This document shows, in pieces, positions 1 to 64,000 of a stretch of DNA of 64,000 nucleotides. Numbering within the stretch: the stretch's first letter is position 1; each line of letters starts with the position of its first letter. The position numbers were made by a program, and so were the translations under genes. Under the pieces are notes generated by a model. It was not told the DNA's origin. It saw nothing but the letters and a program-made list of their open reading frames with translations, and searched no databases. Origin of the DNA: Puia sp. (GTDB lineage Bacteria; Bacteroidota; Bacteroidia; Chitinophagales; Chitinophagaceae); contig JARLGZ010000235.1 of NCBI GenBank assembly GCA_031292515.1, positions 1-64,000 on the forward strand. The letters run 5' to 3'.

Positions 1-287
1 GGCTCGATCCGGATGATCCTCTTTTTCAGGAATGCCAGGAAATTTCCGGCGGAATAGTTCTTTACAAACATCGAATAGGGAATGACGAACCCCGATATGA
101 CGAAGAATATCTCCACGCCCGTCCACCCCCAGTCGCCCATTCGTCTTACGATACTCGTATCGGGAAGATACCTTTCGTTGCCTCTTGCCAGATGAAAATA
201 GCAAACCATCGCCGAAGCGATGCCCCTCAGCAACTCGATGGATGAGATCTCCCTGGCGGAACGGATCCTTTTTAAAGGTGAATTCAT
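1..287 (-). CDS. Acyltransferase 3 family protein (partial, N-terminal part only)
   Basis: Only the first 95 or so residues lie in the window; the rest runs off the left edge. The start MNSPLKRIRS is followed by a segment reading IELLRGIASAMVCYFHLARG, which carries the Arg and His typical of the first helix of acyltransferase-3 (OafA/YrhL-like) proteins. A later stretch, GVEIFFVISGFVIPYSM, matches their second helix. Family members are multi-pass inner-membrane enzymes that O-acylate surface sugars. The ATG lies one base beyond the stop codon of the glycosyltransferase upstream, so it is the last visible gene of the polysaccharide operon. It would be a second acyltransferase in that operon, beside the one at 3810-4949. 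Confidence 0.85.
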   Translation of the reverse strand, partial: MNSPLKRIRSAREISSIELLRGIASAMVCYFHLARGNERYLPDTSIVRRMGDWGWTGVEIFFVISGFVIPYSMFVKNYSAGNFLAFLKKRIIRIE

Positions 288-288
288 T

Positions 289-1608
289 TTATTGAGTTGA
301 TTTTTTTGCAATTTCTCCGGTTATCATATTGAAAAAATCCACTTGCTCGATGGTTTTTGCCCTCGCTGTAAACGGCTCGAATACTTTTTTGTCGTAGGGA
401 GTGCGGCTACCACCCGCAGTCAACAGGTTCTCGAACGCCGCCAGGCATTCGTCCGCATAGGATTCAGGCGTATCGGCAAAATGATCGAATGTGATTACGC
501 GCCCATATTGTAAAGCCCTCAGCGCATCTACTACACTGCTGGTTTTATAAAAGACCGCCAGTAAAGGCTTCTCGGCCATTATGCAGGAATAGATCTTAGA
601 CGCGGTATAGCTGGTATCCGTAGATCCGGGGACGAGCAGCAGGGTAGCTTTCTTCAACAGGAAAAGACCATCGAAATAGGGGATACGGTCGGTTATCTCC
701 GTCACATATTCCCCCAGGCCCAATGATTCCGCCAGCGGGCGGACCGTCTGCTCGCCCGTGCCTGCGGGAGCATAGCTGGTCCCGACAAACCACAGCCTGG
801 CTCGGGAAAACATTGAAAAATTTTCAGTCAGCCCTTTTGCAAAAGCCCTGAAAATAATTTCCAGGGCGAACCGCATATCGTGTCCCCCTCTTCCGATATA
901 AACGATATTGATCTTATCGCTCTCGAGAGGCACACGCCCGACCCGGTCTACGTATTTTTCCATGACCTCGAAGTCATAGCCGGAGGCGCCGAAGGGAATG
1001 ACGCGAAATCGCCCCTTTTTCATGCCGGGATACCGGCGGATAAAAGTATCGCAATAACCTTGTGATACGCTGATGATGCCGTCCGCCAGCGGCACCGTTC
1101 GGGCTTCGAGATATTTGTCGATGTTATAAGAGATGAAGAATTTTGGGGGGCGCTCATTCCCGGGCTTATCCAGGTAGAAATCGTTTCGCCAGGGGTCCTG
1201 GATATCGAGTATGAAAGGGACGCCGAACTTCTTTTTCCAGCGGGGCCCCAGCGCCATGACATGAAAGGCGGTAGTCGAGAAATACACCAGGTCGAATGGC
1301 CGGCCGGCAAGGAGCTGGTCACCCATTTTCAGAAAATGGAAATAAGAGCGCATCGATAAGCTACCCAGCCCGAACTTTCTCGTTTTCCTGACATCCCAGG
1401 CCCTTACTTTATGAACTTCTATATCGGACGGCACCGTGTGCATCAACAGGGGGTCGATGCTATAGGATTCCACATCCGACTCATCAACGGTGACGATGAC
1501 AGGCTCCCACCCGAATTCTTTAAAGTAGGGCAGGCTCTGTCTTACGCGCTGCATATCTGCCGCGTTTACGGGAGGGAAATGAGGGGATATGATGAGGACT
1601 CTCTTCAT
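289..1608 (-). CDS. Glycosyltransferase, GT4-like (GT-B fold)
   Basis: A predicted cytoplasmic sugar transferase of about 439 residues. The N-terminus MKRVLIISPHFPP followed by a loop with N-A-A-D-M-Q-R is the usual donor-side opening of GT4 enzymes. FILDIQDPWRND lies near residue 135 and a nucleotide-sugar domain containing VYIGRGGHD follows near residue 240. I chose the ATG at 1608, which overlaps the TGA of the preceding gene as ATGA. A longer in-frame start six codons earlier exists but would lie inside that gene. The overlap implies translational coupling. Donor and acceptor cannot be read from sequence. It belongs to the 1-20.6 kb polysaccharide operon. Confidence 0.85.
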   Translation of the reverse strand: MKRVLIISPHFPPVNAADMQRVRQSLPYFKEFGWEPVIVTVDESDVESYSIDPLLMHTVPSDIEVHKVRAWDVRKTRKFGLGSLSMRSYFHFLKMGDQLLAGRPFDLVYFSTTAFHVMALGPRWKKKFGVPFILDIQDPWRNDFYLDKPGNERPPKFFISYNIDKYLEARTVPLADGIISVSQGYCDTFIRRYPGMKKGRFRVIPFGASGYDFEVMEKYVDRVGRVPLESDKINIVYIGRGGHDMRFALEIIFRAFAKGLTENFSMFSRARLWFVGTSYAPAGTGEQTVRPLAESLGLGEYVTEITDRIPYFDGLFLLKKATLLLVPGSTDTSYTASKIYSCIMAEKPLLAVFYKTSSVVDALRALQYGRVITFDHFADTPESYADECLAAFENLLTAGGSRTPYDKKVFEPFTARAKTIEQVDFFNMITGEIAKKSTQ

Positions 1609-2822
1609 GATAGTATTTTTGACCAACGCTCCTGCAGGACTTTGGCATCATGATCCCAGGAAACCCTTGCCGCCGCCTCATATCTGTCCGGCTTTCCGGC
1701 CCGGATCGTCTCCTTGTCCCTGATCAGCCCGGAGATCCTCTCCGCAAAAACATCAACCGAAAGGGATGTGCTGATCCCATGACCCGGATGCTCCTGTAAA
1801 AACAGCTGTTGGGCGTCCGTATTCGTGGCGACGATATATAGCCCCGCCTGTAAATAGGACCAGATCTTATTGGTCAGACAGAGATTGCGGTTCTGGTCTA
1901 CCGTTCCATCTTCCAGTGCCAGGCCGGCATCGTATCTTCCCAATTCGAGGTGAAGCTCCTTTTGCGATAAAGACCCGGCATAACGTATATATTCCCTGTC
2001 CCGCATTTCATTCCTGAAAAATGTATCCCTGGCAGTTCCGAATAAGGTCAGCTCTATCTCACCCGCGAAACGGTCCAGCGCAGGGAATATCTTCTCCAGT
2101 CCGCGGCCATAATCGATGAATTGCGAAAACCAGACAAGTTGCAGCTTTTTTCCGGCAGGACCCTCCTTCCGGGGCAGCTGGAATTCTGCGAGAGGAAAGC
2201 TGTTATTGACCACGAAAAAATCCCCTTTGCCGGCGGTATGCAGCAGGTTTTGGGAATATCGCATGATCAGCGGCGATGCAAAACTACAATAAGCACTCCG
2301 CTCCATCAGCATACGCATCAGGTAGCCGACGCATTGTCGCTCGGCCCTTCCATTCCCTTCGCCCGGATGGTAGTCTTCTATGTCCAGGGCGAAAGGGATA
2401 CCCATTCTATGTGAAAGGTGAGCGGCTGCATAAAATGCGCCGGGGTTATGCGCGATGACCAGGTCATAAGAATTCCTTTCTTTGCGAACCCATCTCAACA
2501 GCGGCCCGCTCCTTTTACTCACTGCCAGGGCCGACAAAAAAGCGTTCGAAGGGAACAGGGGTCCGGCAAGCCGGCCGATCCTCTCCTCCACGGATGCCCT
2601 TAGCCAGGGTATGAAAGGCCGCCTGCCCGATTCCAGGTAATGAAAATTCACACCCTTCAGCTCGCCGTTCAATTCCCGCTCTTTTTCAGTCGTCCAGTTG
2701 TGCAGATCAAAAGCCACTACGGTGACTTTAACGCCCATGGAATGCAATAGCCTGACTTCCTTCAGGCATCGCGGATTGCAGGCCAGGTTGGTAGTCGTCA
2801 AAAGCAGGATTCCCGGGGACAA
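1605..2822 (-). CDS. Glycosyltransferase, GT4-like
   Basis: About 405 residues with a GT-B layout. The N-terminal segment GILLLTTTNLACNPRC is followed by a DLVIAHNPGAFYAA-type stretch near residue 120 and by ALDIEDYHPGEG near 145, a pattern seen in GT4 proteins of Bacteroidota capsule loci. The C-terminal half has LVWFSQFIDYGRGLE near 225 and a donor-site region ending near YLQAGLYIVATNTDAQQ. No ATG lies in frame near the domain start, so the likely start is the TTG at 2822; the first internal Met (residue 29) would remove the first strand. It overlaps the next gene by four bases. Specific sugar unknown. Confidence 0.82.
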   Translation of the reverse strand: MSPGILLLTTTNLACNPRCLKEVRLLHSMGVKVTVVAFDLHNWTTEKERELNGELKGVNFHYLESGRRPFIPWLRASVEERIGRLAGPLFPSNAFLSALAVSKRSGPLLRWVRKERNSYDLVIAHNPGAFYAAAHLSHRMGIPFALDIEDYHPGEGNGRAERQCVGYLMRMLMERSAYCSFASPLIMRYSQNLLHTAGKGDFFVVNNSFPLAEFQLPRKEGPAGKKLQLVWFSQFIDYGRGLEKIFPALDRFAGEIELTLFGTARDTFFRNEMRDREYIRYAGSLSQKELHLELGRYDAGLALEDGTVDQNRNLCLTNKIWSYLQAGLYIVATNTDAQQLFLQEHPGHGISTSLSVDVFAERISGLIRDKETIRAGKPDRYEAAARVSWDHDAKVLQERWSKILS

Positions 2823-2838
2823 AACAGCCGCATTATAG

Positions 2839-3813
2839 TTATAAATGAAAAAAATTTTTTAGCCTTCCCGCTATCCTCTTCAGCCTTTTATGGTTTTTCC
2901 ATCCGACCAGTCTCATCACCCTGCCGGGGGCATTCTTATAATAGGTATCGGGAACGTTTCCAAGCCCGCGCAGGTGTTCCCTGCCCTTTCGGTAAAGATC
3001 CATTGCGTCCAGATAAAACTGGTACATCCATAAATGCCACATATGCGAGAGGGCGGCCCTGACCCTCTCGGAATTTTCATAACTCAGCAATAAGGCTTCT
3101 GTCGATACGAGTGCCTCAAAGGCGGAAACCAGACGCTCCCGGCTGTAACTCACAGATAGGCTGCCGATAAGACCGCTCCGGTAGAACATCTTAGCGTCCG
3201 GGGTAAATAAGATCATCTCGGCGCGGAGCAGGAAACGCGGCGAAAACTCGTAATCGTTGATAAGCGAAAGACGCTCATTCCACAGACCGGAAGCTTCCAA
3301 TATCTGCCTGGGTATAAGGAACATGCAGGCTCCCATCATTCCCAATCCTTTCGCATTGTCGATGACCAGCCAGTCCACGGGTTTCAGATCCCGCCAATTC
3401 CCGAGAGGCTCGTGCAGGGCGGTCGAAAGATCATCATTATAGAACCGTTTGACCTGGGCCGCCGCTATGCAATTCGGGCGATCGATCACTCTTTTAACTT
3501 GCGCCTCGATATGCTCCGGGTTCATGATGTCGTCGGCGTCGAAGAATTTTATATACTCCCCTGTAGCCTGCTCATACGCTTTATTCGCCGCCGCGCATTG
3601 CCCCCGGTTCACGGTATGGATGATCTTGATATTCGGCTTTCCGGCATATTTCATCAGCACTTTGTCGGTCCCATCGATCGATCCGTCATTGACGATAATG
3701 AGCTCGATAGGGGCATACGTCTGGTCCAGGATGGAGCGAATCGTCTCATCGATGTAAGCGGCCGCATTATAGGCTGGCATGCAAATAGATACCAACGGTG
3801 TATTCGTGTTCAT
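2839..3813 (-). CDS. Glycosyltransferase family 2
   Basis: A 324-residue GT-A fold transferase. It opens with PLVSICMPAYNAAAYIDETI, has the nucleotide-binding IIVNDGSIDGT near residue 40, and has the metal-binding FFDADDIM near residue 90, all standard GT2 landmarks. There are no obvious membrane helices, so it probably works at the cytoplasmic face on a lipid-linked glycan. Its ATG overlaps the TGA of the upstream acyltransferase by four bases, indicating coupled translation. The C-terminal hundred residues are basic and typical of GT2 proteins in O-antigen-like clusters. Sugar specificity cannot be assigned. Confidence 0.88.
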   Translation of the reverse strand: MNTNTPLVSICMPAYNAAAYIDETIRSILDQTYAPIELIIVNDGSIDGTDKVLMKYAGKPNIKIIHTVNRGQCAAANKAYEQATGEYIKFFDADDIMNPEHIEAQVKRVIDRPNCIAAAQVKRFYNDDLSTALHEPLGNWRDLKPVDWLVIDNAKGLGMMGACMFLIPRQILEASGLWNERLSLINDYEFSPRFLLRAEMILFTPDAKMFYRSGLIGSLSVSYSRERLVSAFEALVSTEALLLSYENSERVRAALSHMWHLWMYQFYLDAMDLYRKGREHLRGLGNVPDTYYKNAPGRVMRLVGWKNHKRLKRIAGRLKNFFHL

Positions 3814-4949
3814 TCGACGGCTCCTGTCTTGGCTTTACGGGAATATAAAAGACTGTTCTTCAGATATCCTGAGATGGGAAGATCTATCTTCCTTGTATAG
3901 AAGATACTCACGGAGATGAGCAGTACGATCAACAGAACGGGTACGACAAACCCCAACGGCATGAGATAGCCGGCCCACAAATTGATTGCCAGCACCCCGA
4001 TATTCTCGTGGATCAGGTAAATAGCATAAGACGCGACCCCTATTTCAACAAGAATGCTTCCTTCCAGGAAAGACAAGTATTTTGGAAAATAGATGAACGC
4101 AAAAAACAAGGCCAGTATCGCCACATAAATCAGGCGGACCTGCCACTGCACCCCGAAATACAGGTAGACAAGCATGAATATGAAAAAGAATGCCCTCAAG
4201 AAAAATGTATTTTTCAATCCTTGCAGGTGATTCTTATACAGGGCATAGAACAACATCCCGACGACGAAATAGACCATGTAAACGGGTAGATTGAAAATCT
4301 CTATGAACAGGACGCAGCCGTCGAACACATTTACAGGGAGGTGAATATGGAAGGTATTGGCGCCTTGTAAGTTCACCCAAAGCCAGAATATCGAAATCAT
4401 CAGCAAAGAACCGATGAGGAAATTTCGCAGGAATTTCTCCTTATTGAAATAGTACAGCAAACTCGAAAACAAATAAAACTGCACTTCCGGCCAAAGCGAC
4501 CAGAAAGAACCGCTCAGATAGTCGAAGCGGATTCCCGGTCTTTGAAACACTAAATTAAAGGCTTCGGGGGAAATAAACAGGATCCCCGGCAACAGGTTCC
4601 GGATCGAGTGGCTGACGGGGAACAACCCCTTCGTATCGAAAAGCCGGAAAATAACGAGTATCACCAGCGAAATGATGATCATCGGAGGAACCAGGCGGAT
4701 CATTCTTTTTATCCAGAAAGATTTCAAAGTCACGGTGTTCTCCAACGTGAAGAAAATCACGAAACCGCTGATAATGAAGAAAAACCTCACCCCAAGATAT
4801 CCATATTTGAAATAATCATATTGATCATCATAAGGGTACATATGCACACCGCTCTCCCGCGCGACCCATCTCGAGAAAAAATGAAAAAAAATGACCGACA
4901 AAATACAAATGGCTCTGAAACCGTCCAATATTTTAAGCCTTTGGTGCAT
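3810..4949 (-). CDS. Acyltransferase 3 family (OafA/YrhL-like) membrane O-acyltransferase
   Basis: A 379-residue polytopic protein with about ten hydrophobic helices. The first helix contains LDGFRAICILSVIFFHFFSRW, with the conserved R and H of acyltransferase-3 enzymes. The second contains YLGVRFFFIISGFVIFF. Members transfer acetyl or similar acyl groups from the cytoplasm to surface glycans. It sits between two GT2 genes, overlapping the next by four bases, so a role in decorating the glycan made by this operon is likely. The acyl group and acceptor sugar are not readable. Confidence 0.88.
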   Translation of the reverse strand: MHQRLKILDGFRAICILSVIFFHFFSRWVARESGVHMYPYDDQYDYFKYGYLGVRFFFIISGFVIFFTLENTVTLKSFWIKRMIRLVPPMIIISLVILVIFRLFDTKGLFPVSHSIRNLLPGILFISPEAFNLVFQRPGIRFDYLSGSFWSLWPEVQFYLFSSLLYYFNKEKFLRNFLIGSLLMISIFWLWVNLQGANTFHIHLPVNVFDGCVLFIEIFNLPVYMVYFVVGMLFYALYKNHLQGLKNTFFLRAFFFIFMLVYLYFGVQWQVRLIYVAILALFFAFIYFPKYLSFLEGSILVEIGVASYAIYLIHENIGVLAINLWAGYLMPLGFVVPVLLIVLLISVSIFYTRKIDLPISGYLKNSLLYSRKAKTGAVE

Positions 4950-4969
4950 AACGTACAGGTATGTTCCGG

Positions 4970-5830
4970 TTAATTGAAAATTGCAAGAAATACATCCCTG
5001 GGGCCGAAGCCGGTCCTTTTGACCAATTCCCTCGTTTTTTCAAAATCACGCGTTCTTAAAAAATACCGGGTGCAATTCACAAGAAAACGCCGTTTACATT
5101 TCCTGTTTATCCAATCCAGTTCTTTCTCCGTCAGCATCAGCGGCAATTCCTTCAACGCATCGGTCAGGTACAGGTATCCATTATACAGATAGCTGTACGG
5201 ATTATTCAACTCCTGCCCCTCGTGGACGCGATAGTTCATAAACTCGAACGGGATAAGAACGATCGGCGACTGGCAGCAGGCCTTCAAATTGAAATACATA
5301 TCGCTCACCGCCTCGTATTTCGTTGGATATCCTCCGATCGACAGGAAGAAGTCGCGTCGCATGATCGTTCCACCGGGACCGATCGTCAGGAACGGCTTTT
5401 TGAAGAAATGGTTATGAATCGCCTCTTTCGACGACAGCTCAAAGACTTTATCAGACTGCCGGTAGTTCATTCCAAAGGATGAACCGGGAAAGGAATTCAT
5501 CGTCGCCACCAGGCGTTCGAGCCCATCGGGCAGCAGGGTGTCGTCGGAATCCGCGAAATAGATATACTCTCCTTTCGCCAGCGAGGCAGCCTTGTTCCTG
5601 TTTTGAAACTGTTTAAGATTGACCTCGTTCACATACACCCTGATCCGGGAATCTTTCTCTTCAAAAGAACGCGCTATGGAAACCGTAGCATCCGTCGAAC
5701 AGTCGTCGCAGATGAGTAACTCGAAATTCCTATAAGTAGAATTCAACGCGCTTTCTATGGCGTCCCCGATATACTTTTCCCTGTTATAAGCCGTCATTAA
5801 CAGGCTCACTAATGGAGCTTTATCCGCCAT
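4970..5830 (-). CDS. Glycosyltransferase family 2
   Basis: A 286-residue GT2 protein. Visible landmarks are PLVSLLMTAYNREKYIGDAI at the N-terminus, LLICDDCSTDATVSIA near residue 40, and IYFADSDDTLLPDG near residue 95 as the DxD-type metal site. GPGGTIMRRDFF near residue 150 marks the acceptor side. No membrane segments are evident. It follows the GT4 gene upstream by 41 bases and precedes the acyltransferase by 20 bases in the same operon. Linkage and donor unknown. Confidence 0.88.
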   Translation of the reverse strand: MADKAPLVSLLMTAYNREKYIGDAIESALNSTYRNFELLICDDCSTDATVSIARSFEEKDSRIRVYVNEVNLKQFQNRNKAASLAKGEYIYFADSDDTLLPDGLERLVATMNSFPGSSFGMNYRQSDKVFELSSKEAIHNHFFKKPFLTIGPGGTIMRRDFFLSIGGYPTKYEAVSDMYFNLKACCQSPIVLIPFEFMNYRVHEGQELNNPYSYLYNGYLYLTDALKELPLMLTEKELDWINRKCKRRFLVNCTRYFLRTRDFEKTRELVKRTGFGPRDVFLAIFN

Positions 5831-5871
5831 TTGAAATTTGATTGTGATTAAATACCGGTCTTTTACTAAAA

Positions 5872-7008
5872 TTATTGAACCAATAAAGCCAGCAGGGTTT
5901 CCCCCGCGGCAAAATTATATTCCCGTTCCAAACGCTTTTTCCCGTTTTCACCCCATTCCTTCCAATGATCCCTGTTTCCCCATGCCTTCTCCAGGGCTTC
6001 TTCATAGTCTTTTTCGGAGATCCCTGCCGACAAGACGCCGGTTTCACCATCTGTGATATATTGCGGCATGGCGCCCATCCGGCTGCCTACGACGGGCCTC
6101 GCAAAATACATGGCTTCAAAACATACGATAGGCCCCGAGTCCTGCCGGGAAGGGGCGAGTAACACATGATTGTGTTGCCAGATCCTGCCCGGGTCATTCT
6201 CATAACCATGAAAGAATACTCTCTGCCGAATACCATAGTAGGAAGCCAGTGATTCCAGGTACTGCCTGTCCTCCCCTTCTCCGTAGATATTAAGCTTCCA
6301 GGGCCTGGCTTCCCATTGCGGCCCGGACAAGATCCTCATCAGCAGATCCTGGCCCTTCCACCTGCAAACCAGGCTGCCGACGACCGCAAAATTGACAGGT
6401 TCTCCGGAGGGATAATCCGGTATAGCCCCTTTCGAAATGTTCAAAGGATGGTCGATCACGCTCGCACGCGGAATCTTCGATGCAATCTGATGCTGGAGCA
6501 AATCCAATTGCAGCCGGGAGGTGAATAAATTCACCCTCGCCTTGTTGACCTGAAAAATATAGTTCTCTATCGTTCTGCTGTCGAATTGCGGTCTGTCGGA
6601 AAGGCTATGATAGGCTACAAAAAAGGGAATCTCCGACTGCCTGATGAAAACCATCAGATCATCGTCGGATCTTGCAATCTCGTCTCCTCCTGCTAAATTG
6701 AAAAGGATCCTGTCCGCTTTGAATTGCAACAGATAGTCATGATACGTAGCCTTCCGGCCGGATGGAAGGAGCCTGTTCATGATCTTCTTCCTGACCCTCT
6801 CGGGAAGCGAAGGAAAAAATCTCCGCCTGTAATGCAGGGTAGCGCCGAGCGTTTTAAGCTCCTCGATCTTCGGGTGCTGCTGCGGCCAGTCAAACACCGA
6901 AACCAGCACTTCGTGCCCCTGCAGCAGCGCTTCTTTGGCTGCGGCTGTCCATAACAGCTCGCAGCCTCCCCAGGGAAATCCGATCGTTGAAACAAAAGCC
7001 AACCTCAC
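5872..7008 (-). CDS. Glycosyltransferase family 4
   Basis: About 378 residues. The N-terminus reads MRLAFVSTIGFPWGGCELLW, with a glycine-rich donor loop. The C-terminal half shows NFAVVGSLVCRWKGQDLLMR near 205, LNIYGEGEDRQYLESLA near 240, and the GT4 donor motif VLLAPSRQDSGPIVCFEAM near 290, with the E-x7-E-type region. The start is a GTG whose last bases overlap the TGA of the gene before it (GTGA), implying coupled translation. The intact donor motif makes this the most clearly recognisable GT4 enzyme of the cluster. Acceptor unknown. Confidence 0.9.
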   Translation of the reverse strand: MRLAFVSTIGFPWGGCELLWTAAAKEALLQGHEVLVSVFDWPQQHPKIEELKTLGATLHYRRRFFPSLPERVRKKIMNRLLPSGRKATYHDYLLQFKADRILFNLAGGDEIARSDDDLMVFIRQSEIPFFVAYHSLSDRPQFDSRTIENYIFQVNKARVNLFTSRLQLDLLQHQIASKIPRASVIDHPLNISKGAIPDYPSGEPVNFAVVGSLVCRWKGQDLLMRILSGPQWEARPWKLNIYGEGEDRQYLESLASYYGIRQRVFFHGYENDPGRIWQHNHVLLAPSRQDSGPIVCFEAMYFARPVVGSRMGAMPQYITDGETGVLSAGISEKDYEEALEKAWGNRDHWKEWGENGKKRLEREYNFAAGETLLALLVQ

Positions 7009-8033
7009 GAAATGTATGTTTTGGTTTTAACCGACCTCAATATGATTCTGGCCAGATGAGAAGGCCTGATCCGGAATACCATGCCGGGATTCAGCAACAG
7101 GAAATAAATTCCAGTACCGGGCTCATATTTTTTTGTAATCATCAGCCCCCTGGCAAGCAGCTGGTTGATCTTGTTTTTCCACTGCCGTTCCGTGATCTGG
7201 TTATACCCGTCTAACCAATGGGCCAGCCGGCTGGCTCCCTTTATCAGCGAACGCGACAGATAGGCGCCCGGACCAAGCCTGATCAACGAAGACAATATCT
7301 CTGTCTCGGCAGGGGGTAAAAAGCCGAAATTAGACCGGATGAATTCGGACTTTACCCTCTCAATCCTGTTTGCCAGCTCCGCCTCTTTTCGTTTGCTGAC
7401 CTGGAAATGATGGACCCTGTACCGGAGCAAATACCGGGGGACATTTTCAAACCGGGTGACAGCGCTCAGCCTTGCCCAAAGATCATAATCCTCGGCCGGG
7501 ACTAACTCCTGCCGGTATATAAAAGGCAACCGCGCCAGTACAGATTTCCGGATCATGACCGTCGGATGCGCCAGCGGGCTGTCTTCCAGCATCATGAGGA
7601 AACAATTCGCAGAGCCGACGGGATATTCCCAGGTTCCCGTTCGTTCGCCGACATATCTTATCCACGTGCCTACCACCCCGACGGAGGCATCCTGCTTAAA
7701 CACGGCAAGCTGTTCTTTCAGGCGCGTCGGCTCGTTAATATCATCCCCATGCGCCACGGCTATGAACTCGCCCCTGGCCATTGCGATTCCTTTATTCAGC
7801 TGGTTCGCCTGCCCGATGTTCTCCTCGCTGCCGGTCAGGATGATCCTGGGATCGCGGATCGAAGACACGATTGCCGCGGTATCATCCGTTGACCGGTCGT
7901 CCAATATGATCAATTCCCAGTTTTGTTCCGTCTGGTCGATGACACTCTGTACTGCTTCACGTATATAGGAAGCGCAATTGTAAGCCGGCATCACGATGCT
8001 TACGAGCGGAGGGGTGGCGGCAGGCTGTTTCAA
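7005..8033 (-). CDS. Glycosyltransferase family 2
   Basis: A 342-residue GT2 enzyme. It opens PPLVSIVMPAYNCASYIREA, with ELIILDDRSTDDTAAIV near residue 38 and FIAVAHGDDINEPTRL near residue 92. The metal site is an H-G-D-D variant of the usual D-x-D. Downstream, GTWIRYVGERTGTWEYP and ALAEDYDLWARLS-like segments are typical of GT2 proteins that use hexose donors. The start is TTG, overlapping the TGA of the preceding fucosyltransferase gene. The last 80 residues are basic and may face the membrane. Specificity not assigned. Confidence 0.87.
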   Translation of the reverse strand: MKQPAATPPLVSIVMPAYNCASYIREAVQSVIDQTEQNWELIILDDRSTDDTAAIVSSIRDPRIILTGSEENIGQANQLNKGIAMARGEFIAVAHGDDINEPTRLKEQLAVFKQDASVGVVGTWIRYVGERTGTWEYPVGSANCFLMMLEDSPLAHPTVMIRKSVLARLPFIYRQELVPAEDYDLWARLSAVTRFENVPRYLLRYRVHHFQVSKRKEAELANRIERVKSEFIRSNFGFLPPAETEILSSLIRLGPGAYLSRSLIKGASRLAHWLDGYNQITERQWKNKINQLLARGLMITKKYEPGTGIYFLLLNPGMVFRIRPSHLARIILRSVKTKTYIS

Positions 8034-8926
8034 TCGTTGGGTAATTTCATCCAGGAACCCGGTACCAGATCGGTCGTATCAAAAAAAGGATCTGTGGTCC
8101 GGAACCATTGCGCCGGTACGATCACTTCCTTCCCTTCCTGTTTGTTCAGCCAGGCGCCCCACCAGCTAAAGCTGCTGTTGGCGACAACATTGTGCTTGCA
8201 GCAGGACATAAGGCGCATATCTTTCCAGCTGTCCGTGCCCTTATTCAGAGAGACGATGGCGCTGTTTATGCCTTCAAAGCTTAAGTTCTCCTTCACCCAA
8301 TCGGGCTCGTCCGAAAAAAAGAAGAATTTGCAATCCGGGATGCGGTCCCTGAAATATTGAATCGCATTCCTGTAATAGGCCGTACTGCAGGTCCCATGAA
8401 ACGATTGCGTGACCGCGAACTTCACGTAATCACCCCGCCTCACGTGGACGGAAACCGAGTTGGACGATTCGATCTTCTGTAAATAAGACCGGTTCGGATC
8501 TTGCTCCGAAAACGAGGGGAATTGAAAAATCTTATGAATGAGTTCCCGCTGATCGCAAAAATATCGCTCGGTCTGGAACAAGCCATCGAGGAGAACGGGA
8601 AATGCCGTCTTCAGATAACTCTCATGATACCGGAAATTCTCTTCCCGGATCAGGTTGCGTTTCTTGAAACCCAGCAATTTCCGGAGCCGGTTGTCCCATC
8701 TGCTATATTGATAAAAGGAGGATGCCAGCCACCGGGAAGCATACCGGATCTTTATGGAAGGGAAAAGACCCAGCTCAAGGGTCCTCTTATCCACGTTGCC
8801 GATCTCCTGCTTATAAAAACTGTCGTCGACCAGCAACTCTTCATCATTGACCTCCGCCAAAGCCTTTGCGAAAGCGTACTGGAACATTTGATTGCCCAGG
8901 CCCCCCTGCAATTTAATAATGACCAC
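8030..8926 (-). CDS. Alpha-1,2-fucosyltransferase (GT11)
   Basis: A 298-residue GT11 enzyme, the usual family length. Diagnostic motifs are KLQGGLGNQMFQYAFAKAL at the N-terminus (GDP-binding), SVHVRRGDYVKF near residue 160, and SSFSWWGAWLNKQ near residue 255. Family members move L-fucose from GDP-fucose to the 2-position of a galactose-type acceptor, so the glycan probably carries fucose. The start is GTG; the preceding GT2 gene ends on the same bases. No GDP-fucose synthesis genes (gmd, fcl) appear in the window, so the donor must come from elsewhere in the genome. Confidence 0.93.
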   Translation of the reverse strand: MVIIKLQGGLGNQMFQYAFAKALAEVNDEELLVDDSFYKQEIGNVDKRTLELGLFPSIKIRYASRWLASSFYQYSRWDNRLRKLLGFKKRNLIREENFRYHESYLKTAFPVLLDGLFQTERYFCDQRELIHKIFQFPSFSEQDPNRSYLQKIESSNSVSVHVRRGDYVKFAVTQSFHGTCSTAYYRNAIQYFRDRIPDCKFFFFSDEPDWVKENLSFEGINSAIVSLNKGTDSWKDMRLMSCCKHNVVANSSFSWWGAWLNKQEGKEVIVPAQWFRTTDPFFDTTDLVPGSWMKLPND

Positions 8927-9789
8927 TATTTAAATTTCTGTTCGAGTTTCATCAGTTGCCTGACCATGAAGAAATAAGCAGTTGTAACTTTTCTGAAGAA
9001 TTTGCTCTTTTCAATAGTCCTCAATGTCTTATACCTGTGGGTAGAAGCATATTCTTTCAATTCCAGGTATTCATACAATTCCGCTTTTAACAATGCAGGC
9101 ACGAACCTGTCGATTACGGCATCGCCGTCCCGCTTCTGAATAGCCTTCATTTCCGGTGAAAGGTTGGCGGAAAAGCCATCCAGGTTATACACCGAAAGGA
9201 TCACCGGTATCTTCTTATATGAATGGCCATGCACTCCCAGTACCAGGAAGAAGAACTCCCAGTCCGCCCCCACGATATTATTTTCACTGTATGGGCCGTA
9301 TTGTTTGAAAAGCGAAGAGTGTATAAACGTACTCTGATGGTTCAGCGTCGTATTTAAAAAAAAGGAATAGGTCAGTTGTTCGGGCGCATACCAAACGGAA
9401 TAGCTATCGGTCTTGCTATCATGTACCCGGATATCGCATGAACAGATCATGGCGCCATCGGTAAGACTGAGCGCCTTATTGATCACATCGTCCCCATCGA
9501 GGTAATCACCGCTATTTAAAAACAAGAGGTATTCTCCCCGGGCAGCGGCTATCCCCTTGTTCATGGCATTGTATATGCCTTTGTCTTTCTCGCTTACCCA
9601 ATAGTCGATCTTATCCTCATTCTCTTTGATTACTTCGGTGCTCCCGTCGGTAGAACCGCCATCGATCACTAAATATTCGAAATCGGCATGCCCTTGGCCG
9701 ACCACACTTTTGACAGTTTTTGACAGTCCAGCCCTATTGTTAAAATTAATAGTGATAACAGAGAGTTTATAACTACCAGGGGGTTTCAC
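8926..9789 (-). CDS. Glycosyltransferase family 2 (WcaE-type)
   Basis: A 287-residue GT2 protein. It reads KLSVITINFNNRAGLSKTVK at the start, YLVIDGGSTDGSTEVI near 40, and KDKGIYNAMNKGIAAARGEY near 75, followed by LLFLNSGDYLDGDDV. The IYNAMNKG block is characteristic of the subgroup related to colanic-acid WcaE. The start is GTG. The gene touches the fucosyltransferase gene and follows the DUF5672 gene by 50 bases. Donor sugar not determined. Confidence 0.88.
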   Translation of the reverse strand: MKPPGSYKLSVITINFNNRAGLSKTVKSVVGQGHADFEYLVIDGGSTDGSTEVIKENEDKIDYWVSEKDKGIYNAMNKGIAAARGEYLLFLNSGDYLDGDDVINKALSLTDGAMICSCDIRVHDSKTDSYSVWYAPEQLTYSFFLNTTLNHQSTFIHSSLFKQYGPYSENNIVGADWEFFFLVLGVHGHSYKKIPVILSVYNLDGFSANLSPEMKAIQKRDGDAVIDRFVPALLKAELYEYLELKEYASTHRYKTLRTIEKSKFFRKVTTAYFFMVRQLMKLEQKFK

Positions 9790-9839
9790 TTTAGATATTT
9801 AACGGTAACAAAGGCCGCATAGGTTACAATTGCCGGGAA

Positions 9840-10616
9840 TCATAGCTTATGCCCGTATGATTCTACAAAAGGTGTCCAAAAATCAAGATCGTATCTCCAC
9901 CATGCATGGCAGCCAAAAGGCAAATCCCGGTTATTCATCTCAAATAAAACGTTCGGGTGTACTTCGAAACTGAATTTAACGGCATCTGTCACGGGAGCAA
10001 CCGAAAAAGAGCTCCTAATCAGCGGCATACAGCGGGTCCAGAAGATGTCTTCCTGCATGTGCACGGAAGAAAACAAAATACTATACGCAGCTTCTCCGGC
10101 CAAAAACCTGGAGAAGCCACCCAACCGTCTTAAAAAATGAAGTCTCTTGACACCCTTTATGAAAGAGGAGACTTTCCTCAAGGAAAACCCCCCGTTACCT
10201 ACGCCTATAATATTAGACTCCTTGCCCGCATTTTGGAAATTTTCGAACCAGGGGGCGCCAATATAATCATACCCTTTTTTACACCAATACTCCAATTCAT
10301 CCCTAAAAACGAAAGCGTCCGGCTGATAGATCAGGATATGATCAAACTCGTCGAACGATTGGTAAAACTCGAGGGACATCAGCAGGGAGTTATACCCCTT
10401 CAATCCCGAGAAAAAGACATCATCGAATGTTTTGGTCTTAATAGTTACACCATTCAATCCCGCGTGCCCGGCATAATCTTCAAAACCTATATTGCCGGGG
10501 CCGATTAAGCAGACAACATGCCTTCCTAATATTTTATAAAGCTGAGTTAACGAGATGATTTCCTTTACTTCAAGAAGATGGAATTCTTTATAGACAGGTA
10601 CTACAATGCAGTTCAT
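9840..10616 (-). CDS. DUF5672 domain protein, putative glycosyltransferase
   Basis: A 258-residue protein matching DUF5672. The most telling block is HILIYQPDAFVFRDELEYW near residue 92, followed by GYDYIGAPWFENF, then GVGNGGFSLRKVSSF near 140. C-terminally it has GCHAWWRYD near 245. DUF5672 proteins commonly sit inside polysaccharide loci and are thought to be GT-like, with D-x-F or D-x-D near the YQPDAF block acting as a possible metal site (inference). The surrounding DNA is more AT-rich than the rest of the window. Six bases separate it from the upstream GT2 gene. Confidence 0.8.
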   Translation of the reverse strand: MNCIVVPVYKEFHLLEVKEIISLTQLYKILGRHVVCLIGPGNIGFEDYAGHAGLNGVTIKTKTFDDVFFSGLKGYNSLLMSLEFYQSFDEFDHILIYQPDAFVFRDELEYWCKKGYDYIGAPWFENFQNAGKESNIIGVGNGGFSLRKVSSFIKGVKRLHFLRRLGGFSRFLAGEAAYSILFSSVHMQEDIFWTRCMPLIRSSFSVAPVTDAVKFSFEVHPNVLFEMNNRDLPFGCHAWWRYDLDFWTPFVESYGHKL

Positions 10617-10622
10617 AGTTCT

Positions 10623-11456
10623 TCACACCCTGTTAAGTATCAGTTTGGCTATCGATTTAATCTTATGAGTCCTAAAAGAAGAAACAATTGCATTCAGTCT
10701 CTGTGCTTCCTCTTTTTCGCTGCTCATTTTCGCGAATATGTCGTCATAACTATCCGAAATGAGGGCCGCGTGTTTTGAAAAAATATATTTCCTGCTCTTC
10801 TTCCAGTTAGGAGTTGAAAGCGTATTGACCATTGAGTTGTTTAATACCCTATAGCTGAAGCCAATCTCTTTGAAATGATAAAAATCACACCCGTTCAGCC
10901 CCAGCCTTACCCATAGTTCCCAGTCTTCGTGCCCCATAGCGGGCATGTTTTCGTCGTAACTTCCGTACAAATCGAACAAGCTCTTCCTGATCAGTGCACA
11001 GGCGTCAAATTGGTTGGTATAAAGTATCTTCCCGATATCATAGTCCTCGACAGCCCATATCCCGTCTTTTTCCCCGAAATACCGAGCGTCCGTGTATACC
11101 ACTCCTATTCCTTCCTCGCCTTCCATGATACCGGCCGCCTTTGCAAAGATCTCGGGAAATATCTTGTTGTCGGCATCCAATGGTAAAATATATTTGCCCC
11201 TGGCCAGCGCCAGCGCATGGTTTCTCGTCTTTGCCAATCCCTGGTTCTCCTGGCGCACTACTTTTACCCGTTCGAGTTCCCCGGCCCGCGAACATTTCAG
11301 CTTCGTAAATTCATCCGTGGAACCGTCGTCGATGATTATCTGTTCTATTTCGAACGGCCAGGAGAAATCATGCACACTTGCCAGCATCTCGTCTAAAAAC
11401 TGTCCGTGATTGTAGCAGGGGGTAATGATTGACAATAAAGGGGCCGCATTCGTCAT
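10623..11456 (-). CDS. Glycosyltransferase family 2
   Basis: A 277-residue GT2 protein. It starts with PLLSIITPCYNHGQFLDEML and has IEQIIIDDGSTDEFTKL near residue 40. The metal site is YILPLDADNKIFPEI near residue 95, and MPAMGHEDWELWVRLGLNG near 165 is the usual ED-type acceptor-loop motif of this subgroup. It lies between the FkbM methyltransferase and DUF5672 genes. Donor not assigned. Confidence 0.88.
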   Translation of the reverse strand: MTNAAPLLSIITPCYNHGQFLDEMLASVHDFSWPFEIEQIIIDDGSTDEFTKLKCSRAGELERVKVVRQENQGLAKTRNHALALARGKYILPLDADNKIFPEIFAKAAGIMEGEEGIGVVYTDARYFGEKDGIWAVEDYDIGKILYTNQFDACALIRKSLFDLYGSYDENMPAMGHEDWELWVRLGLNGCDFYHFKEIGFSYRVLNNSMVNTLSTPNWKKSRKYIFSKHAALISDSYDDIFAKMSSEKEEAQRLNAIVSSFRTHKIKSIAKLILNRV

Positions 11457-11480
11457 CTGTTGAATTACTTATGGTCGATT

Positions 11481-12341
11481 TCAGATATTTTTGTTTCGCG
11501 CGAATGTGGTTTCTCCGTCCGCGAAGAACGAGAATCCTGCTTGTTCAAGTTTGGCTTCAATTTCGCTCCTGCAGTCGAACTCGTCATGAATCTCCAACGC
11601 AATGAATCTTACATGAGAGCCAAGCAAATGAACAAACTCCTCATTTTCAAACAGCTTCTTCTCACTTCCTTCTATGTCTATTTTGAAAATATCAATCGTT
11701 CCGAAGTCGATGGATTCCAAAATGCCTCGAAGGGTCGTAACAGGAACGCTCTCGCCTTCCTCTATATTGGCGGCCACAGCCTTGGACCAATTATTGCCAT
11801 CCCTGAAATTGCTGTGTAAGAATATCTTCTCATTTGCATCGACCCACAATGCTCCATTCAGACAAATACATTTGCCCAAAAGGTTGTTTAAAGCGATATT
11901 TTTTGACAGGATTCTGAAGTTCTCCTTGTCCGGCTCGATTAAAATGATTTTCTCCGTTTTTTTAAAATACCCGGAAAGGTATATGGATGTCAACGCGATA
12001 TTTGCCCCGGCGTCTACTATCACCTTTATCTTTTCCTGCTCGAAAAAGTCGGAGACAAGCTTTATAAGCGATCTGTACTCATGCTCCTCAAATACCTGCC
12101 TTAAAACGTGCTTGTCGCTTGTAAAAACCCTTATTAAGAATCTATAGTTGCCAAAACCCTCCCTTCCCCTGACACAAATGCTATTGTCCCTTTTAACCCT
12201 GCTGATCTTGTAACCCCTTTGCATCAGCTCCCCGACTTCGCTGCTGATAGGCAAATACTTCTTTTTATAATGTAACCCGAAATAAATTTTGTCGAAGATA
12301 TTGCCCGCGATATTAAAATACCCTCTTAAAGCAGCGTACAT
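11481..12341 (-). CDS. FkbM family methyltransferase
   Basis: A 286-residue SAM-dependent methyltransferase. The SAM-binding motif KVIVDAGANIALTSIYLSG lies near residue 110, KIILIEPDKENFRILSKN near 135, and TIDIFKIDIEGSEKKLF near 220. These are the three landmarks of FkbM proteins, which O-methylate sugars or polyketides. In a polysaccharide operon the likely target is a hydroxyl of a glycan residue. The codons are AT-rich compared with the flanking export genes. It is one base from the next methyltransferase gene. Confidence 0.88.
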   Translation of the reverse strand: MYAALRGYFNIAGNIFDKIYFGLHYKKKYLPISSEVGELMQRGYKISRVKRDNSICVRGREGFGNYRFLIRVFTSDKHVLRQVFEEHEYRSLIKLVSDFFEQEKIKVIVDAGANIALTSIYLSGYFKKTEKIILIEPDKENFRILSKNIALNNLLGKCICLNGALWVDANEKIFLHSNFRDGNNWSKAVAANIEEGESVPVTTLRGILESIDFGTIDIFKIDIEGSEKKLFENEEFVHLLGSHVRFIALEIHDEFDCRSEIEAKLEQAGFSFFADGETTFARNKNI

Positions 12342-12342
12342 C

Positions 12343-13017
12343 TTAATTAATTTCTTTTCTCAATATCGAAATCATATCATAGGAAACCTCAATGGGGATT
12401 TCAAACCTTCGCAGGTAAGGGATGCGCCTTATGGTCTTGTTCCATCGCACAATGGAGTTGATCTTATCATCCGATACTTCATAGTTGTAAGACCTGCCGG
12501 GAATGGTCTTGCAAAGAGGATCTTTGCGTAACAGTTGCTCTATTTCAAGAGACTCGAACAGGGAAAACTCCTTCTTTACATTCAGGTGGTTCGCCAGCGC
12601 ATCCATTCCGCTCGGGAATATCCTCCAGCAGTCGATCGGTGCTTCATGATAAGGCCAGCTCACAGGGTTAATCGTAATAATCAACCCGTTCTTTTTGGTA
12701 ACTCTTTTTAATTCTTCCAGCCACACCCATATTTTCTCCACGTGTTCTATGACTTGTCCGGACAATACTATATCATAGCTGTCGGCATCAATAGGGAAAC
12801 TATAAGGAGAAGTCAGCCTGTATGTCAGGTTATTTACCGAAGAATTTATAAATGTAGTATCTGCAAAATCAATAGTGTGCCAAACGATTGTCGGATTATT
12901 TATTACTTTTTGAAAAGCCGATGGAAGACCGGCCGGCCCGATTTCAAGCACCTTTATGTTGTCCTTAAAATGTAAGGCGCCGTATCTTTTAAAAAGGAGT
13001 TCGCTGTTTAAATGCAT
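12343..13017 (-). CDS. Class I SAM-dependent methyltransferase
   Basis: About 224 residues. KVLEIGPAGLPSAFQKV near residue 24 is a motif I-like loop. YDIVLSGQVIEHVEKIWVW near residue 85 and KKNGLIITINPVSWPYHE near 110 match motifs II-III of methyltransferase type-11 proteins. PIDCWRIFPSGMDAL is often seen in methyltransferases of O-antigen loci. It probably methylates a sugar of the exported glycan or its terminal residue. The substrate is not readable. One base separates it from the FkbM gene, so the pair is co-translated. Confidence 0.82.
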   Translation of the reverse strand: MHLNSELLFKRYGALHFKDNIKVLEIGPAGLPSAFQKVINNPTIVWHTIDFADTTFINSSVNNLTYRLTSPYSFPIDADSYDIVLSGQVIEHVEKIWVWLEELKRVTKKNGLIITINPVSWPYHEAPIDCWRIFPSGMDALANHLNVKKEFSLFESLEIEQLLRKDPLCKTIPGRSYNYEVSDDKINSIVRWNKTIRRIPYLRRFEIPIEVSYDMISILRKEIN

Positions 13018-13033
13018 ATAAACTTATTAAGTC

Positions 13034-13747
13034 TTACTTGATCCGCTTCAGAAATCCTTTTGGATTGTATGTAAGATGATATCTTTCGCAATTATCGTCG
13101 ATTTCAAAATGATCGACTGTTTTAAGAAACTTCAACGTTGCCATTAATGGTCCTGAATGCCCCCCAATACCCTCACTGCTTTCAAACAAATCAATTATGC
13201 CATCCTCAACAATAAAATAGCTCCCGACACTTACCAGTCCGGAATAGGCTACAAGGTTATCGTACACGCTTTGTTCAGTGTGATCGGCATCGTGAATTAC
13301 CATTACTTTTTTACCTTCACACAAAGAAGTTACCTTATTAACAATGTCAGCCGATAAACTATCGCCGGTGAATTCGGTGATTCTGTTATGTTTTACTTTA
13401 TAATTTTCTCGACTGATATCAAGAGAGAAAATCTCACCTTTCCCGATAATGTCTAATAAATTTGCGATGAACATAGTACTGCCTCCGTTAGCACTGCCGA
13501 TTTCAACAATTATGTCTGGCTTTATGAAATAAATTAATTCCTGGTAAATCCATAAATCCATAGGATTTTTTAAAATCCTTACTCCCATCCAAAACATCTT
13601 ATCAAAAACAATATCCTTATGATGATATATTAACCAGTTTTTTAGAGTCTGACCATACTTGGTTTTATAGAATTCCCTGACTGCAGAGATATCTAAATTC
13701 TTATTCACGTTGGTGAAATCCTTTTTTGGAAATAACTTGTTTAGCAT
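13034..13747 (-). CDS. CmcI/cephalosporin-hydroxylase-type methyltransferase
   Basis: A 237-residue protein with WIYQELIYFIKPDIIVEIG near residue 68 and SANGGSTMFIANLLDIIGKG after it, then IFSLDIS and KKVMVIHDADHTEQSVYDN near 150. This arrangement is typical of the CmcI / rhamnosyl O-methyltransferase family. Members in polysaccharide operons methylate deoxysugars, so a methylated rhamnose- or fucose-like sugar is possible (inference). The gene is strikingly AT-rich, which suggests acquisition from another source. It is the third of three consecutive methyltransferase genes next to the ABC exporter. Confidence 0.78.
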   Translation of the reverse strand: MLNKLFPKKDFTNVNKNLDISAVREFYKTKYGQTLKNWLIYHHKDIVFDKMFWMGVRILKNPMDLWIYQELIYFIKPDIIVEIGSANGGSTMFIANLLDIIGKGEIFSLDISRENYKVKHNRITEFTGDSLSADIVNKVTSLCEGKKVMVIHDADHTEQSVYDNLVAYSGLVSVGSYFIVEDGIIDLFESSEGIGGHSGPLMATLKFLKTVDHFEIDDNCERYHLTYNPKGFLKRIK

Positions 13748-13785
13748 TTTTTCTTATTTAAGAATTTTATTTGACTAAAGATTTT

Positions 13786-15045
13786 TTATTTGGTTTCCCA
13801 TTCACAATCTTCAAGATAAGTACAAGTATTGGGCTCCCACTTGTAATCCCTCTGTCTCGTAAAAATATCAACTTCAAAATTACAAACCCCGTCTAAAGTC
13901 TGCAAAATCGTATTGCCCGCGTTATCGGCGAACGTTAGTCTAAGATAGTAGGAGCCGATATACAATCTGAATTTCGGGATCGTACAAATCAGCTTATTGA
14001 TCCCCGCTTCTCTGAATACCGGTCTATCGGAGTTGAAAACCCAACAATGAACGATAGGCATATCCAGGTTGTTCATTACCTGGAATGCAAAAGCTCCGTT
14101 TTTCAAGGGTTGAGGCAGAAAAAACTCGAATTCGAGGGTGAGCGGCTCCCCGCATATATGCGTGAAGTTAGGTTCCGAGGTCCTGACCATCGCCTTGCGA
14201 ATCCTGGGAACGTTGGAATCCGATTCATCCAGGTACATTCCCTTATTCCCCTTATTGTATTCAAGATATTTCTTTATCACTTCGGGCGTGGAAGAGAAGT
14301 CGACAAGACGGCCCTTGTCGAGAAATACCGACTTCTTTGTGAGGGTTGTTATAGCCTGGATATTGTGACTAACGAATAACACGGTTCTTCCCTCCGCCTT
14401 GCTTAAATCGCCCATTTTCCCCAGACATTTCTTCTGAAACTCCGAGTCGCCGACTGCCAGGACCTCATCTACGATGAGGATTTCAGACTCAAGATGCGCG
14501 GCCACTCCAAAAGCCAGTCTGACGTACATCCCCGACGAATATCGTTTTACCGGCGTATCAATATACCTCTCCACCCCTGCAAAGTCAACTATTTCATCAA
14601 ATTTTCGCCTGATCTCGGTCTTCGTCATTCCAAGTATGGCCCCGTTCAGGAAAATATTATCTCTTCCGCTTAGCTCCGGATGGAAGCCGGTCCCTACTTC
14701 CAATAAGCTTGCCACACGGCCCTTGATCTTTATATTTCCCTTTGTAGGAGTCGTGGTCCGGCTCAGTATTTTCAACAAGGTGCTTTTCCCGGCGCCATTT
14801 CTGCCAATGATTCCCAGCACCTGGCCTTGTTTGACTTCAAAACTGATATTCCTGAGGGCCCAAACATAATTACTATTACCTTTTTGTGTGCGCTCGTTTT
14901 CTTCCCCGATCCGCAAGTATGGGTCTTCCTTTCCTCTTAACCTATACCACCAACGATTGATATCATGGGATAATGTGCCCGTTCCGACTTCGCCCAAACG
15001 GTATTGTTTTGACAAATCTTCTATGTGTAGAACCGTATCGCTCAT
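13786..15045 (-). CDS. wzt: Polysaccharide ABC transporter ATP-binding protein with C-terminal glycan-binding domain (Wzt type)
   Basis: A 419-residue ATPase that powers export of a lipid-linked polysaccharide. Walker A GIIGRNGAGKSTLLKIL lies near residue 83, with the family loop VGTGFHPELSGRDNIFLNG after it. The signature is YSSGMYVRLAFG near 167 and Walker B is ILIVDEVLAVGD near 187. Residues from about 265 to the end form an extra domain, as in Wzt proteins of E. coli O8/O9a, where it recognises a capped chain end. The adjacent methyltransferases fit such capping (inference). The partner permease is encoded just upstream. Confidence 0.92.
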   Translation of the reverse strand: MSDTVLHIEDLSKQYRLGEVGTGTLSHDINRWWYRLRGKEDPYLRIGEENERTQKGNSNYVWALRNISFEVKQGQVLGIIGRNGAGKSTLLKILSRTTTPTKGNIKIKGRVASLLEVGTGFHPELSGRDNIFLNGAILGMTKTEIRRKFDEIVDFAGVERYIDTPVKRYSSGMYVRLAFGVAAHLESEILIVDEVLAVGDSEFQKKCLGKMGDLSKAEGRTVLFVSHNIQAITTLTKKSVFLDKGRLVDFSSTPEVIKKYLEYNKGNKGMYLDESDSNVPRIRKAMVRTSEPNFTHICGEPLTLEFEFFLPQPLKNGAFAFQVMNNLDMPIVHCWVFNSDRPVFREAGINKLICTIPKFRLYIGSYYLRLTFADNAGNTILQTLDGVCNFEVDIFTRQRDYKWEPNTCTYLEDCEWETK

Positions 15046-15117
15046 GAATGATATATATTTTTTTGGGATTGCCCCCTGTCAGAATGTCTTTTTTATCTGT
15101 AAATGATACCTGTTGTT

Positions 15118-15978
15118 TTAAACGGTGTCCATGAACGACCTTTCCGTCTGGCTGAATATGAGGATCCCTACCAACAAACTGATCACCATGAATAGTATGC
15201 TATACCCCAATGTTGACAGGGTAAAATGCCCTGTACCGAACAAGGCATAGCGAAAAGCTTCCGTAACGGGCGTAAGAGGGTTTGAGACGATAACCCATCT
15301 GTACTTTTTACCCATCAGATAAGATAAAGGATAGACGATCGGCGTGGCATACATCAGCAATTGTACTCCAAAACCGACAAGGATGGAAAGGTCGCGATAC
15401 TTGGTCGTTAAGGAAGACAAAATAATTCCCAGGCCGAGGCCGATGCCCCCCATGATAACGACCAGCAGGGGTATAAGAAGCCAGTTCAAACCAAAATGAA
15501 TTGGGTAGTTGTGGAAGTGATACCAAATCATCATAACCAGCAAAAGAAAAAATTGAATGCCGAAACGCACGATATTGGATAAAACAACCGAAAGGGGTAT
15601 AATAAGACGCGGGAAATATACTTTCCCGAAGATTCCGGAGTTTGTCACAAAGGTGCTGGAAGTGCTGGTAAAACACACGGAAAAATAGTTCCAGATGGTG
15701 ATCCCTGACATATAAAACAAGACAGGCTGAATGCCATCGGTCGGAATATTTGCAATTTTGCCGAATACCAACAGGAACATGATGGTAGTCATTATCGGTT
15801 GGATCAGGTTCCAGATCGGGCCAAAAATAGTTTGCTTATATTGGGCCACAAAATCCCTCTTTACGAATTGAGCTAATAAATCCCGATACTGCCACAGGTC
15901 TTTCAGGTGCAGGTCGAATAAGCTGGCCTTTGGCTTGATCACGAGGTCCCAATGCGTTTTATCCGTATGCTGTGTCAT
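15118..15978 (-). CDS. wzm: Polysaccharide ABC transporter permease (Wzm type)
   Basis: About 286 residues with six predicted helices, the usual size for Wzm/TagG permeases. The N-terminal amphipathic region LKDLWQYRDLLAQFVKRDF leads into AQYKQTIFGPIWNLIQPI, the hallmark of the family. Helices follow at IMFLLVFGKIA, IRFGIQFFLLLVMMI and VIMGGIGLGLGIILSSLT, with a YATPIVYPLSYL loop. I chose the ATG at 15978; a TTG four codons earlier is possible. It pairs with the downstream ATPase to move the glycan across the inner membrane. The intergenic gap to wzt is 72 bases. Confidence 0.92.
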   Translation of the reverse strand: MTQHTDKTHWDLVIKPKASLFDLHLKDLWQYRDLLAQFVKRDFVAQYKQTIFGPIWNLIQPIMTTIMFLLVFGKIANIPTDGIQPVLFYMSGITIWNYFSVCFTSTSSTFVTNSGIFGKVYFPRLIIPLSVVLSNIVRFGIQFFLLLVMMIWYHFHNYPIHFGLNWLLIPLLVVIMGGIGLGLGIILSSLTTKYRDLSILVGFGVQLLMYATPIVYPLSYLMGKKYRWVIVSNPLTPVTEAFRYALFGTGHFTLSTLGYSILFMVISLLVGILIFSQTERSFMDTV

Positions 15979-16019
15979 AATAATTTTCAAATAAAGTAAG
16001 ATGGATTTGTCCCGGAGTT

Positions 16020-16676
16020 CTATTTGGGGACCGTAAATCTTATAACGTCGTCCCTGATTTCCATATGATAGGCCGGATTCTTTCTGGTCATATATTGCTC
16101 CAGATCCCCGATTGCGGGATAATCCCCGTCACCTTTAAAAAGCCTTGCATCATCGATGAGTAAAATATGACTTGTCGAACCGTCCTTGAAAATGGCATCC
16201 AGCTCTTCAAATACAGGACAAACTTTTTCACCCAACGCTGTCACGCCAGCCGAATAATGTCCGTCCAGCCAGAATATGGCAGGCCCAGTTAACCGGGGAA
16301 CCAACTCTAACAATACTTTTCCGCTATCTCCCTGCAGAATTTCAATATGCCGGTATGGTTCAAATCTTTTTTTTGCCTGTTCCCAAAGATCCAGGCCCAG
16401 TTCGATACTATATACCCCCGAAAAGTTGTCTTTCTGGGCCATTACCATATCGCCATAATAAGTGCCCGTTTCCACCAATATCTTTATACCGGATTTCTGT
16501 TGATATTCTTCAATAACCGCCTGCTTAAGGGCATGCGGGGGAGGGAGGGGGCTGCCTTCGCTTCTCCATTTTTTTATAAGTTGATTTCTCCGGCCCGTCC
16601 TATAGGCGGCCTTGATCTGTCGCTGCAACCCGGCTGGCAATGCCCGAACGACTGATTTTGCGAATTCCTTAATCAA
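16020..16676 (-). CDS. Class I methyltransferase-like protein
   Basis: A protein of about 218 residues. ILVETGTYYGDMVMAQK near residue 68 resembles a SAM-binding loop. GVYSIELGLDLWEQAKKRF near 90 and IEILQGDSGKVLLELVP near 112 resemble the next two strands, and PAIFWLDGHYSAG near 131 and HILLIDDARLFKGDGDYP near 160 complete a Rossmann-like methyltransferase shape. The substrate is unknown. There is no clear ATG; the first usable start is TTG at 16676. It lies between the Wzc-like kinase and the ABC permease, so it could modify the glycan before export, but this is contextual only. Confidence 0.72.
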   Translation of the reverse strand: MIKEFAKSVVRALPAGLQRQIKAAYRTGRRNQLIKKWRSEGSPLPPPHALKQAVIEEYQQKSGIKILVETGTYYGDMVMAQKDNFSGVYSIELGLDLWEQAKKRFEPYRHIEILQGDSGKVLLELVPRLTGPAIFWLDGHYSAGVTALGEKVCPVFEELDAIFKDGSTSHILLIDDARLFKGDGDYPAIGDLEQYMTRKNPAYHMEIRDDVIRFTVPK

Positions 16677-16730
16677 AATAATAGTTTTATAAAGGTTGTC
16701 TAAAATTTGTCATTCCCCTTCCGCACCATA

Positions 16731-19151
16731 CTAAACGAACCAGCGATTCCAGAATCTTTTTAGACGGGCCAGGAACTCGGAAGTTGCGCCCTTCTCCTCC
16801 TTCTCAAAATAGCCTCCCTCGTGGCCGTATCCGTATCCATAATACCCATATCCTCCGTAATATCCCCCGTAATATCCTCCTCCCAGCTTTACGTCATTCA
16901 GAAGAAGCGAAAGACCGGGCAATTTTTTTTGCGTATATAATTCGTCGACGAGGCCGAGCAGCCTCCTGACCGTATGGCCGCTCCTGACGATATACAGGGT
17001 GCAATCCGCGAATTTCGAAAGATTGATGGCATCGCTGACCAGGCCGACGGGAGCCGTATCCATGATAACCACGTCGAAATTTTCCTTGACCAGCCTCATC
17101 AGCTCGTCCAGCTTGGGATTGAGCAGGAGTTCGGAAGGATTGGGCGGAATAGGGCCGCAAGGGATTACAAACAGGTTCTCGATGCCTTCCACCGGCACCG
17201 GCAGGTCTTCGAAGCCCGAACGGCCGATAATAAAGTTCGTGATACCCATCTTCCTTTTCAGATCGAGACCCGCCAGGATCTTGGGCTTCCGGATATCGAA
17301 TTCCATGATGACCGTCTTCTTACCGGTCAGGGCCATGACGGCACCAATATTGGTGCTGATAAAGGATTTCCCCTCCCCGCTGAAAGAAGAGGTGACCAGG
17401 ATGGTCGGCCGCTCGTTCCTGCCGGTGATATATTGTAGGTTGGTCCGGATGATCCGGAACTGCTCTGCCACGAACTTGCGGCTGTTACGGGTGACGATCA
17501 GTGCCTGGTCGTCGTCGGAATGCCCGATCTCGCCGAGGATCGGCACGGACGTGGCTTTTTCGACCTCCATCCTGTTATTGACCTTATCACTCAGCATTTC
17601 AATGACGGCAATGATCGCGATCGGTATCACCAACCCGATGATCAGGTAGGTCATATAGATGGAACCATGATTGGGCTTCACGGGCTGCGAACTGCCCAAA
17701 GCCGGTTCGATGACCTTGGAATTGGAGATCGTCGAAGCCGAAGAGATGGAAGTCTCAAGCTTCTTTTGCAGCAGGAAAGTATACAAGTCCTCGAGAATAT
17801 GCTGGTTACGCGTGATATCGGCCTCCTTCATGGATTTACCCGGAAGAGACTGCAGCTCCCCCTTGAATTGCTCTCCCCGTTTGGTTATATAGTCTTTTGA
17901 TATTTCGTAGGCATGCCGCACATTCTTGAGCGATTGGAGCATATCCCTACGAAGATGATCAAGAGCCAGGTCCATTTTCTGGATCATTGGATTGTCCGGG
18001 GTCGTCGTCTTCAGATTGGTCTCGCGCTGCAGTTGAAGAAGGTTATACCCGTTCACCGACTCCGTCAGGGTCGGATCCACGATCCCCAGGTTGGTAGGCA
18101 CCAGTTTATACTGGTTCTCCGAACGGTTGAGATAATCATACAGAAAATCCAGGACCCTGATCTTCACCTCCTGGTCGTCCAGATCCTTGGAAGTCTCCTT
18201 GATACTGTTCATATAGATAGTGGAGAGACCTGTGACGTCAAACGCATTGTTCTTTTCCATGAAATCCTTGAGACCGCCCTGTACGCCACCGAGCTCATGC
18301 CGCAGGGTATCCAGCCGGTCATCGATGAACCGGAGGGTCTGGTCCGCGATCCGGTTCTTATCTTCCACGATCAGGCTGTCATAGACCGCCATCAGGGTAT
18401 TGATGATATCCCGGCCCATCGCAATATTTTCGGTCTCCATACTCAGCGTCAGGACCGTAGCGTATTCCTGGCCCTGTGTTACTTTTACGCCGCCATGTAA
18501 GATATCGGCCATGACGGGAGGAGGCAGCCAGTTCACGACATATTCCCGGCTTTGCAGGTAATTGATAGCGGTTCCGGGGTTCCTGACCAGCATACAGAGA
18601 TTATTCCCGATATTGAAAACCTGTCCGAAACGATAGGGCTGTTTCTGTTTATTCAGCGTGAATTGCTGCTCATCCAGCACCGTGATCGAAAACCCAAACC
18701 CATTCAGGGAATCGCTCATCTTTAAAATCTCAAGGCGAAAGAGCACTTCCCCCTTGTATTGTTCGGAGGACCGGACCTTCCCCTTGCTATAATAATGAGG
18801 GGACAGGTCGAGATCCCTGGAGACCCGCTCGAGGATCGGCCTGGACCGGAGGATCTGGATCTCATTGCTCAGGTTCTTTGTGTTGTCCGACATGAATAAC
18901 TGCCCCAGTTTCGCATCCTTTCCGCCCATTTCTTCGGCATCGTTCCTGATAAGCAGGGAGGCTTCCACCTTATAGGTGGGGACCGTATACCGGATCTTGA
19001 AATACCCTAATACCATGGACAGGGCCACACAAAGCAGCACCCAGGGGATATATCGCAGATAGCGAAGAACGAATTCTCGCAGCCCCATCGGCTTATTGCC
19101 TTGCTGTTTTAACAGGTCGTCGGCGAAACTGTTTTGATTTTGTTCGGCCAT
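16731..19151 (-). CDS. wzc: Polysaccharide co-polymerase / tyrosine autokinase (Wzc type)
   Basis: An 806-residue inner-membrane protein that controls chain length and export. The Wzz-type domain begins near residue 22 with a helix at YIPWVLLCVALSMVLGYF. A long periplasmic coiled-coil region follows, then a second helix near 500 (IYMTYLIIGLVIPIAIIAVI). The cytoplasmic BY-kinase has Walker A SSFSGEGKSFISTNIG near 590, Walker A' EFDIRKPK, and Walker B VVIMDTAPVG near 700. The tail is very rich in Tyr and Gly, giving a cluster of autophosphorylation sites. It lies 69 bases after the Wza-like gene. Phosphatase partners are not in the window. Confidence 0.92.
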   Translation of the reverse strand: MAEQNQNSFADDLLKQQGNKPMGLREFVLRYLRYIPWVLLCVALSMVLGYFKIRYTVPTYKVEASLLIRNDAEEMGGKDAKLGQLFMSDNTKNLSNEIQILRSRPILERVSRDLDLSPHYYSKGKVRSSEQYKGEVLFRLEILKMSDSLNGFGFSITVLDEQQFTLNKQKQPYRFGQVFNIGNNLCMLVRNPGTAINYLQSREYVVNWLPPPVMADILHGGVKVTQGQEYATVLTLSMETENIAMGRDIINTLMAVYDSLIVEDKNRIADQTLRFIDDRLDTLRHELGGVQGGLKDFMEKNNAFDVTGLSTIYMNSIKETSKDLDDQEVKIRVLDFLYDYLNRSENQYKLVPTNLGIVDPTLTESVNGYNLLQLQRETNLKTTTPDNPMIQKMDLALDHLRRDMLQSLKNVRHAYEISKDYITKRGEQFKGELQSLPGKSMKEADITRNQHILEDLYTFLLQKKLETSISSASTISNSKVIEPALGSSQPVKPNHGSIYMTYLIIGLVIPIAIIAVIEMLSDKVNNRMEVEKATSVPILGEIGHSDDDQALIVTRNSRKFVAEQFRIIRTNLQYITGRNERPTILVTSSFSGEGKSFISTNIGAVMALTGKKTVIMEFDIRKPKILAGLDLKRKMGITNFIIGRSGFEDLPVPVEGIENLFVIPCGPIPPNPSELLLNPKLDELMRLVKENFDVVIMDTAPVGLVSDAINLSKFADCTLYIVRSGHTVRRLLGLVDELYTQKKLPGLSLLLNDVKLGGGYYGGYYGGYGYYGYGYGHEGGYFEKEEKGATSEFLARLKRFWNRWFV

Positions 19152-19220
19152 AAAGGGAATAAAAATATTGGTGAATGAACGCTGCCTATCGGTTAAAATA
19201 TGATCAACCCCTCCTCATCG

Positions 19221-20063
19221 TCATTTCCTGAAAAGCGTGACCAATAATACGGCGATTGATATTATAGTGGCGGTGATCGAAATATTCCTGTACAGGGTCT
19301 GGTCGTTGGCCGAAATCTTCTTCTTGCTTTGTTCCACGATCACGATATCATTTTGCTGAAGATAAAAGAAAGGGGAATTCATCACCTCCGGTTTGGTCAG
19401 GTCCATCCGTCCGAATTCCCGGGTCCCGTTATTGTCCCGGATGACCAGCACGTTGTCCCTGCGACCATAAAAAGTCATATCCCCGACCATCCCCAGGGCC
19501 TCCAATATATTGACCCGCACACTCGGCAGATTGACATGGCCGGGACTGTTCACTTCACCCAGGATCGTAAAGAAATAGTTCACAAACCGGATGGTATAGT
19601 AGGGATTTAAGAGGAATTTCTTTAACCGGCCATCGAGGGAATCTTTGACCCCGGATCGGGTCAGCCCTTCCACATGCAGAAGCCCGATCCCCTGCATTTC
19701 GATATTCCCTTTCTCATCGACGGTATAGCCGCTGGCATTGGTGTTGGCGCTTTGACTTCCCCCACCCATGGAGCCTCCGGTAGCCGGGCCCGTGACCCCC
19801 ACGACCGAAGCGGTACCCGGCATCGATTGATTATACATAGCCGTGGCTTCGGGGTTATCGCTATATACGACGATACTCAACACGTCGCCCTTGCGAATGA
19901 TGGGATCGATAACCGGTATTTTGCTCAGGGCGGCGGTGTCGAAAGGCCCCTGCAGGTAGGTATAGGGCTTGGTCGTGTAACAGGAAGTGAAAAACAATGA
20001 CAGGAAGACGATAGCCGCTAACGCAAAGACCGACCCGGCCCGCAAGGAAGAAGAATGGGACAT
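19221..20063 (-). CDS. wza: Polysaccharide export lipoprotein (Wza-like, SLBB)
   Basis: About 280 residues. A lipoprotein signal ending SLFFTSCYTTKPY places a lipidated Cys near the N-terminus. The polysaccharide-export domain includes VIRKGDVLSIVVY-like sequence (here IIRKGDVLSIVVYSD) and VDEKGNIEMQGIGLLHVEG near residue 140. The SLBB part has FTILGEVNSPGHVNLPS near 195 and a C-terminal helix ISIAVLLVTLF. Members form the outer-membrane channel working with Wzc. A serine/glycine-rich insert at about 112-130 is unusual in length. I preferred the ATG at 20063 over a TTG seven codons upstream. Twelve bases or so separate the upstream stop from the longer start. Confidence 0.9.
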   Translation of the reverse strand: MSHSSSLRAGSVFALAAIVFLSLFFTSCYTTKPYTYLQGPFDTAALSKIPVIDPIIRKGDVLSIVVYSDNPEATAMYNQSMPGTASVVGVTGPATGGSMGGGSQSANTNASGYTVDEKGNIEMQGIGLLHVEGLTRSGVKDSLDGRLKKFLLNPYYTIRFVNYFFTILGEVNSPGHVNLPSVRVNILEALGMVGDMTFYGRRDNVLVIRDNNGTREFGRMDLTKPEVMNSPFFYLQQNDIVIVEQSKKKISANDQTLYRNISITATIISIAVLLVTLFRK

Positions 20064-20096
20064 ATGATAGTTAATTATCTTCAATTATCTTCAAAA

Positions 20097-20606
20097 TTAT
20101 TGCTTTTCGATCATAGCGAGATTTGATTTATCGATGAAGGCGACCAGGGAATAGCCAATACTTTCGATGACCACCTGTACCCTGTTTCCCTGGATCTTCA
20201 GCACTTTTGCGTCCTTATCCATAAAAGCGCCCCGTTGGATCTTCACTTTTGCATCGGGCGTCAGTTCCAGCGTTTCGGCGATCACATTTCTGAATTCATT
20301 CAGGAACTTACGAATAGTCTCGATTTCATGATCCCTCACGACGGCCGGTTTTCCCATCCAGTACACGAAATTTACAACTCCGTTGACCATCCTTACCAAC
20401 GTCTTTTCGGGTTCCGCGACCCGCACGAAGACATAGGATTTGAACAGGGGCTCCTCCACCAGCTTGACCCGGTCGCTCCATTTTTTTTGCACCTTATTCA
20501 GCGGGCAGTATGCTTCAAAACCCTTTTCAACCAGCAGTCCATGAACTTTTTTCTCCCACCGGGGTTTTGTATAGACAGCATACCAGTTTTTTTCACTGTT
20601 CGGCAT
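20097..20606 (-). CDS. UpxY family transcription antiterminator (NusG paralogue)
   Basis: A 169-residue NusG-like protein. The NGN domain begins NWYAVYTKPRWEKKVHGLL, continues with EAYCPLNKVQKKWSDR and LFKSYVFVRV, and the C-terminal KOW-like part has VKIQRGAFMDKDAKVLKI. In Bacteroides, UpxY proteins bind RNA polymerase at the 5' leader of their own capsule operon and prevent early termination. Here it is the first gene of a 20-kb operon and is preceded by a leader of about 230 bases with a terminator-like hairpin, exactly the setting known for UpxY. No UpxZ-type inhibitor gene is present in the window. Confidence 0.92.
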   Translation of the reverse strand: MPNSEKNWYAVYTKPRWEKKVHGLLVEKGFEAYCPLNKVQKKWSDRVKLVEEPLFKSYVFVRVAEPEKTLVRMVNGVVNFVYWMGKPAVVRDHEIETIRKFLNEFRNVIAETLELTPDAKVKIQRGAFMDKDAKVLKIQGNRVQVVIESIGYSLVAFIDKSNLAMIEKQ

Positions 20607-20645
20607 AGCTTCGCCTCCTCAGTCACATTGTTGTTTTTCAAGCAA

Positions 20646-20661
20646 TTGACATCCATGTCAA
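20646..20661. repeat. Short inverted repeat in the polysaccharide leader
   Basis: TTGACA and TGTCAA are separated by four bases, forming a perfect 6-bp inverted repeat between the leader hairpin and the upxY start. It could be a protein-binding site or a small RNA stem. Nothing identifies the binder. Confidence 0.4.
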
Positions 20662-20669
20662 ATCGAAAA

Positions 20670-20709
20670 GGGTATAAGCAGGCATTCCAATGAAATGCTT
20701 CTTATACCC
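20670..20709 (-). terminator. Leader hairpin, candidate attenuator ahead of upxY
   Basis: Read on the minus strand, GGGTATAAG pairs with CTTATACCC (9 bp), with an inner GCATT/AATGC stem, and TTTTCGATTT follows. This looks like an intrinsic terminator placed about 64 bases before the upxY ATG and downstream of the likely promoter. UpxY antiterminators act in such leaders, so this is a plausible conditional terminator of the whole operon (inference). Confidence 0.65.
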
Positions 20710-20839
20710 TTCCATATATTTTATACTATTGCGACTCTTGATATACTCTTCACAGGATTAAAATAGTTTTAAGGCTGCGTGAACACTGTACTGCCCCTCT
20801 TGCCTTTTGCCAGATAGCGTGCCTTTGCTAATTGCGATG

Positions 20840-20847
20840 CAAATATA
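20840..20847 (-). promoter_or_regulatory. Candidate -7 box for the polysaccharide operon
   Basis: The minus strand reads TATATTTG, an exact match to the Bacteroidota -7 consensus TAnnTTTG. A TTTG lies 15 bases upstream of it, closer than the usual -33 spacing. Transcription from here would give a leader of roughly 230 bases before upxY. Confidence 0.5.
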
Positions 20848-20961
20848 GGAGATTTTGACAAGCAAAATTCCGCAATCGGATATATTGAGGGCGACGGTTT
20901 ACCCCTAAAAACCAGGGAGTTAATTAACCCCGGTTAAGAATAAACTCTTTATTTTTACCTC

Positions 20962-22035
20962 ATGGCGAATGTACTAATCACGGGCGGATGCGGTTTTATC
21001 GGCTCCAACCTCGCAATCAGGCTTAAAGAAAGGTATCCCCACTATCGCATTTTCAGCCTGGACAACCTGAAAAGAAGAGGCTCCGGGATCAATTGCCAAC
21101 GCGTGCAGAAGGCCGGGGTGGAATTCGTCCACGGGGACATCCGGTGCCGGGAAGACCTCGATATCGCCGCTCCCCTCGATTTTATCATCGATGCGGCGGC
21201 GGAACCCTCTGTACTTGCAGGAGACGGAGGAGAACGCTCCCGGGATTACCTCGTCAACACAAATTTTACCGGCACCCTGAATTCTTTACAATTGGCCCTC
21301 GAACATAAGGCGAAGTTCCTATTTTTGTCGACTAGCCGGGTCTACCCCATAGAACCGCTGGAAGCCGCTGCAATTCATGAGACGGAAACGCGATTTGCGT
21401 TATCTGCCGGGCAGACGCTCCCCGGTCTTAGCGAACGGGGCGTCGGTGAGAATTTTGGCCTCGCCGGCTACCGTTCTTTGTATGGTGCGACAAAATTAGC
21501 CTCTGAATTGATTATCGGGGAATTCAACAGGCAATTCGGTCTCGTATCGGTGATAAACCGGTGCGGAGTGGTTACAGGTCCCTTCCAGATGGGCAAAATA
21601 GACCAGGGTGTCGTCGTTCTCTGGCTCGCCCGCCACTACTGGAAGAGAGAACTGAGTTATATCGGGTATGGCGGGACAGGCAAACAAGTTAGGGACATAT
21701 TGAATATCAACGACTTATTCCGGCTGATCGACTGGCAGATGAACAACATGGAAAAAATCGACGGGCAAACGTTCAACGTCGGCGGGGGAGATTTTTCCAG
21801 CGCCTCGCTGCGCGAATTGACCATTCACTGTCAACGCATTACGGGCAATATGATACCGATCCGGCCCGTCCCTGAGAACCGACCGTCAGACCTGAGGATC
21901 TACATGACGGACAATGCGCGGATACAGGCCGCGTCCGGATGGTCTCCCACGATTCCACTTGCCGATTCCTTGGAGGAAATATTCGATTGGATACGCCGGG
22001 AGGAAGCCCTGCTCAAACCGATCCTGGACAACTAG
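20962..22035 (+). CDS. NAD-dependent epimerase/dehydratase (CDP-paratose 2-epimerase-like)
   Basis: A 357-residue extended short-chain dehydrogenase. The NAD loop VLITGGCGFIGSNLAIRL is at the N-terminus, AAAEPSVLAGD lies near residue 73, and FLSTSRVYP near 115 gives the Ser/Thr. SLYGATKLASELI near 172 supplies the catalytic Tyr and Lys. Overall it resembles CDP-paratose/tyvelose epimerases, which invert C2 of a CDP-dideoxyhexose, but related UDP- and GDP-sugar enzymes cannot be excluded. It is divergent from the polysaccharide operon and likely supplies a nucleotide sugar. A 15-base tandem duplication spans its stop codon. Confidence 0.82.
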   Translation: MANVLITGGCGFIGSNLAIRLKERYPHYRIFSLDNLKRRGSGINCQRVQKAGVEFVHGDIRCREDLDIAAPLDFIIDAAAEPSVLAGDGGERSRDYLVNTNFTGTLNSLQLALEHKAKFLFLSTSRVYPIEPLEAAAIHETETRFALSAGQTLPGLSERGVGENFGLAGYRSLYGATKLASELIIGEFNRQFGLVSVINRCGVVTGPFQMGKIDQGVVVLWLARHYWKRELSYIGYGGTGKQVRDILNINDLFRLIDWQMNNMEKIDGQTFNVGGGDFSSASLRELTIHCQRITGNMIPIRPVPENRPSDLRIYMTDNARIQAASGWSPTIPLADSLEEIFDWIRREEALLKPILDN

Positions 22036-22050
22036 ATCCTGGACAACTAA
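22021..22050 (+). repeat. 15-bp tandem duplication across a stop codon
   Basis: The 15-base unit starting ATCCTGGACAACTA occurs twice in direct succession. The first copy ends in the TAG that stops the epimerase, the second in an in-frame TAA. The copies differ only in the last base. Confidence 0.9.
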
Positions 22051-22077
22051 AGAAATACGCTCAACAAAATACCTTTC

Positions 22078-23139
22078 ATGAACATTGCATTGATAACGGG
22101 GTCTGCCGGGCTGATCGGAAGCGAAGCGGTCTTTTTCCTGGCGGATAAGTTCGACCGGGTCATCGGCATCGATAACAATCAAAGAAAATATTTCTTTGGG
22201 GAAAATGCTTCGACGGAATGGAACCAGCAACGGATACAGGCAGGTGTAAGCAACTACACCCATTATTCCACGGATATCCGCGACATTTCTTCCGTCAGCA
22301 ATATCTTCCGGGAATATGGAAAAGACATCAGGCTGATCATTCATACGGCCGCACAGCCCAGCCATGACTGGGCGGCGAAAGAACCTCACACCGATTTCTC
22401 AATCAACGCGAACGGTACGCTCAATCTGCTGGAACAGACCCGGCTGCACTGCCCGGAAGCCGTCTTCATCTTCACTTCGACCAATAAAGTTTACGGGGAT
22501 ACCCCCAATCGATTACCCCTCATCGAAGGGGACCTGCGCTGGGAGGTCGATCCGTCCCATCCTTATTTTGAACATGGCATCGACGAGAATATGAGCATCG
22601 ACCATACCAAACACTCATTGTTCGGCGTCTCCAAGGTTGCCGCCGACGTCTTGTGCCAGGAATATGGACGGTATTTCGGCATGAACACGGGTGTATTCAG
22701 GGGCGGCTGCCTGACCGGTCCCAACCACAGCGGCGCTCAACTGCACGGCTTCCTGTCTTACCTGATGCGATGCGCCATCACCGGCGATCCCTATACGATA
22801 TTCGGCTATAAAGGCAAGCAGGTAAGGGATAACATACACAGTTTCGACCTGGTAAATATGTTCTGGCATTTTTACCGCCACCCGCGCCAGGGCGAGGTCT
22901 ACAACGCCGGTGGCGGAAGGTTTTCCAATTGCTCCATGCTTGAGGCGATTGCGCTCTGCGAACGGATCAGCGGCCGGAAAATGAACTATCGCTATTCCGG
23001 GGCGAACAGGATCGGCGACCATATCTGGTGGATCAGCGACACCTCAAAATTCGAGGGACACTACCCTGGCTGGGTCCGGCGGTACGACCTCAATAAAACA
23101 CTCCTCCAAATGTATGAAAACATGCTCGAGAGAGTGTGA
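22078..23139 (+). CDS. NAD-dependent epimerase/dehydratase paralogue with Phe at the catalytic Tyr position
   Basis: A 353-residue SDR protein. The NAD loop is [20 protein letters not shown], and [14 protein letters not shown] near residue 137 resembles CDP-paratose 2-epimerases. The expected Y-x-x-x-K reads [14 protein letters not shown] near 180, so Phe replaces the Tyr. [19 protein letters not shown] near 200 and [15 protein letters not shown] near 275 are typical of this subgroup. I believe the Phe form recurs in this subgroup, so the protein may still be active through another residue, but this is from memory. It lies 42 bases after the first epimerase and overlaps no gene. Confidence 0.82.
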
Positions 23140-23161
23140 CCCCCCATCCTCAATTTTCATC

Positions 23162-23899
23162 ATGAAGTTAAGCATCGTCATCCCCGCCTACAACGAATCG
23201 GAGTCTTTGCCGGAAACCCTGACGGCTATCGATCAGACCCTTATTGCCGCCCGGGTCGACCACGAGATCCTGGTGATCAACGACAATTCCAAAGACGGCA
23301 CGCTGCAAGTGTTGGAAGAACTGTCCGGCACGATGCCTGCCCTCCGGTATTTGACCAATGAAGGGCCAAACGGCTTTGGCTATGCGATCAGAAAGGGTCT
23401 GGAGAATTTCACCGGCGATTGCGTCGCAATCGTGATGGCCGACCTTTCTGATTCTCCCGCAGACCTGGTCAGGTTCTATACGACGATGGTCGCGGGCGGA
23501 TGGGATTGCGTATTCGGAAGCCGGTTCATGAGGGGATCCAAGGTCACTGACTACCCGAAATACAAGATGATCGTGAACAGAACGGCCAATTTCATCATCA
23601 GGGTACTGTTCAGAATTTCCTACAACGACACGACCAATGCCTTCAAATTGTATAAAAGAACGACCATCGAAGGCCTGAAACCCTTTCTGGCCCCGCATTT
23701 TAACCTCACCGTCGAATTGCCGCTAAAAGCGATCATACGGGGATACACCTACACCGTGCTACCCAATTCCTGGACAAACCGGAAATATGGCGTCTCGAAC
23801 CTCAAGCTCCGGGAAATGGGCAGCCGGTATTTCTTTATTTTGATGTACTGTCTCATCGAAAAGTACTTTTCAAAGGGCGACTTTAAAAAGAAATGGTAG
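23162..23899 (+). CDS. Glycosyltransferase family 2, polyprenol-phosphate-sugar synthase-like
   Basis: About 245 residues. It begins MKLSIVIPAYNESESLPETL, with ILVINDNSKDGTLQVL near 38 and AIVMADLSDSPADLVRFY near 85. The VMADLSD metal motif and FGSRFMRGSKVTDYP-type block near 115 match dolichol/undecaprenyl-phosphate mannosyl- or glucosyltransferases. There are no C-terminal membrane helices, so it is the soluble DPM1-like form. I chose the ATG at 23162 because the domain starts there; an upstream in-frame start lies within the previous gene. Likely co-transcribed with the two epimerases. Its end overlaps the convergent TROVE gene by 17 bases. Confidence 0.85.
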   Translation: MKLSIVIPAYNESESLPETLTAIDQTLIAARVDHEILVINDNSKDGTLQVLEELSGTMPALRYLTNEGPNGFGYAIRKGLENFTGDCVAIVMADLSDSPADLVRFYTTMVAGGWDCVFGSRFMRGSKVTDYPKYKMIVNRTANFIIRVLFRISYNDTTNAFKLYKRTTIEGLKPFLAPHFNLTVELPLKAIIRGYTYTVLPNSWTNRKYGVSNLKLREMGSRYFFILMYCLIEKYFSKGDFKKKW

Positions 23900-25394
23900 A
23901 CAGGGAGTTGATCACCGCAAAGACATTCTCATTCCAACCCGTCACCAGGAATACATCATCGGGTATCGCTTCCAGCGGATTGTCTCCATAAGCGGCGAGA
24001 TCAAAGAGATAGAGCTGTGCATGGGGCGCCATCTGTTTGTATTGCCTCCAAAGCCTGCCGATATCGGTACCGGGAGATTGATTCGGCTGCCTGTTGTCCC
24101 AAAGCCTGCAATCGGTGAAGATCAAAACCTTATCGACGACCTGGCTTTTCCTGATCAATTCGCGGATCACCTCGTACCCATTGGCAGCATACCCTACTTC
24201 CCCCTCCCGGTTCTGAAAGGCATCCAATTCACCCAATATATCTTTTCCGGGCAGACCTACCGGCTTCCAGGTATTGCCAAACAGGCCGATAGTCACCCGG
24301 GGACAACGGAATGACAACGACATTCCCAGGAGAGGAGCAATATCGAAACGATCGACATAACTGTCATCCGCTACAGCCCTCTTCATACTATTGCTGACGT
24401 CCATAGCGATCAGCACCCTCGTATCGGCTGTGAAACCCGGTATATTGCCTGCACTCAGGACAGCCGCTTTTTCGAGGGCTTCAAGTACAGCGGGAGCCAG
24501 CGGATGGGCCAGAACCCTAACCGCCCGGTAGACCTGCAGATAACGGAATGCCAAAAGACCGTTTTTAGATACCGCGCCTGCATTCCCGATGTATTGGGCC
24601 GCCAGTTGCAAGGCTTTCCCACCCACGCCGGCCTGCAAAATGACGGGAAGATGATCCAGGAGGTCCCTGTACGAGATTCTCCAGGACAGGATCAATTCCC
24701 CCCATTTATTCTTCAACGCTGCCCGTTTCAACGCGACACTATCATAGTGCTGCCGGTTCACAGCGTCGAGCTCTTCATACCAGGTACTGCGTGCCGGCAG
24801 TTGATCCTTTCCGATTTTGTCAAACAGCATTCGCTGGTCACGATCCTTTGCCACGGGCCGGACCTTTAGCAAAGCCTCCCTGAAACCTTGCTGCTGCTCC
24901 CGGTTATAGCGGGTATATTGAAATTCATCAATACGGTTGAATACCGGCGAGAGGATCCTCCCCAGCTGTCTGCCCGGCTTGGCCACTCTTTTCCCGTGGC
25001 GATCCCCATAAGCATCTGCATACGCATTGAGCCACTCCGGGATCCAGGCAGGTTGCTCAAGGAGCCGCCCCGCCAGCACGATAACGCCTTCTTCATTTCC
25101 CGGTAATACAGCGAGCGTTGCCGACAAGAAAAAGGACAGCTCCCGGCAATGCATCTTCTCCTGCATATAGATTGCGAGTGTAGCCACGAATGCCGGATCG
25201 GTCTTCTCCGCCTCCTGGCGGAGTGACCCCCATATTTTCCGGTCTCTGCTATTCCCCCCATCAATGCCCCCGGACAAAGCGGCCAGCATTACCGCCTTGT
25301 ACAGCTCCCATTTCTGGTCTGTAGACGGCGCGGACTCCTGCTGTTCCCCTGCAAAGGCTTTCTGCTTTCTCCTCCATGTCAAATTTACATTCAT
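23883..25394 (-). CDS. TROVE domain / von Willebrand A protein (bacterial Ro60 orthologue, Rsr type)
   Basis: A 503-residue protein with an N-terminal helical TROVE region (about 25-310) and a C-terminal vWA domain. The MIDAS motif is VLIAMDVSNSMKRA, with D332, S334 and S336. LIFTDCRLW near 425 carries the later Asp. Where a MIDAS Thr would be expected the sequence is GYAANGYEV (near 401-409). Ro60-type proteins form a ring that binds Y RNAs and misfolded or structured RNAs and cooperate with exonucleases in RNA quality control. A Y RNA gene is often nearby; the 530-bp stretch upstream is a candidate place. It converges on the GT2 gene with a 17-base overlap. Confidence 0.88.
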   Translation of the reverse strand: MNVNLTWRRKQKAFAGEQQESAPSTDQKWELYKAVMLAALSGGIDGGNSRDRKIWGSLRQEAEKTDPAFVATLAIYMQEKMHCRELSFFLSATLAVLPGNEEGVIVLAGRLLEQPAWIPEWLNAYADAYGDRHGKRVAKPGRQLGRILSPVFNRIDEFQYTRYNREQQQGFREALLKVRPVAKDRDQRMLFDKIGKDQLPARSTWYEELDAVNRQHYDSVALKRAALKNKWGELILSWRISYRDLLDHLPVILQAGVGGKALQLAAQYIGNAGAVSKNGLLAFRYLQVYRAVRVLAHPLAPAVLEALEKAAVLSAGNIPGFTADTRVLIAMDVSNSMKRAVADDSYVDRFDIAPLLGMSLSFRCPRVTIGLFGNTWKPVGLPGKDILGELDAFQNREGEVGYAANGYEVIRELIRKSQVVDKVLIFTDCRLWDNRQPNQSPGTDIGRLWRQYKQMAPHAQLYLFDLAAYGDNPLEAIPDDVFLVTGWNENVFAVINSLSTISF

Positions 25395-25415
25395 GGCTAT
25401 TATTTTTAATACTCA

Positions 25416-25448
25416 ATAAAAAACCCGGTCTTTCAATCAGACCGGGTT
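25416..25448 (-). terminator. Intrinsic terminator upstream of the TROVE gene
   Basis: On the minus strand AACCCGGTC pairs with GACCGGGTT (perfect 9-bp stem, 9-base loop), followed by TTTTTTATT. It ends only about 20 bases before the TROVE start codon. It would end a transcript covering the small ORF at 25483-25617, or act as an attenuator for the TROVE gene. Confidence 0.85.
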
Positions 25449-25482
25449 CCTGTTCCATATATCCGCTTCGCAGATAACAGTG

Positions 25483-25617
25483 TCATTTCCCGGTCCATCG
25501 TTTTATGCGATCCATCACACATAGCATCTCCCCCGCGGATTCACTACCCGCCTGAAGCCATCGTTCAGATACCCGCTCTTCGATTATTCGTATGGTCTGT
25601 TGCCAGCTTTTCGCCAT
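25483..25617 (-). CDS. Small hypothetical protein, 44 residues
   Basis: An ORF of 45 codons beginning MAKSWQQTIRIIEERV and ending MDRIKRWTGK. It has no membrane segment or signal peptide; the composition is amphipathic, basic at both ends and suited to a short helix pair. It sits between two minus-strand terminators, with the second one 35 bases after its stop. That boxed position supports a real, separately regulated small gene, but the coding evidence is limited to the open frame. The same stretch could instead be a non-coding RNA. I recognise no family. Confidence 0.45.
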   Translation of the reverse strand: MAKSWQQTIRIIEERVSERWLQAGSESAGEMLCVMDRIKRWTGK

Positions 25618-25635
25618 TCTTTGTGTTGTTGGTGT

Positions 25636-25666
25636 ACCTGTTTCGCTAATTTCAAAAAAAACAGGT
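25636..25666. repeat. Inverted repeat between the two terminators
   Basis: ACCTGTTT and AAACAGGT form a perfect 8-bp inverted repeat with a 15-base spacer. It starts just after the T-tract of the first terminator and ends 19 bases before the 44-residue ORF. It could be an operator, or a stem in a readthrough RNA. Confidence 0.5.
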
Positions 25667-25667
25667 A

Positions 25668-25695
25668 TAAAAAAAGCCCCCGATCGATCGGGGGC
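25668..25695 (-). terminator. Strong intrinsic terminator after the 32-residue ORF
   Basis: A perfect 20-base palindrome made of GCCCCCGATC and its complement lies at 25676-25695. On the minus strand it is followed by a run of seven T. It ends a short transcript that probably starts near 25835. Confidence 0.9.
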
Positions 25696-25716
25696 CTGTA
25701 TGCTGAATGAGTTTTT

Positions 25717-25815
25717 TTAGTTCTTCCAAGCAGCTCGACATGCCCCGCCGATCGTATAGTCCTGCACCGGACTAAACATCTTCGCTATATGATTATTTGA
25801 AATGGATCGTAGCAT
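25717..25815 (-). CDS. Very small ORF (32 residues) in a promoter-terminator cassette
   Basis: The frame starts MLRSISNNHIAKMF and ends TIGGACRAAWKN. An exact TAnnTTTG box lies about 29 bases upstream and a strong terminator begins 22 bases after the stop, so the unit is a self-contained transcript of about 160 bases. The peptide has one Cys and no signal sequence. A GG-A-C-x-A-A-W ending is unusual but I know no family for it. The same RNA has a small AGTCC/GGACT stem inside the frame. It could be a peptide gene, a leader peptide or a structured small RNA, including a Y RNA for the nearby TROVE protein. Confidence 0.45.
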   Translation of the reverse strand: MLRSISNNHIAKMFSPVQDYTIGGACRAAWKN

Positions 25816-25843
25816 GAATAAACGCTTTTGATTGATTGCAAAA

Positions 25844-25851
25844 CAAAAATA
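25844..25851 (-). promoter_or_regulatory. Candidate -7 box for the small transcript
   Basis: The minus strand reads TATTTTTG, an exact match to TAnnTTTG, 29 bases before the ATG of the 32-residue ORF. The upstream DNA is A/T-rich with no clear -33 element at normal spacing. Confidence 0.5.
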
Positions 25852-25928
25852 ACTATCTTTTTTTTCAATGCCGCATTTTTGCAAAAAAATTTTAGAAAGA
25901 AATTGTTAAGTCCATATTTCCCGCTGTG

Positions 25929-27053
25929 CTATCTCGTGTGCCGGGAGACACGAATACTTTGAGTGATGGCATCGAGCCCCTCGATCAGCTGATCCCTGGT
26001 GGGCCATCCATAACCAATACGCATATATTGACGGGGGCTGTCAAACCAATGTCCGGGCCCCGTGTAAGTACCGTACCGATGCAGAAGGGTCTCATAGAAC
26101 TTGTCTATATAGATACCCGCCGGTCTCCTCATCCTCGGAAAACAGACGCAACCACCCCCCGGTTCTATCCATTCGAGATCATCCTGGACATTCATCCATG
26201 TTTTTAGGATTCCGAATTTTTCCATGATATCTTTTTGTATCCTTTCAAAACACCCCTCTTTACGCACCTGCCAGCGATAGGCCAGCTCTTCATCCAGCAG
26301 GGAGCCGCAGATATGTATCTGTTCCTTGGCGGCCAGGAAGGTCTCCATCAACTCCGCATTCCGGCAGGCGATCCATCCCATCCTGATGCCGGGCAGGCCA
26401 TAGGTCTTGGACAAGGAGGAAACGCTGATCACCCGATCGGAATATTCACAGGCCACTGGCAATTTCTCACCAAACACCATATCCCGGTAAGTCTCATCGA
26501 CCAGCAGCCAGATCTCATATTGTTCCGCGATACCCGCCAGGGTCTTCATCTCTGCATCATTCATACAGGCTCCGGTAGGATTGTGCGGGTGTGTAACGGA
26601 TATATATTTTGTCCGGGCATTGACGGAACGTTTCAGCGCCTCCATATCCAGGCGGAAACCCTCTTCAAAACGCAGATCGATATATTTTACATTCGCACCG
26701 ATCGCAAGAGGAGTGGCGATATTGGTTGCATAGTTGGGCCTCACGACGATCATCTCGTCACCGGGGTCCAGCAGGGAGCTTGCAATGATGAAAAGGGCTC
26801 CTGCCGCACCGATCGTCAGCAGGATATCTCCGCGGTCGAGGAACCGGCTTTGGCCTGCAATGAGTTCCCGCAATCCCGGGTGACCGGCATGGTCGCCGTA
26901 ACAGAGCGCCAGCTCGCCAAGATTCCGAAGATCGACCTTCATATCTTTTAACAAGGCATCCGAATAAGAGCTCTCGGAAAGGTTATTCCGGATCTTGTCG
27001 TAACCAAGCTGCTCGGGCGACTCTATCTCGATCGGCATGCGGATGTATTTCAT
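25929..27053 (-). CDS. Class I/II PLP-dependent aminotransferase
   Basis: About 374 residues with fold-type I features. LTIGAAGALFIIASSLLDPG near residue 85 is the cofactor-phosphate region. SVTHPHNPTGACMNDAEM near 155 contains the conserved Asn, LLVDETYRDMVF near 190 contains the PLP Asp/Tyr, and SVSSLSKTYGLPGIRMGW near 222 contains the Schiff-base Lys. The substrate is not assigned; the C-terminal GGGCVCFPRMRR block differs from aspartate aminotransferases. I chose the ATG at 27053; a GTG nine codons upstream also opens the frame. It is divergent from the alcohol dehydrogenase gene. Confidence 0.85.
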   Translation of the reverse strand: MKYIRMPIEIESPEQLGYDKIRNNLSESSYSDALLKDMKVDLRNLGELALCYGDHAGHPGLRELIAGQSRFLDRGDILLTIGAAGALFIIASSLLDPGDEMIVVRPNYATNIATPLAIGANVKYIDLRFEEGFRLDMEALKRSVNARTKYISVTHPHNPTGACMNDAEMKTLAGIAEQYEIWLLVDETYRDMVFGEKLPVACEYSDRVISVSSLSKTYGLPGIRMGWIACRNAELMETFLAAKEQIHICGSLLDEELAYRWQVRKEGCFERIQKDIMEKFGILKTWMNVQDDLEWIEPGGGCVCFPRMRRPAGIYIDKFYETLLHRYGTYTGPGHWFDSPRQYMRIGYGWPTRDQLIEGLDAITQSIRVSRHTR

Positions 27054-27288
27054 ACGAGAGGGAGTTATAGATGAATTCACAAATTACAAAAATTATCCCG
27101 CCTCTTTTACCCGGAATACCGATAAACTTATCAGCCGACGGACTCGTCGATTCACGAACTCATCAATTAATGAGTCTTGCCAGGAGGCTTGTCCAACCTG
27201 CCTTTCATCGGAATCACCGCCCCTTGGCAAAGAAGTAATGCCACCATTTTGCGGATATTGGCTAATTTTCCGAAAAATTAAGAAGATC

Positions 27289-28332
27289 ATGATAAAAGCG
27301 AAAGGATATGCAGCTCAAAGTCCGACCACGGACCTCGCCCCCTGGAATTTCGACAGGCGCGAACCAGGTCCGCACGATGTTCAATTCGATATTTTGTATT
27401 GCGGCGTCTGCCATTCGGACCTGCACCAAATCAAAAACGACTGGTTTCCCGGTATATTTCCGATGGTGCCGGGGCATGAGATCGTCGGCAAGGTCGTCAA
27501 AGTGGGAGATCACGTGAAGAAATTCAAGATCGGCGATATTGCCGGCACCGGCTGTCTCGTTGACTCCTGCCGGGTATGCGAGAATTGCAAACGCGACCTG
27601 GAACAATACTGCCTGAATGGAGGTTCCCAGACCTATAATGGACTGGAGCAGGATCATAAAACGCCTACTTATGGCGGTTATTCCAATACCATCGTCGTTC
27701 ATGAAGATTTCGTTCTTCATATCTCGCCCAAACTGGACCTCGCGGCTTCCGCTCCGCTGTTGTGTGCGGGTATCACTACTTATTCGCCTTTAAGACACTG
27801 GAAGGTGGGCAAAGGCCATAAACTGGCCGTACTGGGTCTCGGCGGCCTGGGTCATATGGGTGTCAAGTTCGGAGTTGCCTTCGGCGCCGACGTCACCGTG
27901 CTCAGCACCTCTCCCAAAAAAGAGGCCGATGCCAAAAAACTGGGGGCCCACCATTTTGTAGTGACCACCGATGCCAACCAGCTGAAGGCAGCCACGGGCT
28001 CTTTCGATTTCATCCTCGACACCGTTTCGGCGGAGCATGACCTCAACCTTTACATGTCCCTGCTGAAAACGGATGGCGTCCACATCTGCGTGGGAGTACC
28101 CTCGCACCCGGCCCCGGTAGCCGCTTTCAGCCTGATCGGCGGCAGGAAAAGCCTGGCGGGATCGGGTATCGGCGGCCTGGCCGAAACCCAGGAGATGCTG
28201 GACTTCTGCGCGGAACACGGTATCGTATCGGACATCGAGATGATCGATATAAAAAATATACACACGGCCTATGACCGCATGCTGAAAGGCGATGTCCGTT
28301 ACCGGTTCGTCATCGACATGGCCACTCTTTAG
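27289..28332 (+). CDS. Zinc-dependent NAD(P) alcohol dehydrogenase (cinnamyl-alcohol dehydrogenase/YahK family)
   Basis: About 347 residues, normal for the family. It starts MIKAKGYAAQSPTTDL. ILYCGVCHSDLHQIKNDW near residue 38 holds the first catalytic Cys, VPGHEIVGKVVKVG near 62 the His-Glu, and GCLVDSCRVCENCKRDLEQYC (about 90-110) the structural-zinc cysteines. AVLGLGGLGHMGVKFG near 178 is the nucleotide loop. Such enzymes reduce aromatic and aliphatic aldehydes with NADPH. An in-frame extension of 84 codons upstream has no dehydrogenase character, so the ATG at 27289 is preferred. A strong terminator follows at 28375. Confidence 0.92.
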   Translation: MIKAKGYAAQSPTTDLAPWNFDRREPGPHDVQFDILYCGVCHSDLHQIKNDWFPGIFPMVPGHEIVGKVVKVGDHVKKFKIGDIAGTGCLVDSCRVCENCKRDLEQYCLNGGSQTYNGLEQDHKTPTYGGYSNTIVVHEDFVLHISPKLDLAASAPLLCAGITTYSPLRHWKVGKGHKLAVLGLGGLGHMGVKFGVAFGADVTVLSTSPKKEADAKKLGAHHFVVTTDANQLKAATGSFDFILDTVSAEHDLNLYMSLLKTDGVHICVGVPSHPAPVAAFSLIGGRKSLAGSGIGGLAETQEMLDFCAEHGIVSDIEMIDIKNIHTAYDRMLKGDVRYRFVIDMATL

Positions 28333-28374
28333 AAGCGGAGAACCCTGCTTCCGAACTATATGCTGCTGATAACG

Positions 28375-28420
28375 GGATGTCGCATTTTTCATTCATCGAA
28401 GAATGCGACATCCTGTTTTT
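28375..28420 (+). terminator. Intrinsic terminator after the alcohol dehydrogenase gene
   Basis: GGATGTCGCATT pairs perfectly with AATGCGACATCC (12 bp) across a loop of 15 bases, followed by TGTTTTT. It separates the dehydrogenase from the permease gene. Confidence 0.9.
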
Positions 28421-28493
28421 CGGACTGTCTCGCCGCTCGATTTTTCCAACTGCCTGCAAATTTTATAGTAACTTTATTTGCAAGCGGCAACTT

Positions 28494-29588
28494 ATGAACA
28501 AACCCTTTCAGACCGGTTCACGTAACATCATAGAGACCATATTGGTCATCCTCCTGCTGCTAAGCTTGTTCCTGGCTCTTTATGATGTGCTGAAGGTCTT
28601 TTTCACCATCCTCACTTTCGCCCTGATTTTTTCTGTCTCTTTTGCCGATGTTTTCGAAAAGCTCGCAACCCTGTTGAAGGGACGGCGAAAATTGGCAGCG
28701 GTCATCTACTCTATTGTGCTGATCGGTATCATCGCATTCCCCTTGATCTATTTCCTTTCCGTATTGCGGGAGCATGTGCGGGAAGCGATCGCATGGGTAA
28801 ACCAGGTAAAAGCCAATGGCCTTCCCCCTCTTCCCTCCTGGATTGCAAACCTTCCTTTCGTTGGAGGGGATATATCGGCTTTCTGGACGCAACTGCAACA
28901 CAGTCCGAAAGATGTGATCGCTAATCATGAGGACAAGGTTAAGACGACCTTGCACCACCTGCTCAACAGCGGAATCGGAATGCTTGGCACCGCCCTTCAA
29001 TTCATCGTCGGGATCATCATATCTGCATTTTTTCTTTCTGCCGGCGAAAAGATGCTGACACCCGTGAAATCCGCGGCACAATACCTGCTGGGTCGCCGGG
29101 ACGGCTTGTCCCTGCTTCGGGCAACCACACAGGCCATCAAAGGCGTCTCCATCGGCGTGATAGGAACGGCCCTGATAGCATCTGTAGTCTCCTGGATAGG
29201 TCTCACCATCGCCGGTGTCAAATTCGCGCTGATCCTGTCGGCCCTGATCTTCTTCTTGGTCCTGATCCAACTGGGCCCCCTGCTGGTGTGGATACCGCTT
29301 GTAATATGGTCGGCGGTGGATGGGTATACAGGCATGACCATCTTTCTCATCATCTATGGCATCGCGCTGCTGATCATCGATGCCTTGCTAAAACCCATTC
29401 TGATAGCCCGTAGCGGCGGAAAACTGCCGTTCCTCGTCCTCTTCCTGGGCGTTGTCGGCGGTTTGGCAGCCTGGGGATTCACCGGCATGTTTAAAGGCGC
29501 CATCATACTGGCAATATTCTATACCGTCTTCAACTCCTGGCTGGAAGGGAAAGCAAAGCCGGTCGCAGGTCGCCGGACTGTACAATAG
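28494..29588 (+). CDS. AI-2E family (PerM/YdiK-like) membrane permease
   Basis: About 364 residues with around eight hydrophobic helices. The N-terminal pair is ILVILLLLSLFLALYDVLK and VFFTILTFALIFSVSF. The central soluble part has PPLPSWIANLPFVGGDI near residue 120. LRATTQAIKGVSIGVIGTAL near 210 and LIQLGPLLVWIPLVIW near 265 are landmarks of the AI-2E transporter family. The family name comes from TqsA; most members have unknown substrates or act as ion antiporters. The frame can be extended 39 codons upstream, across the terminator, but the ATG at 28494 fits the family start. Confidence 0.88.
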   Translation: MNKPFQTGSRNIIETILVILLLLSLFLALYDVLKVFFTILTFALIFSVSFADVFEKLATLLKGRRKLAAVIYSIVLIGIIAFPLIYFLSVLREHVREAIAWVNQVKANGLPPLPSWIANLPFVGGDISAFWTQLQHSPKDVIANHEDKVKTTLHHLLNSGIGMLGTALQFIVGIIISAFFLSAGEKMLTPVKSAAQYLLGRRDGLSLLRATTQAIKGVSIGVIGTALIASVVSWIGLTIAGVKFALILSALIFFLVLIQLGPLLVWIPLVIWSAVDGYTGMTIFLIIYGIALLIIDALLKPILIARSGGKLPFLVLFLGVVGGLAAWGFTGMFKGAIILAIFYTVFNSWLEGKAKPVAGRRTVQ

Positions 29589-29704
29589 GACGAATAAAAA
29601 ATATCCTAAAGAGATTAAACTACTCCAATCGGGCAACTGTTCATTCACGCAGATCGTTTGTAAAACTGGAATTCCACTATTTTTAAAGCGCAATACGCTC
29701 CAAC

Positions 29705-29767
29705 ATGAGACAGCCAAAACTTAAAACTATCGCTTCGATGCTGGCGCTGTTGACCCTATGCACCTAA
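29705..29767 (+). pseudogene. Truncated signal-peptide ORF (20 residues)
   Basis: The ORF MRQPKLKTIASMLALLTLCT ends in TAA. It has a basic N-region and a hydrophobic core ending in Cys, as at the start of a secreted or lipid-anchored protein, but no mature part. A TATTTTTA box and a TTTG 17 bases upstream of it resemble a promoter. It converges on the radical SAM gene four bases away. The best reading is the 5' remnant of a lost exported-protein gene; a genuine micropeptide is possible. Confidence 0.35.
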
Positions 29768-29770
29768 CCA

Positions 29771-30853
29771 TTAAAACAACCTCCCCTGCTCTCCCGGCCT
29801 CATAAACTTTGTGGTATCCAACTCCCACCTTTCCGCATTAAGACCGTACTTTTTTGTATAGCGCGCATACTGCTGAGCTACGAGCTGGGCGATATTCCCT
29901 TCTCCGCGCATCCTCACTCCCCATCGGCTGTCATTGACCTTTCCATCATGGCTGGCTTCGATCAGATGCCAGACTTTGTCGGCCCTATCCGGAAAATTTT
30001 TATAGAGCCAGTCGTGGAAAATGAGCTTGATGGCTCCGTTGAGGCGGATAAACGTATATGCGGAGAAGCTAGCGCCGTTCTCTGAAGCCGCCTTCATGAT
30101 CCTTTGCATCTCGTGTTCGTTGAGGCCCGGGATCATAGGCCCCAGCATGACACCCATACGAACCCCCGCCTCACTCAACTCCCGGATCACCCGTAAACGT
30201 TGTTTCGCCGTAGTGGTACGAGGCTCCATGACCTGCCTGAGATCTTCCTCGAAAGAGGTGATCGACACCAGGATAGAGACCAGTTTTTTTTCGCCCATTT
30301 TTACAAGCAGGTCTTTATCGCGCAGGATGGCGGCATTTTTCGTGATCATACCGATAGGCTGGTTGAACTCATGACATACTTCCAGCAACTGCCGGGTAAT
30401 GCCAAACTTCCGTTCCGCAGGTTGGTAGCAATCGGTGTTGCCGCTGAGAGAGATAGGCAGGCATTGCCATTTCGGGTTCATCAGGAATTTCCGCAGCAGC
30501 TGCGGCGCATTCTTCTTGACGATGATCCTACTCTCGAAATCCAGGCCTGCGCTATAGCCCAGGTATTCATGCGAGTTCCGGGCATAACAATAGATACACC
30601 CATGTTCACATCCCTGGTAAGGGTTCATGCTATACCACATGCCGACATCGGGGCTCTCCACTTTGTTGACGATCCCTTTTGCTTCCTGCTCGATGTATTG
30701 CGTCTGCACATCCGTCTCTATCCAGTCGTCGATGCCCTCCACGTGTTCTCTGACGATCTCATTTTTGAGAAATCGGTTTTTCGGGTTGTACTGGGCGCCG
30801 CGGCCCTTACGATATTGGGCAAGGGCTTCCTCATCCCCGTTTTGCTCAGGCAT
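29771..30853 (-). CDS. PA0069/Rv2578c family radical SAM protein
   Basis: A 360-residue radical SAM protein. The iron-sulfur motif is YQGCEHGCIYCYARNSHEY, with C82, C86 and C89. SLSGNTDCYQPAERKFGIT near 142, VSITSFEEDLRQVMEPR near 195 and MLGPMIPGLNEHEM near 240 are typical of this family. The proteins resemble spore-photoproduct-lyase-like enzymes but no substrate is proven. Context: two LigT-like genes and umuDC lie just upstream, which suggests a nucleic-acid-related role (inference). It reads away from them on the same strand as the LigT genes. Confidence 0.88.
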   Translation of the reverse strand: MPEQNGDEEALAQYRKGRGAQYNPKNRFLKNEIVREHVEGIDDWIETDVQTQYIEQEAKGIVNKVESPDVGMWYSMNPYQGCEHGCIYCYARNSHEYLGYSAGLDFESRIIVKKNAPQLLRKFLMNPKWQCLPISLSGNTDCYQPAERKFGITRQLLEVCHEFNQPIGMITKNAAILRDKDLLVKMGEKKLVSILVSITSFEEDLRQVMEPRTTTAKQRLRVIRELSEAGVRMGVMLGPMIPGLNEHEMQRIMKAASENGASFSAYTFIRLNGAIKLIFHDWLYKNFPDRADKVWHLIEASHDGKVNDSRWGVRMRGEGNIAQLVAQQYARYTKKYGLNAERWELDTTKFMRPGEQGRLF

Positions 30854-30926
30854 ATAATAATTTTTTCAGAGGTAAACACAAACACAGGCCCTCAGGATAC
30901 CCATGTCGTTAAAACAATTCGGCCTG

Positions 30927-31643
30927 CTAAAACAATAACTCACCCTGCCGGGTCGCTACCGGCAGGTTCATAAACTCAAAACGCTGCGCAATCTGCCAGG
31001 CCATATCGCCCGTCCTTCTTTTCAGCAACAACATGCTGTCTGCAATGAAGCGGCCCGTGAAAGACTTGTTGCTGTATTCCAGCCATCCCTTCTCATATTG
31101 CCAGGGAACGAGCTTGCGGGCAATGGTCAGGTGCGGCTCATCAATAAAATGCGGCTTGTGATCCTTATCCAGTTTCATAAGACTCTGGATCGCGCGCACT
31201 TCTTTTACCAACCCGCGGATAGGTAATTTGCTGACAACATTGATGAAGATCGTATGGGAGGGAAAGCTGCCAAAGTCCTTCAGCTCCACTTTAAAAGGGC
31301 AATAGCCCATGCTAATCGTCTTCAACCGGTTTACGATGCGTTCTTCCATCATCTCCAACTGCGTGAATTTCGCGATCGTCACATGCGGTTTGCCCCATTT
31401 TGCCGTGGCCGCCTTATACTCGTCATAAAAGTCCGTCTTGACCTGCATGATCTTATTGCGTAATTCCTCATGCGGGTTCAGTACCAGCAAATATTCGCTC
31501 GTGTATAACTTATTTCCAAAGGCCTCGCGGAATGCCTTTGGCATTTCATTGGTATTCAACTGCATTTTGAAGGTATCGTGCAGGCTTACAGGAAACTCCT
31601 TAAGCCGCCTCCCGGGGGTGGTTTGAAAGATGTTCTTTTTCAT
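30927..31643 (-). CDS. 2'-5' RNA ligase-like (LigT/2H phosphoesterase) protein
   Basis: A 238-residue 2H phosphoesterase. Both catalytic H-x-T motifs are intact: GKPHVTIAKF (H87) and EPHLTIARKL (H171). YLLVLNPHEELRNKIM near residue 51 is the conserved first strand. Such enzymes open or form 2',5'-linked RNA ends or cleave cyclic phosphates. The N-terminal 45 residues precede the fold and are not part of it. It lies 73 bases after the radical SAM gene's start and 103 bases from a paralogue. Confidence 0.85.
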   Translation of the reverse strand: MKKNIFQTTPGRRLKEFPVSLHDTFKMQLNTNEMPKAFREAFGNKLYTSEYLLVLNPHEELRNKIMQVKTDFYDEYKAATAKWGKPHVTIAKFTQLEMMEERIVNRLKTISMGYCPFKVELKDFGSFPSHTIFINVVSKLPIRGLVKEVRAIQSLMKLDKDHKPHFIDEPHLTIARKLVPWQYEKGWLEYSNKSFTGRFIADSMLLLKRRTGDMAWQIAQRFEFMNLPVATRQGELLF

Positions 31644-31746
31644 CTGTTGCTTTTTTCTTTTTTGCCGCCGAACCGATCCGTCGATTCATCCGGCGTTCTT
31701 TAAATGGTTTCAGAGAGCTATACATTCCGGTCTTTAGACAGCGCGT

Positions 31747-32370
31747 CTACCCGGGTACAAAATGAAAAATATTGACGGTCTTGCAGGCGTCGAAAGCATG
31801 CTCTCTTTTTAACAATACCAGCTCGCTGACCCGGAAGGAATCATGAAAGTCTTTCCGTGAATAATCGGGCATGGCCCGGCTGTACACCTGCTCCGTCAGG
31901 CTTCCCGCAATGCTCAGGTAGGGGCTGCTGATCAGCTCCGCGGGAGGCCATCCCGAAGACCGGATAAAATCATCGATAGTCTTTAGCTGCCTTGCCAGCT
32001 CGCGGAATGGCCCGGGATCCTGAACCCGGAGGTAGATCGTATGAGGCGGAAACCCGCTGTAGTTGTTTAGCGTGACGTCAAAACTCTTATTGCGGCTGCA
32101 GATTCGCTCTATCCAACGGATCAGGGTGTCTTCCATGGCCTCGCCTGCCTGAAAACTCCCTATGGTGATATGCGGTTTATTACGCACCGGACCCGTAAGA
32201 CCATAGTCCTGCGAAAATTGCTGCTGTTCATCCAGCAGTTTGTCGCGCAACTCGCCGGCGGGGTAGACGACAAGCAGATATTCCGCCCGCCTGGATCGTT
32301 CGGCTCTTTCCCCGGAAACCGTCTGCGGGGGAAAAATAGAGATAGGAGATCTTACCAGCCCGGTATTCAT
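31747..32370 (-). CDS. 2'-5' RNA ligase-like paralogue with one catalytic His replaced
   Basis: A 207-residue relative of the neighbouring LigT-like protein. The first motif is NKPHITIGSF (H67), but the second reads SPYLSIAGSL, so Tyr151 replaces the His of the H-x-T/S pair. YLLVVYPAGELRDKLL near 31 aligns with the neighbour's first strand. With one catalytic His gone, classical 2H chemistry is doubtful; it may bind RNA or act as a partner of its paralogue. It is divergent from umuD, sharing the 113-bp region with a 6-bp palindrome. Confidence 0.82.
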   Translation of the reverse strand: MNTGLVRSPISIFPPQTVSGERAERSRRAEYLLVVYPAGELRDKLLDEQQQFSQDYGLTGPVRNKPHITIGSFQAGEAMEDTLIRWIERICSRNKSFDVTLNNYSGFPPHTIYLRVQDPGPFRELARQLKTIDDFIRSSGWPPAELISSPYLSIAGSLTEQVYSRAMPDYSRKDFHDSFRVSELVLLKREHAFDACKTVNIFHFVPG

Positions 32371-32408
32371 AAGAATTATTTTAGTTGATCAACAATTTAG
32401 CATAAATT

Positions 32409-32425
32409 TACTAAATAAATTAGTA
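32409..32425. promoter_or_regulatory. Palindrome in the umuD divergent promoter region
   Basis: TACTAA and TTAGTA flank five A/T bases. A direct repeat TTAG-(C/T)-ATAA also occurs at 32397-32405 and 32420-32428, 23 bases apart. The location, 59 bases before umuD and 39 before the LigT-like gene, fits an operator for both. No LexA gene is in the window, so the regulator is unknown. Confidence 0.45.
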
Positions 32426-32483
32426 TAATAAAATTATTTTTTTCTCCGGGAAGGAGGCTCTGACAACACCAAAATATTTTTAT

Positions 32484-32918
32484 ATGGAGATCGAGGAATT
32501 CCAAAGCATGCACTATAAAGGCAGCAAACACTTTACCCAATGGGAGATCCCCACCGCTAACGCCACCGGTTTCGGCGCCGCGGCAGATGATTATATGGAA
32601 AGAGGTATCGACCTGAATGAACAGCTGATTCGCAACAAGCCCGCTACCTTCTTCCTGCGCGTCAGCGGGGACGCGATGACGGGGGCCGGCATTTTTAGCG
32701 GTGACACCGTGATCGTAGACCGTTCCATCAAGGCGGTAAACGGCAAAATAGTGATCGCGGTCCTGAATGGGGAAATGCTGATCCGGCGTTTTGAGAAAAC
32801 CTTTTCAAAAATCAGGCTGGTGCCGGAGACGCCCGGTCTTTCCCCCATCGACGTAGACTTGTCGGGCGCAGAGTTTTCGATCTGGGGGGTGGTGACCTAC
32901 GTCATACACAGTCTCTGA
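32484..32918 (+). CDS. umuD: UmuD/LexA-fold protein lacking both catalytic residues
   Basis: A 144-residue protein that aligns without gaps to E. coli UmuD across the fold, offset by four. The cleavage-site region is ANATGFGAAADDY (T28-G29 at the position of C24-G25). The catalytic Ser60 position is Ala64 in VSGDAMTGAG, and the catalytic Lys97 position is Arg101 in GEMLIRRF. Both changes are clear in the DNA (GCG; CGG). Normal UmuD is cut after RecA contact to make UmuD', part of polymerase V. This form should be unable to cut itself. It is followed directly by umuC. Confidence 0.88.
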   Translation: MEIEEFQSMHYKGSKHFTQWEIPTANATGFGAAADDYMERGIDLNEQLIRNKPATFFLRVSGDAMTGAGIFSGDTVIVDRSIKAVNGKIVIAVLNGEMLIRRFEKTFSKIRLVPETPGLSPIDVDLSGAEFSIWGVVTYVIHSL

Positions 32919-32927
32919 CCATTTTTA

Positions 32928-34250
32928 ATGACTATTGCTATACCAGACAATGATTTTATGCAAGCCATCGTCGATTGCAACAGCTTCTATTGCTCCTGTG
33001 AACGGTTGTTCCGGCCCGATCTGCGAAACCGCCCCGTCGTAGTGCTTAGCAACAACGACGGCTGCATCATCTCCCGCAGCGACGAAGCGAAAAAACTAGG
33101 CGTGGGCATGGCCGGCCCTTATTTCCAGGCACGGCACCTCATCGGGAAGAACGATGTCGCCGTCTTTTCTTCCAACTACCCTCTCTATGGAGATCTCAGC
33201 CGGCGGGTGATGGATACGCTGAGGATATTGACGGAACACACGAAAGAAAATAGAAAAGTAGAAGTCTATTCCGTCGATGAGGCCTTCCTGGACCTCAGTG
33301 ATATTCCACCACGCGAACTCTACGAATATGCCCTGCATATCAGGAATACGGTAGAGCAATGGACGGGTATCTCCGTCTCGGTCGGCGTGGCGCCGACCCG
33401 GACGCTCGCCAAACTGGCGAACGGAATGGCCAAAAAGAATAAAGAAGCGACCCGGTGTGTCGTGGCACTGTTGACACAGGAAGAGCAGCGGATCGCCTTG
33501 CAGCAGACCCGGGTGGATAGCATTTGGGGCGTAGGCAGGTCCTACGCGACCAAACTGATCAATTGGGGGATCACCAGCGCCTGGGAACTCTGTAACATGC
33601 CGGAAGCATGGGCCCACAGGAACATGGGGGGCGTAGTAGGCGTCAGGCTGGTGCGTGAGCTCAGGGGGATCCCTGCAATCGTCATGGAAGAAGAGCTCGT
33701 CAATAAAAAAATGATCGCTACCACGCGCATGTTCGGTCGCCCTGTCACAGAATTATACGAGCTGAAAGAAGCAGTCGCTACCTATATATCCAGGGCGGCG
33801 GAGAAACTGCGTCGCCAGCAGAGCGCCGCCGGGATCGTCAGCGTATTCATCGTACCCAAAGAACAGGATCATTCGGCAGATTTCAAACACGGCGCCACCG
33901 TCAGCAGCTACATCACCCTGCCAAAACCCACCGCCCTTACCCACGAGCTGATCAAGGCCGCGGTCGGGCTGGTGGAGGGGCTCTTCGAAAGAGGCAAGGA
34001 ATACAAAAAAGCCGGCGTCATGCTCAGCGGGCTGGTTCCCGACGATTCCGTCCAGGGCAACCTCTTCGCCCCGGCTTCGCAAAACCAGCATCGCTTCCTC
34101 ATGCATACCCTCGATAATATCAACTTCAGCATGCGCGACGATGCCGTGAAATTTGGTTCCTCCGGCACCGACAAAAACTGGAAGATGCGGCAGGAACTGC
34201 GTTCAGGAAGATACAGCACACGATGGGAGGAGCTGCGGCAAGTGAAATAA
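32928..34250 (+). CDS. umuC: Y-family DNA polymerase V catalytic subunit UmuC
   Basis: About 440 residues. AIVDCNSFYCSCERLFRP supplies the first catalytic Asp (D16), VVLSNNDGCIISRSDEAKK follows, and VYSVDEAFLDLS supplies D117-E118. The helix-hairpin and little-finger regions follow, e.g. SVGVAPTRTLAKLANGMAKK near 153, ending in a C-terminal UmuC-type extension. All catalytic residues are present, in contrast to its umuD neighbour. The start at 32928 is nine bases after umuD; the Met at 32958 is an alternative closer to the E. coli start. It performs translesion DNA synthesis. Confidence 0.93.
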   Translation: MTIAIPDNDFMQAIVDCNSFYCSCERLFRPDLRNRPVVVLSNNDGCIISRSDEAKKLGVGMAGPYFQARHLIGKNDVAVFSSNYPLYGDLSRRVMDTLRILTEHTKENRKVEVYSVDEAFLDLSDIPPRELYEYALHIRNTVEQWTGISVSVGVAPTRTLAKLANGMAKKNKEATRCVVALLTQEEQRIALQQTRVDSIWGVGRSYATKLINWGITSAWELCNMPEAWAHRNMGGVVGVRLVRELRGIPAIVMEEELVNKKMIATTRMFGRPVTELYELKEAVATYISRAAEKLRRQQSAAGIVSVFIVPKEQDHSADFKHGATVSSYITLPKPTALTHELIKAAVGLVEGLFERGKEYKKAGVMLSGLVPDDSVQGNLFAPASQNQHRFLMHTLDNINFSMRDDAVKFGSSGTDKNWKMRQELRSGRYSTRWEELRQVK

Positions 34251-34256
34251 AGAGAT

Positions 34257-34379
34257 ATGTATATGAACCTTAAAAAGTATCAGTATTCAGTCAGCGATAC
34301 CTTTCTTGATTTTGAATTTGACAGCGAAGGACCAAAAGGAAAATATTCCTTGAAAAGCATGGTTTCCCCAAAGATCTAG
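34257..34379 (+). pseudogene. Truncated DUF6934-like gene remnant
   Basis: A 40-codon ORF reading M-Y-M-N-L-K-K-Y-Q-Y, then FLDFEFDSEGPKGKY, stopping at TAG. The block DFEF.SEGPKGK is what I recall at the N-terminus of DUF6934 proteins, small Bacteroidota proteins of unknown role that normally run to about 150 residues. The similarity stops after GPKGK, so most of the gene has been lost. The remnant lies seven bases after umuC. A genuine short peptide cannot be ruled out. Confidence 0.5.
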
Positions 34380-34460
34380 CGGAGACTCTCGACAGGATTC
34401 GCATTGGCCGCCTTTATAGACTGAAAACTAATGGTGATATTCGAACCCATGTCAACCGGC

Positions 34461-36896
34461 TCATTCCGTCCTTAAACTCTTTACAGGATTGACCGTCGCC
34501 GCCCTCATCGCGCGGAAAGAGACGGTGAGGATCGTAATCAGCCCCGCCAACGCGCCCGCCAGCAAAAACATCCACCACGCAATGCCTATCCGGTAGGCAA
34601 ACCCTTCCAGCCATTTGTGCATAGCCCAGGCCGCAACGGGGCTGGCGATGATCGCCGCCAGCATCACCAGCCTGCAAAAATCCACCGACAATAACTTAAC
34701 GATCTGACCGACGCTGGCCCCCAGTATCTTTCGGATCCCGATCTCTTTCGTCCTTTTTTCGGCTGCATACGTCACCAGGCCAAACAGACCCAGACAGGCA
34801 ATAAATATAGCAAAAATGGCAAACGAGAGAAAGATGCCGCCCGTACGCCGGTCGGCCTCATATAGTTTATTAAATTCGTCGTCCATAAAATGATAGACAA
34901 AGGGCTGACCGGCTGATTTGCCCAGCGACCGGTAACGATCCCTGATGGCGATTATTACTCCGGCAATATCTTTGGTATGGACCCTGAAAGACACGGCATG
35001 CCTGTCCTCCGCAAGCTGAAAGACGACGGGCTCGATGGGATCATGCATGGTCTCTCCGTTGAAATCCCTGATCACACCCAGGATATGAAAAGCATCTGCG
35101 GAATCAGTTCCCCGGTAGATCATTTTACCGATTGGATCGGTGAGACCCAGCAAGCGGGCCGCCGTCTCATTGATGAGCACCCCCGAAGAGTCCGTCGGCA
35201 TGGCGGGAGAGAAATTTCTTCCGCTGGCCATCCTCATCCCCAGAACGGGCACATATTGCGCATCGATAAACCATCTCTGCAATAAAAACGCCTTATCCGT
35301 TTTCGCAGCCGGGTCTTTGTAAAAGGTGATGAATCCGCCATGCGGCCTGTTTGGCAAAGAGCCCGTCATCGTGACGCCGGCAACACCCGGTAAACTCCCC
35401 GCTTCATCACGGAATATGGCGGCCTGCTCTCCCAGATTGTTCGTATTGTCGACGATCAACACCTGGTCACGGTTGAACCCCGGATCACGACTCCGGATAT
35501 AGCGAAGCTGGCCATCGATCACCAGGGTGCCGATGATCAGACTGATGGCGGTAACGAACTGGAATACAACCAATGCATTCCGAAACCCGCCACTTTTAAA
35601 GCCTATGGATAAACGCCCCTTTAATACCTGGGCAGGTTTAAAGGCCGATAGATAAAAGGCGGGATAGCTGCCGGCCAGCAACCCAATGACCCCGGGAACC
35701 AGCAGAAAAAAGAGCAGCACCCCTTTTTTCGCCAGCACCACGATGGAGAAGTCCTTCCCCGACAACCGGTTAAAATAAGGCAGCAGGAGCGCTGTGATCA
35801 GAATGGCCAGCAGCATCGCCAGCAGGCTGGTCAGGATGGATTCCGCCAGAAAGCCCGCCACCAGCTCACGCCGCGACGACCCCAGGACCTTTCTGACGCC
35901 CACTTCAAGCGCACGGTCGGCGCTCCGGGCGGTAGACAGGTTCATAAAGTTTGTGCAGGCGATCAGCAGGATAAAAACGGCGATAGCCATAAAGACAGAG
36001 ACCGTTCCGATACTTCCGTTAGGCTCGAACTCCCGGCTGACATTCGAATAGAGATGTATACGGGTCAATGGGATGGAATATTCCCGGAAATAATCCCCGT
36101 GCTTTGCCATTTCTTCCAGGTTACCGTTCTGCTGCTTCCGGATTTGCGGTGCCACATATTTCGCAACGGTGGAAGCCAGCATCCGGTCGATCTCTTTGGG
36201 GATAACCCCGGGTTTCGCCAGCAAGTAGGTAGCGCAAGACGGATTTAACCAGTACCGGTCGCGGTCTCCGGTCATTTTCCTCTCCGACATGGATTTTATA
36301 AAATCAAAATGAAAATGAGAGGCCGCCGGCATGTCTTTGATGACTCCCGTGATCTTATAGACCGTGGTATCCATGTTCTCCGATTCCGTTACCAGGGTCT
36401 TGCCGAGCACCTCCGTCGTATTGAAGTATTTTTTTGCGATTCGCTCGGTAACGACGACCGAATAGGGCTCCACCAGGGCCGAACGCGGATCGCCCGCGAT
36501 CATCGGCAAGCTGAATACCCCGAACAATGTAGAGTCGGCAAATACCATACGGGTCTCCAGCTCTTTCTCATCCCCCTTCCGGACCCAAACATCCCCCTGG
36601 TAACGGATGCGAACGGCTTTCTCAATCTGCGGGTATTCTTTGACCAGGGTAGGCCCCATGGGAAAAGGTGCAAGACTACTAACCAGGCTATTGCCGTTGA
36701 GACGGACCTCGTAGACGATCCGGAAAATGCGATCGGCCTGCTCGTTATACCGGTCATAGCTGAACTCGTCTCCCACAAACAAGGCGATCAGCAGACAGAC
36801 TGACAGCCCCATGGCCAACCCGGTAATATTGATAATAGAAAAGATCCCTCCTTTACGAATATTCCGGAGGGCAGATTTAAATAAGTTCCTGAACAT
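34461..36896 (-). CDS. FtsX-family ABC transporter permease (MacB-like, two-module)
   Basis: About 811 residues. It begins MFRNLFKSALRNIRKGGIF, with a first helix IINITGLAMGLSVCLLIALF. A large extracytoplasmic MacB-like domain follows, then a helix block near 290 (VFMAIAVFILLIACTNFMNL), a second set near 350-420, and a C-terminal set containing FAIFIACLGLFGLVTYAAE. The MacB_PCD/FtsX order is typical of Bacteroidota lipoprotein- or peptide-export permeases, whose ATPase is often encoded elsewhere, as here. The frame extends 33 codons upstream of the chosen ATG but that segment lacks family character. Confidence 0.88.
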   Translation of the reverse strand: MFRNLFKSALRNIRKGGIFSIINITGLAMGLSVCLLIALFVGDEFSYDRYNEQADRIFRIVYEVRLNGNSLVSSLAPFPMGPTLVKEYPQIEKAVRIRYQGDVWVRKGDEKELETRMVFADSTLFGVFSLPMIAGDPRSALVEPYSVVVTERIAKKYFNTTEVLGKTLVTESENMDTTVYKITGVIKDMPAASHFHFDFIKSMSERKMTGDRDRYWLNPSCATYLLAKPGVIPKEIDRMLASTVAKYVAPQIRKQQNGNLEEMAKHGDYFREYSIPLTRIHLYSNVSREFEPNGSIGTVSVFMAIAVFILLIACTNFMNLSTARSADRALEVGVRKVLGSSRRELVAGFLAESILTSLLAMLLAILITALLLPYFNRLSGKDFSIVVLAKKGVLLFFLLVPGVIGLLAGSYPAFYLSAFKPAQVLKGRLSIGFKSGGFRNALVVFQFVTAISLIIGTLVIDGQLRYIRSRDPGFNRDQVLIVDNTNNLGEQAAIFRDEAGSLPGVAGVTMTGSLPNRPHGGFITFYKDPAAKTDKAFLLQRWFIDAQYVPVLGMRMASGRNFSPAMPTDSSGVLINETAARLLGLTDPIGKMIYRGTDSADAFHILGVIRDFNGETMHDPIEPVVFQLAEDRHAVSFRVHTKDIAGVIIAIRDRYRSLGKSAGQPFVYHFMDDEFNKLYEADRRTGGIFLSFAIFAIFIACLGLFGLVTYAAEKRTKEIGIRKILGASVGQIVKLLSVDFCRLVMLAAIIASPVAAWAMHKWLEGFAYRIGIAWWMFLLAGALAGLITILTVSFRAMRAATVNPVKSLRTE

Positions 36897-37094
36897 AGCT
36901 ATTCGTTTTGGCAGCAGGCCGCACAAAAGTTTTATTTCGTGGCAAAGATTCCAGGGTCCCGCTTCGGTGTAGATGCAGCCACGAAAACATTCCATAAGAA
37001 GGGGTCATTATTTTTACCCGTTTTTTGCCTGCTTATTATCTTCTTTATTACCGGATAAGGCGGCGGCTCCAAATCGTCAAAAAAATCAGTTCAA

Positions 37095-37113
37095 CTATTT
37101 GTAAATCAAATAG
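37095..37113. promoter_or_regulatory. Inverted repeat upstream of the ECF sigma gene
   Basis: CTATTTG and CAAATAG are separated by TAAAT, giving a perfect 7-bp palindrome. It lies in the 385-bp gap between the divergent permease and sigma-factor genes and could be an operator for either. Apart from the short repeats at 37185-37230, the rest of the gap shows no gene. Confidence 0.45.
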
Positions 37114-37184
37114 CTATATCCCCGCCTCAAACTATTTCGCCCCTAAATGCCGGATTCCCGGCTTTTTGCAATAATTTCTCCGGA

Positions 37185-37230
37185 CAAAATATCTTCCTGT
37201 CAAAATATCTTTCGATCCCGTTAAAATATC
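37185..37230 (+). repeat. Three AAAATATC direct repeats before the sigma factor gene
   Basis: AAAATATC occurs at 37186, 37202 and 37223, in the first two copies within a CAAAATATCTT block. The copies are 16 and 21 bases apart and end about 50 bases before the start codon. The arrangement suggests repeated contact by a regulator or the sigma factor itself, but no binder is known. Confidence 0.5.
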
Positions 37231-37281
37231 CATCCTTCACATCCGTCTACTATAGTATGTGTAATATAGCGGATCTGTAAA

Positions 37282-37866
37282 ATGGACGAGGTTTTGACGA
37301 TAACACCACTCATGAGCGAATCAGCGGGGAACCATATCAGCTCGGTCATCAGCCGTTTTGGCAAAAGACTGCAAAGCTTCATACGCCGGCGGGTGGACAC
37401 CGACGCAGATGCCGAAGACGTGCTGCAGGACGTTTGGTATCAGCTTACGGCCGCCGTCGACACGGAGCCTATCGAACAGGTCAGCAGTTGGCTTTTTACA
37501 GTGGCGCGCAACAAGATTACCGACCGCTACCGGAAAAAGAAGCCCGCCTCCCTCGAGGACCTGCTAACCCCCGATGAAGAACACCTCGGCAACGATTTCA
37601 GGGATATCCTGCTGGATACAAGCAGCAATCCGGAGACAGAGCTCCTGCGCGGCATCTTTTGGAAGGCCCTGCAGGACGCACTGCGGGAACTGCCGGAGGA
37701 GCAAAGGAACGTATTCATATGGCACGAGTTGGAGGATATTCCTTTTAAAGAGATCGCAGAGAAGAGCGGAACACCCGTCAACACGCTGATATCCAGGAAG
37801 AGATATGCTGTATTGCACCTGCGGGAACGCCTGCAGACCATTTACGACGAGATCATCAACACATAA
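37282..37866 (+). CDS. ECF-type RNA polymerase sigma factor
   Basis: A 194-residue sigma-70-family factor. Region 2 includes FIRRRVDTDADAEDVLQDVWYQL near residue 34-56 and SWLFTVARNKITDRYRKKK near 75. Region 4 includes LPEEQRNVFIWHELEDIPF near 138 and EIAEKSGTPVNTLISRKRYA near 158. No anti-sigma gene with a recognisable zinc motif follows; instead a small membrane protein (37931) is encoded. The start could also be Met11 (MSESAGNHISS). Confidence 0.92.
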   Translation: MDEVLTITPLMSESAGNHISSVISRFGKRLQSFIRRRVDTDADAEDVLQDVWYQLTAAVDTEPIEQVSSWLFTVARNKITDRYRKKKPASLEDLLTPDEEHLGNDFRDILLDTSSNPETELLRGIFWKALQDALRELPEEQRNVFIWHELEDIPFKEIAEKSGTPVNTLISRKRYAVLHLRERLQTIYDEIINT

Positions 37867-37930
37867 TCCGGGATCGTCGGCAATTAATATCGTCAACAAT
37901 CAATTTTTTTAAACCATTCAATAAAAAATC

Positions 37931-38347
37931 ATGAAACCTTTTCGCACCCGCAAAATAGCAGGCATCGTCCTGCTCGTCATCACCGGCATATTCCTCTTCG
38001 GAAATATAACGACGCTCCTGTGGAATGCCCTGATGCCGGTCATCTTCCATCTTCCCATCATCAATTTCTGGCAGGCCCTGGGATTGCTGCTGCTGACAAA
38101 GATCTTGTTCGGCGGCTTCCGCGGCGGTCCGCGGCTGCATGCAAAGAGAGATCATCTCAGGCAGGCATGGATGAATATGAATCCCGAACAAAGAGAGAAA
38201 TTCAAACAGGAATGGGGCCAGCGACCCCATAGACCCTGCCGCGGAGAAGCACCCTTCGAACAGCGGGATCGTTTCAACGAAGCAAAGCGTGAACATAAGC
38301 CCGGCACAGACGGCGCTTACTCCGAGCCGGAAAAATCCGACCTGTAA
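37931..38347 (+). CDS. Small membrane protein, ECF-associated
   Basis: A 138-residue protein with two hydrophobic helices (IAGIVLLVITGIFLFGNITT and a second at about 45-62, FWQALGLLLLTKILFGGF). The tail is hydrophilic and basic, with RQAWMNMNPEQREKFKQEWG, an amphipathic helix. It follows the sigma gene by 64 bases and may sense membrane state or act as an anti-sigma factor (inference). The sequence resembles unnamed proteins often found beside ECF sigma genes in this phylum. I do not assign a function. Confidence 0.65.
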   Translation: MKPFRTRKIAGIVLLVITGIFLFGNITTLLWNALMPVIFHLPIINFWQALGLLLLTKILFGGFRGGPRLHAKRDHLRQAWMNMNPEQREKFKQEWGQRPHRPCRGEAPFEQRDRFNEAKREHKPGTDGAYSEPEKSDL

Positions 38348-38471
38348 ACCAGATGTTTATGCTTTAACACTCATTTTAACAATCCCCGTTTAAATCTTCC
38401 GTCCCTGTTCCCTTCTTATATAGGCAAGGCCGAAAGGCCGGTAAGATCCGAAAACTTAAAAATCTACAATT

Positions 38472-38918
38472 ATGAACACCTTTATTTACAAACGCACCCT
38501 GCTGATGGCTTCCCTGATCATCACGGGTATATTGGTCGCAAACAGTGGTTATTCCCAGGTATATGTACACGCAGGGGTGGGAATAGGCCTGCCGGGCCCC
38601 AGGGTCTATGCCGCTCCTCCCCCCGTTGTATACGATGATCCATATGCAGTACCTGCTCCTCCTTATTATGACGGTTACGATGGTTACGCACCCGCTCCCG
38701 TAGTAGTCGGAGTAGGGGTTGGCGGATACGGGTATGGATATGGACACGGCTATTATGGCCACCCCATCTACCACGGCGGATATTATGGCGGATACGCCAG
38801 AGGGGGATATGCCCGGGGCGGCGGATATTACAGAGCTGGGTTTCACGGTGGCGGTGTTCATGGAGGCGGATATGCCAGAGGCGGCGGCTACGGACACGGT
38901 GGCGGACACCACAGATAA
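38472..38918 (+). CDS. Secreted glycine/tyrosine-rich protein
   Basis: A 148-residue protein with a signal peptide (TLLMASLIITGILVANSGYS). After a proline-rich stretch it is dominated by Gly, Tyr and His repeats such as GGYARGGYARGGGYYR. The low-complexity tail is typical of cell-surface or matrix proteins; no enzymatic motif is visible. It probably belongs to the regulon of the preceding sigma factor. The gene is followed by a palindrome at 38937 and a terminator at 38961. Confidence 0.7.
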   Translation: MNTFIYKRTLLMASLIITGILVANSGYSQVYVHAGVGIGLPGPRVYAAPPPVVYDDPYAVPAPPYYDGYDGYAPAPVVVGVGVGGYGYGYGHGYYGHPIYHGGYYGGYARGGYARGGGYYRAGFHGGGVHGGGYARGGGYGHGGGHHR

Positions 38919-38936
38919 CAAATTATATGTGTATGG

Positions 38937-38954
38937 CTGACAGATGTCTGTCAG
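38937..38954. repeat. Palindrome after the glycine-rich gene
   Basis: CTGACAGA and TCTGTCAG are separated by two bases, giving an 8-bp inverted repeat right after the stop codon and before the terminator. Confidence 0.55.
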
Positions 38955-38960
38955 TCTGCC

Positions 38961-38994
38961 GGGGGCGGTTCCGCAGGGACCGCCCCCCTTTTTT
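38961..38994 (+). terminator. Intrinsic terminator
   Basis: GGGGGCGGT pairs with ACCGCCCCC (9 bp) and a run of T follows (CTTTTTT). It ends the sigma-factor gene cluster. Confidence 0.88.
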
Positions 38995-39086
38995 ACACTG
39001 CCTTGCCGTCTTTTACCCTCCATTAAATTTCACTTTTTTGCAAGCTTTTTGTACTATTGCTCTCCTTAATTTAGCATTCATTTACA

Positions 39087-39929
39087 ATGAATACACTTGG
39101 AATCATCAGCCTTCTGCTCATCGTAGCCAATGTCATTTTCACCTATAAGGGGCTTACCGATCCGCTGTTCTTCTACACATGGTCCCTCGAGGTCGAAAAA
39201 GTGCTGGTATTTCGGGAATACAAGAGAGTGATCAGTGCCGGCTTTCTGCATGTGAGCTGGCTGCATCTCATATTCAACCTGATCGCCTTGTATTCTTTCG
39301 GCGGAAGCCTCGAACCCTATTTGGGAGGTTTCTCCTTTCTGCTCATCTATTTCGCGGGGCTGATCGGAGGGAACCTGTTCGCATTATATGTGAACAGGCA
39401 TCATGGGCAATATAGCACGGTCGGCGCTTCAGGGGCCGTTTGCGGCATCCTGTTTTCATCGGTTGCCCTGTTTCCGGGAACGTCCATCGGTTTTTTTGGC
39501 TTGTTCGCTCTACCGGCCTGGTTGTTTGGCCTCATTTTTATCGGGTTCACGATCTACGGGATAAAATCCCGGTCGGGCAATATGGGGCATGAAGCGCACC
39601 TGGGAGGAGCCCTTGCCGGCATGTTCACCGCCATCCTCCTGGAGCCCTCCAGCCTGTTCGTAAATTATCTGCCTATCCTGGCCATCACGGTCCCCTGCGT
39701 CATTTTCATCTATTTGCTGGTCTCCAGACCCGGCGTTCTGCTGATACCACGCGGCGACCGAAAACAGCGACAGGCCAAAATTCTCTCCATAGACCAGCGA
39801 TATAACCTGAGGAAAAAAGAGGAACAAAAAGAGATAGACGCGATTCTTGAAAAAATTCACCGGAAAGGCCCGGACAGCCTGTCGCAAAGCGAAAAAGATA
39901 AACTGGACGCCTATTCCAGGTCGAAATAA
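39087..39929 (+). CDS. Rhomboid family intramembrane serine protease
   Basis: A 280-residue membrane protease. WLHLIFNLIALY near 59-70 carries the H and N of the second helix. TVGASGAVCG near 111-120 holds the catalytic Ser115, and EAHLGGALAGMF near 169 holds the catalytic His171. About six to seven helices are present. The C-terminal 75 residues are soluble and charged, with YNLRKKEEQKEIDAILEKIH, an extension typical of Bacteroidota members. Substrates are unknown. It converges on the propeller gene at 39976. Confidence 0.9.
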   Translation: MNTLGIISLLLIVANVIFTYKGLTDPLFFYTWSLEVEKVLVFREYKRVISAGFLHVSWLHLIFNLIALYSFGGSLEPYLGGFSFLLIYFAGLIGGNLFALYVNRHHGQYSTVGASGAVCGILFSSVALFPGTSIGFFGLFALPAWLFGLIFIGFTIYGIKSRSGNMGHEAHLGGALAGMFTAILLEPSSLFVNYLPILAITVPCVIFIYLLVSRPGVLLIPRGDRKQRQAKILSIDQRYNLRKKEEQKEIDAILEKIHRKGPDSLSQSEKDKLDAYSRSK

Positions 39930-39975
39930 AGACAGTCGCTTCGACCGGACTTCTATCTTTTATTTCATCGGGATT

Positions 39976-41274
39976 TTATTTCATGGAAAGCCGGTCGGTG
40001 CCGGCAGATTCGACCGTCGTTTGTTTCTGCAGCTCCTGAGCACGGCGATACGGACAGTTCTGATACACCAGCCGCGAATAAACCCCCAGCAATTTATCCC
40101 CGGGCGGCTCAACGATGCTTAAACTGCCCGTAAACAGGCTCACGATATATCGAACTTCTTTCGACTGGTCATTCGTGCCATTGTGATAGCGGATGGGGGA
40201 GCCGGCATTTGCAGGGTTCCCCCCGGTATAAGCGAGGGAGGAAAACCCTTTTCCATTAGCCACCACCAGTCTGTTACCAATCTGTTTTACCGCAGTAGGA
40301 TACCAGCCTACCGGTATAAAGCCCTTGCACTGATCCGATCCAGGATGGGTGACATCCCATACGGAAAGACAATTGTTGTCTCCATTGGCTATATATAAAG
40401 TACCGCCGTCTTCGCTTAGCGCCAGGGCATTGGCCGCAGCGCCACTGGGAACGCCGGCAAACAGGGCCGCATTGAGCGTTTCAACGGGCTTTCCGAGTTT
40501 CGTATCGATGACCGATACCGAGTGATCTTCGTTGCTGGCAACAAAAAGAAAACGACCGTCGCTCGTCAGACACAGATCGTTCGGATCTTTACCCACCGCA
40601 ATCGTTGCCGCAAAGCGCGATGCCTCGGTGTCAAATACGTACACCTTATCATCCCCCTTACAGGCAATATACAACTCTCGTTCGTTTGCAGAAAGGAGAC
40701 AGTCATACCCTTCCGCGCCGAGTTCAAACCGTTGCACAAAAATTTTTTTCAAAAGGTCTGCGACAAACAGGGAATGATCCTTCCCGGACACCAGGTAGAG
40801 CAAATTCCTCTTTTCATCGATATCGAATCCCGCAGGAGAGACCCCGTCACGCCATTTCTTTTCGGGAACAATGCTGTCCGCCAACACCAATCTATTATGA
40901 ATGACCGAATATTGCAGTACCGAACCCGCACCTTCCCTGCACACATACAGGAATTTTTCATCGCCGCTGAATTTCATCCCCATACAGGGCGTCGGGATCG
41001 CAACGGCATCGAGTATTTTTTCCTTTTCGGCATCGATGAGCTGAATGGCCCCGGCATTTGCCCCGTTATTAGTAACGGCCAGGTATTTGCCCGAGGACGA
41101 AACAACCATGTCCCGCGGCAATTCACCCAGTGAAAGATTATGTCCCGCAGGAGTCAAGGCCCACCCGTGGGGCAGGATGACCCTTTTTTTCAACAGCTTG
41201 TCCCGCTCCGCCTGCTGAGCCAGGCAAACCGTGAAAATATTTACCAAAACCAGCCCCAGGATCCACTTTCTCAT
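39976..41274 (-). CDS. YncE-type beta-propeller protein, lacking the usual phosphatase half
   Basis: A 432-residue secreted protein (signal peptide WILGLVLVNIFTVCLAQQ). YVTN/YncE-type blades recur, e.g. DMVVSSSGKYLAVTNNG near 55 and NDLCLTSDGRFLFVASNED near 230. The end, LFTGSLSIVEPPGDKLLGVY then YSRLVYQNCPYRRAQ, is where the related bifunctional proteins continue into an alkaline-phosphatase-like domain (about another 400 residues). Here it stops after a short tail, so this looks truncated. A -7 box with a nested palindrome lies 42 bases upstream. The remaining propeller may still be functional. Confidence 0.8.
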   Translation of the reverse strand: MRKWILGLVLVNIFTVCLAQQAERDKLLKKRVILPHGWALTPAGHNLSLGELPRDMVVSSSGKYLAVTNNGANAGAIQLIDAEKEKILDAVAIPTPCMGMKFSGDEKFLYVCREGAGSVLQYSVIHNRLVLADSIVPEKKWRDGVSPAGFDIDEKRNLLYLVSGKDHSLFVADLLKKIFVQRFELGAEGYDCLLSANERELYIACKGDDKVYVFDTEASRFAATIAVGKDPNDLCLTSDGRFLFVASNEDHSVSVIDTKLGKPVETLNAALFAGVPSGAAANALALSEDGGTLYIANGDNNCLSVWDVTHPGSDQCKGFIPVGWYPTAVKQIGNRLVVANGKGFSSLAYTGGNPANAGSPIRYHNGTNDQSKEVRYIVSLFTGSLSIVEPPGDKLLGVYSRLVYQNCPYRRAQELQKQTTVESAGTDRLSMK

Positions 41275-41315
41275 GATTGCGACAGAATGATTTAATAAAA
41301 CGCATTAACAAAATG

Positions 41316-41340
41316 CAAATTTATCGCCTGCCCCGCAGGC
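41316..41340 (-). promoter_or_regulatory. -7 box with palindrome upstream of the propeller gene
   Basis: The minus strand reads TAAATTTG at 41316-41323, an exact -7 match, 42 bases before the start codon. GCCTGC and GCAGGC with a 3-base spacer overlap the -10 to -35 side (41326-41340) and could be an operator. Confidence 0.5.
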
Positions 41341-41404
41341 CGCCTATTCGAAAACCAAATATTAATAAGAAAATAACCGCGACAGCCATAACCGGAGCGA
41401 AGGC

Positions 41405-42145
41405 CTACAAAAACAACTTTTCGGCTTCTCCGACGGAGTCCGGTTTGCCTACATCGATAAGCTTCGAACCCGTATGATCGAACCCCCTGATTATCATAGA
41501 GGAAGCCAATTCGAGGTAGACATCGACAATAGAGAACTTTCCTACCCGCCCGATTAAATTAAAGATCTGAGGATCAATAATGTGTATACCGCTGAAGGCC
41601 TTCTCGCGCAGCCCGGCTCTATCCCCTGCCCTCTTCTCTTCTCCTGTCTTTACATTCCGCCACCCGCATAAGCGATCCTGCTCGTCGAATAAGAAATACC
41701 GGGAAGTCTTTCTGCCGGTCACCGCAAGCGTGGCCAGGGGACCATGCCGGCGATGATTATCCATCATGGCGCCAAGATCCAGATCCGTGAGGATATCCAC
41801 ATTCATAACCACAAAAGGATCCTGTGCAAAATACCATGCCGCTTTTTTTAACCCGCCGCCCGTCTCCAGCAATTCGTCCCGCTCGTCGCTGATCGTAATC
41901 TCGCTCCCCCAACCATGGTTTTCCCGGATAGCGGCCAATACCTGGTCGGCAAAATGATGAACGTTTACGATTAGTTTCCGGATACCATATTGCTGCAGGT
42001 ATACTACATTCCGCTGCAGCAGACTTCGCCCATTTATAAGAGCGAGGGCCTTGGGATGAAGATCGGTCCAGGGTTTAAAACGGGTGCCCAACCCCGCGGC
42101 AAAAAGCATCGCCCTGGTATTTTCCAAACCATGAATATTCGCCAT
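41405..42145 (-). CDS. Nucleotidyltransferase (MurNAc-1-phosphate uridylyltransferase/MurU-like)
   Basis: About 246 residues. AMLFAAGLGTRFKPWTDLHP near the start is the nucleotide-sugar G-x-G-T-R motif, and PKALALINGRSLL follows. ELLETGGGLKKAAWYF near 90 and VVMNVDILTDLDL near 110 match NTP-transferases of the MurU/HddC group. ERAFSGIHIIDP-like sequence (KAFSGIHIIDP) near 185 is typical. MurU recycles cell-wall MurNAc. The ATG at 42145 is preferred; the frame continues 30 codons upstream into nadB. Confidence 0.82.
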   Translation of the reverse strand: MANIHGLENTRAMLFAAGLGTRFKPWTDLHPKALALINGRSLLQRNVVYLQQYGIRKLIVNVHHFADQVLAAIRENHGWGSEITISDERDELLETGGGLKKAAWYFAQDPFVVMNVDILTDLDLGAMMDNHRRHGPLATLAVTGRKTSRYFLFDEQDRLCGWRNVKTGEEKRAGDRAGLREKAFSGIHIIDPQIFNLIGRVGKFSIVDVYLELASSMIIRGFDHTGSKLIDVGKPDSVGEAEKLFL

Positions 42146-42170
42146 ATGTTCACCGGGAATCCCCCTTTGT

Positions 42171-43766
42171 TTATAATACAATATTCTGCACGATCGGGCT
42201 TTTTTCGGGATAGTCAGTGTTGTAGTGCAAACCACGACTCTCCTTGCGGAACTGCGCTGCCTTCACGATCAGGTATCCCACGGTAATCAGGTTCCGCACT
42301 TCACAAAGCTGGGGAGAGACAGAACTCGTCTCGTACAGGGACTCGATCTCTTCGTGCAACAGATCCAGTCTCTTCATCGCCCGCTGCAAACGGGTATTTG
42401 TTCTTACAATACCGACATAGTCGCTCATCAGCAATTGCAGTTCTTTGGCGCTTTGTGTGATCAGGATCATCTCCCGCGGATGCGTGGTTCCCGTCACATT
42501 CCAATCCGGAACCCCTTCTTTGAAACCGATCCTGTCGACCTGCTGCACGCTGTCCAGGAAACAGCGATGCGAAAACACCAGCGCCTCCAACAGGGAATTG
42601 CTGGCAAGACGATTGGACCCGTGCAACCCAGTCGAGGCGCATTCGCCGCAGGCATAAAGGTGTTTTATGGAGGTCCTGGCCCATTCATCAGTCTTAATAC
42701 CCCCGCAGCTGTAATGAGCCGCAGGCGCAACAGGTATCATCTGTGTCGCCACATCGATCCCGAAAGACTTACAGGTCTCATAGATATTCGGAAAATGTTC
42801 GATAAACCTCGCCAGGTCCATATGACGGCAATCGAGATAGACATATTCGGTACCCGCTTTCTTCATCTCGTTGTCGATCGCCCTGGCAACAATGTCCCGC
42901 GGGGCCAGGTCCTTCCGCTCATCATACTTTTCCATGAACGCCACGCCATTGCCGTCACGGAGGATACCGCCATCCCCACGTACTGCCTCGGTAATCAGGA
43001 AAGAAGGGCTGACGCCAGGTTGGAAAAAGGCCGTCGGATGAAATTGAATAAACTCCATGTTTTCAATACGCCCCTTGGCGCGATAAGCCATGGCCACCCC
43101 GTCTCCCGTTGCAATCCTGGGGTTTGTAGTCGTCCGGTAAGCCTGCCCGTTACCTCCGGTTGCAAGCAGCGTGATACGGGAAAGGATCTTTTCGATCCTG
43201 CTGGTGTGCAGGTTCAGTGCATAAACCCCGTAGCACTCGATATCCGGGGTCGACTTCGTGACCAGGTAACCCAGATGATGCTGCGTGATGAGATCGAGTA
43301 CAAAACAATGTTTGATAATCTCTATATTCTTCTGCCTGGAAACGGCCTCGAGCAACGCCCGTTCTATCTCCTTTCCGGTGACATCCTTGTGATGCAGGAT
43401 GCGGAATTCTGAATGACCGCCCTCCCTGCCCAGTTTAAAATCGCCGGCCGCATCTTTGTCGAACTGGGTACCCCAGTCGATGATCTCCTGTATCCGGGCA
43501 GGCCCCTCTTTTACGACGATCTCCACCGTCTGCGGGTTGCAGAGCCCGTCGCCGGCAATGAGCGTGTCCTGGATATGTTTGTCGAAACTATCGTTTTCAA
43601 GATCCGTCACCCCCGCAATTCCTCCTTGCGCGTATTTGGTATTGGTCTCATCGACCCTTGTCTTGGTGATGATGACCACTTTTTTCTCAGGATGATGCTG
43701 CGACACTTTCAGCGCATAGCTCAACCCGGCAATTCCGGACCCTATTACCAGAAAATCTGTCTCCAT
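42171..43766 (-). CDS. nadB: L-aspartate oxidase
   Basis: A 531-residue flavoprotein that oxidises L-aspartate to iminoaspartate for NAD synthesis. FLVIGSGIAGLSYALKV binds FAD. NTKYAQGGIAGV near residue 42, RGDGGILRDGNGVAF near 268 and the active-site CGGIKTDEWARTSIKHLYACGE block (around 350) match NadB. ACGECASTGLHGSNRLASNS supplies the Arg and Asn of the family. The nadA and nadC partners are not in the window. It is encoded next to the MurU-like gene, with the two frames 25 bases apart. Confidence 0.94.
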   Translation of the reverse strand: METDFLVIGSGIAGLSYALKVSQHHPEKKVVIITKTRVDETNTKYAQGGIAGVTDLENDSFDKHIQDTLIAGDGLCNPQTVEIVVKEGPARIQEIIDWGTQFDKDAAGDFKLGREGGHSEFRILHHKDVTGKEIERALLEAVSRQKNIEIIKHCFVLDLITQHHLGYLVTKSTPDIECYGVYALNLHTSRIEKILSRITLLATGGNGQAYRTTTNPRIATGDGVAMAYRAKGRIENMEFIQFHPTAFFQPGVSPSFLITEAVRGDGGILRDGNGVAFMEKYDERKDLAPRDIVARAIDNEMKKAGTEYVYLDCRHMDLARFIEHFPNIYETCKSFGIDVATQMIPVAPAAHYSCGGIKTDEWARTSIKHLYACGECASTGLHGSNRLASNSLLEALVFSHRCFLDSVQQVDRIGFKEGVPDWNVTGTTHPREMILITQSAKELQLLMSDYVGIVRTNTRLQRAMKRLDLLHEEIESLYETSSVSPQLCEVRNLITVGYLIVKAAQFRKESRGLHYNTDYPEKSPIVQNIVL

Positions 43767-43786
43767 ATCGCTTATTGGTATGCTGT

Positions 43787-44569
43787 CTAATACTCTATCG
43801 TGAACCCAAATTGTTCGGGATGTTCAAACACATCGATAAGGTTATACCGGATCATTACGACCCTTTTATCCTCGGACAATTTAGCCAGGGGATTGTCTAC
43901 CCTTATCACCGGTCTGGGCAGTTTTACCGTAGTCGTATACAGGATTTCGAGCCCCATCTTCCCGGCTTCCTTCAACTGATCGAGCTGCGGATTCTGCTGC
44001 AGTTCCTTCCATTTGTCCATATTCACCTTTTTCCTGATAAGACCATCCCGGCTGGTAAAATCATAGATGCCGTTAAACTGGTTGATGTCGCTGCCGGATC
44101 CTCCACCTACCGCCGCACCCGCCATATCGTCCTGGCCCATCGGTGTCAACCCCCTCAGCAGCTGGGTAGTCCCGAGCGAACCATCGCTCATCGTGGTATA
44201 CAGCTTCTGCAGGTTGTCCTGGCTGGTATACGGGAATAACATGGAGGTGGTAAATACTTTTTCGTCCAGGTTCAGTTTTACATGAACACTGCCGGGCGCC
44301 AGCAAAGCCTTTCTTTCGGCACTCAGACCGCTGAGCGTGTCAACCAGGTCCTTCATGTAGATGGTCGTGTCCATCTTCTCCATGCCCTTTTTAGCCAGTT
44401 CGTCCCGCCCGACATAAGTCTGCAGCATTTCCACCATCTGGCTCATGTCTACCTTCATGGCATAGTCGCCGGAACCATCCTTTCTGACTTCGATTTTCTC
44501 ATCGATATCGAGACAGCCGGTGAAGGACAAGGCCAGTAATACGGTCGACAGAATCTTAAAAAACTTCAT
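43787..44569 (-). CDS. Hypothetical lipoprotein
   Basis: A 260-residue protein with a lipoprotein signal ending ALSFTGCLDIDEKIEV (Cys19). EVRKDGSGDYAMKVDMSQMV near 27 opens a predominantly beta mature part, and VRVDNPLAKLSEDKRVVMI-like sequence lies near 225. I recognise no catalytic motif; the shape resembles LppM-type lipid-anchored domains. It probably sits on the inner or outer membrane. The neighbours are housekeeping genes, so the context says little. Confidence 0.7.
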   Translation of the reverse strand: MKFFKILSTVLLALSFTGCLDIDEKIEVRKDGSGDYAMKVDMSQMVEMLQTYVGRDELAKKGMEKMDTTIYMKDLVDTLSGLSAERKALLAPGSVHVKLNLDEKVFTTSMLFPYTSQDNLQKLYTTMSDGSLGTTQLLRGLTPMGQDDMAGAAVGGGSGSDINQFNGIYDFTSRDGLIRKKVNMDKWKELQQNPQLDQLKEAGKMGLEILYTTTVKLPRPVIRVDNPLAKLSEDKRVVMIRYNLIDVFEHPEQFGFTIEY

Positions 44570-44646
44570 TTTCTTTATTTTAATCTATACCATGTTTTAA
44601 AGCTATACCAGCTTGTTTTAACACTATATCGGGCAAGTTAGTTTTT

Positions 44647-45636
44647 TTACCCCACGCTAACCTTATAATTGACGGTAAAAGTTTGTGAAGAACCGGCCTT
44701 GAGACGAAGAAGCCCCATTTCATTGTTAAAGCAATCCGGCGCCCCGCTCAGGTTCTCAACCGCCATGCTCTGACGACCGGGTGGAATATATATTTGAAGA
44801 TAGGGATAGGAAGAGTCCGGGAAAAAAGAAATGCTCAATCCATTCGCCGGGTTCCGGATTTTGCAGGCGGCGACCTTCCCGTCCGACTCTCTTTGCCAAT
44901 CGGGTTCCAGTACAAAAGAGTTGTCCAGTTGAAGATCTCCGATCAGGCAAGGAGTCCTGAATACGCTATAAGGCAGCAGCGTTCCCGTTGGGATCAGTTG
45001 ATCACTGAATTCCAATACGGTATCCGCATTGAACTGCATCACCCAATCGTTTACGGACCCGCCCAGACGAAAATAGGGATGCCAGCCATCCGCCAGCGGT
45101 ATTTCGGTCTGGCCCAGGTTATGAACGGTGGTTCTGACGGTCAGCAGCCAGTCTTCCTGCAGGACGTAGTCCACGATACAAAGATATTCATGCGGATAGC
45201 CGGGGTGCTCATTCCGGTATGCATACTCCAGCGTGAGCCCGGCCCAGTGGCTACCTGCCCCCTTACCGGTCACCGTAAAAGATTTGTTGTAAAGCAACCC
45301 ATGAAGCGCAGTGCGGGCAACGCCTGGCCCGTCTCCCGCGAGGCCGTTCAGAAACGAGTATTCCTTTCCGGCAAACTGGTACCGGCCGTCGGCGATGCGG
45401 CAGGGGAAAGGAGAGAGTTTGGGGCCTTTGAAAGAGGTCGCCAGCTCTTTTTGCAGCTCGGAGAGGTCTTTATAGTGATCGATCAACTCGAAAGACTCTC
45501 CTTCCAGGGGTATCCGAAAAGAATGAAGCAAGGCTCCGTAACCCGGTAACACCGACACCTCGGCGCCCGTCTTTTCATCTTTCAATACCCAAAGAGAGAG
45601 GCCCCCATCCGATAAAGGAGAAATGGAAAAACGCAT
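44647..45636 (-). CDS. Aldose 1-epimerase family protein
   Basis: A 329-residue beta-sandwich protein. GYGALLHSFRIPLEGESF near residue 32 and LSPFPCRIADGRYQFAG near 75 contain the conserved N/C-region Arg. ALHGLLYNKSFTVTGKG near 113 has the family His, PLADGWHPYFRLGG near 180 the second His, and MAVENLSGAPDCFN near 290 the catalytic Glu. These enzymes interconvert alpha and beta sugar anomers. The gene lies nine bases after ispG. Confidence 0.87.
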   Translation of the reverse strand: MRFSISPLSDGGLSLWVLKDEKTGAEVSVLPGYGALLHSFRIPLEGESFELIDHYKDLSELQKELATSFKGPKLSPFPCRIADGRYQFAGKEYSFLNGLAGDGPGVARTALHGLLYNKSFTVTGKGAGSHWAGLTLEYAYRNEHPGYPHEYLCIVDYVLQEDWLLTVRTTVHNLGQTEIPLADGWHPYFRLGGSVNDWVMQFNADTVLEFSDQLIPTGTLLPYSVFRTPCLIGDLQLDNSFVLEPDWQRESDGKVAACKIRNPANGLSISFFPDSSYPYLQIYIPPGRQSMAVENLSGAPDCFNNEMGLLRLKAGSSQTFTVNYKVSVG

Positions 45637-45644
45637 AAGCGGAT

Positions 45645-47750
45645 TTATTGGTGCTGTAAATATTGTTTGACGGCAGGCTCAATCCAGGCATCATGCTGCC
45701 TGAGCAATTCGATCAGTTCCTCCAACGCGACGGAACTGTCTACCCCGCGCTTCACAATCTCTTTGCCCTTGTACAAAGTGATCTTGCCGGGTCCGCTACC
45801 GACATAACCGAAATCCGCATCCGCCATTTCGCCCGGCCCGTTGACGATGCACCCCATGATGGCAATCTTCACCCCTTTGAGATGATGCGTAACAGAACGG
45901 ATCTTCGCCGTCGTCTCCTGCAGATCGAAAAGCGTCCTTCCGCACGACGGGCAGGATATATATTCGGTTTTGGAGATACGGGTCCTGGCCGCCTGCAGGA
46001 TCGAAAAAGAAGTATTGTTCAGGAACTGGTGATTGTCCTTCGTCTCCAAATAGGTTCGTCCGCTGACCCTCGCGTTTATCATACGGGAAGGATCGTTCAA
46101 CAGCCAGATCCCGTCTCCCATTCCATCCAGCAGCAAAGCGCCGGCATCTACGGAGAAATGAATCAACTGTCCGTCTATACCGCTCTCTGCCGCGTTCACA
46201 AGGAGTATGACAGGGTATCGCAGGCCACGGTCCATCATCTCTATCACAAAACGCCTTATCGAAGGCATAGGATGCATATTGGACGAAAACAAGCACAGGA
46301 CGACTGTGGAATCTTCGGCCGCCGCATCCAATAACTCCAAAGCCTCCGCATGATCGGTATCGACCTGCACAAAATTCAGGGTGGCGGAGCGTTTTGCGGT
46401 TTCCTCTACGGCGCCTTTCACGGAACCTCGCTCCCCCGATGCCAGGTATTCGCGTACGCGGTAGAGAGGGTAATATTGGGTTTCCCCTCCTGCCTCTTGC
46501 CCGGCCGCCATCGTTTTTTGGGTCTTTCCCGTCTCCAGCCAGGTCTTATAATCGCAAATGACCTTCAGGGTGCCCGGCAAAGCGAACGGGATAACATGAC
46601 TCCCCGTATATAAATAGTCCGCCGCCGCATCCCCGATATTCCATTTATCGCTGACCGGATCATAGCCATAACCCACTGTCTGAAGGTCTCGCGGCGAAAG
46701 CCCAGGAGATCCGCTGTAATCCGCGATGACGACAGGGACCTGGTGACCACCGATATTAGTGACGGTTCTGCTGTCTCTCCGCTTGTATTCGAAGGGACTG
46801 GCTCCTTTTCCCCAGCTGGAAGCCGGGCGGATTGACGCGCTTCCCTGGCTTCTCGACATGCCTTCCGCACCCTGGTATCTTTTCAGGATGTCCTGGCACA
46901 CCGGTATCTCAAATTCCGGGTCTTCCGTAAGGCTTACGCGGATGGTATCTCCGATCCCATCTTCCAATAACGTACCGATACCGATAGCAGATTTTATACG
47001 GCCGTCCTCTCCGTCTCCCGCCTCGGTCACGCCCAGGTGAAGAGGATACAAAACGCCAAACTCATCTTCCATGCTCCGGATCAGCAGCCGGTATGCCTGA
47101 ACCATGACCAGGGGATTGCTGGATTTCATACTCAGCACGATATTGTGATAACTTTCGTCACGCGCCACCCGGAGAAACTCCATGGCGCTCTCTACCATCC
47201 CATTCGCCGTATCGCCATAACGGCTCATGATACGGTCGCTGAGCGAACCATGATTGGTGCCAATCCTCATCGCCGTTCCATATTCCTTACAGATCTTTAC
47301 AAGCGGCGTAAAACGTTCCCGGATCCGTTCTATCTCCTCATTGTATTCGGCATCGTTGTATTCGATGAAAGCAAACTTCTTCTTATCGATATAATTGCCG
47401 GGATTGATACGTACTTTCTCCACGATCCGGGCTGCAATCTCCGCCGCATTGGGGGTAAAATGAATATCGGCCACCAGGGGAGTATGATATCCACGACGGT
47501 GCAGCTCGTTTTTTATAGCCAGTAGATTCTCCGCCTCTTTTTTGCTGGGAGCGGTGATACGCACCAGTTCCGCCCCCGCTTCGATGCACCGGATCGATTG
47601 CTCTACGGTGGCAAGGGTGTCCATGGTATCCGTAGTCGTCATCGTCTGCACCCGTATGGGATGAAAATTGCCCAGGGGCAGGTCGCCTACCTTTACTTCC
47701 AGCGTCTTCAGTCTTTTATATTGCGTGATGGAATGACTGTACAATTGCAT
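45645..47750 (-). CDS. ispG: 4-hydroxy-3-methylbut-2-enyl-diphosphate synthase, long form
   Basis: A 701-residue IspG of the three-domain type found in Bacteroidota and plants; E. coli IspG has 372. The N-terminal TIM barrel shows VRVQTMTTTDT-like sequence (IRVQTMTTTDTMDTL), TPLVADIHFTPNAAEIA near 90, and LHLGVTEAGDGEDGRIKSA near 250. The C-terminal [4Fe-4S] part has ISCPSCGRTLFDLQETTAK near 600 and AIMGCIVNGPGEMADADFGY near 640, providing the cysteines. The middle insert of about 280 residues lies between them. It makes HMBPP in the MEP isoprenoid pathway. Confidence 0.95.
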   Translation of the reverse strand: MQLYSHSITQYKRLKTLEVKVGDLPLGNFHPIRVQTMTTTDTMDTLATVEQSIRCIEAGAELVRITAPSKKEAENLLAIKNELHRRGYHTPLVADIHFTPNAAEIAARIVEKVRINPGNYIDKKKFAFIEYNDAEYNEEIERIRERFTPLVKICKEYGTAMRIGTNHGSLSDRIMSRYGDTANGMVESAMEFLRVARDESYHNIVLSMKSSNPLVMVQAYRLLIRSMEDEFGVLYPLHLGVTEAGDGEDGRIKSAIGIGTLLEDGIGDTIRVSLTEDPEFEIPVCQDILKRYQGAEGMSRSQGSASIRPASSWGKGASPFEYKRRDSRTVTNIGGHQVPVVIADYSGSPGLSPRDLQTVGYGYDPVSDKWNIGDAAADYLYTGSHVIPFALPGTLKVICDYKTWLETGKTQKTMAAGQEAGGETQYYPLYRVREYLASGERGSVKGAVEETAKRSATLNFVQVDTDHAEALELLDAAAEDSTVVLCLFSSNMHPMPSIRRFVIEMMDRGLRYPVILLVNAAESGIDGQLIHFSVDAGALLLDGMGDGIWLLNDPSRMINARVSGRTYLETKDNHQFLNNTSFSILQAARTRISKTEYISCPSCGRTLFDLQETTAKIRSVTHHLKGVKIAIMGCIVNGPGEMADADFGYVGSGPGKITLYKGKEIVKRGVDSSVALEELIELLRQHDAWIEPAVKQYLQHQ

Positions 47751-47760
47751 AACAAATTTT

Positions 47761-49506
47761 TTACCAATCCTTATCGGGCTGGGTAAGTGATTTCACCTTG
47801 TTCTGGTTCATCTTCTCCTGCACCTCCTTTTCCCTTTGCTGCAAGGCCTGCAGAAGCTGTTCTACCTGCTGTTTGTTCAGCTTGCTGACCGGTGGCTTAG
47901 GTTGATCGGGCAGATTCTTCTGATTCTTTTGATCCTTTTGATCCTGCTTTTTGGGGGTGTCCTTCTTATCCTTCTTGTCTTTCTGGTCCTGTTTATCCTT
48001 CTGGTCCTGTTTGTTTTTCTGCTCCTGCTCCTGTTTCTTTTTCTTTTCTTCCAGCAACGCTTTCTGCAAATTATCCCTTGCTTCTTTATCCGAAGGGTTC
48101 AATTTCAGCGCGTTTTTGTAAGCTTCAATGCTTTCCTCCAGTTTTTGCTGTTTGCCCAGGGCCACACCCTTGTTATAATATCCTTTCTCCTTCAACGCCT
48201 TATCCTCCGTCTTTGCAATGCTGGCGTCATAGGACTGCACCGCCTGGTCGAAATCATTCTTTCGGAACCGGGCATTTCCCATATTATAGTTGGCGGTAGG
48301 ATTCTCCGGGGACTGCTGCAGAGCCTGCTGGTACTGCTGCTGCGAGGCATCGATTTGTTTCTGCTTGTAATACCTGTTGCCGCTGCGAATCAGGCCGTTT
48401 TCCGTCTGGGCAAAGCAGGCCGATGGCGCCAGGCCCATCAGTCCGGCCGTGAGCGACACCGCCAGGAGCAATCCTGTCTTTGCTGTATCGTTCTTTCCTT
48501 TACCGGCATTGGCCGATAGCTGCCCTCTCCTTTCCGACAGGAAGAATTCTACCATGAGCAACATGACGGCCGCAGCCAGAAACCACTGGAAATAACTTTT
48601 AAAATCGATAAACTGCGAGTCCGTCAAAGATTTCTTCTCGATGCTGTCCAACTGCTGGGACATCGTTATGACAGCATCATCCATGTTATCGAGACGCAGA
48701 TACCTGCCGTTCGTGGCATTCGCCAATTGTTCCAGCTCAGCCTCGTTCAGTTTTGAAATGACGGTGTTTCCCTGCTCATCCTTTTTCTCTTCATGGGTGG
48801 CCGGATCGATGATGATCGACCCTTCCGGGGAACCGATCCCGACGGTATTGATCATGACACCGCTATCGGCCAGGTCCTTCGCAACCTGGAGCGCCTCGGG
48901 ATCATGATCCTCGCCGTCCGATATCAAGACAATCGCCTTGTATTTTCGCTCCTTGCTGTTGAAAGAAGTATTGGCCATCCTAAGCGCTTCTCCGATCACC
49001 GTCCCCTGCGTCGGCACCACTTCCGGACTGGAATTCCTGATATACATCTTGGTAGCCCCATGATCCGTTGTAAGCGGCATCTGAAGATAGGAACGACCCG
49101 CAAACAAGACCAGACCCAGGCGGTCATTATCCAGTTTGTCGGTGAGTCTGTCCAGGAGTTGCTTCGCCTTTTCAAGCCGGCTCGGCTTTACATCCTCGGC
49201 CAGCATGCTTTTGCTGACATCCAGCACAAACATGACGTCGACCCCCCTTCTGCTGACATTTTCCATGCCGCCGGGCTCTTGCAAATTGGCGGCGCCGATA
49301 ATAATGGCGGCAAAAGCGAGTGCAAGCAGCACAAATTTTACCCGGAAACGGGAAGGGGAGAAATTCTTTACCAGTTGCTCCACCAGCGTCGCATCACCGA
49401 TCCGGTCCCTGGTCTTTTTCTTCCAACGAAGCAGGAAAAAAAACAGGAGGACATGTATGACGAGGAGGAGCAAAGCCGGGAGATATTCTATTTTTTCAAA
49501 CCTCAT
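47761..49506 (-). CDS. BatB-BatC fusion: vWA membrane protein with TPR tail
   Basis: A 581-residue fusion. The BatB part (1-330) has an N-terminal helix YLPALLLLVIHVLLFFFLL, a vWA MIDAS DVMFVLDVSKSMLAEDVKP near 93, and AIVLISDGEDHDPE near 190. A helix at about 310-330 (FLAAAVMLLMVEFFL) closes it. A second signal-like helix, TGLLLAVSLTAGLMGLAP, introduces the BatC part, which has TPR repeats (about 370-480) and a Lys/Gln/Asp-rich tail. BatB and BatC are usually separate genes; the fusion keeps both membrane anchors. Bat proteins aid aerotolerance and oxidative-stress survival. Confidence 0.87.
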   Translation of the reverse strand: MRFEKIEYLPALLLLVIHVLLFFFLLRWKKKTRDRIGDATLVEQLVKNFSPSRFRVKFVLLALAFAAIIIGAANLQEPGGMENVSRRGVDVMFVLDVSKSMLAEDVKPSRLEKAKQLLDRLTDKLDNDRLGLVLFAGRSYLQMPLTTDHGATKMYIRNSSPEVVPTQGTVIGEALRMANTSFNSKERKYKAIVLISDGEDHDPEALQVAKDLADSGVMINTVGIGSPEGSIIIDPATHEEKKDEQGNTVISKLNEAELEQLANATNGRYLRLDNMDDAVITMSQQLDSIEKKSLTDSQFIDFKSYFQWFLAAAVMLLMVEFFLSERRGQLSANAGKGKNDTAKTGLLLAVSLTAGLMGLAPSACFAQTENGLIRSGNRYYKQKQIDASQQQYQQALQQSPENPTANYNMGNARFRKNDFDQAVQSYDASIAKTEDKALKEKGYYNKGVALGKQQKLEESIEAYKNALKLNPSDKEARDNLQKALLEEKKKKQEQEQKNKQDQKDKQDQKDKKDKKDTPKKQDQKDQKNQKNLPDQPKPPVSKLNKQQVEQLLQALQQREKEVQEKMNQNKVKSLTQPDKDW

Positions 49507-49538
49507 TTTTTTGACGCTAATTACCCGAATTTAAATAT

Positions 49539-49596
49539 CACGAATGCACGAACCCATAACACGAATTCACGAACCTCATAACACGAATGACGCGAA
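49539..49596. repeat. CACGAA-rich tandem repeat
   Basis: Units of 21 and 22 bases built on CACGAAT.CACGAACC(T)CATAA are followed by a partial third copy (CACGAATGACGCGAA). Further CGCGAA/CACGAA words run on to about 49622. The repeat lies in the 257-base gap before the bat fusion gene. No other feature is visible in the gap apart from a -7 box at 49719. Confidence 0.7.
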
Positions 49597-49718
49597 ATGA
49601 ATACCGCGAATGCACACGAACGGTCACGCTCGCAATTTACTGAAGTTCAAGGAACAAAAAAGGAGCCGGAATGCGCTTTATATTATATTTAGAACAGGTT
49701 CCGGGGACGGGGATCTGC

Positions 49719-49726
49719 CAAAAATA
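49719..49726 (-). promoter_or_regulatory. Candidate -7 box upstream of the bat fusion gene
   Basis: The minus strand reads TATTTTTG, an exact -7 match 213 bases before the start codon. The repeat at 49539-49596 would fall in the leader of this transcript. Confidence 0.35.
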
Positions 49727-49763
49727 CACTGCTAACAGTATAGTAATCACCATATTAACCCCT

Positions 49764-50576
49764 TTATTTTTTCCCCTGCAAAAATCCCAGTTGCGCCAAT
49801 ATCCCCTTCAGGATCTTCATGCGGACCCCGGTCAGGTCCATATTGGTGTCAGCTGTCTCGACATTGAGAACGAAAAAATAAGGATGTTTGTTCTCTTCAA
49901 TCCAACCGACAATCCAGCCTAGTGAATGGCCGTCTTCTTTGAAGCCCCATCCGGTTTTGTAGCTGAGCTGGTAATTGCTGGTGCTCTCCATCAGCATCAT
50001 CCCCCGGACGATCTTCTGCGTACGCTGGAAAAAAGGCAGCTGGTCGAAATACAATTTCTTTACCAACCCGAGCTGTTCGTCGGCAGTGACTTTCAGCCGG
50101 TTGTTCAGCCAGAAAGAATCGATGGGGCCGCCGATATTCTTATTCCCGTATCCCAGGGAATCTATCCATTTCTTCATGGTGTCCTTTCCGATGCGACGGG
50201 CCAGTTCCTGGTACCAGCCCACACAGGAGTATTGAAAAGCCTGTTTCATCGGCAGATCCTGGTTACAATCGAGATGCCCCCTTACGACATGGTCCCAGGG
50301 TATGACCGTATTCTCATCTTTGACCACGCCGGTTTGTACCCCGATCAGGGAGTTTACGATCTTGAAAGTGGAAGCCGGCAGATAGGCACTGTCCCGGAAA
50401 CGCGGAAGGTTGCAGATCGTAAAATGCCCCTGGCCATTATCGAACAAGCCAAAACTGCCCGATACGTTCGACGAATCAAAATATTTTTTGAGGCTGCCGT
50501 CCTCGGTGACATTATTCGGAGAACAGGCAAAGAAGAGGACCGGGATCGACAGAATGACAAAAACGGTCTTTAGCAT
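49764..50576 (-). CDS. Class D (OXA-like) beta-lactamase, lipoprotein
   Basis: A 270-residue serine beta-lactamase. The lipoprotein signal ends PVLFFACSPN (Cys18). S-x-x-K is PASTFK with Ser69 and Lys72; YSCVGW carries S-x-V (S117), LGYGN near 142 is the YGN motif, W156 is a conserved active-site Trp, and SYKTGWGF carries K207-T-G. All class D motifs are intact, so the enzyme is probably active. It lies 38 bases after the trehalase gene and may share its transcript. No mobile element flanks it, so it is likely intrinsic. Confidence 0.92.
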   Translation of the reverse strand: MLKTVFVILSIPVLFFACSPNNVTEDGSLKKYFDSSNVSGSFGLFDNGQGHFTICNLPRFRDSAYLPASTFKIVNSLIGVQTGVVKDENTVIPWDHVVRGHLDCNQDLPMKQAFQYSCVGWYQELARRIGKDTMKKWIDSLGYGNKNIGGPIDSFWLNNRLKVTADEQLGLVKKLYFDQLPFFQRTQKIVRGMMLMESTSNYQLSYKTGWGFKEDGHSLGWIVGWIEENKHPYFFVLNVETADTNMDLTGVRMKILKGILAQLGFLQGKK

Positions 50577-50614
50577 GGAGTGGTTTTTGGCCGCAAGCTA
50601 GCACTTTTTGGTCT

Positions 50615-52321
50615 TCAGTCCACCGGCAGGTTGTATTTGGCGATGAGTTTCAGCAACACTCCATTGGTCCAGCCGAACCCGTCCTGGCCGGGATATTCCC
50701 CGCCACCCGCTTCTTTGTCGGGGTCGGCGACATTGTATTTTTCCATCAGTTTGCCAGTCTCTTTGTACACCTTGACAACTTGTTTTACCCATCGGATGGC
50801 AATATCCGCCGCCAGGTCCTTCTGTCCGCACCGGTCGAGACCCTGGATCACCATCCATTGCTGGGGCGCCCAGCCGTTCGGCGCATCCCATTGCTGCCCG
50901 GTTATAAACTCCGAGCCGGCGACGCCACCCGGCTTTAACAGTTTTTCACGAAGGACGCCCGCTACCCGCGTGCCGAGAAAGCTCAGGTAGTCCAGGTGCT
51001 CATTGATAAAACAAAAAGGATAAAGACCGGAAGGAGTGACGCGATCACTCTGTTTTCCCGTCCTGAAATTGTAGTCGGTATAGAAGCCGAGCTTATTGTT
51101 CCAGCAGAATTTATTGATGCCCTCTCCTCTTAACTTGGCTTTCCTGCGGTATTCGAGCGAGCCCGCCTCGTCTTTGTCGATCAGCTTCGCCTTGGCAATC
51201 GCAATCTCCAGGTGATAAAGCAATGCGTTGAGATCTACGGCTATCAGGTCTGTCGTTCGTATCGTCAGGATAGACTTCGGATCGGCAAACCACCGGCTGC
51301 TGAAATCGATGCCGCTTTCCGCGCCGGCGCGAAGATTTCTATACATCTCCGCCTTATCCCTGCCCGACCGCGCCGCTGTCATCACGTCTTCCCGGTAGCT
51401 CTCCTGTCTGGGAGAAGGATCATCGTCCCAGTAGCGGTTCATGACGGATCCATCACTCATCCTGGCGACCCGCCTGTAAGACTGGCCTGGTTTCAGCTTC
51501 CCGGCGCCATCCATCCAAAAGGCATATTCCTTCTCCATAGCCGGCCGGTAGAGCTGGTAAATACTGTCGCCCTTCACTTCCGCCAGCAAAGCCACCATCA
51601 CCGAAAAGAAGGGAGGCTGCGACCGCCCCAGATAATAGGTCCGGTTTCCATTCGGGATATGTCCGTAGGTCTCTATCAGGTAGGAGAAATTTTTCACCAT
51701 ATCCTCCATCATCTCATATTCTCCGCTCTCCTTCAACCCCAGCATGGTGAAATAGGAATCCCAGTAATAAATTTCCCGGAACCTTCCGCCCGGTACAATA
51801 TAAGGATAGGGTAGCGGAAGCAGGGAAGAGAGCGAGTCGGCCCCGGACGATACGGTCGTATCGGGAGACCGCTTCAATACCTTCCAGAGATTTTTAATAT
51901 GCGTGACGATATCCTCGCCTTTATTGGTATGATAGGTATCGGACGGCCCCGGCGGCAGGTCGAAGTTCTCTTCGACAAATTTCTTCAGGATGAAACCCGG
52001 CTGTTTCCGGCGAACCATATAATCCGATAAGATCAGCGAAGGCTTGCGTTTGGGTATACAGTCTACGAATGTCTTTCCATCCGCAAAGACCTTCGATAGC
52101 TGCACCTCCCGGAAGAGCTCCCCGTACAATTTGTCGGGGCCAACCCATCTCTCCGGCATCCCGGCCTTTTCGCGCGCCTCCGTTTTCTCGCGGGCTTCGG
52201 TTCTCTCCCGCGCCTCCGTTTTTTCCCTGGTTTCGGGTTTCTCCGGTGTTTGTACGTCTTGTCCGAATGAGGGGACAATCAGCAGGCAATGAAAGAACCA
52301 CAGTATGTAAATTTTTTTCAT
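50615..52321 (-). CDS. Trehalase (GH37) with N-terminal REKTEA-type repeat
   Basis: About 568 residues. A signal peptide (ILWFFHCLLIVPSFGQ) is followed by a repeated REKTEA/RERTEA stretch near 32-55, then the GH37 catalytic domain. PGGRFREIYYWDSYF near 195 and QWDAPNGWAPQQWMVIQG near 490 are the two family signatures. It hydrolyses trehalose to two glucoses, probably in the periplasm. The ATG at 52321 is chosen over a TTG two codons earlier. The 216-base gap upstream holds a terminator (52446) and no gene that I could find. Confidence 0.92.
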   Translation of the reverse strand: MKKIYILWFFHCLLIVPSFGQDVQTPEKPETREKTEARERTEAREKTEAREKAGMPERWVGPDKLYGELFREVQLSKVFADGKTFVDCIPKRKPSLILSDYMVRRKQPGFILKKFVEENFDLPPGPSDTYHTNKGEDIVTHIKNLWKVLKRSPDTTVSSGADSLSSLLPLPYPYIVPGGRFREIYYWDSYFTMLGLKESGEYEMMEDMVKNFSYLIETYGHIPNGNRTYYLGRSQPPFFSVMVALLAEVKGDSIYQLYRPAMEKEYAFWMDGAGKLKPGQSYRRVARMSDGSVMNRYWDDDPSPRQESYREDVMTAARSGRDKAEMYRNLRAGAESGIDFSSRWFADPKSILTIRTTDLIAVDLNALLYHLEIAIAKAKLIDKDEAGSLEYRRKAKLRGEGINKFCWNNKLGFYTDYNFRTGKQSDRVTPSGLYPFCFINEHLDYLSFLGTRVAGVLREKLLKPGGVAGSEFITGQQWDAPNGWAPQQWMVIQGLDRCGQKDLAADIAIRWVKQVVKVYKETGKLMEKYNVADPDKEAGGGEYPGQDGFGWTNGVLLKLIAKYNLPVD

Positions 52322-52445
52322 ACCCAACGATTAGTAACCAAATGTAAGAAATAGCCGCTAGATCTTCAATCCGAATGAAACATAGAAAGATCGCCCATCT
52401 GCGGGCAGGATGGCCGGTCCGGGACACACGCGGTCGGAACATAAA

Positions 52446-52471
52446 AAAAGCACCGCGAAGAATCGCGACGC
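52446..52471 (-). terminator. Terminator-like hairpin, twin of the one at 53548
   Basis: The minus strand reads AAGCGTCGCGATTCTTCGCGGTGCTT, two arms around TTCT, followed by TTTTT. It lies after the stop of the DoxX-like gene at 52544. The 15-base core CGCGATTCTTCGCGG recurs at 53553-53567. Confidence 0.7.
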
Positions 52472-52543
52472 TTAACTTTTGCTTATGATCCGAAAAAATT
52501 TATACCGGTTTGTGGGGCGAAGCCGGTTTGTTCAGCAGGCCCG

Positions 52544-53368
52544 TCAGGACGGCACCGGCTTCGAAGATGATTTGCCGGAGAAGTTCTTGCGGCCGGCCGC
52601 CGGTAATGGCCCCGGGTCCAGTGCAAACCACAATGCCAGCAGCACCCCATAGCTGCCGCCACGCTCGATCCACTCAAAAAGTTCATAGTGCGGATAAAAA
52701 AGCTCGCTCGTCATCTTCCAGGCGAGCAGCACCAATAGCATCGGCCGGATCGGCCGGATCAGCACGACCAGCGCCGCTACCATCTCAAAGACGCCGACTA
52801 CCAGGGCCGTTCTGCCCGCATCGGTAAAACCAAGCGAGGCATACTGGCCAAGCAGACCTTTTTTGCCGATCACATTCAGCCAGCCATGACCCAGCAGCAG
52901 CAGGAATGCAGTCACCCGGAGGATAAGAACCAGCCTGCCCCTCGCCTTCGCATCGAGCGGGGTACCGGGAGACAGCGGGGTGAAAATATTTTTTACATGT
53001 TGGCCGGGCCCTCCCGAAACAACCAGCAGGACGAGCGGAGCGCCAAAATTTCCCGCACGCTCGATAAATTCGGCAAAAGGTTCGCCCGACAGAGGACGCA
53101 GAGAGGCTGTCAAAATACCCCAGACGACCAGCCAGGCGGGGATGACACGTACGGGATAGACCAGGATCAGTATCCCCAGGAATATGTCGAAGGATCCAAC
53201 CAACGGCATCAGCCGGTAGGCCAGGTCTTGCCCGATCCCGAATACGGCAAAATAGTTACACCAGATCGGCTTCGTAATGATCCCGAAAGCACCATGCCCG
53301 ATTAAACACATCGCCGAAGCGATACGCAACGTATAATGAATTTTTTGTGTCTCCGAAAGATTCGACAT
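52544..53368 (-). CDS. DoxX-like multi-pass membrane protein
   Basis: About 274 residues with around eight hydrophobic segments. The first half starts LRIASAMCLIGHGAFGIITK and includes LVGSFDIFLGILILVYPVRV; the second half repeats a similar pattern, LRVTAFLLLLGHGWLNVIGK then LVVGVFEMVAALVVLIRPIR. This internal duplication, with GHG in both halves, resembles DoxX-type folds. No enzymatic motif is visible. I preferred the Met at 53368 (MSNLSETQK); the frame continues 14 codons upstream. Confidence 0.68.
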   Translation of the reverse strand: MSNLSETQKIHYTLRIASAMCLIGHGAFGIITKPIWCNYFAVFGIGQDLAYRLMPLVGSFDIFLGILILVYPVRVIPAWLVVWGILTASLRPLSGEPFAEFIERAGNFGAPLVLLVVSGGPGQHVKNIFTPLSPGTPLDAKARGRLVLILRVTAFLLLLGHGWLNVIGKKGLLGQYASLGFTDAGRTALVVGVFEMVAALVVLIRPIRPMLLVLLAWKMTSELFYPHYELFEWIERGGSYGVLLALWFALDPGPLPAAGRKNFSGKSSSKPVPS

Positions 53369-53436
53369 ACCTGGAAAATTTCTATTTGACAGTGCACGCA
53401 TCTGCTTCATTTCTCATTTGCTTATTTCGCGCTCAT

Positions 53437-53474
53437 TTATTCGTGTCTCACTCTTTTATTCGTATCTCACTCTT
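53437..53474. repeat. 19-bp tandem repeat
   Basis: TTATTCGTGTCTCACTCTT is followed directly by the same 19 bases with one G-to-A change. It lies in the gap upstream of the DoxX-like gene. Confidence 0.85.
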
Positions 53475-53547
53475 CGCATCGATAACATCCCGCTCATCGC
53501 GTCAATTTACGCCTCAACACCCGCATTTTCCGTACTTTTTTAAATAA

Positions 53548-53573
53548 GAGCCCCGCGAAGAATCGCGGCGCTC
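53548..53573 (-). terminator. Terminator-like hairpin after the PAP2 gene
   Basis: On the minus strand GAGCGCCGCGA and TCGCGGGGCTC pair with one mismatch around TTCT. It lies 38 bases after the haloperoxidase gene stop. The T-tract after it is weak. Confidence 0.6.
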
Positions 53574-53611
53574 TGCTATATTGCTTACGCAGCCAAAAAA
53601 ACTTGTAGTCA

Positions 53612-55153
53612 TTATTCCGCACCGTCGCCCTCTGCCCTCGTCACGGCATAGTTGCCGACATTCGCACCTACGGTCAACCCCACTTCGCAATCGACCCGGT
53701 AATGGATACCGCCCATCAGCCTCGACTCCGCAGCCTGGCTGGCCATGGCTTGGTATTTAGCCTGATTTTGCGGAAGGATATGCGAAAGAATGGTTGCAGC
53801 CGCCGAACTGAACACCGAGTGACCGGACACGTAGGAAGGAAAGTTCGGGATGCCCGTCAAGGTCTTGATGGCGGGATTCATCTGGGTGGGCCGGGGGTTG
53901 AAATAAAAATACTTTATATCCCAGCACACGATCGCCGCATCCATCTCCGCCATGTTTAGCAGCGCCAGGTTACGGGCCCATCTCACCTCGCTAAAATTCT
54001 GCGTAATAAAATCTTCCGCCGCAATGGCATTCCAATGCCCCGGCGGTGTATAGGTCCCCGCGCCATCCGCCCAGAACTGGACAATCTTCATATTCCCGCT
54101 GGCAGGACTCTTCACGATATTGTATACCTCCTGCGCATCCTGCTTGAGCGTGTCGCTGCCCGTGGAAGGTGGCGGCCCGGGTCTGAAGCTGGCAACCGTT
54201 GCCGAATCAAACAGGAAGGGCTTTACAAGACTGAAGAAGGGCAACATCGGCGGCCGCTGAGGCGTTTCCAGCGAATACCAGGGTATCTGCCCGTTATTGA
54301 TGGCGATGGTTTGGAGATTGGTCCATTGGGCCTGGGTTCCGACGGCCTTGCTGGTATTATCCGTCCTGCCCCTTGCTATGAACACATCCGCAATCTGCCT
54401 GCCCAATGCTTCCCCGGCAGTGACATCACTGCGGGCGGCCGCCCCGGACATGATCACGCTCAATTCGTGCTGCTGGGCCAGCTGCTGTATATTCGCTATC
54501 TCATCCGGGAACAGCAGTTTCATCATCTCGGCAGTGACGCCCGCCAGCACAGCTGCTTCGGAAGGGTAGGCCGGAAGGGTCGTCTTCGGCACTTTAGCCT
54601 GGATGGTCGAATCCACGGTATAGGGAGCCGGGCGGTTATAAAGGGTTTTATAATGCCAGCAGGCTACCAGCGCATCATACTGCGCGGCGGCTATATAGGC
54701 ATAGGCGCGTGCGGCATAGGGCGGGTTGGCAAAAGGATACTGCGGATAGGCGAACGGGTTTGCCGAGCTGGGGATGGGATAGCTGCCATCCGCATTCTGA
54801 TAGGGCGGCAGGTTGTATTTCGCCACGAGGCCGCGGAGAATCTCGTTCCATCTCAAGACCCCTCCGGCGCTCCAATATTTTATAGTGGCCTCCTGGTCCG
54901 ATGTCAGGCTATGCTGGTATCCCTTTATTTCATTGAGGTCCGCTATATAGGCCGTGGAGTTGGTAGCCGCGGGCGCCGCTACCGCGAAAGTATCCGGGCG
55001 CGTCAATAACACCGTTTGCCAGCCGCCGGCATTGATGTCCTCGCTTCCGGGTGTCAGGGCGGCAATGTTCGCAGTCCGGTTCGATACGGACTTATTACAG
55101 GCGACAAGGGTCAGGATCATCAGGCCCGCGGTGGAAATCTTGTGTAGTTTCAT
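53612..55153 (-). CDS. Vanadium-dependent haloperoxidase / PAP2 family lipoprotein
   Basis: A 513-residue lipoprotein (signal ending LMILTLVACNKS, Cys19). The C-terminal PAP2 motifs are PNFPSYVSGHSVFSSAAATI near 445 (P-S-x-x-x-G-H) and ESRLMGGIHYRVDCEVG near 485 (S-R-x5-H). These are the vanadate/phosphate ligands of haloperoxidases and phosphatases. An N-terminal helical region includes YAARAYAYIAAAQYDALVA. Vanadium peroxidases oxidise halides; some relatives are phosphatases, and the sequence does not decide. It heads the run of genes to 59.7 kb and stops two bases before the next. Confidence 0.85.
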   Translation of the reverse strand: MKLHKISTAGLMILTLVACNKSVSNRTANIAALTPGSEDINAGGWQTVLLTRPDTFAVAAPAATNSTAYIADLNEIKGYQHSLTSDQEATIKYWSAGGVLRWNEILRGLVAKYNLPPYQNADGSYPIPSSANPFAYPQYPFANPPYAARAYAYIAAAQYDALVACWHYKTLYNRPAPYTVDSTIQAKVPKTTLPAYPSEAAVLAGVTAEMMKLLFPDEIANIQQLAQQHELSVIMSGAAARSDVTAGEALGRQIADVFIARGRTDNTSKAVGTQAQWTNLQTIAINNGQIPWYSLETPQRPPMLPFFSLVKPFLFDSATVASFRPGPPPSTGSDTLKQDAQEVYNIVKSPASGNMKIVQFWADGAGTYTPPGHWNAIAAEDFITQNFSEVRWARNLALLNMAEMDAAIVCWDIKYFYFNPRPTQMNPAIKTLTGIPNFPSYVSGHSVFSSAAATILSHILPQNQAKYQAMASQAAESRLMGGIHYRVDCEVGLTVGANVGNYAVTRAEGDGAE

Positions 55154-55154
55154 A

Positions 55155-56138
55155 TCAGTTCGTTTTTGAAGATGGTTGAGCAGGTTTTTGTCCTTGTGAT
55201 GATTTTTTGCCTTTGTGCGTGAAGCTCAGGATATAGAAGACCCCGATATCCCAGGCGGTGGCCTGACCCACATTCCTGCCGGCAAGCGTATAATCTCCCC
55301 CTCCCACCAGCGAAAGCCCGTCGACGGCTTTAAAGGTATATTTAAAGTTGACGCCCGCGGTAGTGGCATTCATCTTATTGCTTGGAAAAGGCATATCGTT
55401 CTTGCGGATGTCAAACCCACCCAGCGTATACATCTGGTCGAAGACGGCCTCTGCAATGAGCCTTTCACTCCGGTAACCCGCCCTGACATTATAAGAAGCC
55501 ATGTTTGGCATATAGACTTTGTCGGTAAGATAGAGCTCCGTCGTATAATACGAATTCTGATCGATGGTGATATCGCTGCGCCAGGTATAGGTACCCGATG
55601 CCGTGACAAAGAAATTGCCCGTCTGGTAGTCGGCCATCACCCTTCCGGACAGGTTGGTGCTGTGAAGACCGATGGACATCGGCAAAAACGCGGGCTCATA
55701 ATGGCTGACGGGCAGGGAAAGACCGCCGATCGCATAGAGCGAGAGCGTTCCACTGCCTATCTGCTGCTCCAATGCAAGCCATTTTAGCCACATGGACAGA
55801 TCCTGCAGACCCTTCTGCCCATGCAGGGTACCTGCAGACGCGTGCGTCTCCACATACGGAAGCCCGACCAGGAAATTCAGTTTGTCGGTAATACCGTAAT
55901 TCCCCATCAGGCCGAACGTCTTTGTAGAAACGGTACCCAGGTTCAGGTTGTTCCTTTTAAAGGTCCCTTCCCAATAGTTTTTCCAACTGTTGTTGCCATA
56001 TGTGCCGCCTACGCAAAAATTATTCTTGTTCATCATGATGGCGTCGATATCCGTCTGGGCGGTCGCGCCCGGGGGATGCACCCAGAAAAGAGTGAAAGCG
56101 GCAATCAGGGTGCGCTTGGTGAAATTCAGGAGATGCAT
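55155..56138 (-). CDS. Outer-membrane beta-barrel protein (transporter-like)
   Basis: A 327-residue protein with a signal peptide (LIAAFTLFWVHPPGATAQ). The mature part alternates polar and hydrophobic residues, e.g. KLNFLVGLPYVETHAS and NFFVTASGTYTWRSDIT, and ends FYILSFTHKGKK, consistent with a 10-14 strand barrel. Relatives are annotated as transporters of the phenol-degradation-type MetA pathway or unknown. It lies one base from the haloperoxidase gene, so the two are co-transcribed. Substrate unknown. Confidence 0.68.
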   Translation of the reverse strand: MHLLNFTKRTLIAAFTLFWVHPPGATAQTDIDAIMMNKNNFCVGGTYGNNSWKNYWEGTFKRNNLNLGTVSTKTFGLMGNYGITDKLNFLVGLPYVETHASAGTLHGQKGLQDLSMWLKWLALEQQIGSGTLSLYAIGGLSLPVSHYEPAFLPMSIGLHSTNLSGRVMADYQTGNFFVTASGTYTWRSDITIDQNSYYTTELYLTDKVYMPNMASYNVRAGYRSERLIAEAVFDQMYTLGGFDIRKNDMPFPSNKMNATTAGVNFKYTFKAVDGLSLVGGGDYTLAGRNVGQATAWDIGVFYILSFTHKGKKSSQGQKPAQPSSKTN

Positions 56139-56175
56139 GCGGTTTTGTTTTGGTGAATATTACTATAAAAAATTA

Positions 56176-56742
56176 TCAGGAGACAGCAACCAGTTCCTGC
56201 GGAACGGCTGCACCATAGCCGCTTTCCGCAATCATCTTCCCCATCTCGATATAGTCTTCGTTGGCAGCCGGCGCCCAGGTGCCCAGGCCATCCACATAAC
56301 GGTTGTACATGCAGAAAGCGGCTGCGATCAGGACGGTATCGTGTATCTCTTTATCGGTGGCGCCTTCTTCCCGCGCAGCCAAAATATCGGCCTCGGTGAC
56401 ATGCTTACCGCCTTTCTGTACCTGGTGGGCGATCTGTAACAGGGCACGGAGCTTGCCGGTGATGGCTGTTTCCGGTAAGCCCTTTTTTATATCGTCGATC
56501 AGGGAAATGGCACTATGCGAATGGGCCACGGCCACGGCGGCATGCGAAGTATGACAAAAATGACAACCGTTCCACCAGGACACGGAAGCCGCAATCAGTT
56601 CCCGCTCGGCTTTTGTCAGCGAAGAATCTGCTGCCAGTAATGCGTTGGCCAGCCCCGTAAGGGGAGCTGCAGTGGCCGGGCTATAGTTTAACAAACCGAT
56701 AATGCCCGGCATGTGTTCGTTATTTAATTGAATATGCGCCAT
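56176..56742 (-). CDS. Carboxymuconolactone decarboxylase/AhpD-like protein
   Basis: A 188-residue protein. WWNGCHFCHTSHAAVAVAH near 57-75 has the C60-x-x-C63 and His of AhpD-type peroxidases. KAERELIAASVSWWNGC and GATDKEIHDTVLIAAAFCMY near 140 are typical of the fold. Such proteins reduce peroxides with a thiol pair. The neighbour haloperoxidase would use peroxide, so a detoxifying role is plausible (inference). It is 24 bases after the methionine-synthase-like gene. Confidence 0.86.
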   Translation of the reverse strand: MAHIQLNNEHMPGIIGLLNYSPATAAPLTGLANALLAADSSLTKAERELIAASVSWWNGCHFCHTSHAAVAVAHSHSAISLIDDIKKGLPETAITGKLRALLQIAHQVQKGGKHVTEADILAAREEGATDKEIHDTVLIAAAFCMYNRYVDGLGTWAPAANEDYIEMGKMIAESGYGAAVPQELVAVS

Positions 56743-56766
56743 TTGTTTTCTGTTTATGGAAATGAA

Positions 56767-57852
56767 CTAATCAGCAGTCGCCAACCGTGTCTTCGCCAAC
56801 GCCTGCTCCGCCAGCCTGGTCCCCGCTACACGCGCCCGGATCTTTGCAAATGCGATCTCACGACTCGTCGAAGTGTCGTCGGCAAAAGGCGAGAATCCGC
56901 AGTCATCCGTCGTCGCCAATTGCGGGAGAGGAATGTATTCCGCCGCCTGCAGGACCAGGTCCCTGACTTCTTCCGGCGTTTCGATCCGCGGATCCAGCAC
57001 GTCGATCACCCCGATAAAAACGCGGTGGCCGGGGCGGATGGATTCTCTCAAGACCCTTAGAACTTCGGTCTTATCCTTTTCACTCGCATACTGCAGATAA
57101 AAATTCGTGGCTTTCAGCCCGAACAGGAGCGGAAGCAGCTCGCTATAAGCGATATCCGCGCTATGCGTGGAGTCATGGTCGCCACCCGGACAGGTGTGCA
57201 CACCGATCCTCTTACGCTCTTCCTCTGTGAACCTGGACAGCACCTGGTTGTTCAGATCGATAAACGAACGAAGCAACCCCTTGCTTCCATCCAGTTTCAA
57301 AGAGAGCCGCGCTTCCGTGAAGTCGATCTGTACGTTCCAGGCGCCGGCGTTCAGGCAGGCCCGGATATCTTTCTCCTGCTCATCCAGCAGATCTTTCAGA
57401 AAGGCTTCGCGTGAATACCCCGCAATCCCTTCAGCCGGGTAGAGCAGGCTGAGGGCGGAAGCGGAAATAACAGCCTGTTTCACCGGAAAGGTCGTCAGAC
57501 TTCTCGCCGTATTGAGGAAATCGACGGCATGCATCCGGTAGCGGAAGGGACCTTCGGTGATACGCGGCAGTTGGCGGGTATGGCCATCTTCGAAGGGAAT
57601 GACGACTCCGTTGGGATCGAGATGCGGCATGCCCTGTATGGGATAAGTGGCAAAGCTCGGTTTGGTCTGCTCGCCGTCTGTGATCACAGGGGACCCGGTA
57701 TCCTCAAGAGATCGTATCGTCTCGAGCAAAGCCCTCCTGGATAACGTCTCCAATTCTGTTGCATTGATGGCTCCCGCTGCGAACGCCTTGAGACCTTCCT
57801 GCAAGGCGGCAGGGCGGGGGATGCTTCCGATAGGTTCCGTTAAAATTGGCAT
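56767..57852 (-). CDS. Cobalamin-independent methionine synthase family II (MetE-C-like) protein
   Basis: A 361-residue TIM-barrel protein. EPIGSIPRPAALQEGL opens the fold. GVHTCPGGDHDSTHSADIAY near 217 carries H219 and C221 as zinc ligands, and QLATTDDCGFSPF near 311 carries C318. DGEQTKPSFATYPIQG near 59 is a conserved early block. It lacks the N-terminal half of MetE, so it is the core-type enzyme, usually assigned to methyl transfer from unusual donors. The methyl source here is not known. It is encoded with an AhpD-like and a haloperoxidase-like gene. Confidence 0.85.
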   Translation of the reverse strand: MPILTEPIGSIPRPAALQEGLKAFAAGAINATELETLSRRALLETIRSLEDTGSPVITDGEQTKPSFATYPIQGMPHLDPNGVVIPFEDGHTRQLPRITEGPFRYRMHAVDFLNTARSLTTFPVKQAVISASALSLLYPAEGIAGYSREAFLKDLLDEQEKDIRACLNAGAWNVQIDFTEARLSLKLDGSKGLLRSFIDLNNQVLSRFTEEERKRIGVHTCPGGDHDSTHSADIAYSELLPLLFGLKATNFYLQYASEKDKTEVLRVLRESIRPGHRVFIGVIDVLDPRIETPEEVRDLVLQAAEYIPLPQLATTDDCGFSPFADDTSTSREIAFAKIRARVAGTRLAEQALAKTRLATAD

Positions 57853-57905
57853 AGCAAATAATTTTTAAGGTTATTAAATAGAACGACCCTGCGGGCGCTT
57901 CCCAC

Positions 57906-58985
57906 CTAGAACCGGATGATGGCGCCGATATTCACTACGTAGTCGGCAAAGAACGCATCACCATGCGTGTACACACCCGTCAGCTGCGTGGTGATCTTAT
58001 CGGGTACGCTTTGCGTACGGTCACGTACAATCGCTACCGGGACAAACGAATAAAGGGAAATCTTCTTCAGGTTATAGACCACGCCGGGCTCACCCGAAAT
58101 GATAAACCCGGGTCTCCTGAAACCATCGCTGCCACCGACCAGGTCGTGGACCGGCAGACATTCATCCCGGACGCCTGCGGAAAAATTAAAACGGCCGACC
58201 ATATAATTCAGACCGATCCTCGCCATATATTGATCCGGGACACTCATCACGTCGCTTCCGTTTGCAACCGCGGATGCAGAGGGCGTACCGCCGCGTGCGG
58301 TAGAGACGCCATTCACGTCCCTCGGGTTGCTGAGGTAATAAAGATTTCCATAGACGCTGAAAGCCGGGGACAAATGATAAAATGCGTTTATTTCGAGGGT
58401 GATTCCCGTGCCTCCGTCTCCCAGCTGGATGGACTGATCGACAGGTCCCAGCCGTTTGGTGCTGTCGGTAACATGAAAATAATCCTGGTAATTGTAGCTA
58501 CCGGTGGGCAGCTTGAGGCCGAGCCCCACCTGAACGTTCCCCCTGGGCGCCTTGACGGGATCCAGGATCCAGCTGTATACCGCAAAACGGATATCGCCGA
58601 CCCCAAAGGAATGTGTCTGGAACCGGCCGACATTGTTGTGTTCATACAGGGAGGATCGGGTATTATCCTCGATGGGCACATCCAGCATGATCGACCACCT
58701 GGGATTGATGATCCGCGTAATGGCCAGATCCATCGTATATTGGTAATTAAACACGCTGGTACCGTTTAATTTCCGCTGGATCTGCTTCTTGGTGCCTATA
58801 AAATCCCATAAAGATTTAAAATAACGGTTGTTGATACCGAGTGACCATTTGGCCGAAGAGTCCGCGTCTTTTGCGTTGGTACTGAACCCGCCGGTGCTTC
58901 GGATGGCCACACAGCCCTGTCCGTGGGCCCTGGTCGTCGCGATCGTCAGCGATAAGATGAATAAACCTGTAAAAAGCCTTCTCAT
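57906..58985 (-). CDS. Outer-membrane beta-barrel protein
   Basis: About 359 residues. A signal peptide (LFTGLFILSLTIATTRAHGQ) is followed by a mature part of many amphipathic strands, e.g. WSIMLDVPIEDNTRSSLY and NVQVGLGLKLPTGSYNY, ending GAIIRF, a C-terminal aromatic typical of barrels. Two Cys pairs are absent apart from C near the start (GQGCVAIR) and DECLPV. The frame extends 36 codons upstream of the chosen ATG without family support. The likely role is outer-membrane transport for the neighbouring cluster. Confidence 0.68.
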   Translation of the reverse strand: MRRLFTGLFILSLTIATTRAHGQGCVAIRSTGGFSTNAKDADSSAKWSLGINNRYFKSLWDFIGTKKQIQRKLNGTSVFNYQYTMDLAITRIINPRWSIMLDVPIEDNTRSSLYEHNNVGRFQTHSFGVGDIRFAVYSWILDPVKAPRGNVQVGLGLKLPTGSYNYQDYFHVTDSTKRLGPVDQSIQLGDGGTGITLEINAFYHLSPAFSVYGNLYYLSNPRDVNGVSTARGGTPSASAVANGSDVMSVPDQYMARIGLNYMVGRFNFSAGVRDECLPVHDLVGGSDGFRRPGFIISGEPGVVYNLKKISLYSFVPVAIVRDRTQSVPDKITTQLTGVYTHGDAFFADYVVNIGAIIRF

Positions 58986-59143
58986 AATTTGTAGTTTGGT
59001 AGGCCCGATCATAATATCTGTCAGCCTGGAATTGGTAATGGGATGGAGCAGTGAGAATCGGCGGGCATCAATGGAAATTAAATCCGCCTTCACAAGGAAG
59101 CCGGAAAATAAATCCCCGAAAAAGAGTTACCCGTGCAATGTTA

Positions 59144-59713
59144 TCAGGAAAGAAGATCCGGAGGCCGCTCGGCGGTGAGCAGGATACAAGAGCGGATATC
59201 GGCCGGCCGGTCGACGCTGGCCGGTACAACCTTATAAGGACGTTCGCAGGCGGTAAAGGCCAAAAGCTCGTTTACCGTATAATATTCTCCGGAGAAATTT
59301 TTGGATGAACCGGGGTGTTGATCGGATTTGCCCCCTTTGCCATTACGCTGCAAATCATTGACAAGCCTGAAGAATTCATTCCTGGCAGTCCGCAGGCCCA
59401 TTGCACGTTGGTTAGGAATACACAACAATTGCAGGGAATCGTTAAACAGCCGGCGTTTGACATATTTGTATTGGACCCCGCCAATCTCGACCTGGCCGTC
59501 GACCCTTTCAAAATCACTGGAATGTGTATAGGAAGAAAGATGACCCGCGGGAATTTTAACCGAAATCAATTGGGTTTCATCGTAGCTGTTTTCGTCGATT
59601 TGCGCTTCCAACCGGATATTGGCCCGATCCTCCCAATAGGCTGTAAGCAACCGGTAACCCGCCCAGTTGAATAACAGAACCCCCATAAGCAGTATGGCCG
59701 CTACTCTTTTCAC
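59144..59713 (-). CDS. Hypothetical exported or membrane-anchored protein
   Basis: About 189 residues with an N-terminal hydrophobic segment (VAAILLMGVLLFNWAGYR). The rest reads EDRANIRLEAQIDENSYDE, then ISVKIPAGHL and a beta-rich region to KYVKRRLFNDSLQLLCIPNQ. I recognise no motif, but similar proteins are found next to TonB-dependent or OMP genes in Bacteroidota. No ATG starts the frame; GTG at 59713 or TTG at 59722 are the candidates. Confidence 0.55.
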   Translation of the reverse strand: MKRVAAILLMGVLLFNWAGYRLLTAYWEDRANIRLEAQIDENSYDETQLISVKIPAGHLSSYTHSSDFERVDGQVEIGGVQYKYVKRRLFNDSLQLLCIPNQRAMGLRTARNEFFRLVNDLQRNGKGGKSDQHPGSSKNFSGEYYTVNELLAFTACERPYKVVPASVDRPADIRSCILLTAERPPDLLS

Positions 59714-59894
59714 GACACACAAATTAGTATTTTTTTGATCTCATCCCATTTTTTTTTCGGAAAGCCCTTTTTCCCGCAGAATTCAGGACCTTGGTTTCGG
59801 TCCCGTAAACGCCGCCAGATCTCCATACGGCAGGCCTCTCTCCCGTCTCATCCGGCGGATCCGGAAAAAACTAACGCCCATTAGTTTTTTAAGC

Positions 59895-59902
59895 TAAATT
59901 TG
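59895..59902 (+). promoter_or_regulatory. Candidate -7 box for icmF
   Basis: TAAATTTG matches TAnnTTTG exactly, 66 bases before the icmF start. No clear -33 element was found. A run of T lies just upstream. Confidence 0.5.
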
Positions 59903-59967
59903 CCTGTTTTCCTTATTTCGCATCTTCGTTCCCAGTCCGTTTGCCGGTCATTTTTCAACCGTTTGCC

Positions 59968-62900
59968 ATGCAACCTCAGAACAGAAACAAGATCAGGATC
60001 GTTACCGCAGCCGCTTTATTCGACGGTCATGATGCCGCCATCAATATCATGCGACGCATCCTGCAGGACAAAGGAGCGGAGATCATACACCTGGGTCATA
60101 ACCGCTCGGCGGCCGAAATCGTAGAATGTGCGATCGAAGAAGATGCCCAGGGCATCGCGATCACCTCTTATCAGGGTGGTCACCTGGAATTTTTTAAATA
60201 TATGAAAGACCTTCTCGACGAGAGCGGTTGCGGACATATAAAGATATTCGGCGGTGGAGGAGGGACCATCCTGCCCGACGAGATCCGGGAATTGGAAGCC
60301 TATGGCATCACCCGGATCTATTCACCCGATGACGGCAGGAAGATGGGCCTGGAAGGGATGATCGAAGAAGTCATACGCTTGTCGGATTTCCCTTTAAACG
60401 GCAACCCGGATCATTTTAAAGGAGATCAGCAACTGGGAGAATGGAAGGATATCCGGAAAATAGCCAGGGCCATCTCCAACGCGGAGAATGGAAACAAACC
60501 TCCCCATACCGGACCCTTCAACACGGGAGACGGCTCCGGGCCGTACCCGGGTACCGTCCCCGCCGCACCGGTCATCCACCCCGTCCTCGGCATCACAGGA
60601 ACGGGCGGGGCCGGAAAATCCTCCGTTACCGATGAGATCGTCAGGAGGTATCTCGGCTCGTTTCCAGACAAAACGATCGCAGTGATCTCGGTAGACCCTT
60701 CAAAGAAGAAGACCGGGGGCGCCCTGCTCGGAGACAGGATCCGCATGAATGCCGTTTCCGGCCCAAGGGCCTATATGCGGAGTCTTGCAACCCGCGAAAG
60801 CGACCGGGCGCTAAGCAGTCACGTACAGGAGGCCATCGATATCTGCAAACAGGCAGGCTATGACCTGGTCCTGCTCGAGTCGGCCGGCACAGGCCAGAGC
60901 GATGCTTCAATCCTCGACCACTGCGATGTCAGCCTGTATGTCATGACCCCCGAATACGGGGCGGCCTCCCAGTTGGAAAAGATCAATATGCTGGATTATG
61001 CAGACCTCGTGGCTGTTAACAAGTCCGACAAAGCCGGGGCGCAGGACGCCCTTCATGACGTCCGCAAACAATACAAACGCAACCACGGCCTTTGGAACGC
61101 CAAAGACGGGGAACTACCCATCGTCGGCACCATCGCCGCACAATTCAACGACCAGGGCATGAACAAGCTGTTTGCAAAACTGCTTATGACCCTCGAACAA
61201 AAGACAGGCGTTTATTTTGGACCGGTTCCCCCGCAAAGCCAAACCCCTCTTACCCCATCGGGCCTGGTGATCATCCCCCCCGCCAGGATCCGTTACCTGT
61301 CAGAGATCAGCGATGCCGTCAGGGATTATAACCGCCTGGCAAAACAACAGGCGGGCATCGCCTCCGCGCTGTACCGTCTTGAGGGCGCCCTTGAACTATT
61401 GCAAAAAGAAGAAAAAGACCCTTCCCATCTCCCGGATCCGGGCCCCTCGTCGCATACAGACCTCCTGCGCCTCAAAGAAAAATATGAAAGACAACTACTG
61501 CCGGTCTGTTCCAAACTGATCCGGGAATGGCCGGACCTGAAAGAAACCTATAAAGCGGCAACCTTTGACTATAAGGTGCGGGATCGGGTCGTTCAACAAC
61601 CCCTCTATAGCGAATCGCTGTCCCATACAAGGATTCCCCGGATTGCAGTACCGGGCTTCCGTGATTGGGGAACGATTCTGCATTGGAGGCTGCAGGAGAA
61701 CTTCCCCGGTAAATTCCCCTATACGGCCGGCGTATTCCCCTTAAAAAAAGCCGGCGAAGACCCCACCCGGATGTTCGCGGGGGAAGGAAGTCCCGAACGA
61801 ACCAATAAAAGATTTCACTATGTGTCGGCGGGACAATCCGCCAAAAGACTGAGTACCGCATTCGATTCCGTCACCCTTTACGGCGAAGACCCCGCCCCGC
61901 GACCGGACATCTATGGAAAGATAGGCAACGCAGGCGTCAGTATCGCCACCATCGACGATGCCAAAAAACTCTACAGCGGTTTCGACCTCTGCGATCCCGG
62001 GACCTCCGTTAGCATGACTATCAACGGACCGGCCCCCATCCTGCTGGCCTTCTTCCTGAATGCGGCGATCGATCAGCAATGTGAAAAATGGATCACCGAA
62101 AACAACCAATGGGGAACCGTGAACGAACGGCTCGGCCTTATCTTCGGGGACACGGAGAGACCCGTCTATGCTGACCCGGATTTGCCGGATGGGAATAACG
62201 GTCTCGGATTGCATCTGCTGGGTGTCAGCGGAGCGGAGATCGTCCCGGAGCCGGAATATAAAAAAATACGCGCTTCCGCCTTATCGCAGGTTCGGGGAAC
62301 GGTCCAGGCAGATATCCTGAAAGAAGACCAGGCTCAGAATACCTGCATCTTCAGTACGGAATTTGCGCTGAGGCTGATGGGAGATACGCAGGCCTGGTTC
62401 ATCGGCCAGCAGGTACGGAATTTCTATAGTGTCTCCATCAGCGGTTACCATATCGCCGAAGCCGGCGCCAACCCGATCACACAACTCGCCTTCACCCTGG
62501 CTAACGGATTTACCTATGTGGAATATTATCTCAGCCGCGGCATGGCCATTGACGATTTCGCGCCCAATCTGTCCTTCTTCTTCAGCAACGGGATGGACCC
62601 CGAATACAGCGTCATCGGCCGGGTGGCCAGACGCATCTGGGCCAAGTCCATCCGGTATAAATACAAGGGCAACAGCCGTTCGCAAAAACTAAAATACCAT
62701 ATCCAGACCAGTGGACGGAGCCTCCATGCGCAGGAGATCGATTTCAACGATATCCGCACGACACTCCAGGCCTTATATGCCATTTATGACAATTGCAATT
62801 CCCTGCATACAAACGCCTATGACGAAGCGATCACGACCCCTACCGAAGAGAGCGTGAGAAGGGCCATGGCGATCCAGTTGATCATCAACCGGGAACTGGG

Positions 62901-63393
62901 CAGCGCCCGGACGGAGAACTTCCTGCAAGGCAGCTTTGCCGTCGAAGAACTTACCGACCTCGTCGAAGAAGCCGTCATGACGGAATTCGATCGCCTCTCC
63001 GAACGGGGGGGCGTATTGGGCGCGATGGAACGAATGTATCAGCGCAACAGGATTCAGGAAGAGAGCCTCTATTATGAAAGCCTCAAACATAACGGAGAAT
63101 TGCCGATCGTAGGCGTCAACACATTTCTGAACAGCAAAGGATCACCCACCATCCTGCCGGAAGAAGTGATCCGCAGCACCCCTGAAGAAAAGCAACGGCA
63201 GATCCGCAACCTGCATGCCTTCCATAAACGAAATCAGGACCGGACAGGCCCCATGCTCGAACGGCTCAAAGAAGTAGCCGTCAGCAATGGCAACCTTTTC
63301 GGGGAGCTGATGGAAACGGTGAAATATTGCAGCCTGGGACAAATCACGCACACACTGTATGAAGTGGGCGGTCAGTATCGCCGCAACATGTAA
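59968..63393 (+). CDS. icmF: Fused isobutyryl-CoA mutase (IcmF): B12 domain, G-protein chaperone, mutase
   Basis: A protein of about 1,141 residues. The B12-binding domain at the N-terminus has [16 protein letters not shown] with the His ligand of coenzyme B12. The MeaI-type GTPase follows with Walker [18 protein letters not shown] (near 209) and [19 protein letters not shown] after it. The rest is the mutase TIM barrel with [17 protein letters not shown] and [20 protein letters not shown]-type sequence (here [17 protein letters not shown] near 870). It interconverts isobutyryl- and n-butyryl-CoA and may accept other branched acyl-CoAs. The upstream in-frame TTG was rejected in favour of the ATG at 59968. 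Confidence 0.94.
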
Positions 63394-63415
63394 ATTTGGG
63401 TATTAAACAGGCATC

Positions 63416-64000
63416 ATGGCAAAACCACCGATCGTATCTATCGCATTCAAAAAGAGACCCGGATCCGAAAACACCACAACCATCCTGGCAGGAGATACCG
63501 GGGGCACAAAGACGAATATGGCACTCTACCGGAGCGATGCAAACGGCCTCACGGAGCTGAAAGAAAAAAAGTACGCATCGAAAGACTACCATTCCCTCAC
63601 GGATATTATACGGGATTTTTGCGGAACAGACAGACCCGACCGCATCTGTGCGGCGATAGCCGGCCCCGTAATCCACGGGAAAAGTACGCTGACCAACCTC
63701 TCCTGGCAGCTCGATAGCGAGACCATGAGCCGCGATCTGAAAACGCCTGTCTGCTTTATCAACGACCTGGAAGCGACGGCTTATGGCCTCTCCGGCCTGC
63801 AAAAGGAAGAACTTTCGACCCTGTCGGAAGGTCATGGCCTACTCCCCGGAAATACAGTCGCCGAAGGCAACCTGGCCATCATCGCCCCGGGGACCGGGCT
63901 GGGAGAAGCGGGTCTCTTCTGGGACGGCTCTTGCTATCACCCCTTTGCCACCGAGGGAGGTCATAGCGATTTCGGACCACGGGGAGAAGAAGACATCGCA
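63416..64000 (+). CDS. Glucokinase (partial, N-terminal part only)
   Basis: The first 195 codons of a sugar kinase of the bacterial Glk type. ILAGDTGGTKTNMALYR near residue 25 is the phosphate-1 loop. AAIAGPVIHGKSTLTNL near 82, FINDLEATAYGLS near 110 (the catalytic Asp region) and IIAPGTGLGEAGLFWDG near 155 match glucokinases. The gene continues past the right edge. It starts 22 bases after icmF, and TAAATTTG at the icmF stop could be its own -7 box. Confidence 0.9.
   Translation, partial: MAKPPIVSIAFKKRPGSENTTTILAGDTGGTKTNMALYRSDANGLTELKEKKYASKDYHSLTDIIRDFCGTDRPDRICAAIAGPVIHGKSTLTNLSWQLDSETMSRDLKTPVCFINDLEATAYGLSGLQKEELSTLSEGHGLLPGNTVAEGNLAIIAPGTGLGEAGLFWDGSCYHPFATEGGHSDFGPRGEEDIA

Follow-up and report, generated by a model that had tools for sequence, protein, structure and literature searches.

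In the textbook account, SOS mutagenesis is locked post-translationally, through the RecA-driven self-cleavage of UmuD. HumD, a UmuD-like accessory, needs no cleavage. In E. coli, the uncleavable UmuD variant S60A is reported to reduce UV mutagenesis strongly (PMC3901139), and the variant K97A to hold UmuC at the membrane (PMC4552617). A third variant, UmuD T14A L17A F18A (UmuD 3A), is full-length and non-cleavable and is termed a UmuD-prime mimic: according to PMC5342242, docking of its arm on the core is lost. In the published model of Pol V (UmuD'2C), a UmuD' arm reaches into the UmuC cleft between palm and little finger (PMC12926913). Synechocystis LexA is described as a natural S24 protein without the Ala-Gly site and the catalytic Ser (PMC4759255), and lambda cI A111T, a mutant allele of a phage repressor with P1 Ala replaced by Thr, as the ind- substitution at the site of RecA cleavage (PMC4752277). 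In the literature searched (mostly open-access main texts), no description of UmuDs lacking the Ser-Lys dyad was found.

The window, that is, the whole stretch of 64,000 nucleotides of Puia DNA analyzed here, contains an umuDC operon that shares with E. coli UmuD/Pol V the S24 fold, the operon with umuC, the SOS-type promoter, and the clamp-type motif and C-terminal tail of UmuC. Unlike E. coli UmuD, the window protein has no Ser-Lys dyad, carries Thr-Gly in place of Cys-Gly, has another arm and would have no route of its own to UmuD'. The features are as follows.

32411..32423, + strand: CTAAATAAATTAG, exact match to the CTAA-N5-TTAG box of non-canonical LexA in Bacteroidetes, starting 73 bases before the umuD start
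32484..32918, + strand: umuD-like gene, 144 amino acids, Ala64/Arg101 replacing the Ser/Lys dyad (ORF, profile and alignment)
32532..32573, + strand: arm segment FTQWEIPTANATGF, codons 17-30, with the motif [FY]-x-Q-x-x-[VI]-x-x-A-[ND]-A-T-G-F
32565..32570, + strand: Thr-Gly, codons 28-29, aligned with the scissile Ala/Cys-Gly bond
32673..32675, + strand: codon 64 (GCG, Ala) at the position of the catalytic Ser60 of E. coli UmuD (phmmer alignment)
32784..32786, + strand: codon 101 (CGG, Arg) at the position of the catalytic Lys97 of E. coli UmuD (phmmer alignment)
32928..34250, + strand: umuC, Y-family polymerase, 440 amino acids, with palm motifs, the clamp-type motif QGNLF and a C-terminal DUF4113 tail

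The alignment of the window UmuD with E. coli UmuD' by phmmer covers residues 29-142 and has its first gap only after residue 101, so the constant offset of four given in the preliminary description holds up to that point. The same alignment confirms the placement of Ser60 and Lys97, which we take to be the catalytic residue numbers of E. coli UmuD, and both are indeed substituted, as had been claimed. Since two or more base changes separate CGG from any Lys codon, Arg101 is not a one-base error. The sole Pfam domain is PF00717 (85.5 bits) and there is no N-terminal DNA-binding domain, which sets the protein apart from UmuDAb and LexA-type repressors; it likewise differs from Synechocystis LexA, a transcriptional regulator with a similar natural loss of site and dyad residue (PMC4759255), in having no HTH and in standing beside umuC. 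The HumD model NF051876 gives 67.9 bits, under its cut-off of 120. The phage P1-type HumD (L330), similar in that it is a UmuD-like accessory not needing cleavage, starts at the cleavage point (Met-Gly-Phe) and has Ser and Lys at the dyad positions, whereas the window UmuD has an arm of 28 residues before Gly29 and no dyad. An internal start at Met38 was considered and rejected, with Ala at that place in four of 22 aligned members. In the AlphaFold model the block means are 78-94 from residue 61 on, while residues 1-51, i.e. the arm, are of low confidence (pLDDT <50); the top PDB match of the model in Foldseek is E. coli UmuD' (1ay9). The UmuD fold is thus retained, as stated in the preliminary description. 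Judged by its sequence, the window protein is a UmuD by descent and not an autoproteolytic one, and with both catalytic residues replaced its self-cleavage, already denied in the preliminary description, is very unlikely. The NCBIfam label "autoproteolytic subunit" (NF007621), assigned with 128.4 bits at a cut-off of 110, is therefore misleading for this protein.

A search with the window UmuD protein matched 52 of 98 genomes (its own genome counted). A contig scan with peptide patterns covering neither residue 64 nor residue 101 confirmed at least 268 relatives, and among the best 80 of these at least 268 loci Arg101 was present in all 80, residue 64 was Ala in 58, Ser in 20 and Thr in two, and Thr-Gly stood at the cleavage point in 76. 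Many record titles of these 80 loci named Chitinophagaceae or the genera Puia, Flavitalea, Niastella, Terrimonas, Ferruginibacter, Segetibacter and Flavihumibacter, and the remaining ones only Bacteroidetes or uncultured bacterium. In a UmuD tree that sampled all 51 rows with Ser and Lys at the dyad positions (Ser/Lys proteins) and 35 of 84 Ala/Arg rows, the window-type proteins formed a single clade (58 sampled rows, SH-aLRT 100) with none of the 51 Ser/Lys proteins inside. The clade group of our survey was defined by Arg, which makes its Arg count circular, and the independent figures are those of the 80 loci and of the tree.

The Ser/Ala state of residue 64 changed at least six times on a tree of 121 rows, all of which have Arg in common, and a relative 94% identical to the window UmuD (L004) has Ser at this position. 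The replacement of Lys by Arg is thus the constant loss, and the Ser position seems free to vary. The condition named in the preliminary description as refuting it, close relatives with Ser and Lys and the same gene order, turned out mostly in its favor: Lys was found in none of the 58 clade rows of the tree and in none of the 80 loci, but Ser occurs in L004 and in 20 of the 80. Sequencing error or isolated decay is ruled out by the clade-wide Arg101, the tree and the shared changes at the cleavage site. The clade profile matched 81 genomes of the family, 70 of them once. Two matches were seen in the other 11 (G052, G243, G473, G576, G590, G593, G648, G697, G699, G729 and G738), the pair of G243 consisting of one dead-type (L142) and one Ser/Lys protein (L181).

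A phage origin of the clade UmuD was considered as well and rejected: a scan of viral contigs with the clade alignment gave 38 pattern hits and no confirmed relative, and the 70 phage records with a match were all less than 60% identical. All phage (n=4) and plasmid (n=3) records that were read have Ser and Lys at the dyad positions.

In the window, umuC starts nine bases past the umuD stop codon and is complete, with the Pfam domains IMS, IMS_C and DUF4113 all present, in agreement with the operon with an intact umuC described before. A same-strand umuC was found within the retrieved stretch around umuD in 104 of 121 clade members, and none was seen in 17. The clade UmuCs retain their motifs (palm Asp in 94 of 95, SVDEAF-type motif in 85 of 95).

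Several observations concern the neighborhood of these genes. In several clade members umuD and umuC are separated by a gene resembling a Y1 (IS200-type) transposase; the copy at L019:2013-2492 matches Pfam Y1_Tnp, and ORFs similar to it by eye were seen in L017, L024, L067, L091, L114 and L218, as well as in L128, where umuC is out of reach. An ORF of another type (YFHIYNRGVN...) lies between the two genes in L107, L121, L124 and L215, the L107 copy having no Pfam hit. Insertion into this one spot of an SOS operon is thus recurrent. Beside the window umuDC, the minus strand encodes a radical SAM protein of the PA0069 family (477.4 bits) and two 2'-5' RNA ligase/LigT-like proteins (29771-30853, 30927-31643 and 31747-32370), and in L034, L040 and L136 umuD is followed by a radical SAM-like ORF similar by eye to the window neighbor. 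In L026, L028 and L029 a dead umuD is followed by an ORF resembling an ECF sigma factor by eye in a stretch without umuC; a whole-genome search found no UmuC in the corresponding genomes (G023, G031 and G022).

The arms were compared after alignment on the conserved Gly (120 clade rows, 67 Ser/Lys rows and 33 rows of f44, a family in another class of Bacteroidota); four clade and nine Ser/Lys rows without the anchoring Gly or with a short arm were left out, these nine including both Ser/Lys proteins with Thr at P1 (L282 and L283), as were two gappy rows. The clade motif stands where the Ser/Lys UmuDs have an arm of the Leu-Pro-Phe type and a Val-x-Ala-Gly site. The arm motif [LIVFY]-P-[FLYVIWM] was present in 56 of 67 Ser/Lys, two of 120 clade and none of 33 f44 proteins. 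P1 is Thr in 114 of 120 clade proteins and in all 33 f44 proteins; in the Ser/Lys set, 66 of the 67 rows carry Ala there. When all 76 Ser/Lys proteins are counted, 70 have Ala at P1, two Thr, one Ser and one Lys, and two are unaligned; given the two with Thr, this residue alone is no proof of lost cutting. A Val, Ile or Leu occupies P3 in all 67 Ser/Lys proteins and in none of the 120 clade proteins (Asn in 97, Asp in 19), and P3 is hydrophobic in 15 of 33 f44 proteins. For the window UmuD, the earlier statement that the cleavage-site Gly is retained is correct (Gly29), but beyond this Gly the site is not preserved: the residues at the bond are Thr28-Gly29 and neither Ala-Gly nor Cys-Gly, Asn stands at P3, and the arm lacks the Pro motif. 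Taken together, the alignments indicate that the cleavage determinants (dyad, P1, P3 and arm motif) are lost as a set in the clade.

The arm that replaced them is itself conserved, with an aromatic residue at -12 in 115, Gln at -10 in 118, Val or Ile at -7 in 117 and Ala at -2 in 118 of 120 clade proteins. At 50-60% core identity, the mean identity over 24 arm residues is 51% in the clade, 29% in Ser/Lys and 27% in f44 proteins, and at 60-70% core identity it is 54%, 33% and 33%, respectively, which suggests that the clade arm has been kept for a non-cutting role at deep distances. At 70-80% core identity the difference is gone (clade 52%; Ser/Lys 50%, 29 pairs; f44 58%, 26 pairs).

The presence of the arm motif was tallied against that of umuC in 120 clade rows with enough flank (in four rows the flank was too short). 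Motif and umuC in reach occurred together in 102 rows, the motif without umuC in 11, neither in five, and umuC without the motif in two (Fisher p = 0.0004, for a table that includes known artefact rows). Both rows of the last kind are artefacts (variant spelling in L092, masking in L037), and whole-genome search showed L012 to be falsely counted as having no umuC. Whole genomes were then tested for UmuC in 12 cases where umuC does not lie directly downstream, with L062, L077, L085, L096 and L112 left out. Among six genomes with an intact arm, five have a matching UmuC (G045, G219, G039, G653 and G683) that is 61-67% identical to the window UmuC and lies within 3 kb of umuD in four (on the opposite strand in three) and about 90 kb off in one; no UmuC was found in the sixth, G023, which is 78% complete and whose arm is drifting by eye. 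None of the six genomes with a scrambled arm (G022, G031, G740, G697, G738 and G593) has a matching UmuC: three have no UmuC at the threshold, two of these being draft assemblies of 380 and 930 contigs, and three have only another UmuC type, 43% identical and adjoining a Ser/Lys umuD. For this difference (5/6 against 0/6) the one-sided exact test gives p = 0.008. It seems that the uncut arm is maintained by way of its own UmuC, and the tendency of the arm to persist only with the matching UmuC speaks for a Pol V partner active without being cut.

Transcription of the operon appears to have stayed under SOS-like control. Bacteroidetes non-canonical LexA is reported to bind CTAA-N5-TTAG, with Chitinophagaceae among the families with large regulons (PMC8565304). 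The box before the window umuD is the only match in 64 kb and by itself not significant. An exact box lies within 150 bases upstream of umuD in 116 of 121 clade members (0.61 expected from base shuffles), in seven of 76 Ser/Lys relatives and in none of 33 f44 members. The only other PF00717 match in the genome of the window is L002, a LexA-like protein with HTH_3 and S24 domains, which retains GDSM, VYKR and the Ala-Gly site and whose gene is preceded by the box CTAAATAAGTTAG. With a putative operator before it and a matching S24 repressor encoded in the same genome, the window umuD would belong to the CTAA-N5-TTAG regulon. The repressor is apparently self-cleavable; the transcription lock looks intact and the proteolytic one does not. 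As a side observation, ACATAT/ATATGT elements are repeated just before f44 umuD (for example in L171, L170 and L164) and are possibly the operator of f44 LexA-like proteins.

We therefore propose, with a probability of roughly 0.55, that the window encodes a Pol V operon whose small subunit lacks self-cleavage, that this UmuD, its N-terminal arm rebuilt, serves uncut as the working partner of the UmuC encoded with it, and that activity is gated by SOS-like transcription and possibly by RecA, not by proteolysis. The dyad, the scissile residue, P3 and the arm motif are lost and the fold, umuC and the box are kept in the sequences compared, which also tie the arm to UmuC. From this we infer that UmuD is not cut in the cell, and the uncut complex would be active in lesion bypass. 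The rebuilt arm could do, uncut, the same as the UmuD' arm in the palm/little-finger cleft of UmuC, or more. Pol V activity would be gated through the CTAA-N5-TTAG box and the LexA-like repressor, and RecA binding to UmuC may gate it too. By analogy, the clade would present in nature the same kind of change as UmuD 3A, with the docking motif and cleavage both gone; 3A likewise is full-length and uncut with changed arm-docking residues, but it is engineered and altered in only three arm residues, whereas the window type is natural, clade-wide and has lost the dyad as well (PMC5342242). The "constitutive regulator" of the preliminary description is too loose a term for a protein whose arm is mostly kept with the matching UmuC and whose SOS-like box is retained.

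The effects of S60A and K97A in E. coli imply that uncut UmuD could equally be a brake, i.e. a permanent inhibitor or storage subunit, with UmuC used only once UmuD is degraded or out-titrated. Full-length UmuD is described as restraining UmuC in E. coli (PMC3901139, PMC4552617), and the tie between the arm and the matching UmuC would suit a brake no less than a partner. Most genomes, however, have a single clade-profile match and thus no second UmuD to make the active form, and the sole other S24 protein of the window genome is an HTH repressor, yet the UmuC motifs are kept across the clade. On balance we consider a brake unlikely.

A further explanation is that UmuD is cut in trans, with the active site supplied by a different S24 protein, for example the LexA-like repressor, so that UmuD-prime would still be made. 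A partner whose site works is reported to cleave UmuD S60A in trans (PMC5342242). All 24 genomes tested encode one or more additional S24 proteins (residues were read for a few), the LexA-like protein of the window genome retains Ser, Lys and Ala-Gly, and the two Ser/Lys UmuDs with Thr at P1 suggest that Thr may be tolerated. The loss of P3 and the arm motif nevertheless argues against a substrate of this kind, as does the lack of a second UmuD in the window genome, and to our knowledge subunit exchange between a UmuD and an HTH repressor has not been described; cutting in trans thus seems distinctly improbable. The active form might also be made in another way, as the preliminary description had suggested, if a protease of an unrelated kind, be it Clp, Lon or a damage-induced peptidase, recognized and trimmed the rebuilt arm. 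The conservation of the arm and its dissimilarity to Ser/Lys UmuD arms would agree with such trimming, as would the Lon and ClpX signals described in E. coli UmuD arms (PMC5342242), but no recurring protease gene was noticed beside the operon in the stretches read, and we give this possibility little weight. That the gene is dying out is hardly credible, since it is open and conserved across the family, with pN/pS of about 0.2 in the core and 0.37 in the arm (synonymous sites saturated, a few f44 rows mixed in) and the box kept clade-wide, even though some copies are scrambled where the matching umuC is gone (L029, L233-L236) and copies of three f44 genomes contain stop codons (G174, G320 and G767).

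The dyad was also lost elsewhere in Bacteroidota. The f44 proteins have ETGF arms, and their 33 distinct UmuDs are Ala/Arg in 21 cases, Gly/Arg in four, Ser/Cys in three, Asp/Cys in three, Glu/Arg in one and Glu/Cys in one. In a UmuC tree, f44 groups with the Ser/Lys lineages f42 and f49 (95/92), and the Chitinophagaceae clade with f8 (99/97), whose four UmuDs are Gln/Arg or Asp/Asp. A constraint uniting the dead groups lowers the log-likelihood by about 17 units, and the AU test of a single origin gave p = 0.035 (with L051, without f8) and p = 0.069 (with f8, without L051), L051 being of unsure placement; none of 200 bootstrap trees united the Chitinophagaceae-type and f44 dead UmuDs. A single origin is thus disfavored, and the f44 loss is probably independent of the Chitinophagaceae one, with two origins favored by the UmuC data, the columns of the UmuD tree being too few to decide origins. 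In f44 genus g138 (L173, L274, L276 and L278), a dead Gly/Arg umuD lies in a stretch without umuC and is followed by a TetR-type regulator (Pfam, L274) and an ORF like an ABC1/AarF-type kinase by eye.

Two Chitinophagaceae UmuDs, L248 (Ala/Arg) and L249 (Asn/Arg), start at Met-Gly-Phe, i.e. already cut, and the UmuCs that go with them fall together with the UmuC of L050, a Ser/Lys form (100/99); by this grouping, these pre-cut UmuD' forms clearly lost the dyad independently. The starts of L281 (Ala/Arg), L296 (Phe/Gly) and L052 (Ser/Arg) likewise lie near the cleavage point. The Chitinophagaceae forms L248, L249 and L281 start at the cleavage point, as the HumD L330 does, but lack the dyad. 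Tentatively, and with less than even confidence, we suggest that proteolytic licensing of Pol V was abandoned at least two and probably at least three times in Bacteroidota: in the lineage of the Chitinophagaceae clade and f8, with the uncut arm rebuilt as a UmuC-specific element; in f44, mostly with Ala/Arg and Thr at P1; and in the pre-cut, dyad-less UmuD'. The uncut arm would then be an activating part of the polymerase complex, and mutagenesis would be switched on by transcription alone.

UmuD, the SOS box and dead S24 proteins are already known as parts, and lambda cI ind- shows the same change of P1 from Ala to Thr, but as a mutant allele of a phage repressor (PMC4752277); what is new is a clade-wide, apparently uncuttable Pol V subunit with a rebuilt arm. 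In a large bacterial group with type strains in culture, the lock seems to have been removed by a coordinated loss, and the polymerase and its SOS-type promoter were kept. The clade makes it testable why uncut UmuD inhibits in E. coli, and whether control of transcription is by itself enough to keep an error-prone polymerase in check. Many bacteria of the family appear to have given up the textbook "cut to switch on" step.
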